Assembly (NCBI GenBank): GCA_003023365.1
Contig: PXTG01000002.1
Coordinates: forward strand, 1 to 46,018
DNA length: 46,018 bases
Origin: Bacteroidetes bacterium QH_7_62_13
Lineage (GTDB): Bacteria > Bacteroidota > Rhodothermia > Rhodothermales > Salinibacteraceae
Direction of reading: 5' to 3'
The translations under genes were made by a program, and so were the position numbers. Positions 1-46,018 of the stretch are shown in pieces. Each line of letters opens with the position of its first letter. Positions within the stretch are counted from its first letter, which is position 1. Below the pieces are notes generated by a model, which saw only the letters and a list, made by a program, of their open reading frames with translations, was not told the origin of the DNA and ran no database searches.

Positions 1-268
1 GAAACGACGCGTAGCCGAGCACGTGCTGAAGGGGCTCCCCCGCCACGCACCGTTCGACCATCGCCTCGAACCGCCGACGCGCCTCCGGGGCCACCGGACG
101 GTCCGGATGTGCGTAGAGCTGTCCACGGTCGCAACCGAGCACCTCCATTAGAAGCCACGCCGCCGTTCGCCGAGGGGCCTCCCGCTCGGCCGCCTCAAGC
201 CGCTCGGTCGCCGCGTCGAGGACGGCCAGACGCGCGGCGTCCGTCGTTTTGTAGGGTGAGGAAGCCAT
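1..268 (-). CDS. prmC: Peptide chain release factor N5-glutamine methyltransferase, N-terminal part (truncated by window edge)
   Basis: Manual reverse-strand translation from ATG at 268: [89 protein letters not shown]. Matches the PrmC/HemK N-domain, including the '[13 protein letters not shown]' motif. Confidence 0.88.
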
Positions 269-305
269 GACGGGCGAAGGGCGTGACGAACGGGAACAGA
301 AAACA

Positions 306-593
306 CTACCGGCGCACGCGGAAGTTTTCGAACTCCTCCGTCGCGTCGTCCCAGTCGGCGTCGACGTCTGCGACACGGGCCAGGCGCGGCCCCTCGTGGA
401 CGGCGTCGAGAAGATCTTCGAGGGCCCCACGCGGGCCTTCCGCCTCCAACCGAACGGATCCGTCCTGCTCGTTGCGCACCCAGCCGGTCAGCCCAAGCTG
501 CCGGGCTCGCATTCGCGTAAAGTTGCGAAAGCCAACGCCCTGCACCCGTCCAGCAATACGAGCCGAAAGCCGTTCCTTCGTATCCGTTTCCAT
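306..593 (-). CDS. acyP: Acylphosphatase
   Basis: 95 aa; '[43 protein letters not shown]' is the acylphosphatase signature ([18 protein letters not shown]). Confidence 0.95.
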
Positions 594-683
594 GACGAGA
601 CGTCGTTGTGTTCGCTGATCGACACTCGGTTGCTATAAGCACGCGGGCCGCCGAGGTTTTCTAGACGGAGTGGTTCCCCGTTC

Positions 684-726
684 GTAAAAAGAAAATGCCC
701 CGTCCCGGATGCGTTCGGAACGGGGC
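684..726 (-). terminator. Rho-independent terminator downstream of the phenylalanine hydroxylase
   Basis: Minus strand GCCCCGTTCCGAACGCATCCGGGACGGGGC hairpin followed by ATTTTCTTTTT. Confidence 0.8.
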
Positions 727-784
727 ACCAAAATAAGGACGCAACGGTGTGGTCCGTTGGCTCCGACCATTCGATGCGACGAAA

Positions 785-1624
785 CTACAGGAGCCCTCGA
801 CTCTCCGTCCAGTCCCTGAACCCGTCCACGAGCTGCTCGAAGGAGTCGAGGACAAAGAGTTCGTCCTGCAGGTTGTAAACTTCGTAGTCGTCCTTCTCCA
901 CAATGTGCTCGGGATCGAACGGGTGGACCGTCACCTCATCCGAGAGGGCGTGGGTGACCTCTTCGTTCGAGGAGACGATGCCGGCCCCGAAGATGCGCTG
1001 GTTCCCCTGCTCCCGAATCAGGCCAAACTCAACGGTGAACCAGTGCAGGCGCTCCAGGCGCGGTCGGTCGGCCCCTTCAGCGTTGAGGGCCGCCTGCCCG
1101 AACAGCTGGTAGAAGTCCGCGAAGTCCGGCTGCGTGAGCATCGGCATGTGGCCGAAGATGTCGTGGAAGCAGTCCGGGGCGGGCGTGTAGTCGAGCTCTT
1201 CCAGGGGGCGGACGTAGTTGGTCGAGGGAAACTTCCGCTCCGACAGCAGGGTGAAGAAGTCTTTCTCGTGAATCAGCCCCGGTACGTGGGCCACGGTCCA
1301 GTCCGTCGCGTCGCTGAGACGGTCGCTGAGATCACCCAAGTGGGGGATGCGGTCGGCTTCAAGGCCCAGGACCTCTTGCCCGCGCATGTACGCGTCGCAG
1401 GCCCGTCCGGGAAGCTGCTCCATCTGGCGCTCGACGAGGATTTGCCAGGTCTCGTGGTCCTCTCCCGGGTAGTCGGGGTAGTCAATCTCCTCCCCGATCG
1501 GGGGGTGCTCCTCCAGTTTCTGGGGGATGGTGCGGGGATCGACATCCTCCTGCCCTTCCTGAGCCTTCTCGTAGGCCGAGCGCTCGTCTTCGGGCGTGGT
1601 GTCAACGGCGTCTTCGTCCATCAT
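785..1624 (-). CDS. phhA: Phenylalanine-4-hydroxylase (biopterin-dependent aromatic amino acid hydroxylase)
   Basis: 279 aa; 'PAPDCFHDIFGHMPMLTQPDFADFYQLFGQAAL' with the iron-binding HDxxGH-like motif and 'HWFTVEFGLI'. Confidence 0.92.
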   Translation of the reverse strand: MMDEDAVDTTPEDERSAYEKAQEGQEDVDPRTIPQKLEEHPPIGEEIDYPDYPGEDHETWQILVERQMEQLPGRACDAYMRGQEVLGLEADRIPHLGDLSDRLSDATDWTVAHVPGLIHEKDFFTLLSERKFPSTNYVRPLEELDYTPAPDCFHDIFGHMPMLTQPDFADFYQLFGQAALNAEGADRPRLERLHWFTVEFGLIREQGNQRIFGAGIVSSNEEVTHALSDEVTVHPFDPEHIVEKDDYEVYNLQDELFVLDSFEQLVDGFRDWTESRGLL

Positions 1625-1811
1625 GGCGGTCTTTGGTTATTGTTCGGGCGAGCAGTTCTGCGTCAAAACCCATTCTCTATTCGGAAGCGCTTTCAAAAGC
1701 TCCAATCCCAGCGGTGGGCGTGGGAAAACAAGAGAAGATCAGCGGCTTCTCTAATGCCTCCAGGTCCCTTTTGATTCTCTTGCTCGGTTCTGCGACTAGG
1801 CCCGCAGCCGA

Positions 1812-2027
1812 TCATTCACTCGCGGACATCTCGCGCCGGACGATCCAGGCGGTCCCCACGTACCCAAGGAACGCCGCCGCGGTCACGACCAGGGCCGCTC
1901 GGCTGAGGCGCGCCCCCTCGCCGACGACCTCCTCGGTCATTACCATGATTGTGAGGAACAAACTGGACAAGACACAAGCCCCGACCAGTACGTGCGCCCA
2001 ACTCCGAAAGGCCCGTCCGTCAAACAT
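1812..2027 (-). CDS. Small hypothetical membrane protein
   Basis: 71 aa from internal ATG (MFDGRAFRSWAHVLVGACVLSSLFLTIMVMTEE...); two hydrophobic segments. Confidence 0.6.
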   Translation of the reverse strand: MFDGRAFRSWAHVLVGACVLSSLFLTIMVMTEEVVGEGARLSRAALVVTAAAFLGYVGTAWIVRREMSASE

Positions 2028-2092
2028 GAGAAGATAAATTCGTCCGGGCCGAGAAGCGGGACCATCTGAAAGAGCCAATCGGGAGGAAGTGC

Positions 2093-2686
2093 CTATGCAT
2101 GGGCCGGTTCGTTTCCCGGCTTCCACTTGATGTTGCACCCCATGGACGGCTTCTGGTCCATCGTCACGTCGCCCTGTTCCAGAAGTTCGTCCAGGGCTTG
2201 TCGCAGATCGCCTCCGTGGGGCGAGCCGTTGTCGGGTCGGGTTTCGTCGAACCGGCCTCGATAAGCAAGCCGTCGGTCGTTGTCGAAGACGTAGAAGTCG
2301 GGCGTGCAGGCCGCCTCGTAAGCCTTCGCCACCTCCTGGCTCTCATCGTGAAGGTACGGAAATGGGTAGTCTTTCTGCTCCGCCCGCTCCGCCATGCGGT
2401 CGAAGGAGTCATCCGGGTAGTTTTCCGGGTCGTTCGAGCAGATGGCGACGAACTGAACGCCCCGCTCCTGATACTCACGGGCCACGTCAACCAGCTCCTC
2501 CTCCACGTGCTGAGCGTAGGGGCAGTGATTGCAAGTGAATATCACGACCACCGCCTTCGCGTCGTCGTAGTCGCCGAGCGACCGCGTATCAGGACCGTGG
2601 CCGTCAACGTCGGGATTTGCAACCGGAAGCGTGAAGGACGGAGCCGTCTGCCCGAGCTCCATCATGGTAGACTCAGTAACAGCCAT
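2093..2686 (-). CDS. Thioredoxin-family / AhpC-TSA-like redoxin
   Basis: 'LGQTAPSFTLPVANPDVDG...VVVIFTCNHCPYAQHVEEELVDVAREYQERGVQFVAICSNDPENYPDDS' with CxxC (CNHC) active site; start chosen at MAVTES. Confidence 0.88.
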   Translation of the reverse strand: MAVTESTMMELGQTAPSFTLPVANPDVDGHGPDTRSLGDYDDAKAVVVIFTCNHCPYAQHVEEELVDVAREYQERGVQFVAICSNDPENYPDDSFDRMAERAEQKDYPFPYLHDESQEVAKAYEAACTPDFYVFDNDRRLAYRGRFDETRPDNGSPHGGDLRQALDELLEQGDVTMDQKPSMGCNIKWKPGNEPAHA

Positions 2687-2873
2687 TGTCCGAACGGGAG
2701 ATCGTTGTGAGAGTCGAGTGGAGACCGTGGAAGGGATCAGGGGTGCACTCCGCTCCCCCTTTTTCGTGGATGTTGTTAAACTGCGGCGGCCACGATCGGG
2801 TTCGGGCGTGAAGGAAACGGGCATGTCCATTCTCTCCCATTCGTCGGGCCTTGGCCGTCCGCCACGGCATGCA

Positions 2874-3452
2874 TCAACAGTACAATCCACGTTTGTCAAT
2901 GTAGGTGCGGACGACTTCTGGCACCAAGTACCGGATCGATCGACCGGCCCGGCGCCGAGAACGAATTTCGGTGCCGGAGACTTCCATCACGGGGGCCGCG
3001 ACGAACCGTACGTGGTTTGCGAACCGCGGCTCAGGGACAACCTCGATGACGCCGGGCCGCTTGTAGACGACGAGAGGAATCCGCTCGGCAATTTCTTCGG
3101 GCCGGTGCCACTCGCCAAAATGATCCAGGCTGTCGCTCCCAATCAGTAGGCCAAAATCCGTATCCGGATGCTTGTCCTGGAGGGCCCGTACCGTCTCGAT
3201 CGTGTACGAGGTCCCCGCCCGTTCCACCTCGATGTTGCAGAGTCGAAACGCCGGGTTGTCCGCGACGGCACGGCGCGTCATCTCCACGCGATGGTCCACG
3301 CTCGCCAACTCGTCCTGTGATTTGTGGGGGGGAGTCGCGTTGGGAATCCACCAAACCTCATCGAGCCCGAACTGGTCGCGAGCGACTTCGGCGACGACGA
3401 GGTGGGCGACGTGAGGGGGATTAAACGACCCCCCGAAGAGACCAATGTCCAT
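2874..3452 (-). CDS. nadD: Nicotinate-nucleotide adenylyltransferase
   Basis: 'MDIGLFGGSFNPPHVAHLVVAEVARDQFGLDEVWWIPNATPPHK' nucleotidyltransferase GGSFxPxHxxH motif; C-terminal 'SGTEIRSRRRAGRSIRYLVPEVV.YI'. Confidence 0.95.
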   Translation of the reverse strand: MDIGLFGGSFNPPHVAHLVVAEVARDQFGLDEVWWIPNATPPHKSQDELASVDHRVEMTRRAVADNPAFRLCNIEVERAGTSYTIETVRALQDKHPDTDFGLLIGSDSLDHFGEWHRPEEIAERIPLVVYKRPGVIEVVPEPRFANHVRFVAAPVMEVSGTEIRSRRRAGRSIRYLVPEVVRTYIDKRGLYC

Positions 3453-3482
3453 GACGTAGGTCAGGGTCGCCCCTCCACTAGT

Positions 3483-4334
3483 TTACGGGTTGGACGTTCC
3501 ATCTCGGGCCAGGGATTGTTGGTTCTCCGCCTGCTTCCGAACGCGTTCAAGCTTGCGCTGGGCCTCGTCCCGGAGCGGTTGAGCCTGCTTCAACAGGGGA
3601 CTGTCGGGAAAGAGTTGTGTGAGGCGGCCGTACTGGTCGATGGCCTTCTGGTATCGCTCCGCTCGTTTCTCCTGCACGCTCCGGTCCGCGTACCGGACGT
3701 AGGTGCGCAGGGCCCCGAGGAGTGCATTGTCGGCCCACGGGGTGTCCGGATACGTATCAAATACGTCCTCGTAGGAGCGCGTTGCCGCGCGCCACATGTC
3801 GCGCCGCTCGTAGAGCTTTCCGGCGGCGAACTGCTTGTGGGCGAGCTTGGCGCGAAGCTTATCGATCTTGGCCTGTGCGTCCGGGACGAGCTCGTGGTCC
3901 GGGTACCGTTCGATGAACAGCTGAAACAGGTCGATGGCCTTGCGGCTGTCGGTCTGCGTGAGCTGGTAGTCCGGCGACCGGGAGGAATAGGCACGAGCTC
4001 GCTCGTACTCCGCCCTCGGTACCTTCTGGTTATTGCGGTAAAGCTGCGTGAAGCGCTTGAACTCGTTCGCTGCGACCAGGTACTTCCCTTTCTTGCGCTG
4101 GGTCATCGCCAGTTGAAACTGCGCGTCGGGCCCCCATTCGTTTCCTCGCCCGTAGCTGAGGACGCCCCGGAAGTACCGAAGGGCTCTGTCGTAGTTCTCC
4201 TTCTCGAACTGCTCCATCCCCTTCTCGTAGGCCTGCTTGGGACTGTTGTGCGTCACCCGCTGGCTGCCCGAGCACCCAATCAGTCCAACAACCAAGGCCA
4301 GGCTCAGCAACGACGAAAGGACCGAAAGGCGCAT
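3483..4334 (-). CDS. bamD: Outer membrane protein assembly factor BamD (lipoprotein)
   Basis: Lipobox 'LVVGLIGCSGS'; TPR-like 'AYEKGMEQFEKENYDRALRYFRGVLSYGRGNEWGPDAQFQLAMTQRKKGKYLVAANEFKRFTQLYRN'. Confidence 0.88.
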   Translation of the reverse strand: MRLSVLSSLLSLALVVGLIGCSGSQRVTHNSPKQAYEKGMEQFEKENYDRALRYFRGVLSYGRGNEWGPDAQFQLAMTQRKKGKYLVAANEFKRFTQLYRNNQKVPRAEYERARAYSSRSPDYQLTQTDSRKAIDLFQLFIERYPDHELVPDAQAKIDKLRAKLAHKQFAAGKLYERRDMWRAATRSYEDVFDTYPDTPWADNALLGALRTYVRYADRSVQEKRAERYQKAIDQYGRLTQLFPDSPLLKQAQPLRDEAQRKLERVRKQAENQQSLARDGTSNP

Positions 4335-4522
4335 AGAGGGGAGAGCGTTCCGAGAAGACACTATCACAGGAATCAGCCACAGCGGAAAGAGCAGGGTGAC
4401 GACGCTTCCGCTGCTCACTTCGGACGTTGCCGTAAGGCTACAACGCGGAGCCGAAACGGCACGGGGGAGGGTCTGTTCCTGTCAGTCCGTTAAGTGCGCG
4501 TGGAGCAGAGGCGTGTCGCCGA

Positions 4523-6187
4523 CTAGCGCAGAAGCTCAATCTGGTTGTTGCGGTACCGGTGGAAGAACAGGGCCCGATTGACGGTCCCCTCCTGGAAGTC
4601 GACCCGTAGTCCGATCCCCTCGTAGGTTGCGGCTGAGCGCAAAGCTGCGGGACGGACGGGCGCCGCGGACGGAGAAAGGGTCGACAGGAGAAAGTGGGCC
4701 ACATCGTACCCGGTATAGGTCAGTCGCTGTTGACGCGGGGAGGAGAGGGCATCCGGCGTTTTTCCGGTCAGTAGGCGGTAGCGGCGGATGAAGCGCTGGA
4801 CCTCCTGCCGGGTCCGATCCACGTAGAACGGATTTGCGTAGGTTGCAGTGAACGCACTGGCCTCCTTTTCGACCGACAGGTTGTGCCAACTCGAATTGCC
4901 CAACACGCGGGGCTCGGTGTTGAAGCGACCCATCCCAGTGAGGGCGTCCTGAACTTTTCCGGAGGCATTGCCTTCGCTGATGGGAAGATAGACCCCGTCG
5001 GTCGCGGCAAACGCAGAGTCGGTAATGGTGGTGTCCTCTTCTACGACCTCGGGGAGACGGGTCCAGTCCCGGGGCGTATCGAGGCGCAGGGTGAACGGTA
5101 CGCTGAAGCCCTGTTCCTCCGCCTCCTGACGAAACCCTTCCGCCATCCGCCGACTCTCCGACGTTCCTCGTTCGTAGATGACAGCGGCATTCTCCAAGAG
5201 GAGGCTCTCCGAGGCGAAACGAGCCATCAGGCGCCCGCGGAGCGAAATCGTGGGGTTGGTCTGGAATACATAGTCGCGCCCCTCAGACACGCTTTCCTCC
5301 GTGGCGAGGGGCGCTACGAGGAGCGTGGAGGTCTGCTCGGCAACCTCTCCGGCGGCTCGGGCCGTCTGGCTGAACAGGGGACCGATGATTATGTCCACGT
5401 CATCCCGACGAATAAGCGAATCGACGGCCGCCCGAGCCCCGTCCGGCGTGGCCTGGGTGGACCGAAAGTGCATCTCTGCGACCCACTCCGGCCGGTCGAC
5501 TTGCTCCGTAACGACCTGCATGGAGTCGACGCGGACCGTGTCGGTCGCCGTCGTAACCGTCCGGCGCCCCTCAGCCTCCGCCAGGCTGTCGCCGTATGCA
5601 CGGGCTGTGGCCGCCACCTCGAACGAATCGGAGGACGCCTGAAGGCCGGGCGGGGGGACGTAGCGGCGCCTCAGGCCGTTGTGCCCCTCCACGGCGAGGC
5701 GGATGCCGTTGAACATTGCCTGGGAAAACCCGACGTACTCGTCCGTCATGGGGAGCGCGATCCCAATGTGGAGCGTGTCGACACGCTGGTTGTTCTCCTC
5801 AATCTGCTCGCGGGCGAGCTTGCGTACACGCTCGGCCTCCGCCTCGTACGATGTCTCCGGATATCGGTTGAGAAGCGTGTCGACGACGTCGACCGCCTCT
5901 CGGTACCGACCGAGCCGCAAGAGGGCCTTCCCCTGCATCACGAGGGCGGCGGTGGTTTTGCGGTTGAACTCGTAGTCGCTGACGAGCCGAAGACGCTCGG
6001 CGGCCGTTTCAAAATCCCCCTGTTCGAACGCCGAAAGCCCCTGCTCGAACATCAGTTCGGCGTCGGAGTTGCGCGGAATCGTATCGCGAACCTGAGCCAT
6101 CGCCGCCGACGGCCCACTCCCCACTCCGATGAGGAGAAAACTTCCGAGCAAGAACAGTTGAGCAACAGCCGGCACGCGACTCGTCAT
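4523..6187 (-). CDS. TPR plus type I periplasmic-binding-fold protein (ABC substrate-binding / LpoA-like)
   Basis: Signal peptide 'MTSRVPAVAQLFLLGSFLLIGVGSGPSAAMA', TPR-like N-terminal region, then 'HIGIALPMTDEYVGFSQAMFNGIRLAVEGHNG...IIIGPLFSQTARAAGEVAEQTSTLLVAPLATEE'. Confidence 0.8.
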   Translation of the reverse strand: MTSRVPAVAQLFLLGSFLLIGVGSGPSAAMAQVRDTIPRNSDAELMFEQGLSAFEQGDFETAAERLRLVSDYEFNRKTTAALVMQGKALLRLGRYREAVDVVDTLLNRYPETSYEAEAERVRKLAREQIEENNQRVDTLHIGIALPMTDEYVGFSQAMFNGIRLAVEGHNGLRRRYVPPPGLQASSDSFEVAATARAYGDSLAEAEGRRTVTTATDTVRVDSMQVVTEQVDRPEWVAEMHFRSTQATPDGARAAVDSLIRRDDVDIIIGPLFSQTARAAGEVAEQTSTLLVAPLATEESVSEGRDYVFQTNPTISLRGRLMARFASESLLLENAAVIYERGTSESRRMAEGFRQEAEEQGFSVPFTLRLDTPRDWTRLPEVVEEDTTITDSAFAATDGVYLPISEGNASGKVQDALTGMGRFNTEPRVLGNSSWHNLSVEKEASAFTATYANPFYVDRTRQEVQRFIRRYRLLTGKTPDALSSPRQQRLTYTGYDVAHFLLSTLSPSAAPVRPAALRSAATYEGIGLRVDFQEGTVNRALFFHRYRNNQIELLR

Positions 6188-6335
6188 GAATACGCGCAGT
6201 CTTTGGATGTATATTCGTACGCTAAGGGGGCGAGCGGAACGTTCCACGTTCCTGACCGAGACGCCCGGTCGGGGAGAAGCGATACGCAGAGCTATCTCTC
6301 TCTTTCCCTCTTTCCGGGCGTGCAGCCGAGCCTGC

Positions 6336-7916
6336 TCACTCCCACTCGATGGTGGCCGGGGGCTTCGAGCTCACGTCGTAGACCGTGCGGTTGATGCCTT
6401 CCACCTCGTTCACGATGCGGTTGGACACGTGGCCGAGAAAGTCGTGGGGCAGGGGGGCCCAGTCGGCCGTCATGCCGTCCACGCTCGTCACCGCCCGGAG
6501 GGCACAGACGTTCTCGTAGGTCCGCTCGTCGCCCATCACGCCCACGCTCTGGACGGGGAGAAGAACAGCGAAGGCCTGCCACACCTCGTCGTAGAGGTCG
6601 TTGGCCCGGAGCTCCTCGATAAAGATGGCGTCGGCCTCGCGGAGAAGGGCTAGGCGGTCGGGGGTTACCGGTCCCAAGATGCGAATGGCCAACCCGGGCC
6701 CCGGGAACGGGTGGCGGTCCACCGTGCGCTCCGGCACGTCCAACAGGCGCCCGATCTCGCGCACCTCGTCCTTAAAAAGCTCCCGGAAGGGCTCTATGAG
6801 TTCGAAGTCCAGTTCCTCCGGCAGTCCTCCAACGTTGTGATGGGTCTTGATGGTGGCCGAGGGTCCCTTGAACGAGACGCTCTCGATGAGATCGGGGTAG
6901 AGGGTTCCCTGAGCCAGGTACGTCGGCCGGTGCCCAAGCTCCTCCTCAATCTTCTGCGTCTGCTCCTCGAACACCTCAATGAACGTGTTGCCCACGATCA
7001 CGCGCTTCTCTTCGGGGTCAACGACGCCTTCCAGGTGCTCAAGGAAGCGGTCGGTAGCATCCTGGGTGTAGAGGTCCATGTCGAAGTGGCCACGGAACGT
7101 GTCTTGCACCTGATCCCACTCCCCCTTTCGGAGCAAGCCGTTGTTCACGAAGATGCAGTGCAGCTGATCCCCGATCGCCCGGTCGAGCAGGGCCGCGGCC
7201 ACCGACGAGTCCACCCCGCCGGAGAGGCCGAGGATGACGTGCTCGTCCCCGACCCGCTCGCGGATTTCCTGCGTCTGCTCCTCAACGAATGAGGCGGGCG
7301 ACCAGTCGCCGCCGCACCCACAAATCTCGTGGGCAAAGTTTTCTAGGATCTGCCGGCCGAAGTCGGTATGAACGACCTCGGGGTGAAATTGCACGCCGTA
7401 GTGGGGGGCCTCGGTATCGTGGACGGCGGCGATCGGGGCGTTATCCGTCCGGGCAATGACCTCGTAGCCGTCCGGCAACGCCGTCAGGTGGTCGCTGTGG
7501 CTCATCCAGACGGTCGAGCCGTTCGGCACATCGTCGAAGAGATCGGTCGCCTCGTCGGTCCCGTCGGTCACCTGGATGCGAGCCCGCCCGAACTCTCGTC
7601 GCTCGGCCCGTTCCACGTGTCCGCCCTTCAGATGAGCCATGGCCTGCAGGCCGTAGCAAACGCCAAGCACCGGGACGCGCGTCCCGTCGTCCCGTCGCAC
7701 GTCAAGGAGAGCCGGGTCGAGCTGGGGCGCCTCTTCGTCGTACACCGAGCAGGGCCCACCCGAAAGAATAATGCCTTTCGGATTGAGGGCCGCGACCGCT
7801 TCGGTCTCGACCGTGCAGGGACGAATTTCCGAATACACGCCGGTCTCACGGACCCGTCGGGCAATGAGTTGGGTGTACTGAGACCCAAAATCCAGGATGA
7901 CGATCGTCTCGTGCAT
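6336..7916 (-). CDS. guaA: GMP synthase (glutamine-hydrolysing)
   Basis: '[27 protein letters not shown]', class I GATase 'GVCYGLQAM', '[37 protein letters not shown]', C-terminal '[10 protein letters not shown]'. Confidence 0.98.
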
Positions 7917-8062
7917 GGAAACCTATCCGTCTGTCGTGTTGCGGCATTCGCGTTGCGCAGGTCCGAGCCGACGTACGTGGTACGGCTTTCGCGCCCCGTG
8001 GGCTATACCCTCGGCGGAGCGATCGGCGCCTGCCGTATTCAGCAATTCGAGCGTGGCCCACA

Positions 8063-8437
8063 CTACGTGATTTCCCCGTACGCGTCCGCCTCAAGAAGAT
8101 CGTCGATCTCGCCCTCGTCCTCGATCTCAATCTCGATCATCCATCCCTCGCCGTAGGGATCATCGTTGACCGTCTCCGGCGCCATCTCGAGCTCGTCGTT
8201 GACGGCCGTGATGGTTCCGCTCACGGGCATATATAGCTCCGAAACGGTTTTCACGGCTTCGACGGTACCAAAGATGTCGTCCTGACCGAGCTCTGTGCCC
8301 TCCGGCTCAATTTCGACGAAGACAATGTCGCCGAGCTCGCTCTCTGCGAAGTCAGTAATCCCCACGGTGGCCGTGCCCTCTTCGAGCCGCAGCCATTCGT
8401 GGTCGTCGGTGTAGTAGAGGTCGTCTGGGGTATCCAT
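8063..8437 (-). CDS. gcvH: Glycine cleavage system H protein
   Basis: 'LYYTDDHEWLRLEEGTATVGITDFAESELGDIVFVEIEPEGTELGQDDIFGTVEAVKTVSELYMPVSG'; lipoyl-lysine region EAVKT. Confidence 0.97.
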   Translation of the reverse strand: MDTPDDLYYTDDHEWLRLEEGTATVGITDFAESELGDIVFVEIEPEGTELGQDDIFGTVEAVKTVSELYMPVSGTITAVNDELEMAPETVNDDPYGEGWMIEIEIEDEGEIDDLLEADAYGEIT

Positions 8438-8750
8438 TCGTCGCGTGTCGAGATGATTGGGGGTACGCGTTCGGGAGAAGATACGGGCTGAGGCGGGAAA
8501 TCCAAAAGACCTCTCCCCGTGATAACCGTACACTTCCTCAGCCCTTCACTCGGAGGGACCGATAGATTTAATCGTCGTTGCGAAAACCGGCATTTCTGCT
8601 ATGAGCCCGGCGGTCCCGGGAACGGGCTCCTTTTCCCTAGGCCGGACCGGTCCCCGCTGCCGACGGCGACGCCTTCGTGGCGGCTGAGACCCACGTGGCG
8701 GGACCTCACTCTCGACCAGTACGGGTCTCCGTCCCGCTCCTGGCCCTCAC

Positions 8751-10112
8751 TTATCCTTCCGACGGGGCCGGCTCCATTTCAAAGTTGTCGAGGAAGCGGG
8801 TGCTGAAGTTGCCCTCCTGGAAGCGCTCGTCGTCCATCAGTTGTTGGTGAAACGGAATAGTCGTATCCACGCCCTCAACGACGAACTCGTCGAGCGCCCG
8901 GCGCATCTTGCGGATGGCCTGATCCCGCGTTTTTCCGTACGTGACGAGCTTGGCAATCATCGAGTCGTACGTCGGTGGAATCATGTACCCCCCGTACGCC
9001 GCCGTATCGATCCGCACGCCGTGCCCCCCCGGTTGGTGGAAGGCCGTAATCTCCCCCGGGGCCGGACTGAAGTTTTTGAAGGGATTCTCGGCGTTGATGC
9101 GGCACTCGATGGAGTGCCCCTCCATCGGGACCGACTCCCGCTCAAGCGTTTTTCCTCGCGACACGTCAATCTGGTACTCGATGAGATCGGCCCCGGTAAC
9201 TTGCTCGGTGACGGGGTGCTCCACCTGTATCCGCGTGTTCATCTCCATAAAGTAGAAGTTGCGGTCCGCCCCCACCAGAAATTCGATCGTGCCGGCCCCC
9301 TCGTAGTTGACGGATTCGGCCCCGCGGATCGCCGCCCGGCCCATTTCCTCGCGAAGATCCTCGTCCACGATGGGCGAGGGCGTCTCCTCCAGCAGCTTCT
9401 GGTGCCGGCGCTGGATGGAGCACTCCCGCTCGCCGAAGTGCATGACGTTGCCCTTGCCGTCGCCCACCAACTGGATCTCAACGTGGCGCGGGTTCTCCAC
9501 AAACTTCTCGATGTAGACCTCCGGGTCGTCGAAGGCCGCGTCGGCCTCGGAGCGCGCCCCGTTGAACTTGTTGTCGAACTCCTCCTCCTCCCACACCAGA
9601 CGCATGCCGGTCCCGCCGCCGCCGGAGGCGGCCTTGATCATAACCGGGAAGCCGATGTCGGCCGCGAGGCTGCGGGCCTCGTCGATGTCGCTGATGGTGC
9701 CGTCCGACCCCTCGACGATGGGCACCCCGGCCTCGGCCATCGTGTCCTTGGCCACGTCCTTCTGACTCATCAGCCGCATCGTCTCGGGCGACGGGCCAAT
9801 GAACTCGATGTCGTTGTCCGCGCAGATCTGGCTGAATTCGGCGTTTTCCGAGAGAAAGCCGTACCCGGGATGAATCGCGTCGGCCCCCGTCACCTCCGCC
9901 GCCGCAATGATGCGGTCCGGCCGCAGGTAGCTCTCGTTGGAGGCGGGCGGCCCGATGCACACCGCCTCGTCGGCAAAGCGAACGTGGAGGGCGTCTCGGT
10001 CCATCGTTGAATACACCGCCACGGTGTTGATCCCCAGTTCGTGGCAGGTACGAATGACGCGCAGCGCAATCTCGCCGCGGTTAGCAATCAGGATTTTCTT
10101 GAGGTCGCTCAT
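8751..10112 (-). CDS. accC: Acetyl-CoA carboxylase, biotin carboxylase subunit
   Basis: '[50 protein letters not shown]', '[14 protein letters not shown]', '[18 protein letters not shown]'. Confidence 0.98.
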
Positions 10113-10201
10113 GCGGGGGTAAGGACAGTTTCGGCATGGAGGCTCTCGGTTCTCGACTCAAACGCCTCCCAGAAGCAGACAAGATCCGCGACGGGCTTCA
10201 C

Positions 10202-10280
10202 GTTGCGTATGTCGTATTGCGTATTCGGGTAGCGGGCACGACTTGAAATGCGAAATACGGAATACCCAATATTCGACGCG
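10202..10280. repeat. Intergenic short repeat with inverted copies (ATTGSGTATTC)
   Basis: ATTGCGTATTC at 10216-10226 and GAATACCCAAT at 10260-10270 (one mismatch in 11 bp as inverted copies), surrounded by related GCGTAT/AAATACG words. Confidence 0.6.
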
Positions 10281-10330
10281 GAAAGGAAGCAAACCGCTCC
10301 GGAAGCCGGGAGGGCGAAAGTCAGTGGCAA

Positions 10331-10978
10331 CTACCCTTCGTCAATCACGAAGAGTGGCTGATCAAACTCGACGGGCTCGGCGTCTTCGACCAAGATCTCC
10401 TGGATCGTGCCCGACGTCTCGCACTCGATCTCGTTCATCAACTTCATCGCCTCGATGATGCAGAGAACGTCCCCCTCAGAGACCGAGTCGCCTACTTCGA
10501 CGAAGGGGTCGGCATCGGGAGATGGAGCGCGGTAGAAGGTGCCCACGATGGGGGCCTTCACGACGTGCCCCTCCGCGGCGGTCTCCGTCTCGGTTTCCGC
10601 CGCCTCGTCTTCGCCCTCCTCCTGGGCCGAGGTCGCGGCGGACGAGGCGCCGTCCCGGGTCGACCCGTTTCCGGCGGCCGCCTGCTGGGTACCGCCCGAG
10701 GGAGCGTGCTGCGGCTGAGCAGGCTGTTGAGACGGGCCCGGGTGCTGAGCGGGCGGTGCCTGCTGCGGTTGGGGGGGCGGTGCTTGCCGTGGCTGGGGCG
10801 GGCCGTATCCCCCTTGAGCAGCGTAGCCTCCCTGCCCCCCGTAACTGGCCGGTTGCATGAGCACCTGCGGGCTGTTCTGTCGGATCGTGAGCTTGAAGTC
10901 GTCTTCTTCAATCTCAATCTCCGACACGTCGCTCTCGGCAACGAGGCGCAGCAATTCCTGAATCTTTGAGACCTTCAT
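10331..10978 (-). CDS. accB: Acetyl-CoA carboxylase biotin carboxyl carrier protein
   Basis: '[34 protein letters not shown]', long P/Q/G-rich linker, biotinylation motif '[13 protein letters not shown]'. Confidence 0.97.
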
Positions 10979-11045
10979 GCGACTTGTGGGTGTCTGTGAG
11001 AACGCCTGCGGGCACGCATCCTATCGAATGGAAGCAATCCAGTCC

Positions 11046-11630
11046 CTACACGGTGGGACCTTCGGCTTCTGAGACGCGCGTCTCGTACTCCCCGGTCTTC
11101 GTATTGACGCGCACCACGTCGCCCTCGTTGATGAAGAGCGGCACGTCGACGGTCGCCCCGCTCTGGAGCGTCGCGGGCTTGTCGCCCCCCTGCGCCGTGT
11201 CGCCCTTCACGCCCGGCGTCGTCTCTTCCACCTCGAGTTCCACCTTCAGCGGCACCTCGGTGCGAAGCGGCTCCTCCGTGTCGGTGCGGAACAAGATATC
11301 GACGTCCCCGCCCTCCTTCAGATACTCGCGCCCCTCCACCTGCTCCGGCGGCATCGAGAACTGCTCGTACGACTCCTGATCCATGAAGTGGAGGCCGTAG
11401 TCGTCCTCGTAGAGATACTGGTGCCGGCGCCGCTCCACGCGAACCTCGTCGACATCAGCCCCGGCCCGGAACGTCTCCTCCACCTCGTGGCCGTCCTTCA
11501 CATTCTTGAGGGTCGTGCGCACGAACGCCCCGCCCTTCCCCGGCTTCACGTGCAGGAAGTCAACGATCTCCCAGAGATCGTCCTTCCAGATGAACGTCAT
11601 TCCATTGCGAAAGTCACTGGTGTCCGCCAT
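11046..11630 (-). CDS. efp: Elongation factor P
   Basis: 'ADTSDFRNGMTFIWKDDLWEIVDFLHVKPGKGGAFVRTTLKNVKDGHEVEETFRAGADVDEVRVERR..YLYED'. Confidence 0.97.
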   Translation of the reverse strand: MADTSDFRNGMTFIWKDDLWEIVDFLHVKPGKGGAFVRTTLKNVKDGHEVEETFRAGADVDEVRVERRRHQYLYEDDYGLHFMDQESYEQFSMPPEQVEGREYLKEGGDVDILFRTDTEEPLRTEVPLKVELEVEETTPGVKGDTAQGGDKPATLQSGATVDVPLFINEGDVVRVNTKTGEYETRVSEAEGPTV

Positions 11631-11804
11631 ACGCCAGGTGTAGCTGCTCCATTCAAAAGGGATGATAGATAACCAATATACTGCCTCGCGGCCGGTGGTG
11701 TCAATTTGGCGCCGATGAATCGACGTCGAACCACGGCATTTTGTACCAAAATCCCGCGGTCGATCTTTGTTGCGGATTCCGTGCTTCTCTCGTCGTCAAT
11801 TCAT

Positions 11805-12572
11805 CTACCGAAACGTCTTTTCCTTGCTGAGGGCGGCGGGAAGGTCCGTCACCCCGAACGGGCCGTGGCGGTAGAGAAAGGGCTCGCCGTACGTGGCCCC
11901 CACCTTGTAGCCGTAGGTCCGAGCACGTGACTTCACCCACTCAAAAAACTCCGGATTCGACACGAACGTCTCCGGCTCGTCCGCGTCGGCCTCGTAGTCC
12001 GGGTTGTGGAACTGCGACTCGAAGGCCTGTAGCGCGTCGATGCGACGGTCCCACACCTCCGTCACGTCCACCACAAGGGTTGGTTCGAAGGGCACGGCCT
12101 GCATGTAGTGCAGCACGTGGTGCGGGCGCCAGGGGTCTTGAAGCGTGCCGTCCGGACCGGTCGTTTCAATGGTCTGGAGGCCGCCGTAGTAAAGCGCATC
12201 GGTCGAGAGCTCGGCCGCGTCTTTGTGGTCGGGATGCCGACTCTCCGGGGCATTAATGAGCACGATGTGGGGACGGTAGCGGCGCACGACCTCAATCACG
12301 CGGCGCTGGTTCTGCTTCGAGTTGCGGATGTCCCCGTCCATCATGTCGAGATTCTCCCGCGCCGTGAGACCAATGATCTCCGACGCACGCTCGGCCTCTT
12401 TCATCCGTAACTCCGGGGTTCCCCGCGATCCGAGTTGGCCCTTCGTAAAGTCGACGATGCCCACGTCGTACCCCTGCTGGGCGAGGAGGCATACGGTGCC
12501 GCCCGCGCACAGCTCTACGTCATCGGGATGGGCGGCAAGGGCGAGGACATCAAGGGTGGGCATGACAGACAC
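11805..12572 (-). CDS. bshB1: Bacillithiol biosynthesis deacetylase BshB1 (PIG-L/LmbE family)
   Basis: 'DVLALAAHPDDVELCAGGTVCLLAQQGYDVGIVDFTKGQLGSRGTPELRMKEAERASEIIGL' AHPDD motif; 'PESRHPDHKDAAEL'. Confidence 0.88.
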   Translation of the reverse strand: MSVMPTLDVLALAAHPDDVELCAGGTVCLLAQQGYDVGIVDFTKGQLGSRGTPELRMKEAERASEIIGLTARENLDMMDGDIRNSKQNQRRVIEVVRRYRPHIVLINAPESRHPDHKDAAELSTDALYYGGLQTIETTGPDGTLQDPWRPHHVLHYMQAVPFEPTLVVDVTEVWDRRIDALQAFESQFHNPDYEADADEPETFVSNPEFFEWVKSRARTYGYKVGATYGEPFLYRHGPFGVTDLPAALSKEKTFR

Positions 12573-12637
12573 GTTCTTGCAGAATTACTATTTGAAAAGG
12601 AGACCGCCCGAATCGAGTCGAGAAAGCCGTGAAACGT

Positions 12638-12706
12638 GACTCGTGATGCGTGACTCTGTGACCAAAGCCCTCATCTCACGCATCACTCTTCACGCATCAC
12701 GAAGTC
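12638..12706. repeat. Intergenic inverted/direct short repeat cluster (TCACGCATCAC family)
   Basis: GTGATGCGTGA at 12643-12653; TCACGCATCAC at 12676-12686 and 12690-12700. One inverted and two direct copies between bshB1 and leuS. Confidence 0.8.
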
Positions 12707-12756
12707 AGACCAATCCAACACTTGGCTTGAGGCGAAGCTGCCGCTCCGAAACGCAC

Positions 12757-15369
12757 TCACCCCGTCACGAAATTGACGATCTGCCCGGGCACGTAAATCT
12801 CGCGCTGAGTGTCTTTCCCGTCGAGGTGCCGGGCCACGTTCTCGTCTTCCTTGGCCGAAGTGAGCACGTCGTCTTCGTCCGCATCGGCGTCCACCTCGAT
12901 GGTGCCCCGTACGGTGCCGTTCACCTGGACGGCCATCTCTACAACTTCTCGCTGGAGGAGCTCCTCCTCGTACTCGGGCCAGTCTTCGTGGGCCAGGCTG
13001 TCGTCGTGGCCGAGGCGGGCCCAGAGCTCTTCGGCCAGATGGGGCGCGAACGGGCTCAGGAGGAGGACGAACGGTTCGGCGGTCGCGCGGGGCATCGTGT
13101 CCCACTTGTTCGCGGCGTTCACAAACTCCATCATCGCCGCGATGGCCGTGTTGAAGTCAAGGTTCTCAATGTCGGTCGTCACGGCCTCGATGGTTTGGTG
13201 CAGCTCGCGGAGCTGGTCGCGAGACGGGTCGTCGTCGGTGACCGTCGGCTCGCCACTGTCGTCGTCGATCAGAAGACGCCACGCGCGGTTCAGGAAGCGG
13301 TGGACCCCCTCCACGTCGTCGGTGCTCCACGGTTTGTCCTGCTCCAGCGGCCCCATGAACATTTCGTAGAGGCGAAGCGTGTCGGCCCCGTACTCGTCGA
13401 CCACGTCGTCGGGGTTGATGACGTTGCCCCGGCTTTTGCTCATCTTGTGACTGCGGGCATTGACCCGTACGTCCGGACGGTCGTTCAGGACGAACACGTC
13501 GCCGTCCTTCTCGACCTCGTCTTCGTCGAGCTCGGTACGTTCGACCTCTTTCCCGGTACGGGTGTCCACGCCCCCCTCCACGTGCTCGACGGACACGTAC
13601 TGGCCGTCCTCGTCCACGAAGGCGGTGTACTCCTTCTCCCCCAGAATCATGCCCTGATGGACGAGGGTCTGGAAGGGTTCTTTCGTCGAGACGACGCCGG
13701 CGTCGTAGAGCACCTTGTGCCAGAAGCGGGCGTAGAGCAGGTGGAGCACGGCGTGCTCGGAGCCGCCCACGTACAGGTCCACCGGCATCCAGTACTGCTC
13801 TTTCTCCGGATCGACCAGTTGGTCGTCGTTCTCCGGATCGATGAAGCGGAGGTAGTACCAGCACGAGCCCGCCCACTGGGGCATCGTATTGGTTTCTCGT
13901 TTGGCGGGCTCGCCGGTCTTCGGGTCGGTGGTATTCACCCAGTCCTCGATGGTGGACAGCGGTCCTTCGGGCGTGCCGCTCGGCTCGAACGTCTCCAGGT
14001 CGGGGAGGGTCACGGGCAGTTCCTCCTCCGGGACCGGCTTGTCCTCCCCGTCTTCGGTAAAGACGATGGGGAACGGTTCGCCCCAGTAGCGCTGTCGACT
14101 GAAGAGCCAGTCTTGAAGCTGATAGTTGACGCTGCGCTCCCCCCTGCCCTTCTCTTCAAGCCACTCAACGATGGCGTCGATCGCCTCGTCGTTGTGCAGG
14201 CCGTTGAGACTCACGTCTTCGTTGGCGGAGTTGACGTGAGGCCCGTCATCGGTGTAGGCCTCTTCCGTCACGTTGCCCCCCTCCACGACTTCACGAATCG
14301 GAAGGCCAAACTTCTCGGCGAAGGCATAGTCCCGCTCGTCGTGGGCGGGAACGGCCATGATGGCGCCGGTGCCGTAGGACGTGAGGACGTAATCGGCCAC
14401 CCAGACGGGAATTTCTTCGCCGTTGACCGGGTTCACGGCGTACCCCCCCGTGAACACGCCCGTTTTCTCGCCCTTCTGGGCCTTCCGCTCGCGCTCACTT
14501 TTGCGCCGGGCCTCTTCACAGTAGGCTTCTACCTCGGCCCGGTGCTGGTCGGTCGTGATTTCGTCGACCAAGTTGTGCTCGGGGGCCAGCACCATGTAGG
14601 TGGCGCCAAACAGGGTGTCGGGACGGGTGGTGTAGACGTCCAGCGAGTCGTCCACGCCCACAAGGTCAAAATGTACGTTCGCCCCCTCCGACCGACCGAT
14701 CCAGTTGCGCTGCATCTCTTTCGTGCTCTCCGGCCAGTCGAGGTCGTCGAGGCCCTCCAGCAGGCGGTCGGCGTACTCGGTGATCTTGAGGACCCACTGT
14801 CGCATGGGGACTCGTTCACAGGGGTACCCGCCCCGCTCACTCTTGCCGTCGATGACCTCCTCGTTGGCTAGGACGGTCCCCAATTCTTCGCACCACCATA
14901 CGGGTTCTTCGGACTGGTACGCGAGCCCCTTCTCGTAGAGCTTCAGGAAGATCCACTGCGTCCACTTGTAGTAGTCGGGGTCGGTGGTATTGACCTCGCG
15001 CTGCCAGTCGTACGAGAAGCCGAGGCGCTTGAGCTGCTCCCGAAACTGATTGATGTTCTCGCGGGTCGTCTCGCGCGGATGGGTGTTGGTCTTCAGGGCG
15101 TACTGCTCCGCGGGCAGACCGAAGGCGTCCCATCCGATGGGATGCAGCACATTGACCCCCTGCATCCGCTTGTACCGCGCCACGATATCGGTGGCCGTGT
15201 ATCCTTCCGGGTGTCCCACGTGGAGACCCGACCCGCTGGGATAGGGAAACATGTCGAGCACGTAGACCTTCTCCTCGTCATCCGGGATCTCGTCCGGCGT
15301 GCGGAAGGTCTGGTGCTCCTCCCAATGCTCTTGCCACTTGGGTTCGATTTCGTGGAATGGATAGGCCAT
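12757..15369 (-). CDS. leuS: Leucyl-tRNA synthetase
   Basis: '[54 protein letters not shown]', '[15 protein letters not shown]' KMSKS. Confidence 0.98.
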
Positions 15370-15656
15370 GTCGGCGGAACGGATTGGGCGTTGGTCGGTC
15401 GGCGTCGCGCAACAGAAGGGGGTTGTACGCGACCGGTGGAGGGGTAGGATCCTTGTGGGAGGACGAAGAGTATCCAATAGCCCCGTAACTTGCTACGTCC
15501 CTCGGGAGAATTCAATCGTTTTCTGTCCGTCGCCGCTTCCGAACGGGAGGAGTTCATCGGTTGCGAGCGCCGCCAGCCTTTTGGGGACCGGATCGCTTCC
15601 AGGGGACGCCGTCCCACCAAGTCGTATCATTCTTCCTCCAACGACAACCCGCCCCA

Positions 15657-16088
15657 ATGCCCGACGTTGACACCCCCGACCTCCAATCCCTCCTCGCAAA
15701 CGCCGAGACCATCGCGGTTGTCGGCTGTTCGGCCACCCCCACCCGAACGAGCCACAAGATTACCCGCTACATGCAGGATCGCGGCTATCGCATCGTCCCC
15801 GTAAATCCCAACTACGACGAGGTATTGAGCGAGCCCTGCTACCCGGACCTGCCGAGCATTCCGGACGACCTCGAAATCGACATCGTCAACATCTTTCGCG
15901 CCCCGCAGCACACGGCGGAGATGGTGCGCACGGCCATCGAGCGGCTGAAAACAACCGGTGTCCGACCCGCAATCTGGACGCAGCGAGGGGTGTCGAGCAC
16001 CGAGGCGGAAGAGCTGGCGGCGGAGGCGGGCCTTCCGTACGTGCGCAATCGGTGTATCAAGGTGATGTACGACCGACTATTTTCGTGA
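15657..16088 (+). CDS. CoA-binding domain protein (YccU-like)
   Basis: 'NAETIAVVGCSATPTRTSHKITRYMQDRGYRIVPVNPNYDEVLSEPCYPDLPSIPDDLEIDIVNIFR' Rossmann CoA-binding pattern. Confidence 0.88.
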   Translation: MPDVDTPDLQSLLANAETIAVVGCSATPTRTSHKITRYMQDRGYRIVPVNPNYDEVLSEPCYPDLPSIPDDLEIDIVNIFRAPQHTAEMVRTAIERLKTTGVRPAIWTQRGVSSTEAEELAAEAGLPYVRNRCIKVMYDRLFS

Positions 16089-16607
16089 GCCATGGGGCAC
16101 CGGGGGGCGTAGAACCCGCCCGGTTGGGCGCTGAGCCCGACATCTCTACGTGGCGTTCCACGACATACAAAACGGGACCCTGCGTGGGGGCCCGCAATCC
16201 CCATAGCCTTCCGTGAGGAGGGGTGCTATGGTCAAAAGAGCATGGCGAGCAATGCGTGTAGACGTGAGGGAGGCGAATCAATTCCAGGTGTGCGAGTGCG
16301 TTTTCTCAATCCCACATTTCCCTCGCAACCAAGCGGGACTTCAATAGCGCGATCCCGATGCCCTCGCGTACGGGCATGCCGTACGTCCCGATACAGCCGA
16401 CACGTTTCGTCTGCCTTCCCTGCATGTGCCGGGCCGCGATTTCGCGAGTCCATTTAGTCGGTCTTCTCTCATGGGCATCTCGTCCACGCATTAAACCCGC
16501 CGGATCGTGATCACCGAACTTCGTAGGGGGCATGTTTTTACAATGACCCCGACGCGGACGAGACGGTTTCTCCTGCTCATGCTTTCTCGAAGGGTTCTTA
16601 CGCTGCT

Positions 16608-17180
16608 GTGCTGCCGAGACGGGTCCCCATCCCCCCTTCTTTTTTCGACGAGGACACGGAAGCTCCCTTCGAGGAGTGCCTCGTGTGCGAACAATCTCTC
16701 CGCGACGGGACGACGGACTACGTCATCGAGAAAGGCTTTCGTTCGTTTGCGGACTACGACGTGGAGGAGACCGTCTTCGGGTATGCGCTGTGCATGTCCT
16801 GCCACGCCACGCTATCCGAGTCGTTCTCCGATACGTCCAAACAGCGGTGCCAGGCGTATCTCAGCGAACACATAGATCTTCGGTCCCGCACGGCCCTGCT
16901 TCTTGACGAAGACGCGGTCGACCCCGCCGAGTGGACCCAGAAGTGCGTCGTTCACGACACGCCCAAGGAGGAGCTTGAGGAGTATCAGATCCTCGCCCAT
17001 TGCCACGGTGACGACCTGTTACTCACCCACCTTCCCCTCCTCATCGGCGGCCCCGCCATCGACGCGCTCGTGCAGCGCCTCTCGAACGAGACACTCGACG
17101 AGCTCGGCGGCTTTCGGGACGAGTACTTCGGCCTTCCGCCCGAGCTGCAACGCAACGTGCAAGGGCCGGTCCTTGCCTAG
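16608..17180 (+). CDS. Hypothetical protein with two CxxC pairs (possible zinc-binding)
   Basis: 190 aa complete ORF; 'EECLVCEQSL...YALCMSCHATLS' and 'QKCVVHDTPKEELEEYQILAHCHGDDLLLTHLPLLIGGPAIDALVQRLS'. Confidence 0.7.
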   Translation: MLPRRVPIPPSFFDEDTEAPFEECLVCEQSLRDGTTDYVIEKGFRSFADYDVEETVFGYALCMSCHATLSESFSDTSKQRCQAYLSEHIDLRSRTALLLDEDAVDPAEWTQKCVVHDTPKEELEEYQILAHCHGDDLLLTHLPLLIGGPAIDALVQRLSNETLDELGGFRDEYFGLPPELQRNVQGPVLA

Positions 17181-17286
17181 GGAACGGCGGGACCCCGTCG
17201 CCCCTTCAGGGCATCGCCCAGGGTCCCGGCAGCACCGGCACGAACAAGCCCCCGTTTCTGCCTCCGAGAATGGATTCCGCCCGTAT

Positions 17287-19020
17287 ATGAAGTCCCTCAA
17301 CACGCTTCCCACGCTCGTCCTGGTTCTAGTTCTGATTGGCTGTTCGTCCAGCCAACCAGCCACAACCGGTTCCCCCACACCCGCTGAGCGGGACACGACA
17401 ACCGCCGCGGAAACGACTGAGGCCCAGACCTCGTCGTCGTCCGACACAACGGCGACACAGGACAAGTCAGCGGCACTCTCCGCGGCCCCACAGGACTGGT
17501 ACCGCCTCGGTGAGAACTCGCGCCACGCCCCCGGCCTCGCCACCCAATCGGCGCACGAGACCATGTTGGCCGACCGATCTCCCCGCGACACGGTCACGGT
17601 TGCCATCATCGACTCCGGCATCGACGTCGACCACGAAGACCTGGACGGCTCGATGTGGAGGAACGGCGACGAGGTGCCCGGCAATGAAACGGACGACGAT
17701 AACAACGGCTATGTCGACGACGTGCGGGGCTGGAACTTCATCGGGGGGCCCGACGGCGAAAACGTCGACGAGGACACCTACGAGCTCACCCGAATCTACG
17801 CGAGACTCCGCGATCGCTTCGCCGACGTGGACTCCGGGAAGGTTGCCCCCGAGGCCCGCGATGCCTACCAGCGCTTTCAAGAGATTAAGGCCACCTTCCA
17901 GGAAAAGCGCCAGCAGGCCGAAAAAGAACTCACCAACGTCCGGAAGGCCCGCGATGCCGTTCAGTTCTCGGAAAAGGTGCTCTCGAATTACCTCGGCACC
18001 AAAACCATCACGCGGGCGGCCGTTGATACGATCTCAACGTCCAGGCAAAAGGTCGTTCGGGCCCGCGATATTCTTCTCTACTTTTACCGGCAGGACCTTG
18101 CGCCCGAGGACCTCTATGACTACTACGACCACCTCAAGACCAGGGTCGAGTACAACTACGACCCGGACTTTACTCCACGGTCGATCGTCGGGGACAACTA
18201 CGCGGACAAGACCGAACGCATCTACGGCAACAACGACGTCGTCGGCCCGGATGCCAACCACGGCACCCACGTGAGCGGCATCGTTGCCGCCGAGCGGAAC
18301 AACGGCGTCGGGATCGACGGGGTGGCCAGTGGGGTGCGCCTCCTGCCCGTCCGGGCGGTGCCCAACGGGGACGAGCGCGACAAGGACGTCGCCAACGCCA
18401 TCCGCTACGCCGTCGACAACGGGGCCGATGTAATCAACATGAGCTTCGGCAAAGCCTACTCCCCCCACAAGGACGTGGTCGACGACGCCGTCCGGTACGC
18501 CGATTCCCTCGGGGTGCTCATGGTCCACGCCGCGGGAAACGACGGTGAGAACGTGGACTCAACCCAAAACTACCCCACTCGGCAGTACCGCGACGGGGGA
18601 TCGGCGAGTCTCTGGATTGAGGTCGGGGCCTCCTCCTGGAAGCAGGAGCCGAACCTCGCCGCCCCGTTCAGCAACTACGGGAACGAAACGGTCGATGTCT
18701 TCGCCCCCGGCCATTCCATTTACTCAACCGTCCCCGACGGCGAGTACGGGCGCAATGACGGCACGAGCATGGCGGCGCCGATGGTGTCGGGGGTGGCGGC
18801 GCTCATCATGGCCCACTATCCCGACCTCACGGCCGCGCAGGTGCGGGAGATCATCCTGGATACGGCCACCTCGTACGCGAACGTTGAGGTGACACGGCCG
18901 GGAAGCTCGGACGACACTGTCCGCTTCGGTCGGTTGTCGCGAACGGGCAGCATCGTCAATGCCCGCGATGCCCTTGAACGAGCCGGGCAGATGACCGACG
19001 CGACGACGAGTACTCGGTAG
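17287..19020 (+). CDS. S8 family (subtilisin-like) serine peptidase, lipoprotein
   Basis: Lipobox 'LVLVLIGCSSS'; catalytic Asp 'VTVAIIDSGIDVDHEDL', His 'NHGTHVSGIVAA', Ser 'GTSMAAPMVSGVAALI'. Confidence 0.94.
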   Translation: MKSLNTLPTLVLVLVLIGCSSSQPATTGSPTPAERDTTTAAETTEAQTSSSSDTTATQDKSAALSAAPQDWYRLGENSRHAPGLATQSAHETMLADRSPRDTVTVAIIDSGIDVDHEDLDGSMWRNGDEVPGNETDDDNNGYVDDVRGWNFIGGPDGENVDEDTYELTRIYARLRDRFADVDSGKVAPEARDAYQRFQEIKATFQEKRQQAEKELTNVRKARDAVQFSEKVLSNYLGTKTITRAAVDTISTSRQKVVRARDILLYFYRQDLAPEDLYDYYDHLKTRVEYNYDPDFTPRSIVGDNYADKTERIYGNNDVVGPDANHGTHVSGIVAAERNNGVGIDGVASGVRLLPVRAVPNGDERDKDVANAIRYAVDNGADVINMSFGKAYSPHKDVVDDAVRYADSLGVLMVHAAGNDGENVDSTQNYPTRQYRDGGSASLWIEVGASSWKQEPNLAAPFSNYGNETVDVFAPGHSIYSTVPDGEYGRNDGTSMAAPMVSGVAALIMAHYPDLTAAQVREIILDTATSYANVEVTRPGSSDDTVRFGRLSRTGSIVNARDALERAGQMTDATTSTR

Positions 19021-19287
19021 GACTCGCGGAGAGAGTCTTCGCACGCTCCGCCCCGACACCACCGATCCAAACCGGGAACCGGTGACACTGGTTTTTCGCG
19101 ATGGCCCCTCCGGTGTTGCTCCCAACTGACTTGCCCCTATCTCGCCGAAAGAAACCGGCTCCCATCCTCAAATTGTCTCTCGGAGAACAAAGGAAACAGA
19201 GGCGGTGCTCCTCAACGGACACGTAGATCTTGGCCTTTTACAGTCGGGGCCGTCGCCTCCAACATACCACCCTTCCTTGTATGCCCC

Positions 19288-21036
19288 TCACCGGAGCCGC
19301 TTCATCTGAAGGCACCGCTTGAGCCACTGCTTCTTGCGCTTCAGCAGCTTCAGGCTCATGTCGGACTGTGGCTTGTGGAATCGTTCTTTCGCCTTGGCGT
19401 GCACGTCGCGGACGTGTACATCCATTCCACGATCCTGGAGCGTGCGGGCCAGTCGGTTCGCAAGCGTCGCGCATTCTTTCCGAAGGTCGTCCTCCTGTGC
19501 CGACACGTCGAGCGAGTCGGGATCCGGACGCTCAAAGGGTTGACGCTGGACGCGGAGGTTTGAGTTTCCGCCCGTGTCTTCCAGTTCGAGACTATGCGTT
19601 TCAATCTCGCTCTCGTCAACCCCGGTAAGGGCCCATTCCGACCGCTCGCTATCCTCCGTCGCCTTCTCGGGCGGGGTCTGCCCGTCCTGGGTGCGCCGGC
19701 GCAGGCCCGCCTTCACCTCCCGCGTCATCCAGTCGAGCGTCTGGGAGAGGCCGAGGTCACCGGACGTGAACACGTCGCACACGTTGGCCTCCTCGCTCCA
19801 GGCGTCGTAGTAGCGCATCCCGCGAAAGATCTGCTGCAGCGTCTTGGACCGGGCGCTCACGAGGTCCAGCTTCGCGATGACGCTAATCGTCTTGATGTCG
19901 GTGCCCTCGCCGATCATGTCCACCTGTACCATGATGTCGACCTCCCCGTTGCGGTAGGCATCGAGGCGCTTCTCCCGCTCTTCACGGGGCACGTCCTGCC
20001 CGATGCGCGTGGCCGAAAACCACGAGTAGCGCCGGTCGATGAAGTCGAGCACGTCGGCGGCGTGCCGGTTGCTCATGCACGTCACGAGCATCTGGTGGTT
20101 GCGGACGTCGTCCTCCGCCCCGAAGAGGGACGCTCGTTTTTCCTGAAGCCGCCCGATGGCCGGGCCGAGGAGGGTGTCGAGGTATACGTCGTGGAATCGA
20201 AGGCTCTTGCGGGCAAAGAACTGGTCGAGGTGGCTGGTGTCGCGTCCCACCTCCTCCTGGAGTTCCGCCAGCGTAAATTCAACCTCCTCGCCGGTATCCT
20301 CCTCCACCATCGTGATCGTGTAGTCCACCACGTGCGCTTCGATGCGCTTGAGGATTCCCCCCTCCGCGTGGGCGCCGCGTAGGCTCACTTCGTGGAGCGC
20401 CTTATATTGCAACTGCTCGTGTCCGCTCTCGGTCGTCACCGTCTCGTGGGGCACGCCGAAGAGGGGCTTGCCGTCACTGCGGAGGGGCGTGCCCGACAGG
20501 CCGATGAGCGAGTCGTACGGCAGCCGCCCCACCGCCCGCGACCATGCGCTCTGCTCGGGCAGGTGGTGGATCTCATCGAGAACGAAAAGGGGACTCCCCC
20601 CCTGGCAGTAGCGCTGCAGGCTCCGGTTGCCGGACTCGCCACAGGTGTACTGGTACGTGGCAATCACGATGGGGATGGGATTCTTCAGAAAGACGCGACT
20701 CGAATCCGCCACGCAGAACTGCATCGGTGGGGCGCCGATCCATCGGAGCATTCGCCCCATCTCTTCCTGATCGGCGTACTGGTCGCGCAGGTTGCCGCGC
20801 GGCACGAACACGACGAGCCGGTCGGCGACGCCCATTGCCCGGGCCACCGCGAAGGACGAAAGCGCCGTGAGCGTCTTGCCGTAGCCGGGCACAAAGACGC
20901 CGAGATGATCGGTTTTCCCCTCCTGATAAGCCTTGACCAGCTTGATGAGAAAGGCGTACTGACCGTTCCGGAAGGAAAAGTCATCGGCTGGATTTAAGCC
21001 CGGAAGATCGGCGGCAGAAATGGACGAAGCGGACAT
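19288..21036 (-). CDS. Superfamily II DEAD/DEAH-box helicase
   Basis: Walker A-like 'VFVPGYGKTLTALSS', motif II 'FVLDEIHHLPEQS', motif III-like 'IGLSGTPLRSD', motif VI-like 'QQIFRGMRYYDAW'. Confidence 0.85.
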   Translation of the reverse strand: MSASSISAADLPGLNPADDFSFRNGQYAFLIKLVKAYQEGKTDHLGVFVPGYGKTLTALSSFAVARAMGVADRLVVFVPRGNLRDQYADQEEMGRMLRWIGAPPMQFCVADSSRVFLKNPIPIVIATYQYTCGESGNRSLQRYCQGGSPLFVLDEIHHLPEQSAWSRAVGRLPYDSLIGLSGTPLRSDGKPLFGVPHETVTTESGHEQLQYKALHEVSLRGAHAEGGILKRIEAHVVDYTITMVEEDTGEEVEFTLAELQEEVGRDTSHLDQFFARKSLRFHDVYLDTLLGPAIGRLQEKRASLFGAEDDVRNHQMLVTCMSNRHAADVLDFIDRRYSWFSATRIGQDVPREEREKRLDAYRNGEVDIMVQVDMIGEGTDIKTISVIAKLDLVSARSKTLQQIFRGMRYYDAWSEEANVCDVFTSGDLGLSQTLDWMTREVKAGLRRRTQDGQTPPEKATEDSERSEWALTGVDESEIETHSLELEDTGGNSNLRVQRQPFERPDPDSLDVSAQEDDLRKECATLANRLARTLQDRGMDVHVRDVHAKAKERFHKPQSDMSLKLLKRKKQWLKRCLQMKRLR

Positions 21037-21397
21037 ACGGGGACTGCGGCAAACGAGATGCTGCGAGGGGGCAACCGGGGCGACGGCCCCGATACTGAGC
21101 CGTCCGTAATGTACGAGTCATGGGGTGGAGGCGAAAGGGGCTCGCGTGCGCCTTCCTCGGCAACTCATCTCATCCCTAGAGGAGAACGCAGTCGTTACAA
21201 TCAACCGTTCCGTTGGTTCTTTTTGTGTCCAACACGGGTGAAGATACGCCTCCCAGAAAGAGAAGGGCGCTGGAGTAGTTGCCCACCCAGCTTGCCGTCC
21301 CTACCGTCCCTCGTTACCCTCTTTCATGTCGCGGCCCCTTCCCGCGGGAGAACCGAGTCGCCCGTCTTCCCTCTTCCCACCCCACCCAACAAGCATC

Positions 21398-22144
21398 ATG
21401 TCCAACAACATCGAAGGAAAAGTCGTCGTGATCACCGGGGCGAGCAGCGGGCTCGGTAAGGCCGCGGCTCGCCACCTGGCCGACTCGGGCGCCCGAGTCG
21501 CCTTGGCGGCCCGACGGACCAACCGTCTTGAGACCCTCGCCGACGAGATCACCCAGAACGGCGGATCGGCCCTTCCCGTCACGACCGACGTCACCGAGCG
21601 CAAACAGGTGGAGTCACTCGTTGACGCCGCCGTCGATGCATTCGGCAGGATCGACGTCATGCTCAACAACGCCGGCATCATGCCGGTCTCCCCACTCGAC
21701 CGGCTCAACGTGGACGAATGGGACCGGATGATCGACGTCAATCTCAAGGGCGTCCTCTACGGCATTGCCGCGGCGCTCCCCTACATGCGAGAACAGGCGT
21801 CCGGCCACATCATCAACGTCGCCTCCGACGCCGGCCACAAGGTCCATCCGTCAGAGGCCGTGTACGCGGCCACCAAGCACGCCGTGCGGGCGCTTTCCGA
21901 CGGACTGCGCCAGGAGGTAAAGCCCTACGGCCTTCGCACGACCATTATTTCGCCGGGGGCCGTCGAGTCGGAGCTTCCGGACACCGTCCCCGAAGAAGAC
22001 GTGGCCGAAGAGATGCGTGCATTGTACGACGAGCACGCCCTTTCCCCCGACTCGTTCGCGCGGGCCGTCGCCTTCGCCATCGAGCAGCCGGAGGAGGTGG
22101 ACGTGAACGAGATTCTGTACCGGCCGACGAGTCAGAATCTGTAA
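21398..22144 (+). CDS. SDR family NAD(P)-dependent oxidoreductase
   Basis: '[34 protein letters not shown]', '[10 protein letters not shown]', '[11 protein letters not shown]'. Confidence 0.94.
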
Positions 22145-22146
22145 AA

Positions 22147-22175
22147 CGAAAACTGGGGCCTGGACGGGCCCCGGT
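22147..22175 (-). terminator. Putative rho-independent terminator (minus strand)
   Basis: Minus strand AACCGGGGCCCGTCCAGGCCCCAGTT followed by TTCGTTTTAC. Confidence 0.55.
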
Positions 22176-22356
22176 TCCGGAGCACGGACACGCGACCTTC
22201 CAGGGCTGCGATCGCCTGTACGCCAGTCGTCTTTCGCAGCGACACGGCCGAAAACCGCACTCTCCATGTGCGATGGACCGGCACTCGACGGAGCGATCCT
22301 CGGAGTCGAAGAGCGATTCTGGGAGGTCCCGTCATCTCAGGCTCGGCCCCTCCGTG

Positions 22357-23250
<894 letters not shown>

Positions 23251-23472
23251 ACAAGGACCAGGGTCGGAGTTCATGCGGGATTCGAGCGGCGGCTGCGTTC
23301 ATCCGAAACGTAAGGATTGGTCGATTCAGAGGCCACCACGCCAGCGTGTTTGTTACTTTTTCGCACCCTCAGTCGTCCCTAGGGAATGAGTGCACAGCAT
23401 CGACCATATCAGCAACCAGTCCGGGCAGGCTCTTCGGGACGGCCTCTTTCCTCCCGACTCGTAGCGGGCCCT

Positions 23473-24639
23473 TCAACGGGACTCTCGTCTCTCCGGTCGG
23501 TGTGGCGGCGCGTGCGTCGTTCCCGGCTGCACCGATCTTCCCGGCCTCGTGCCCGCGAACCAGCGGGCGAGGACCCGCTCGGCGGGCTTTCCCTGCGGCG
23601 TGAAGGCGGTGGGATCCTGTCGATCATCTCGCGGATGCCACTTCCAAATGAAGGCACCGGCGAACCAGGGCGCCGTCCTCATGGTCGAAAAGAACGCCCG
23701 GTAGCAGCGGGCCTGAAGGGCCGAGTCGGGACGCACGCCGCTCTCCTCTTCCGGCCACCGCCACGGTGCCCTCGCAGCGGTACGCGCACTGCGGTACCCG
23801 ATCTCCGTGAACAGGACGGGCGTCTCCGTCCGCCGGTGTATCGCGGCCAGCTCCGCCCGGTGGGCCCGCCAGCGAGTCTGGAGCGTGTCGAGCGACGGAT
23901 TGGGCGTGTCAACCAGCGGGAAGTAGGCCTGCACGCCGACGTAGTCGAGCGCGTCCCAGAAGGCAATCTCCTCGTACTCGTCGTGCCAGTTGGCGGCGTA
24001 GGTGAGGGGGCCGTCGTAGACGGTCCGGACTGTATCGGCGAGGGCGCGAAAGAACTGGGGCCGGGTCGTGGCGGCACGGCTTAGTTCGGTTCCCAGTACC
24101 AACACATCGGCGTCGACCTCGGCGGCAAGCCGGGCGTAGATCATCAGAAAACGGCGGTAGCTGTCCTCCCAGCGTCCCCACTTCTCTGGCGAGTTGAATC
24201 CGATCTCGCTCCGGTTCTGCTGTTCGTCGTAGCCCCCAATCCAGAGGTGCGGCTTGAGGATCACGCCCATGCCAAGGGAATCGGCCCGACGAGCAAGAGC
24301 ACGGATGCCCCGGTGCGACTCGCTGTACCACCCGTCGCTCGTGTCGACACGCACCTGCGGGTCGTCCGCCGCCCGTTGCCAGCCGAAAGAGACCAGGGTA
24401 ATGTGGGTGACGCCGAGATTCCGCAACCGGGACAACAGACCGGGCTCGGGGGGATGCCGGGCATCTAGTGTCACCGAACGAACGTCGAAGGCGGGGGCGT
24501 CCGGGACGGTGTCGACCACCGCTTCTCGATCCGCCCCTCCCTCCTTCGTCGTCAACTCTGCGTCCCAACAGCCGAGGAGGAGCACGGTGGTGCCGAGCAG
24601 GCTACCATAGACGAGGCTGAGGAAGCGGGACGAAGACAT
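23473..24639 (-). CDS. Lipoprotein glycoside hydrolase, TIM-barrel (GH113-like)
   Basis: Lipobox 'TVLLLGC'; 'MGVILKPHLWIGG', 'DVLVLGTELSRA', 'LDYVGVQAYFPL', 'PVLFTEIGYRS', 'GAFIWKWHP' with two candidate catalytic Glu. Confidence 0.7.
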   Translation of the reverse strand: MSSSRFLSLVYGSLLGTTVLLLGCWDAELTTKEGGADREAVVDTVPDAPAFDVRSVTLDARHPPEPGLLSRLRNLGVTHITLVSFGWQRAADDPQVRVDTSDGWYSESHRGIRALARRADSLGMGVILKPHLWIGGYDEQQNRSEIGFNSPEKWGRWEDSYRRFLMIYARLAAEVDADVLVLGTELSRAATTRPQFFRALADTVRTVYDGPLTYAANWHDEYEEIAFWDALDYVGVQAYFPLVDTPNPSLDTLQTRWRAHRAELAAIHRRTETPVLFTEIGYRSARTAARAPWRWPEEESGVRPDSALQARCYRAFFSTMRTAPWFAGAFIWKWHPRDDRQDPTAFTPQGKPAERVLARWFAGTRPGRSVQPGTTHAPPHRPERRESR

Positions 24640-24809
24640 GGGAGAACGTTGAGAGTAGAAGGAGGATCTAAACTTCCGGATCGTCTCCGTGTTGCCGCCG
24701 CCGACGTACCCTCTTCGCGAATGTAGCCTGTTGCTCCACTGATTGGTGGAATAATCTCTTCGGCCCCGAGTACACCCGTTCTATCATTTTTTCGAAATCC
24801 TCGCCGGTC

Positions 24810-25442
24810 ATGGACGTCCTGCTGCAATCCCCCACCACCCTTGCGCTGCTCCTCCTCAACCTCGGCATCAGCGGCTACGCCATGCTGGTGGACCTCCGGC
24901 TCATCGATGAGCTTTCCTTCCGCCCCGTCCGAATCCGCGAGCAGGGCGAGTACTACCGGTTCCTTACCGCCGGTTTCGTACACGGCGGCGGCGCGCACCT
25001 CGCCTTCAACATGATTACACTCTACTTCTTCGGCCCACAACTGGAACGACTACTCAGCCCGGGCGCATTTCTGGTGCTCTACTTCGGCTCGGAGTTCGCC
25101 GCCCACGGGCTTACCTATCTCATGCATCGCACCGATCCTCAGTACGCGGCGGTTGGGGCCTCCGGTGCTATCAGCGGCGTGCTGTTTGCATTCTGTCTGT
25201 ACTTCCCGCTCCGCATGCTCGGCGTCATGATGGTGATTCCGATGCCCGCCATCCTGTTCGCAGTGCTGTATGTGGTGGTGTCGATCTACGCGATCGGACG
25301 ACGGCAACCGGGCACGCGCGGCGGCATTGCCCACGAAGCTCATCTGGGCGGCGCACTCGGGGGCGTCCTGCTCACAATTCTGATCGATTACCCCCGCCCC
25401 ATCAATTCCTTCCTACGCGAGATGCAAAGCCTGCTCGGGTAG
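24810..25442 (+). CDS. Rhomboid family intramembrane serine protease
   Basis: 'FVHGGGAHLAFNMITLYFFGPQLE', catalytic 'AVGASGAISGVLFA', 'EAHLGGALGGVLL'; multiple transmembrane segments. Confidence 0.92.
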   Translation: MDVLLQSPTTLALLLLNLGISGYAMLVDLRLIDELSFRPVRIREQGEYYRFLTAGFVHGGGAHLAFNMITLYFFGPQLERLLSPGAFLVLYFGSEFAAHGLTYLMHRTDPQYAAVGASGAISGVLFAFCLYFPLRMLGVMMVIPMPAILFAVLYVVVSIYAIGRRQPGTRGGIAHEAHLGGALGGVLLTILIDYPRPINSFLREMQSLLG

Positions 25443-26058
25443 AGAACCACGCCACGCGCCAGCCGGCACGCTGACCGCCCTCCACGTCCGACCGGTAGGA
25501 GTCGCCGACGTACAAGATCTCGTTGGGCTCTCCCCCCGCCTCCTCGGTGGCGTGGGCGAACGCCTGCGGGTCCGGCTTGAGGACGCCGGTCTCCTCACAC
25601 ACCACGATGGCATCGGCTCGCTCGCGCAGCGTGGGAAATTGATCCAACTTCTGCGCCTGCACCTCGGCGAAGCCGTTGGTCATGATGCCCACCGGCCGGT
25701 TCTCCGCAATAGACTCGTAGGCCCTCCGCGCCCCTGGAATGAACTGCCAGTGCGCCGCGTAGCGCTGCATGTAGTAGCGCCCCACGAGGGAGGGGTCGGC
25801 GTGCGGGGCATCAACGGCCTCTAGCAGTCGAGCAAAGCGTTGATGCTGCACGGTGTCCTTCTCAATTTCTCCGTCGGCGTAGCGACGCCACAGCGGCGCA
25901 TTGATGGCGTGGTATTTTTCCTGCAATTCGTCGACCGAGAGCGTCCCGAAAATCGCCCGGTAGCGGTCTCGCACATCGGCCAGGGCCGTGCGCTCCGCGT
26001 GCTCGTGATCGAGGAGCGTGTCGTCCAGATCGAAATATACAAATTCGACGTCGTCCAT
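25402..26058 (-). CDS. HAD-family hydrolase (YjjG-like nucleotidase)
   Basis: 'DVEFVYFDLDDTLLDHEHAERTAL', 'VGIMTNGFAEVQAQKLDQF', 'GVLKPDPQAFAHA', 'ILYVGDSYRSDVEGGQRAGWRVAWF'. Confidence 0.92.
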   Translation of the reverse strand: MDDVEFVYFDLDDTLLDHEHAERTALADVRDRYRAIFGTLSVDELQEKYHAINAPLWRRYADGEIEKDTVQHQRFARLLEAVDAPHADPSLVGRYYMQRYAAHWQFIPGARRAYESIAENRPVGIMTNGFAEVQAQKLDQFPTLRERADAIVVCEETGVLKPDPQAFAHATEEAGGEPNEILYVGDSYRSDVEGGQRAGWRVAWFSTRAGFASRVGRN

Positions 26059-26182
26059 TAGCGGGTTAAGCAGTTGCAACAGGGAAAATGGTCATCTCCA
26101 CCAAGATCCGGTGGGAAGTGATGGGCCCCCGCCCCGCCGCCAGACGAATGCAGGTTTCGTTTTGCACACGGTGGGTGCGTGG

Positions 26183-27337
26183 TCACTGTTCGTCCAGTGC
26201 ACACTCGAAGAGCGCGTACTCTTTGTCCTTCACGCCCCCGAGCGACTCGACGTGGTTCTTGAGGCGGTCGTTGCTGTCGAGCACCCAGCTCATCTCGCAG
26301 GCATCGTACCCGTTGGCGGGGCCGCGCTCGGTGGTCTCAAGGACGAGCATGCTGTCGAGTCCCTTCCCCTGGAACTCGGGGCGGATGCCCATAAGGGGCA
26401 TGCGGCACTCGTAAGTGCCGTACGTCAGGTAAAGATAGAGCTTCGGCAGGCCCCACGGAAAGAGGCGTCCGTCGGACACGTGGCGCAGGGCTTGGTTCAC
26501 GTTGGGGAGGGCAATGGAGAACCCCACCGGTCGTCCCTCGTGCTCGACGATAAACACAAGCTCGGGCTCTAGAACCTGCTCCATCTCCTCGGCAAGCTGC
26601 AGAAACTCCGCCTCCGTGACGGGCACGAAGCCCCAGTTTTGGGCCCACGCCTCGTTGTAGATCTCGCGGATGGTACGAGCCTCTTCCTCAAACCGGTCGA
26701 GGTCGATGGAGCGGACCGAAAGGCCCGGCGTGCGCTTCTTCACGACCTCCACCCCGCGCCGTAGCCGTTCGTAGTCGCAATACTTTTTGTGGAGGTAGTA
26801 GGCCCACATCGTCATGCTGCGGCCAAACCCGTAGCGCTCCAGAAAATCCTCGTGGTACGGGGGGTTGTAGGGCATGAGAATGGCCGGCTCCCGGTCGAAT
26901 CCGTCCACCAGCAGACCGGCGGTATCGTTGAGTGAGGGGTTGGTGGGACCGCGCATGCGCTTGAGGCCCTCCCCGCGCACCCAGTCGGCGGCGGCGTCGA
27001 GGAGGGCCTCGGCCACAGCGTAGTCCTCCACGCATTCGAAGAAGCCAAAGAAGCCCGTGCCGTCCTCGTAGGTCCGGAGGTGCATCCCGTTCACGATTCC
27101 GGCGATGCGCCCCACGACGGCCCCCGACGCATCTTCGGCGAGGAACAGCTGCATGTCTCCGTGCTCGAAAAACGCATTGTCGGAAGGGTCGAGCGTCGAC
27201 TTCACATCGCGACGGAGCGGCGGAACCCAGGCCGGATACCGATCCGGATAGAAGTCGTACGGCATGTCGATGAAACGGGATCGGTCCCTCCGCCCCTCAA
27301 CGGGGCGAACGGTGACGGAGGAAGGGGACACCGACAT
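26183..27337 (-). CDS. GNAT-fold acyltransferase-like protein, possible sphingolipid/sulfonolipid N-acyltransferase
   Basis: 384 aa; 'FIDMPYDFYPDRYPAWVPPLRRDVKSTLDPSDNAFFEHGDMQLFLAEDASGAVVGRIAGIVN...GFFGFFECVED...RMRGPTNPSLNDTAGLLVDGFDREPAILMPYNPPYHEDFLERYGF'. Family resemblance from memory; adjacent to SPT-like gene. Confidence 0.6.
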   Translation of the reverse strand: MSVSPSSVTVRPVEGRRDRSRFIDMPYDFYPDRYPAWVPPLRRDVKSTLDPSDNAFFEHGDMQLFLAEDASGAVVGRIAGIVNGMHLRTYEDGTGFFGFFECVEDYAVAEALLDAAADWVRGEGLKRMRGPTNPSLNDTAGLLVDGFDREPAILMPYNPPYHEDFLERYGFGRSMTMWAYYLHKKYCDYERLRRGVEVVKKRTPGLSVRSIDLDRFEEEARTIREIYNEAWAQNWGFVPVTEAEFLQLAEEMEQVLEPELVFIVEHEGRPVGFSIALPNVNQALRHVSDGRLFPWGLPKLYLYLTYGTYECRMPLMGIRPEFQGKGLDSMLVLETTERGPANGYDACEMSWVLDSNDRLKNHVESLGGVKDKEYALFECALDEQ

Positions 27338-27448
27338 TCAGGATCGGACGGAGTTGGGAGACAACAAACGAACGCCGCCGCCCCCGCAGAGGTGCAGGGA
27401 ACGACGGCGTGCGTACGTGGCGGAAGGCGTTGCTGTTCGGCGGGCGGC

Positions 27449-28756
27449 CTACTCGGCGGGGGGCGCGTGGTGCCCATTCGTACCGATCACACCGTGCTTC
27501 TTGCCCACCTTCCGAAAGGCATCAAGAATGCGATTGAGCTCTTCGTCGGTATGGGTGGCCATGTACGAGGTCCGCATGAGGGACTGTCCTTTCGGGACGG
27601 CCGGGGGCACGACGGCGTTCACGAACACTCCTTCCGAGAGCAGGTCACGCCAGAACCGAAAGCACCTCTCCATGTCGCCGATGACGACCGGAATGATCGG
27701 TGTTTCACTCTCCCACACGTCGAAGCCAAGGTCGCGGAATCCGTCCCGCATGTAATCGGAGACCTCTTCGAGCCGGTCGAGGCGCTCGGGCTCGTTTTCC
27801 AGAATGTCGAGGCTCTTGAGGACCGTCGCTACGGTGGCGGGGGGCATCGACGCGCTGAAGATATGGGTCGACGCCTCGTGACGGATGTACTCAATCACGT
27901 CGCGGTCCCCGACGGCGAATCCTCCGATCGAGGCAAAGCTCTTCGAGAAGGTTCCCGTGATCAGATGCACGTCATCTTTCAGGCCGAAGGTGGAGGCGGA
28001 TCCCCGTCCCCCGTCGCCGATTACGCCAATCGCGTGGGCGTCATCGAGCATGAGCGCTGCGTCGAACTCGTTGGCCAGCTCCAGCAGGTCGGGCACCCTG
28101 GCCACCTTGCCGCTCATCGAGAAGACCCCATCGGTCGCAATCAGCTTGCCGGCATTGGGGCTTTCCTTGTCGGCCCGCTCCAACATGCGGCGCAGGTGCC
28201 CCATGTCGTTATGCCGGTAGCGTCGCGTCTCGGCTAGGCTCGTTCTCAGTCCCTGATTGATACAGGCATGATTGTCCTTGTCGGAAAAGATGATGTCGCC
28301 CCGTCCGGCGACGGCCTGGAGCACGCCCTCATTGGTCATGTACCCCGTAGAAAACAGGACGGCCTTCTCCTTCCCCATGAAGTTCGCCAACCGCTCCTCC
28401 AACTCCAGGTGCATGTCGAGCGTGCCGTTTAGGAAGCGGCTCCCCGTACAGCCCGTGCCGTATTTGTCAACGGCCTCCTTCGCCGCCTCCTTTACGCGGG
28501 GGTCGGAGGTAAGCCCCAGATAGTTGTTCGAGCCCGCCATGACGACCTCCTCCCCATCCATCACGGCCTGCGTGCCTTCGCTTTCCTCGATGGGACGGAA
28601 GTAGGGATAGAGATCCGCCCGCTTGATTTTGGCGTAGTCCCCGGACGGATCGAAAAACTCGTGACACTTCTCGAAAAGCGACGGCTCGTCGTCGGCGTCG
28701 GACTCAACCGCCTTCGTCCGAACGAACTCGTGAGGCCGCTTTTTTTGATCGGGCAT
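27449..28756 (-). CDS. PLP-dependent alpha-oxoamine synthase (serine palmitoyltransferase / cysteate acyltransferase-like)
   Basis: 'MAGSNNYLGLTSDPRVKEAAKEAVDKYGTGCTGSRFLNGTLDMHLELEERLANFMGKEKAVLFSTGYMTNEG', 'LMLDDAHAIGVIGDGGRGS', PLP lysine 'LITGTFSKSFASIGGF'. Confidence 0.88.
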   Translation of the reverse strand: MPDQKKRPHEFVRTKAVESDADDEPSLFEKCHEFFDPSGDYAKIKRADLYPYFRPIEESEGTQAVMDGEEVVMAGSNNYLGLTSDPRVKEAAKEAVDKYGTGCTGSRFLNGTLDMHLELEERLANFMGKEKAVLFSTGYMTNEGVLQAVAGRGDIIFSDKDNHACINQGLRTSLAETRRYRHNDMGHLRRMLERADKESPNAGKLIATDGVFSMSGKVARVPDLLELANEFDAALMLDDAHAIGVIGDGGRGSASTFGLKDDVHLITGTFSKSFASIGGFAVGDRDVIEYIRHEASTHIFSASMPPATVATVLKSLDILENEPERLDRLEEVSDYMRDGFRDLGFDVWESETPIIPVVIGDMERCFRFWRDLLSEGVFVNAVVPPAVPKGQSLMRTSYMATHTDEELNRILDAFRKVGKKHGVIGTNGHHAPPAE

Positions 28757-29193
28757 TGTCATAAGCAAGAGCGTAATGCGTAGGCAGGTATAAGCTCACA
28801 GAGAAACCTCCCAATTCGGGACCTCGGAGAGGGTTGCTGCTCTGTTTTCCCACTATATCTAAATAACGTCGCACCGTCTGCGTCGGAAGTAACACCGTTA
28901 ACACTGGGTGTTCACGGACTGCGGTGCGGGGCACCATGGGAACAACGATTCGACACACTTGGCTTGTACGCTTTCCCACCTGCGCGTTTCCCGCCTCATC
29001 GAGGTTTTTCAATACCCGGAAGGGCTTTTTCCCCGCTCAGATTTAGGTTTGTGTATCCTTTCACATCCTCTCGGGCCGATACGGGACCCACTCCGCTCTC
29101 GCTCCCCCGCGTGCCCCCCGGACACTCATTTTACCAACGCGTAATTCATGAGGCCTTTCACCGGACACAGATCTTTGACCACGGATCTATCTT

Positions 29194-29889
29194 CTAAAAG
29201 CGCATCTGAATGCGGAGACCAATCCCGTCCCGAACCGTCGAAGACCCAGACGGGATCGGCCCCGATCGGGAAGCACTGAGGGCGGTCCGGATCGGTCCCA
29301 CAGTCCCCGTCGGCCGTACCCGTACCGCGAGCTCTTCGTCCACGTCGAACGTGAGGAGGTGGGCACTCACGTATGCGTCGAGCAACGTGAGGGCGTAGAA
29401 GAGTCCCGCTCCCAGAATGGCAAGGTCCCGCTGCCGCCGGAGCTCGTCGCGCTGGCTTCGGACTTCGTCTAGTCGCACCGTTCCCCCAAGAAAGAGTTCT
29501 TCCTTCACGCGATTAAACTGGGTCCTGTATTGACGATAGGGATTTTCGCCCTCGCCCGCCCGTTCCCGCCCAATTCCGAAGAGGTGGGCCCGGTCGAAGA
29601 GCCGGTATCTCTGCTGCGAGCGATAGATACGGAACGCAAGTCCAGCGAGTCCCGCGTAGACGAGGGGGATTTTGTAGTGCTGTCGGTTGTAGTACTGCCC
29701 CCAACCCGGCACAGCAGCAGTGCGCCAGAGCGCGCCCTTCGGGGAATGATCGGGCGGGAATCCCTTTTCCTTGAGCATCTCGGCCCGCACACTGTCGGGT
29801 TGTGCCTGAACCCCCCTCCCCCCCAGACTGCCCACCAGAATCGACAGCCCCGCAATGACCGAAATAAGCGGAATGCGCAGATGGGGCAT
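29194..29889 (-). CDS. DUF5683-like protein (conserved next to parB in Bacteroidota)
   Basis: Signal peptide; 'HSPKGALWRTAAVPGWGQYYNRQHYKIPLVYAGLAGLAFRIYRSQQRYRLFDRAH'; located downstream of parB. Confidence 0.8.
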   Translation of the reverse strand: MPHLRIPLISVIAGLSILVGSLGGRGVQAQPDSVRAEMLKEKGFPPDHSPKGALWRTAAVPGWGQYYNRQHYKIPLVYAGLAGLAFRIYRSQQRYRLFDRAHLFGIGRERAGEGENPYRQYRTQFNRVKEELFLGGTVRLDEVRSQRDELRRQRDLAILGAGLFYALTLLDAYVSAHLLTFDVDEELAVRVRPTGTVGPIRTALSASRSGPIPSGSSTVRDGIGLRIQMRF

Positions 29890-29979
29890 GGCGATGAACA
29901 GTGACCAGCGGAACGAGCGAGGCCGACCGCCGCGGCGCCGAGCGGCTCCGGCGGGGCCTGGAGACCCGGACCCGAGAAA

Positions 29980-30942
29980 CTACTCTTCCGTCATCAGCTC
30001 CACCAGGCGTTCGAGGTCTTCCTCGGAGTAGTAAGAGACCTCAATCGTTCCCTCGCCGTCCTTCTTATGGGTGATCTGTACCTGTGTACTGAACCGGGAC
30101 CGGAGCTTGCTTCGGTACTCTTCGAGCTGAAGCTCTTCCCGGTCGGGGGAGGCGGAGGGAACCGGGCTCTCTTCCTCCTCGTCGTCGGCCCCCTCCTCCT
30201 GATCCTCGTGCCAGGTTCGTGCCCGACGCTCCACCTCTCGTACCGAGAGATCCTCCTCAATCGTCGCTTCCAGGAGTTCGACCTGCGCCTCTTCGTCGTC
30301 GATGGCGATAAGGGCCCGGGCGTGACCCATCGCCACCTCTTTGTCGCGGAGGGCCGCCTGGACCCGGGGCGGAAGGCGCAGCAGCCGCAAGAAGTTGGAT
30401 ACGGTAGCGCGGCTCTTGCTCACCTTTTCGGAGACCTCCTCCTGGGTAAGCCCGCACTCCTCCATGAGACGCTGGTAGCCAAGGGCAACCTCGATGGGAT
30501 TCAACTCCTCGCGCTGGACGTTCTCCACAAGAGCCATCTCCAGCATCTCCTCGGAGCTGGCCTTCCGGATGAATGCCGGCAGGCGCTCCACCCCCGCGCG
30601 CCGGGCCGCTCGCAGGCGCCGTTCGCCCGAGATAATTTCGAACTGGCCGTCGTTGAGGGCCCGGACGGTGATGGGCTGAATCACGCCGAGCTCTCTGATG
30701 GATGCGGCCAACTCGTCGAGTGCCTCGTCCTTGAACTCCTGTCGGGGCTGGTACGGGTTGGGGCGGATGCGCTCGATGGCCACCTCCGCCACGCGCCCCA
30801 GAAGCCGCGTACCGTCCTCAAACTGGTAGAGCTGGCTCTCAGAGACGTCTTCGCCACTCTTCTCCTCCGGGGCCTGCTCCTCTTCCTCCTCGGAGGGGAT
30901 AAGCGCGTTCAGTCCTTTTCCAAGTGCGGAGTCGTCAGCCAT
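29980..30942 (-). CDS. parB: Chromosome partitioning protein ParB
   Basis: 'ALGKGLNALIP', 'IERIRPNPYQPRQEFKDEALDELAASIRELGVIQPITVR', 'ISGERRLRAARRAG', HTH 'GLTQEEVSEKVSKSRATVSNFLRLLRLP'. Confidence 0.97.
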   Translation of the reverse strand: MADDSALGKGLNALIPSEEEEEQAPEEKSGEDVSESQLYQFEDGTRLLGRVAEVAIERIRPNPYQPRQEFKDEALDELAASIRELGVIQPITVRALNDGQFEIISGERRLRAARRAGVERLPAFIRKASSEEMLEMALVENVQREELNPIEVALGYQRLMEECGLTQEEVSEKVSKSRATVSNFLRLLRLPPRVQAALRDKEVAMGHARALIAIDDEEAQVELLEATIEEDLSVREVERRARTWHEDQEEGADDEEEESPVPSASPDREELQLEEYRSKLRSRFSTQVQITHKKDGEGTIEVSYYSEEDLERLVELMTEE

Positions 30943-31153
30943 ACTGAATAGACGTCGAGGAGATAAATGACGGGCAATGCCTGAACAACGCGGGGAATGA
31001 GCACCCCGGACTCGTTCTTCTATGTGTCGGATCCGCAGGGCGCAATCCAGTAGATGGTGGACCTCCCCGCTTTTCCAAATTGCGCATCACGCTCGATCCA
31101 TCGAAAGCACCTGCCCTTTCGAATTTTAAGCTACGTATCGCCCAAACAACAAC

Positions 31154-32101
31154 CTATAGCGAGAAGTCGTCGGCCGGTGTCGATTCTCCCTCGGCCCCGG
31201 AGGAGTCCTCCCCAATGGTTTCCGAAACGCTCTCCCCGTCGGCGTTCTCCGAGGAGGACGAAGCTGTAGACGACTGAGCAGCGTTCCCGCCCGGTTCCGC
31301 CTCCCCGTTCTCACTGGTGTGGTGGCCTTCAATGTACTCCTGGTTCTTCTCTAAAATCTCGCGGGCCAGTGCCATGTAATTCTTGGCCCCCTTACTGGAA
31401 GCCTCGTATAGAATAGCGGGCTTTCCGAAGCTCGGGGCCTCCGATAGTCGCACATTCCGCTGCACAATGGTCTCGAACACCTTGTCGCCGAAGTAACTTC
31501 GAACCTCCCGTGCGACCTGATTGGACAGATTCAGGCGCGTGTCGAACATCGTCAGCAGGACGCCCTCAATCTCGAGATCGGGGTTGAGGTGCTGACGTAC
31601 AATCTTGATGGTGTTGAGCAGCTGCCCGAGGCCTTCCAGCGCGAAGTATTCGGCCTGCACCGGAATGAGTACCGAATTGGCGGCCGTGAGCGAGTTAAGC
31701 GTGAGAAGCCCGAGGGACGGCGGACAGTCGATCACCACAAAGTCGTACTTGCGCCGAACGCGGGGAAGCGCATTGCTCAGAATTTTCTCCCGCTGCATCT
31801 CGTCAATCATCTCGATCTCGGCGCCGACGAGATTAATGTGGCTCGGCAGCATATCGAGGAACGGCATCTCCGTCGTCACGACCGCTTCGGCGGCGGGCAC
31901 CTCCCCGATAAGAACCTCATAGATGGAGGCACTGATCTCGTCCTCCCCCAACCCGATTCCGGACGTACAATTGGCCTGGGGATCGATGTCGAGGAGGAGC
32001 GTTGAATGCTCGGTCGCCGCCAGTGACGCGGCCAGGTTGATGGCCGTCGTCGTTTTCCCTACGCCGCCCTTCTGATTTGCGATGGCGATGACTTTGCCCA
32101 T
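31154..32101 (-). CDS. parA: Chromosome partitioning ATPase ParA (Soj)
   Basis: '[28 protein letters not shown]', '[16 protein letters not shown]', '[43 protein letters not shown]'. Confidence 0.97.
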
Positions 32102-32562
32102 AGGCGTTCACACTCTTTGAGAAAGGGACGGATGTCCCCGCCCCCCATAATCCGTCGAGGTTCCATTTGCACGATCGTCGTTCACTGGCGCCGCACCTGG
32201 GTGCGTCCCGTCACTCCCTTCGGGAGACTTCCAGGCAACGTCTAAGTTACGAAATGCCATGCGTCAATGTCTACCCGCACAGCGTAGTGTCACGGTCTCT
32301 TCGAATGATCCGAAGTACAGACCGATTCCGGATCACTGCTCCGGACATAAGGTTGGACATTTGCGGCGACAGCAGTGAACGCTCGGTCATGAACCGGTGC
32401 CCGCCGGGACGTGTTCGCCCCCGAGCATGCGGTACGACGAAACGAGTAGCGAAGGGATCAACACCGGCCCTCTTCTTTCGTCCTCGGGCCTCCGCCCCCA
32501 AACTCGGGCTGGGGCGGTTGATACAGCCTCATTTTTCTCTTTCCACCACCGCCTCGATTGTC

Positions 32563-34695
32563 ATGGCGCGCCGGATCGTGTTGCGTTCGGAGGAAGAGCC
32601 CGATCGGCCTTCCTCCGAAGACCTGACGATCGATTACGAGGGGGAACTGAACCCGCAACAGCACGCCGCCGCTACGGCCGGGGACGGGTCCCTCCTCATC
32701 GTGGCCGGGGCCGGCACCGGAAAGACGCGCACCCTCATCTACCGGCTGGCGTACCTCGTGGAGACGGGCACCGACCCCGGGCGCATCGTGCTGCTTACGT
32801 TCACGCGGCGGGCCGCAAACGACATGACCGCCCGGGCCGCTCAGTTGCTCGACGGGCGCTGCGAACAAGTGCAGGGCGGCACCTTCCACGCCTTCTGCCT
32901 GCAGGTGCTGCGCCGCCACGCCCCCGCCCTCGACCTCCCGCGGAACTTTACCGTCCTCGACGCCGCCGACGCGGCCGACGTGATCAGCGTCCTCCGCGCC
33001 CGCGGCGACTATGGAGACGGGGAGGAGCGCTTCCCCCAGAAGAAGACGCTCTACAGCATGTTCTCGGCGGCCACGAACCGGGACGAGACCCTCCGCGAGG
33101 TACTTACCCGACGCTATCCCCAGTACACGGGACAGCTCGACGCCCTCAAGCAGCTCCGGACCGAGTTCCGCCAGTACAAGCAGGCCCACGGGATGCTCGA
33201 CTTCGACGACCTGCTGGAGCGAACCCTTGAGCTCTTCGATACGGACGATGAGATCCGTCGACAGGTCGCCGGTCGGTGCAGGCACGTCCTCGTGGACGAG
33301 TACCAGGACACAAATGCTCTTCAGGCCGCTCTCGTGAAGCAGTTCGCGTCGGTCCACGGCAACGTCACCGTCGTGGGCGACGACGCGCAAAGCATCTACC
33401 GCTTCCGCGGTGCGGATTTCCGCAACATCTTTCGCTTTCCCGATGAGTTTCCCAACGCGGAGGTCCTGAAGCTAGAGCAGAATTACCGCTCTACCCAACC
33501 CATCCTGGATCTCGCCAACCACGTGATTGATCAGGCAGACCGATCCTACGAGAAGGAGCTTTTCAGTGAGAACGAGGAAGGGGACCTGCCGGCCCTCGTT
33601 CCCGCGGCCGACGGGGAAATGGAGAGTCGGTTCGTGGCGCAGATGATCATGCGGCTCCGCGAGGACGGCGTTTCCCTCAGCGACATCGCCGTCCTCTTCC
33701 GCAGTAGCCACAATGCTTACGACCTGGAGGTGGAGCTGAACCGGCGCAACATTCCCTTCGTGAAGTACGGCGGCATGAAGCTCAACGAGGCCGCCCACAT
33801 CAAGGACGTGCTCGCTCACCTGAAGGTGGCCGAGAACCCACAGGACGCCGCCTCCTGGAACCGGATCCTCCAACTTATCCACGGCATCGGTCCCAAGACG
33901 GCCCAGGACCTCATCGAGTGGACCACCGAGGCCGCCGATGATCCGTTCGTGCCCGGAGACGGCACGCCGTTTTCCTCGCGGTACGTGTCCCGCCTCAAGG
34001 AACTACTCGGGGTGCTCCGCTCCATCCGCGACCCAGACATGCCGCCGTCCGAACAGGTGGAGGCGGTGCTCGACTACTACCAGCCCATTTTTGAGGAGGA
34101 GTACGCGGAGGATTACCCGAAGCGCGAGCCGGACCTGGACCACCTCGCCGGCCTCGCCGCCAACTACCAGAGCCGCCAGCGCTTCCTCGAATCTCTCGCC
34201 CTCGACCCGATTGAGTTGACGGCCCTCGACCAAGAGGCCGCCGAGGACGACGAGCCCCCTCTCGTGCTCTCGACGATTCACTCTGCGAAGGGACTCGAAT
34301 TCCACACCGTTTTCCTCATTCGCGCGCTCGACGGCACCATTCCCTCGCGCCACGCGTTGCGGGAGGATGACGGCATCGATGAGGAATTGCGACTCTTCTA
34401 CGTGGCCTGCACGCGGGCGGAACAGAACCTCTTCATCTCCTACCCGATGACGCAGTACCGGCGCTCGTACGGCGAATACATGACTGATCCCAGCCGGTTT
34501 GTCGACGACATCCCGGAGAAGGTGCTGGAGCCGGTACGGCTCGTGGAGGAAGATGCCCCCGAGGCCGTGGAGGCGCCCGACGAGCCCGAACAGCTCACGG
34601 ACGGAACGCATCGGCCCGACGGAGACGCGAACAAGGCCGAACCGCCGAGTCGTCCCAACCACGACCCGTCCGACGCCGATGGGCTTCCCTTTTAG
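32563..34695 (+). CDS. UvrD/Rep/PcrA-family ATP-dependent DNA helicase
   Basis: 'LNPQQHAAATAGDGSLLIVAGAGTGKTRTLIYRLAYLV', 'HVLVDEYQDTNALQAALVKQFA', 'VVGDDAQSIYRFRGA', 'LVLSTIHSAKGLEFHTVFLI'. Start chosen at MARRIVLRSEEE. Confidence 0.95.
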   Translation: MARRIVLRSEEEPDRPSSEDLTIDYEGELNPQQHAAATAGDGSLLIVAGAGTGKTRTLIYRLAYLVETGTDPGRIVLLTFTRRAANDMTARAAQLLDGRCEQVQGGTFHAFCLQVLRRHAPALDLPRNFTVLDAADAADVISVLRARGDYGDGEERFPQKKTLYSMFSAATNRDETLREVLTRRYPQYTGQLDALKQLRTEFRQYKQAHGMLDFDDLLERTLELFDTDDEIRRQVAGRCRHVLVDEYQDTNALQAALVKQFASVHGNVTVVGDDAQSIYRFRGADFRNIFRFPDEFPNAEVLKLEQNYRSTQPILDLANHVIDQADRSYEKELFSENEEGDLPALVPAADGEMESRFVAQMIMRLREDGVSLSDIAVLFRSSHNAYDLEVELNRRNIPFVKYGGMKLNEAAHIKDVLAHLKVAENPQDAASWNRILQLIHGIGPKTAQDLIEWTTEAADDPFVPGDGTPFSSRYVSRLKELLGVLRSIRDPDMPPSEQVEAVLDYYQPIFEEEYAEDYPKREPDLDHLAGLAANYQSRQRFLESLALDPIELTALDQEAAEDDEPPLVLSTIHSAKGLEFHTVFLIRALDGTIPSRHALREDDGIDEELRLFYVACTRAEQNLFISYPMTQYRRSYGEYMTDPSRFVDDIPEKVLEPVRLVEEDAPEAVEAPDEPEQLTDGTHRPDGDANKAEPPSRPNHDPSDADGLPF

Positions 34696-34737
34696 TCGTT
34701 GCCGCCCCCCTCATTTCTCCAATTTGCCTGCCTACTC

Positions 34738-35167
34738 ATGGATCTTGAGCGTGGATCGACCTTCCGGGACGCAGAGTCCGTGGCGGATCTCCCGCTTAAT
34801 ATTGCTGAGATCGGGCTGGACCGGCTCGATTTTCATCGTGGGATGGAGCGCAGGGACCCCAGTCGGCTTCAAACTTGGCTACCGGCTCGACGAAACGACG
34901 TTCTACAGCGCGAAAGGAGGAGTACGCGAGGCCTACCGGCGCAACGGCATCGCCCGAGCCCTGCTCTACGCCATGCTCGACGTCGTCGAGGCTCGCGGCT
35001 ACGACCGCTTCGTCTACGACACCTTTCCGAACAAGCATCCCGGCATGACGGTGATGGGGCTCGACGAGGACTTCACGGTCGTCCGCGCCGGATACAGTCC
35101 TCGTTATCAGGACTACCGTCTCCGCTTTGCGCTTCCGCTCGACGAGACGAGCGACGGTCCGGCGTAG
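34738..35167 (+). pseudogene. GNAT acetyltransferase, apparently frameshifted
   Basis: N-terminal 'MDLERGSTFRDAESVADLPLNIAEIGLDRLDF' is in frame 1; the GNAT core 'IFIVGWSAGTPVGFKLGYRLDETTFYSAKGGVREAYRRNGIARALLYAMLDVVEARGYDRFVYDTFPNKHPGMTVMGLDEDF' is in frame 2. Span from ATG to stop is 430 nt, not divisible by 3. Confidence 0.65.
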
Positions 35168-35371
35168 CGCGGGTCGAAGCGTGGAGACTCGTGTGCTCCG
35201 AACGCACGGTGGGGCAGAGAGAACATGGGCGAGTGGGAGAACGGGCAAATCCGTTGTGCCGAAAACGATCGTGCGAAGCCGTCATTCCAGCGTGATCGAT
35301 TTTTGAACCCTCAGCGGCTATCTTTACCCATACTCCCGCTCTCCCTCTCTCCCACTTCCCCTTTCCCAACC

Positions 35372-36064
35372 ATGGATCGCGACGCCGCCAAGCAGGCCGC
35401 CGGACAGGAAGCAGCCACCCTCGTCCGGGACGGAATGACGCTGGGCCTGGGGACCGGCTCGACGACGGCGTACGCCCTCGAAGCCATCGGACGACGAAGA
35501 AAGGACGAGGGGCTCGACGTTCGAGGGGTGCCGACCTCCCTGGGGGCCGAACGACTGGCCCGCCGTCACGGCATTCCCCTCACCACCCTCGACGAAAACC
35601 CGCAGTTGGACCTCGGGATCGATGGAGCCGACGAGGTCGACGCGTCCTTATCCCTCATCAAAGGAGGCGGCGGCGCCCACACCCGTGAGAAAGTAGTGGC
35701 GACCCAGTGTGAGCGCTTCGTCGTGATCGTCGATCCGTCCAAGACCGTCGAGCAACTCGGTGCCACTCACCCGCTCCCCGTCGAAGTGGTGCCGATGGCC
35801 GTCACGCCCGTCTCTCAGGCACTGGCCGATCTGGGGGCCGACCCAGAACTGCGTATGGCCGAGGCCAAAGACGGACCCGCAGTCACCGATCAAGGCTTCT
35901 GGCTCGTCGACGCCCACTTTCCCGACGGCATTCCGGATCCGGAGGGCATAAATCGGACCCTCAACGCCCAGCCCGGCATCCTCGACCACGGCCTGTTCCT
36001 GAATGTGGCCACCGATGCCATCGTGGGGCATCCCGATGGAGACATCACACGGCGTACACCCTGA
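35372..36064 (+). CDS. rpiA: Ribose-5-phosphate isomerase A
   Basis: 'LGLGTGSTTAYALEAIGRR', 'LDLGIDGADEVDASLSLIKGGGGAHTREKVVATQCERFVVIVDPSK'. Confidence 0.97.
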   Translation: MDRDAAKQAAGQEAATLVRDGMTLGLGTGSTTAYALEAIGRRRKDEGLDVRGVPTSLGAERLARRHGIPLTTLDENPQLDLGIDGADEVDASLSLIKGGGGAHTREKVVATQCERFVVIVDPSKTVEQLGATHPLPVEVVPMAVTPVSQALADLGADPELRMAEAKDGPAVTDQGFWLVDAHFPDGIPDPEGINRTLNAQPGILDHGLFLNVATDAIVGHPDGDITRRTP

Positions 36065-36093
36065 GTGTCTTTCCAAACGGAAAAACAGACCCC

Positions 36094-36141
36094 TAAAACA
36101 AAAAGCGCACTGCCTCCAATGCGGCCGGGGGCAGTGCGCTT
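36094..36141 (-). terminator. Rho-independent terminator for the TonB-family gene
   Basis: Perfect 12-bp stem AAGCGCACTGCC...GGCAGTGCGCTT; on the minus strand followed by TTTGTTTTAGG. Confidence 0.88.
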
Positions 36142-36166
36142 CCTAATTGGGCTCAGAGGAGCGTCT

Positions 36167-36823
36167 CTACTGAAGTTTGAACGTCACCGGAAGAGACATC
36201 TGAACTTTTACCGGCTCACCGCGCTGCTGACCGGGCTCGCACTCAAGGGTCTTCACCTTCTCAAGGACCTCCTGGTTGAGCAACTTGTGGACGCCGCGGG
36301 TGATCTTCGGATTGGTGACTCTCCCTTCTTCGTTCACGACGAACTGTACGAAGACGCGCCCTTCGATTCCGGCCTTCCGCGCAAAGCTCGGATAATCAAC
36401 TTTCCCCTGCAGCTTCTCCCGTCCTCCGCAGTCGGGCTGATTCTCAACAACGACAAAAATCTCGTCTTCCTCCTCCTCTTCCTCCTCGGGTTCGGGCGGC
36501 CCCTGATCCGTGTTCAGGGATTCATCCAGGTCAAGAGAGGCGCTGAAGTCGACGTCTTCATTTTCAATCGTCTTGTTATTCGGCACCTCGACCGGCACGG
36601 GGGGCTTGGGCGGAGGCGGCGGCTTCGTCTCCTGCTCGGTTTGCTGAATCTCTTCCATTTCGACGGTCTCCTGCTCCTGCAGGTTCACCTCGAAGGTATC
36701 ACTCGGGCGATAGTTGAGCTGGAACGCGACGACGAGAATGAGGAGCGAGAGGGTGAGGCCGACCTGGACAAACAGCCGGTACCACTTCCGGAGATCCGCC
36801 CCTTCTTCTTTGCGCATGGCCAT
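36167..36823 (-). CDS. Energy transducer TonB family protein
   Basis: Single N-terminal TM, proline/glutamate-rich linker 'EQETKPPPPPKPPVPVEV', C-terminal 'KVDYPSFARKAGIEGRVFVQFVVNEEGRVTNPKITRGVHKLLNQEVLEKVKTLECEPGQQRGEPVKVQMSLPVTFKLQ'. Confidence 0.92.
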   Translation of the reverse strand: MAMRKEEGADLRKWYRLFVQVGLTLSLLILVVAFQLNYRPSDTFEVNLQEQETVEMEEIQQTEQETKPPPPPKPPVPVEVPNNKTIENEDVDFSASLDLDESLNTDQGPPEPEEEEEEEDEIFVVVENQPDCGGREKLQGKVDYPSFARKAGIEGRVFVQFVVNEEGRVTNPKITRGVHKLLNQEVLEKVKTLECEPGQQRGEPVKVQMSLPVTFKLQ

Positions 36824-36954
36824 GGGTCGTGTGCCGTTGTTCTCAGAATACGATGCCGCCGACTGTGACGGACGTGTGAGTGTGGGATATTCTGTTTACC
36901 CTGCTCCTAAATGGGTGTTTCACAGAGTCGCAGTCAGGGAAGAAGCGCGGCAGT

Positions 36955-37374
36955 CTACCGACGGGATTCGTCCACCTTGCGTCCCATTCGATAGAACACT
37001 CCGTAGGTAATTACGGAGAGGAGAAGACCAATTCCGTTTGCGAGAGCGTCGTACGGGTCAGCGGTCCGCTTTAACGGAAGGAGGTGCTGATAAAATTCCG
37101 TCCCCACCGCAAAGAGGGCTCCGGCTCCGAGGACCCGGAGCGCCTGCCGACGAAACAAACCCGGGGATTCGTCCCTGGGTGGGCATACCGTTCGCATCCA
37201 CAACGTCCCGAAGGCCGCGAAGAGCCCGGCGTGAATGGCCTTGTCGGCACTCAACGCCGGACCGAGGGGACTGAGCGACGCGGCGGGAATGGAGCACGCA
37301 GCCACAATGGCGATGGTCCAAAACCCGGCCAGCCACCGGTAGTGCTCCGTCGAGAGTCGAGAGAGGAAGCCCAT
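36955..37374 (-). CDS. VanZ-like family membrane protein
   Basis: 'DKAIHAGLFAAFGTLWMR', 'FAVGTEFYQHLLPLKRTADPYDALANGIGLLLSVI'. Confidence 0.75.
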   Translation of the reverse strand: MGFLSRLSTEHYRWLAGFWTIAIVAACSIPAASLSPLGPALSADKAIHAGLFAAFGTLWMRTVCPPRDESPGLFRRQALRVLGAGALFAVGTEFYQHLLPLKRTADPYDALANGIGLLLSVITYGVFYRMGRKVDESRR

Positions 37375-37449
37375 AAAATTCCGCGGTCGAAGTGAGAAGC
37401 CAAGTGCGCAGTTTCACTAGTGCATGCCCGATGTCGGACAGATCGATCA

Positions 37450-38954
37450 TCACGGATCGACCTCAAGGCACTCACGAGTTACCTCAGGCAACTCGTCTAT
37501 CAGATCGGAAGCGGACATCGTGCGCGGATCGCGGGTGGACGTGTATTGTTGCGCGGCGGCACCCCCTAGATGGAGCGCCGCGGCGGCAGCCTGGATTGGC
37601 GGTAGCCCCTGCGCAAGCAATCCTACGCACTGTCCAGCTAGCACGTCTCCGGTGCCCGCCGTGGCGAGGGCAGCGGTCCCCGTACGGCCGACGTAGGTAC
37701 GGCCTTCGGGGTCGGCAACGATGCTCGGCTGGCCTTTCAACAGAAGCACGACGTTCCACCGCCGGGCGTACTCCTGGACCGTGCGGACCCGGTCCGTGCG
37801 TTCAACGTTCCCCGCAAGCCGGCGAAATTCCCCAATGTGCGGCGTGAGAATCCACGACTCATCGGCGTGCTCGGTCCAGTCCGCATCCAGATCGGCGAGG
37901 GCATTGAGCCCGTCGGCGTCAAGGACCAGAGGAGCGTCGTTGTCCCTGAGAAGGCGGTGAACGAAACGGCGGGTGTCCGCCCCCCGCCCCAGGCCCGGAC
38001 CTACAAGCAGCGCATCGGCCTGCTCGCCCAAAACACGCTCGACGGCATTCGGGGAGACCCCCTCGTCGGTTACAGAAAGGGGAAGCGTTGGCACGGTCGT
38101 CAGCGTACCGGCGATCGTGGACTGTACGGGCTCGGGGCAGGCACACGTTACGTATCCGGCCCCACTGCGTACCGCGGCCCGGGAGGCCAGGGTGGGGGCG
38201 CCGGAGAATCGCCTACTCCCCCCTATCACCATCGCCCTCCCTACGCTATACTTGTACGCACCCCGCGGACGCGTCGGCCACCATACCCGAACGGCCGCGT
38301 CGGTTGTCTCGCGCACACAGCCCGGCTCTTGGGCTACTCGGTCGAGGATGAAACCGGGGATACCAATGTCAATGACGTCCACGTCTCCTGCGTATTCGGG
38401 CCCGTCCCCGACGAGTAGGCCCGTCTTCAGCGCGGCCATCGTGACCGTACGGTCGGCCTGGACGGCGGTCCCCAATACCGCCCCCGTGTCGCTATGGAGC
38501 CCGGTAGGCACGTCGAGGGCCACGGTGGGAGCCGGGCGCCCGTTCACCCACTCGACGAAGCCCCGGAGGGGCTCGCGGACATCACTCGTGAGCCCGGTGC
38601 CCAGAAGGGCATCCACGTAGAGACGGGGCCCGAGTCGATTGGCGGTGGTCGTGAGGGCGTCGCGTCGGGCTCGCTCGTAAGCACCACGTGGACGCGGGCC
38701 CCCGCTTCGTACAAACGGCGGGCCACGACAAGTCCATCCCCCCCGTTGTTGCCCTTTCCGCAAAGCACCACGACGGTGGTCCCTCCCAACGGCCCGTAGG
38801 TCGACTGGATGGCCTCCGCACACCCTCGCCCCGCCGACTCCATAAGCGTAAAACTCGGGATGCCGTACTCCTCGATCGTGTACCGGTCCGCTTCCCGCAT
38901 GGCCTCGGCCGTGAGTGCGGGGGGCGCCGGATGATCGGTCGAGACGGTTGGCAT
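37450..38954 (-). pseudogene. Bifunctional NAD(P)H-hydrate repair enzyme (NnrE epimerase + NnrD dehydratase), apparently frameshifted
   Basis: N-terminal epimerase 'LTAEAMREADRYTIEEYGIPSFTLMESAGRGCAEAIQ..VVVLCGKGNNGGDGLVVARRLYEAGARVHVVLTSEPDAT' is in one frame. 'RRDALTTTANRLGPRLYVDALLGTGLTSDVREP...GSRRFSGAPTLASRAAVRSGAGYV...TGTAALATAGTGDVLAG' is in another. ATG-to-stop length is 1505 nt, not a multiple of 3. Confidence 0.75.
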
Positions 38955-38998
38955 TGGTAACTTGGTTCTTGTGCGTAGTACGCGACGGAAATACACCC

Positions 38999-41026
38999 CT
39001 AGCGGCCGGTGGTGTCGGGGGCCATCGAGTTGGGGGCTGTGGTGTCGGACGCCGGGGGAGAAGGCCTCGACGACGGCCTGGACCGCAACAGGGGGATGCG
39101 GAGGGGGGCGGGAAGGACGTTGGTCCATCGGGGCCGGGAGTCCACCGCCTCGTCGCTCCACGTGAGTGGTTCCACCGGTACGTGAGGGGCAACTCGGCCT
39201 CCATCCCAGCGCCCGTTCTCGTTTCGGTCGAGGAAGGCACGAAACCGGAACGCACCCTCCGGAAGGTTCCGAAATACAAAGGTGCTTCCCGGCGGAACCG
39301 TACGGGTGCGACGATCGAGCGGAATGGTACTTTTCGTGGAAATGAGTTCCACGACGATGGGAGCGGACCGTCGTGCGGAATCGCGGACGGCCACAGCCCC
39401 TCCGGCCGCACGCCCGGTGTCCGGCGGCGCCCTGCCGGACGTATCGGGGGCTGCCTCGCGCCGGGCTGAATCGGCAACGCTCGTCTCTGAGGGCCCCTCT
39501 TCTCGCGTCTTCCTCGTTCGCACCGTGTCGGCGAGGACAACACGCCCCTCCAGTCCGCCCAGCCTCCGACCTTTGACCCGCCGGAACCGTCGCTCGTACG
39601 TCGTATCGGGTCCTGCCAGAACGCCTCCGTTCACCCGCAGTTCGACGAACGCACCAGCAGCCAGGGAATCGTCCGGGCGTACCCGATAGGTGCGGCCGTT
39701 ACTCGCCGCGACGGTATAGGACCGAGGGCGGCCGGTCGTGTCCGTCAGGGCCAGCGCGCGGCGGAGCGTGGTGCTGTCCGGGGGCCGATTCAAGCGCACC
39801 CCCGGCTGCTGACCGGGAAGGAGCGGATACGACCCAACTGTGTCGGCCGACACATCCTCCGGGACGAAGGTACGAAAGCGTGTACGGGTGGTGTCCGGCC
39901 GCGAGGCGGCCCGGAAGTGGGCGGTATCCGGCACGAGCGCCTGACCGAGCGTGTCGGTGACCAGATTGGACGAAAGGGGCAGGACGTGGCGCCGAGCCTC
40001 CATGGGGGCCGTTCGCAGAATCACTGCGTCGGCCCGGCTGGACGACTTATACACGGACTGAACGGCAACTGTCGCGTCGGCCACAGAGTCGCGGAGAGAC
40101 CACGCCTCCGGACGCCGGCCGGCCAACCGGACCGGCTCGTCGAAGCTGAGGCGTAGGCGTTGCCGACTCAAGGGTTGTGCTCGCTGGTAGCGAGGGGCAA
40201 GCGTATCGATCTTCGTGAGGAGCCAGGGGACAGGAACCTCCGCCCGGTCCTTCTTTGCCGAAAGGGCAGGCCGGGGCGGCACCGCAAAAGACTCCGTCGG
40301 ATCCGGCTTGCGATTTCGGTTGTTATCTCGGAGGGCAACCACGTAGTAGCGCTGCTCTCGGAGGTACTCGAACGTGAATGAGCCGTCCTCACCGGTCTGC
40401 GTCCGATAGGCAGGACGAGCGGGCAATGGGGTCGGCGGAGTGGCCGTCGAATCCGGCAATGCGTAGGCAAATACGTCGACCCCGGGCTGAGGCTCCGCAT
40501 TGCGTGGTTCTACAACGCGCCCCACGATCCGTCCGCGGTTGATGCGCGGCCCTGTCGAGAACGCGATGGTGATTGGCTGATCCAAAGAGACCCCTCGGGC
40601 ATCGCTCAGATTCGTGTCGAGGGTAAAGAGATAGGTTGTGCTGTCCCGCAGCGACGCTGGGAGCTCCAGGTCCACGGCTTGGTCGTTCCAGTCAAACCGA
40701 ATCTGCTCGTCGAAGGTGGGCGTTACCGAGAGGGCCTGCGGGAGACTGCTCCGCTCAACGTACTCCGAAAACCGAATTGTCACGGTCCGGGTGTCGGTGG
40801 GAACGTTCACCGTATCCTGGACCGGTCGCGTCTCCACGACCGAGGGTGGCGTCTCATCGCGGGGGCCTCCGCTCGGCGCAACCGGATTGGCACAGCCCTC
40901 AAGGGCGATGACAACTCCTCCCAACAGAAGCAGTAGTCCCCCAATCCGCGTCCAGTTTAGAGGGAACCGATTCAGTCCCTCGCGCACACGTCTAAACGGC
41001 CGCACATCTCGTTCAATCCTATGCAT
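38999..41026 (-). CDS. Ig-like domain (SbsA/Big-type) surface lipoprotein
   Basis: 'VIALEGCANPVAPSGGPRDETPPSVVETRPVQDTVNVPTDTRTVTIRFSEYVERSSLPQALSVTP'; SdrD-B-like 'FRFRAFLDRNENGRWDGG'. Confidence 0.82.
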   Translation of the reverse strand: MHRIERDVRPFRRVREGLNRFPLNWTRIGGLLLLLGGVVIALEGCANPVAPSGGPRDETPPSVVETRPVQDTVNVPTDTRTVTIRFSEYVERSSLPQALSVTPTFDEQIRFDWNDQAVDLELPASLRDSTTYLFTLDTNLSDARGVSLDQPITIAFSTGPRINRGRIVGRVVEPRNAEPQPGVDVFAYALPDSTATPPTPLPARPAYRTQTGEDGSFTFEYLREQRYYVVALRDNNRNRKPDPTESFAVPPRPALSAKKDRAEVPVPWLLTKIDTLAPRYQRAQPLSRQRLRLSFDEPVRLAGRRPEAWSLRDSVADATVAVQSVYKSSSRADAVILRTAPMEARRHVLPLSSNLVTDTLGQALVPDTAHFRAASRPDTTRTRFRTFVPEDVSADTVGSYPLLPGQQPGVRLNRPPDSTTLRRALALTDTTGRPRSYTVAASNGRTYRVRPDDSLAAGAFVELRVNGGVLAGPDTTYERRFRRVKGRRLGGLEGRVVLADTVRTRKTREEGPSETSVADSARREAAPDTSGRAPPDTGRAAGGAVAVRDSARRSAPIVVELISTKSTIPLDRRTRTVPPGSTFVFRNLPEGAFRFRAFLDRNENGRWDGGRVAPHVPVEPLTWSDEAVDSRPRWTNVLPAPLRIPLLRSRPSSRPSPPASDTTAPNSMAPDTTGR

Positions 41027-42323
41027 AAATGCCCCGCAATCGAAGGGCCTCAGCGACCTTCCGTACCCCCATCACGTACGCTCCGATCCGAAGCGAGACG
41101 TCGTGCTTCTCCGCCGTTTCGTATACCTTCGCGAAGGCATCCTGCATCATCCGATCGAGCCGCTGATTGACCCGCTCCTCCGTCCAGAAGTAGCCCTGCC
41201 GGTCCTGCACCCATTCGAAGTAGGAGACCGTCACGCCCCCTGCGTTCGCCAGAATGTCGGGGATGACGAGAACCCCTTTATCCCGAAGCACCGTATCGGC
41301 TTCCGGAAGCGTTGGGCCGTTGGCCCCCTCGACGATAATTCGGGCACCCGTATCCTCAGCAATCTCTTCGTCAATTTGATCTTCTTTCGCCGCCGGGACG
41401 AGCACATCCGCGTCGAGCGTAAGTAGCTCCTCATTCGTGATTTGTTCGGCGTCCGGATAGCCCTCCAGCGTCCCCCCATTTTCTTGGACGTAGGTCTGCA
41501 TCTTTTTGATGTCGAGTCCCTTTCCGTTGTAGTACCCCCCGGTGATGTCACTGACGGCGACGACCGTGCAGCCCTGATCGGCCAACAGTTCGGCGGCAAT
41601 CGACCCGACGTTTCCAAATCCCTGCACCGCTACGGTGCAATCGCCCGGCGCGAGCCCGAGGCGCTCCATTGCGGCCATCGTCACGGTCATGACCCCACGC
41701 CCCGTCGCCTCTCGCCGGCCCAGGGACCCGCCCAGGCCCACCGGCTTGCCCGTCACGACGGCATTTTCGGTTTGTCGGGCGTGCATGGAGTAGGTATCCA
41801 GAATCCACGCCATAATTTGCTCATTCGTGTTCATGTCGGGCGCGGGGATGTCCTTATCCGGCCCGAACACGTCGAACAGATCGGCGGTGTAGCGGCGCGT
41901 GAGTCGTTCCAGCTCGTCGGCGCTCATCTCCGACGGCGGACAGACCACGCCTCCTTTCGCCCCTCCGAACGGTACATTTACGAGAGCACACTTCCACGTC
42001 ATCCAGGCCGCAAGGGCCTTCACTTCGTTGAGCGTCACGTCCGGTGCGAAGCGGATCCCCCCTTTGCTGGGTCCCAGGACGTTGTTGTGGATCACGCGGT
42101 ATCCCTCGAACACCTTGACGCGGCCGGAATCCATTTCAACCGGAATGGACGTGATGTGCATCCGTGCCGGGCGGCACAAGTATTCGTAGAACCCTGGGTT
42201 GAGCTCCAGAATCTTGGCCGCCACGTCGAACCGTTCCATCATCGACTCGAACGGATCATCACGGGCGATGGGCGCCGGTTCACGATACACCGCACGGTCG
42301 TGTACGTCAAGATTGAATGGCAT
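41019..42323 (-). CDS. Glu/Leu/Phe/Val dehydrogenase (glutamate dehydrogenase)
   Basis: '[55 protein letters not shown]', '[28 protein letters not shown]'. Confidence 0.96.
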
Positions 42324-42553
42324 AGGCAGGAGGGAACGGAGTAATACAACAGGTTCTACGGGACGGGCCGTCAAGATCCGGAAGCGCCCCCAGAAAATCG
42401 AACCGGGCCTATCTCCAGACGGAATGGCCCGAACGATTAGCCCCAATCGTGGTTGCTCCAAGCGCGGCCACAACGCTCTTTGCCACTGGGTGTCTAGGGT
42501 CGGCGCCTTCTTCCCTCCCCCATTCCCGTTCCCCCGAACCCGTACGCACCAAG

Positions 42554-43309
42554 ATGCCAGCCCCCCTTTCCAACCGCCGCCGCAAGGCCATCGCCTCCCT
42601 CACTCGGCGTCGCCACCGCCGCCGTCACGACCAAACAATCATTGAAGGTCGTCGCGCGCTCGACGCCGCCCTCGACGGAGACGCGCCGCTCGTAGACTGC
42701 GTGGTGACCGAGGCGGCCCTCGACACCCCCGAGGTCCAGCATCTTCTTGGTCGTCTCTCGGTGCCCGTCCACGTGACCGAGGAAGACACGATGGAACAGC
42801 TCACGGACGTGGCAACCCCCCAGGGAATCGTCGCGGTGGTTGAGCGCCGGCTGGTAGACGCCACTGTTCTTTTGCTCGACGGCGTACAGGACCCGGGCAA
42901 CGTGGGGACCCTTCTGCGTACGGCGGCCTGGTTTGGGACAACGATTGTGGCGGCCGGGCCCGACACAGCGGGGCTCTACGGCCCCAAAGTGATGCGGGCG
43001 GCAGCCGGGGGCCACTGGGCCTTGACGCTCACCCGGACCGAGACCCCGGGCTCCCTCCTCGACCAACTTCGACGGAGCGGCTGGTCCCTCTACGGGGCCG
43101 ACCTCCAGGGTGTCCGCGCCGACGCCTGGACCCCGGAGCGCCCCTCCGTGCTTGTGCTTGGAAGTGAGGCCCATGGCCTTAGCCCCGCCGTCCTCGATCG
43201 TCTGGACACCCCCGTTTCCATTCCCGGAGCGAGCCAGCGTCCAGCTGCCGAGTCGCTCAATGTGGCCGTGGCCGGGGGCATTCTCGTCTACGAGTGGATC
43301 GGCCCATGA
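42554..43309 (+). CDS. TrmH/SpoU-family RNA methyltransferase
   Basis: 'VLLLDGVQDPGNVGTLLRTAAWFG', 'LVLGSEAHGLSPAVLDRLDTPVSIPGASQRPAAESLNVAVAGGILVYEW'. Confidence 0.95.
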   Translation: MPAPLSNRRRKAIASLTRRRHRRRHDQTIIEGRRALDAALDGDAPLVDCVVTEAALDTPEVQHLLGRLSVPVHVTEEDTMEQLTDVATPQGIVAVVERRLVDATVLLLDGVQDPGNVGTLLRTAAWFGTTIVAAGPDTAGLYGPKVMRAAAGGHWALTLTRTETPGSLLDQLRRSGWSLYGADLQGVRADAWTPERPSVLVLGSEAHGLSPAVLDRLDTPVSIPGASQRPAAESLNVAVAGGILVYEWIGP

Positions 43310-43433
43310 CCACTCATTCGGGAGGCACCTGTGACAAAATTCCCGCTTGTCTCCACCTACTACCAGTAATGTAACGTATCCCGAATCGACGTTATATTTT
43401 CCCGGACCGTGTGTCTATGTGAGCACATTTCCT

Positions 43434-43490
43434 TTTGGGCGCACTTCTCCCAAAGCCCGGTCTCTTGGTGGGGGTCCGGGCTTTTTTTCT
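43434..43490 (+). terminator. Tandem hairpin and intrinsic terminator
   Basis: TTTGGG(cgcacttct)CCCAAA at 43434-43454 followed by AAAGCCCGG...CCGGGCTTT at 43452-43484 and a T-run (TTTTTTTCT). Confidence 0.85.
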
Positions 43491-43666
43491 ATGTCCCAAC
43501 TGTCTTTTTCCCCATCCCATCGCCCGCCACATTTTTCGTGAAAGCGGACGCGTCTTCGCCAGAACCTAGGCGCTCCTCCCAAACTTGGGAAACGGCGCCG
43601 CCGCACATCCATTGAGCACCGACGGTTCCTCGTTTCTGCCCCCGCCAAACTTTGTCTTCCGTATAC

Positions 43667-43921
43667 ATGCCCACCTACACAATCATCGGCTTCGAGAAGG
43701 ACGGGTTCGATAGCTTCACGAATGTTGCGTCCGCCGACGAGCCCGCACAAGCAGCCGAGAAGGCACTTCAGGATCAGTTTATCAAAACCCAGGGACGACG
43801 CCCCCCCGACACCGACGCGCTGGCACAGCTTGAGAACGAAACGGGCCTGTTCGTCGTCGGCATCATCGAAGGAGAACACGACAACCTCAATGCCCTCGTG
43901 GACCATTACGAACAGTGGTGA
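43667..43921 (+). CDS. Small conserved-looking hypothetical protein
   Basis: 84 aa: MPTYTIIGFEKDGFDSFTNVASADEPAQAAEKALQDQFIKTQGRRPPDTDALAQLENETGLFVVGIIEGEHDNLNALVDHYEQW. Confidence 0.65.
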   Translation: MPTYTIIGFEKDGFDSFTNVASADEPAQAAEKALQDQFIKTQGRRPPDTDALAQLENETGLFVVGIIEGEHDNLNALVDHYEQW

Positions 43922-44034
43922 CCCGAGTACCCGGCGATGCGCCAAGCGGTGGACGGCCCCGATATGCATCGAGAGCTGCATCTTCGAGTCGGACGGGGAC
44001 ACTGGGGATCCCCCCACTGCTCCCACGTTGGAGA

Positions 44035-44361
44035 CTACGACATACGTGGCCCTTCGGCCGAGCTCTTTAGCGCATCGGCCGTCACTGTTTGCTGTCGTTC
44101 GACGAACGGGGTGTCGCCCTCGGCCCGAAACTGTCCCGAGAAGACGATCTCATTGTTTTCGCTGGGGACCGCAAACCGGCACGCCGGCATGCCGTCGTCG
44201 TAAAGCCCCCATCCGTCGTAACCCATGCCCTTCAAGGGGATATCGGAAGCTTTACTTTCCTCGATGATCCGCTGGCCGATCGCCTTGGCGACCAAACGAG
44301 CATCGTCGCGGTCAAACCCGAGATCGGTGAGTGTATCTTTTGCTTTCGGTGTAAGGGTCAT
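44035..44361 (-). CDS. Hypothetical protein
   Basis: 108 aa ORF with balanced acidic composition: MTLTPKAKDTLTDLGFDRDDARLVAKAIGQRIIEESKASDIPLKGMGYDGWGLYDDGMPACRFAVPSENNEIVFSGQF... Confidence 0.6.
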   Translation of the reverse strand: MTLTPKAKDTLTDLGFDRDDARLVAKAIGQRIIEESKASDIPLKGMGYDGWGLYDDGMPACRFAVPSENNEIVFSGQFRAEGDTPFVERQQTVTADALKSSAEGPRMS

Positions 44362-44592
44362 AGCGAGGGAGGCCGGATGAGAGAAGAGGATGGAGGTGCT
44401 TCCGTGTGTGCTGCCCTTTATCCGCCGGTCGTGTGAATGGACGTTAAAAACGGAATTGTTAGAGAACGCCTCCTTCGTACCCCTTCCGGCACGCTTCCGG
44501 GACGTACTGTCCCCTCCTGTGCTCGCGCCCTCCGGCTCCGGGCTGGGATCGACGCGAACCTCACACTGCCTGTCGATTTTTCTTCTTGCGCC

Positions 44593-45024
44593 ATGGACGC
44601 CACCTTGCTCGTACTGAATGGGCCCAACCTCAATCTGCTGGGCGTGCGAGAGCCGGACACGTACGGCTCCGTTACGCTCGACCGTATCGAAACGGATCTG
44701 GCGGATGCCTTTCCGGACACCACGTTCTCCTTTCGGCAGAAAAACGGAGAGGGGGCGCTCATCGACGACCTACACACTGCCCACGAGCGAACGCTAGACG
44801 GCGTCGTCTTCAACCCCGGAGGCTACACGCATACCTCCGTGGCCCTTCGCGACGCCGTCGCCGCCATCGATCCGCCCGTGGTGGAGGTTCATCTTTCCAA
44901 CGTTCATGCCCGCGAGGACTTTCGCCGCACCTCGCGGATCGCCCCTGTTTGTGAGGGGCAAATTAGCGGATTGGGGCCCGCAGGGTATCACCTGGCCACG
45001 CGATACCTCCTGGACGAGGCATGA
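44593..45024 (+). CDS. aroQ: Type II 3-dehydroquinate dehydratase
   Basis: 'LLVLNGPNLNLLGVREPDTYGSVTLDRIE', 'FRQKNGEGALIDDLHTA', 'VFNPGGYTHTSVALRDAV', 'VEVHLSNVHAREDFRRTS'. Confidence 0.97.
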   Translation: MDATLLVLNGPNLNLLGVREPDTYGSVTLDRIETDLADAFPDTTFSFRQKNGEGALIDDLHTAHERTLDGVVFNPGGYTHTSVALRDAVAAIDPPVVEVHLSNVHAREDFRRTSRIAPVCEGQISGLGPAGYHLATRYLLDEA

Positions 45025-45025
45025 T

Positions 45026-45502
45026 ATGGCGGGTTACAAGGGGCATTTAACCGGAGCGACGGTGTTCGGACTCGGGTACATCGCGGTGCTCGTGTACGCC
45101 TTCTCTGTCGACGCGGCCTACCGGCAGTTTTCGGCCCTCGAACAAGTGGGCTATCCGCTTCTCCTCCTCGTCCTAAGCCTTCTGTTCGGCCTATGGCCGG
45201 ACGTGGACATCAACTCGAAAGGACAGCGCCTCTTCTATTCGATTTTTTTCGTTACGGACCTTTTCCTCATCGTGACCGAGCAGTTCCGGGTGGCGGCGTA
45301 CCTGGGCCTCGTGGCCTTGTTGCCCGTCCTTAGTACGCATCGCGGATGGACTCATACGTGGTGGGCGATGCTCCTTATCCCGTCCCCACTGCTCATTCTT
45401 CCGTACCTACACGTACCGGAGCGTCCGCTTGTCGGGCTGCCGTTCTACGGAGCGGCCGTGGCCGGATATATGAGCCACATCGTAATGGACCGAATTTCGT
45501 AA
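45026..45502 (+). CDS. YdjM-like membrane-bound metal-dependent hydrolase
   Basis: 'MAGYKGHLTGATVFGLGYIAVLVYAF', 'LFGLWPDVDINSKGQR', 'STHRGWTHTWWAMLL', 'GYMSHIVMDRIS'. Confidence 0.8.
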   Translation: MAGYKGHLTGATVFGLGYIAVLVYAFSVDAAYRQFSALEQVGYPLLLLVLSLLFGLWPDVDINSKGQRLFYSIFFVTDLFLIVTEQFRVAAYLGLVALLPVLSTHRGWTHTWWAMLLIPSPLLILPYLHVPERPLVGLPFYGAAVAGYMSHIVMDRIS

Positions 45503-45612
45503 TCGAACGTAGGTCGCTCCGTTTTCACGGCCCGCTAACGCTTAACGCGTTTCCGGCCGTCCGGGACACGTGAGGACGCCGACATTCCCGTTCCTCCTGC
45601 CCACTTCGTGAC

Positions 45613-46018
45613 ATGGAAGATTCCACGTCCGGCCCTACGTCTTCGTCGGCCGAAGCGTCCGGTGCAACCTCTGCGTCCGACGGGACGAAGAACAGTGAAG
45701 CGGGATCCGTGGCGGCGGGCATCCTGTCGAGCCGGATTCTGGGCCTATTGCGGGAACGTACCGTCGCCTACTTCTTCGGGGTGGGCGCGCACGCGGATGT
45801 CTGGCAAATGGTGTTCAAATCACCAAATCTGCTACAAAATCTGCTGGGAGAGGGCACGATTTCGGCGGCGTTCATCCCGATCTACAGTCGCCTCGTTGAA
45901 GAGGGGCGCCAGGAAGACGCGGGGCGGTTCGCGGGCGCGATCTTCGGCCTGTTGCTGGCCGTTGCGGGGGGGATGGCCCTGATCGGCATCGTCCTCGCAG
46001 AACCCATCGTGGGCATTC
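45613..46018 (+). CDS. murJ: Lipid II flippase MurJ, N-terminal part (truncated by window edge)
   Basis: Manual translation: '...AGSVAAGILSSRILGLLRERTVAYFFGVGAHADVWQMVFKSPNLLQNLLGEGTISAAFIPIYSRLVEEGRQEDAGRFAGAIFGLLLAVAGG'. Runs off the window. Confidence 0.92.
   Translation, partial: MEDSTSGPTSSSAEASGATSASDGTKNSEAGSVAAGILSSRILGLLRERTVAYFFGVGAHADVWQMVFKSPNLLQNLLGEGTISAAFIPIYSRLVEEGRQEDAGRFAGAIFGLLLAVAGGMALIGIVLAEPIVGI

Follow-up and report, generated by a model that had tools for sequence, protein, structure and literature searches.

A serine palmitoyltransferase-clade enzyme and a tandem-GNAT protein, the probable front end of ceramide-type lipid synthesis in a member of the Salinibacteraceae

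The window, by which we mean the whole 46,018-nucleotide stretch of DNA that was analyzed, comes from Bacteroidetes bacterium QH_7_62_13, whose genome is a MAG (62% complete, 118 contigs). Since this MAG is incomplete, the absences reported here rest on its relatives, above all Salinibacter ruber. Two neighboring genes on the minus strand are the subject of this study. The upstream one is an ORF of 439 codons starting from a TTG at position 28768 (alternative ATG starts are at 28762 and 28756, the latter being the end given in the original prediction), which encodes an α-oxoamine synthase (AOS) containing the motifs GTFSKSFASIGG, with Lys276 in TTG numbering, and DDAHAIGV. The downstream one encodes a 384-aa GNAT protein in which all the sequence blocks originally quoted for it are present. 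The original prediction, which had placed this protein about 110 bp behind the AOS on the same strand, was accurate in this respect, the gap being 111 bp. The features of the locus are as follows.

26183..27337, minus strand: tandem-GNAT protein of 384 aa, YghO/bCerS family, SPT-linked clade, predicted N-acyltransferase (Pfam, homologues, tree, AlphaFold2, Foldseek).
27338..27448, minus strand: intergenic gap of 111 bp between the AOS and GNAT genes (ORF coordinates).
27449..28768, minus strand: AOS of the serine palmitoyltransferase (SPT) clade, 439 aa (ORF, Pfam, NCBIfam, alignment, tree).
27851..27853, minus strand: Ala306 (from the TTG), at the position of SulA Lys281, which is Ala in SPT and Lys in cysteate acyltransferases (alignment).
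27941..27943, minus strand: Lys276 (from the TTG), the catalytic PLP lysine (alignment with SulA Lys251).
29194..32101, minus strand: conserved upstream context outside the pathway, with parA (31154-32101), parB (29980-30942) and a DUF5683 gene (29194-29889) (gene-order comparison).

No sigma-70-like promoter was found in 25800-29400. Elsewhere in the window, the product of 23473-24639 is predicted to be a family 113 glycoside hydrolase (Pfam GH113, E=7e-46), unrelated to the AOS-GNAT pair. An SDR at 21326-22144 was considered as a ketosphinganine reductase and rejected, because it has generic SDR matches only and lies outside the conserved block.

As for the AOS, which matches Pfam Aminotran_1_2 (E=2.3e-60), its closest solved structure is the SPT of Sphingobacterium multivorum, with 420 bits and 51% identity, versus 238 and 235 bits for the cysteate acyltransferases (CFAT) 7U7H and 28EH, to which it is 32% identical. 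The top NCBIfam model is SerpalmtaseCFB (NF047600) at 499.2 bits, and since this is below the curated equivalog cut-off of 640, we name the protein a member of the SPT clade rather than a certified SPT. The active site of SulA differs from that of SPT by Lys281, which replaces an Ala and has been proposed as a marker (PMC9304779). In our alignment of 79 AOS, the window AOS and all SPT-like rows share Ala at this site, as do all the orthologs examined, whereas the CFAT rows have Lys without exception; KBL, BioF and the Thermus AOS carry Asn or Thr there. Asn53, His140, Lys251 and Arg376 (SulA numbering) are kept in the window AOS, which also carries the SPT residues at SulA positions 78 and 255. 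The active-site comparison suggested for telling serine from cysteate use has thus returned residues of SPT type, without the diagnostic Lys. In a tree of 60 rows, in which the long branches that were flagged are mostly proteobacterial SPTs, Streptomyces, Thermus and BioF, the window AOS falls within the SPT clade (98/97), while the CFAT sequences form a clade of their own (100/100) and KBL and BioF group separately. Tree and residues together rule out a CFAT identity and a KBL or BioF identity, the latter being the grouping that had been held to speak against the original prediction. By sequence, the AOS is therefore a member of the SPT clade, in line with the SPT-like character first proposed for it.

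The GNAT protein, for which a sequence search of solved structures returned nothing close, matches Pfam Acetyltransf_1 (E=1.7e-7). An AlphaFold2 model built from a 40-row alignment consists of two GNAT domains, with a mean pLDDT of 83.5, and the Foldseek matches to this model are tandem GNATs (E about 1e-13, TM about 0.6). E. coli YghO is among the relatives found by a tblastn scan of plasmids, with 33% identity over 95% of the length. More broadly, over about 370 columns the protein shares 32-38% identity with YghO and with members of SPT clusters in Sphingomonas, Roseomonas, Rubrobacter and Streptomyces, those of Sphingomonas and Roseomonas (33-38%) lying within sphingolipid clusters. In Sphingomonas, a GNAT gene accompanies an oxidoreductase-ACP-AOS-lptFG cluster, while in Roseomonas it is one gene away from the LptF/LptG permeases, with an AOS and an ACP nearby. 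The latter arrangement resembles that of Caulobacter, where CC_1154 (cerS), which is needed for dihydroceramide, adjoins lptG2/lptF2 (CC_1155, CC_1156) (PMC11324152). Judging from these comparisons, the window GNAT belongs to the YghO/bCerS family and to its SPT-linked clade, the relation to bCerS itself being indirect, through syntenic relatives. By this route, the lack of any bCerS relation that had been held to speak against the original prediction was not observed, and its ceramide-synthase-like label is probably right.

In a GNAT tree of 70 rows, the window protein is on the SPT side, and the CFAT-adjacent and SPT-adjacent rows each need a single change (100/100). Four positions of the alignment separate the two sides. 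Trp231, Asn234, Trp351 and Tyr374 of the window GNAT are found in nearly all SPT-linked rows as well as in YghO, Sphingomonas and Roseomonas, while the Aureispira and Streptomyces proteins deviate at some of them. The CFAT-linked rows have Tyr, Leu, Pro and Arg instead, with Gln at 351 in one row. Since these positions were chosen from the same alignment, they describe the clades and are no independent test of them.

Conservation of the pair is extensive. Among 60 relatives, AOS matches are found in all and the GNAT in 58. Both orthologs are present in 57 Rhodothermales genomes, and in 52 of these the GNAT gene directly follows the AOS gene on the same strand (the exceptions are G029, G033, G038, G043 and G053), a frequency that argues against a chance pairing. 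Within the order, the two genes sit in a conserved block, parA-parB-DUF5683-AOS-GNAT, so that their adjacency there partly reflects shared descent. Stronger evidence for the pairing comes from plasmid pairs outside this block and from co-occurrence without linkage. Thus, AOS, GNAT and oxidoreductase genes form a single run on Rubrobacter and Streptomyces plasmids, and an oxidoreductase, AOS and GNAT are neighbors on an Aureispira plasmid; SPT-GNAT pairs are found in other phyla too, including Actinomycetota. Likewise, 118 genomes were sampled across the phylum; a good match to the GNAT is present in 85 of the 86 that have an SPT, and 47 of 87 SPT copies have the GNAT gene as a neighbor. The co-conservation expected of the two genes in the original prediction is thereby confirmed.

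From these findings, we infer that the pair probably carries out the first, cytoplasmic steps in the bacterial synthesis of ceramide-type lipids, namely condensation and N-acylation. In the proposed pathway, the AOS would act as an SPT, with a serine-PLP aldimine forming on Lys276. This aldimine would react with a long-chain acyl thioester, with loss of CO2, to yield 3-ketosphinganine, which the tandem-GNAT (bCerS) protein would N-acylate to 3-keto-ceramide. The reduction to ceramide would fall to a CerR-like enzyme whose gene lies at another site in genomes of the genus. In Caulobacter, Spt and bCerS reside in the cytoplasm and CerR in the periplasm (PMC11087976). CerR-like orthologs are present in most relatives, with 31-41% identity to the SPT-neighboring oxidoreductase of Aureispira; the source MAG (62% complete) has a weak match only, and no CerR gene lies beside the AOS-GNAT pair. 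The top NCBIfam match of these orthologs is HpnA, below its cut-off, and they may serve another role. We found no literature report of ceramides in Salinibacter, the special lipid reported there being a sulfonolipid.

This sulfonolipid, a possible product already named in the original prediction, provides the main alternative: the pair would make halocapnine, with the AOS using cysteate despite its SPT-type Ala and the GNAT acylating the sulfonated base. Sulfonolipids are indeed reported in S. ruber. Using as query a flavobacterial CFAT (which scores 703 bits against 28EH and 569 bits against 7U7H), we searched the 60 relatives and found orthologs (46-49%) in families f2, f7, f8 and f9, but none in family f1, which includes Salinibacter and where the best matches are of SPT type and KBL. 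S. ruber DSM 13855 has no CFAT and only two AOS genes, the SPT-type one and another that scores 642 bits as glycine C-acetyltransferase (cut-off 460), which leaves the strain with no other long-chain AOS. CapA is not found above the model cut-off in this strain or in any of the 60 relatives; the Salinibacter matches of 420-431 bits, below the cut-off of 600, were rejected as CapA, their frames being of cystathionine beta-synthase size. S. ruber (L271:8992-9828) and most Salinibacter genomes encode ComA (phosphosulfolactate synthase), although it was not found in the source MAG (62% complete), and a sulfonate precursor (sulfopyruvate, cysteate) could therefore be supplied by another route. The neighbors of the S. 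ruber ComA gene are conserved with relatives, and no lipid cluster was recognized there by eye.

With the known CapA/CFAT pathway absent, the sulfonolipid backbone must come from an unknown enzyme or, by elimination, from the window-type AOS. The second option is less likely because every feature tested in the AOS is SPT-like (its clade, the diagnostic Ala, the residues at 78 and 255) and because the pair, spread across Bacteroidota and Actinomycetota, is far more widespread than the halocapnine producers. Moreover, the GNAT is in the SPT-linked rather than the CFAT-linked clade, and according to PMC5591296 the Salinibacter lipid is O-acylated (the printed word is "O-acetylated"), whereas bCerS catalyzes N-acylation. 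We consider it unlikely that the pair makes halocapnine, and we give an equally small chance to the particular scenario in which the Salinibacter enzyme turned independently to cysteate, supplied via ComA and not CapA, and builds halocapnine without the marker lysine. Of the originally suggested condensation plus N- or O-acylation for halocapnine, the enzyme types are supported, with an SPT-type AOS and a bCerS-family GNAT, while the halocapnine product is not.

It seems to us very unlikely that the AOS is a relaxed SPT accepting alanine, glycine or some other amino acid, in which case the pair would make 1-deoxyceramides or similar lipids. Alanine is a reported substrate of Spt, and further amino acids have been hypothesized in marine bacteria (PMC11334938), but the tested active-site residues are identical to those of the serine-using S. 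multivorum SPT. That the two genes belong to unrelated pathways and are neighbors merely by descent is extremely improbable, since, even if adjacency alone is weak evidence inside an order in which the whole block is conserved, AOS and GNAT are neighbors outside it on the Rubrobacter, Streptomyces and Aureispira plasmids and co-occur even when unlinked elsewhere in Bacteroidota. A ceramide-type front end thus remains our preferred reading. Two predictions follow for Salinibacter: a genus known for a sulfonolipid would also have ceramide-type lipid machinery, and its sulfonolipid would not come from the known CapA/CFAT route.

The GNAT family has a second association, with CFAT. In Flavobacteria lacking SPT, a member only 21-25% identical to the window GNAT is beside CFAT; at L128:6790-10520, for example, the order is CapA (649 bits, cut-off 600), CFAT and then GNAT on the opposite strand. 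Among 79 CFAT loci of Flavobacteriaceae (L189-L268), 49 have a GNAT within 1.5 kb on the opposite strand, and 75 have CapA; since they were the top-scoring loci of a single genome scan and are closely related, 49/79 is no phylum-wide rate. In the phylum sample, a non-SPT GNAT paralogue is found in 32 of 41 genomes with CFAT versus 10 of 76 without it (Fisher p=3e-12, uncorrected for relatedness and with paralogues picked by hand). The GNAT adjacent to CFAT in Flavobacteriaceae is, on these genomic grounds, a candidate capnine N-acyltransferase, which offers a specific protein for the N-acylation step in sulfonolipid synthesis. No enzyme for N-acylation of capnine is named in the literature that we searched; subscription papers were mostly outside this search, and an earlier assignment is possible.

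Several other observations concern these families. At L179:6367-8700 (G088), an SPT-adjacent GNAT branches close to the base of the CFAT-linked clade, and its residues at the four diagnostic positions are Tyr, Leu, His and Arg. A third GNAT-family clade, linked to neither SPT nor CFAT, comprises rows such as L130, L132, L134-L141, L143, L145, L146, L174 and L175, and CFAT is also present in all 13 sampled genomes that carry it (13/13). In Rhodothermales (L167-L171, from G034, G046, G055, G032 and G027), we found proteins of ~1,110-1,210 aa whose C-terminal domain is a CFAT with the diagnostic Lys; in L167, Pfam identifies AMP-ligase, carrier-protein and AOS domains on one chain. At G033:C1:441589-442788, a CFAT match falls in a 1,171-aa frame whose gene is absent from the ORF listing.

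Known systems place the pair as follows. SulA/CapB/CFAT (7U7H, 28EH) shares the AOS superfamily and chemistry with the window AOS and forms its sister clade in the tree, yet it is only 32% identical, has Lys281 where the window AOS has Ala, and occupies a separate clade (100/100). The S. multivorum SPT (3A2B/8GUH) is much closer, being 51% identical over 375 columns and in one clade with the window AOS, with the catalytic Lys, the equivalents of Asn53, His140 and Arg376, and Ala at the SulA-281 position in common; the window enzyme differs in its Rhodothermales origin, its N-terminal extension and its score below the NCBIfam equivalog cut-off. E. coli YghO is 32-33% identical to the window GNAT over nearly the whole length and, in some E. 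coli, is next to a cluster of SPT-like, ACP, fatty acyl-AMP ligase and lptFG genes. In strain PN43, AOS-ACP-epimerase-FAAL genes adjoin YghO, together with lptFG, whereas the K-12 yghO (L069:5044-7341) carries the annotation of a putative transcriptional regulator, and an IS5 beside it takes the place of the cluster genes. Finally, in the Spt-CerR-bCerS pathway of Caulobacter crescentus, the gene for bCerS/CerS is CC_1154 (CCNA_01212 in PMC10865984). The Salinibacter GNAT gene differs from it in following the SPT gene directly and in having no genes for CerR, a dedicated ACP or Lpt proteins as neighbors. As in Caulobacter, however, a putative N-acyltransferase gene goes with an SPT, and the proteobacterial relatives of the window GNAT adjoin lptF/lptG, just as cerS does.
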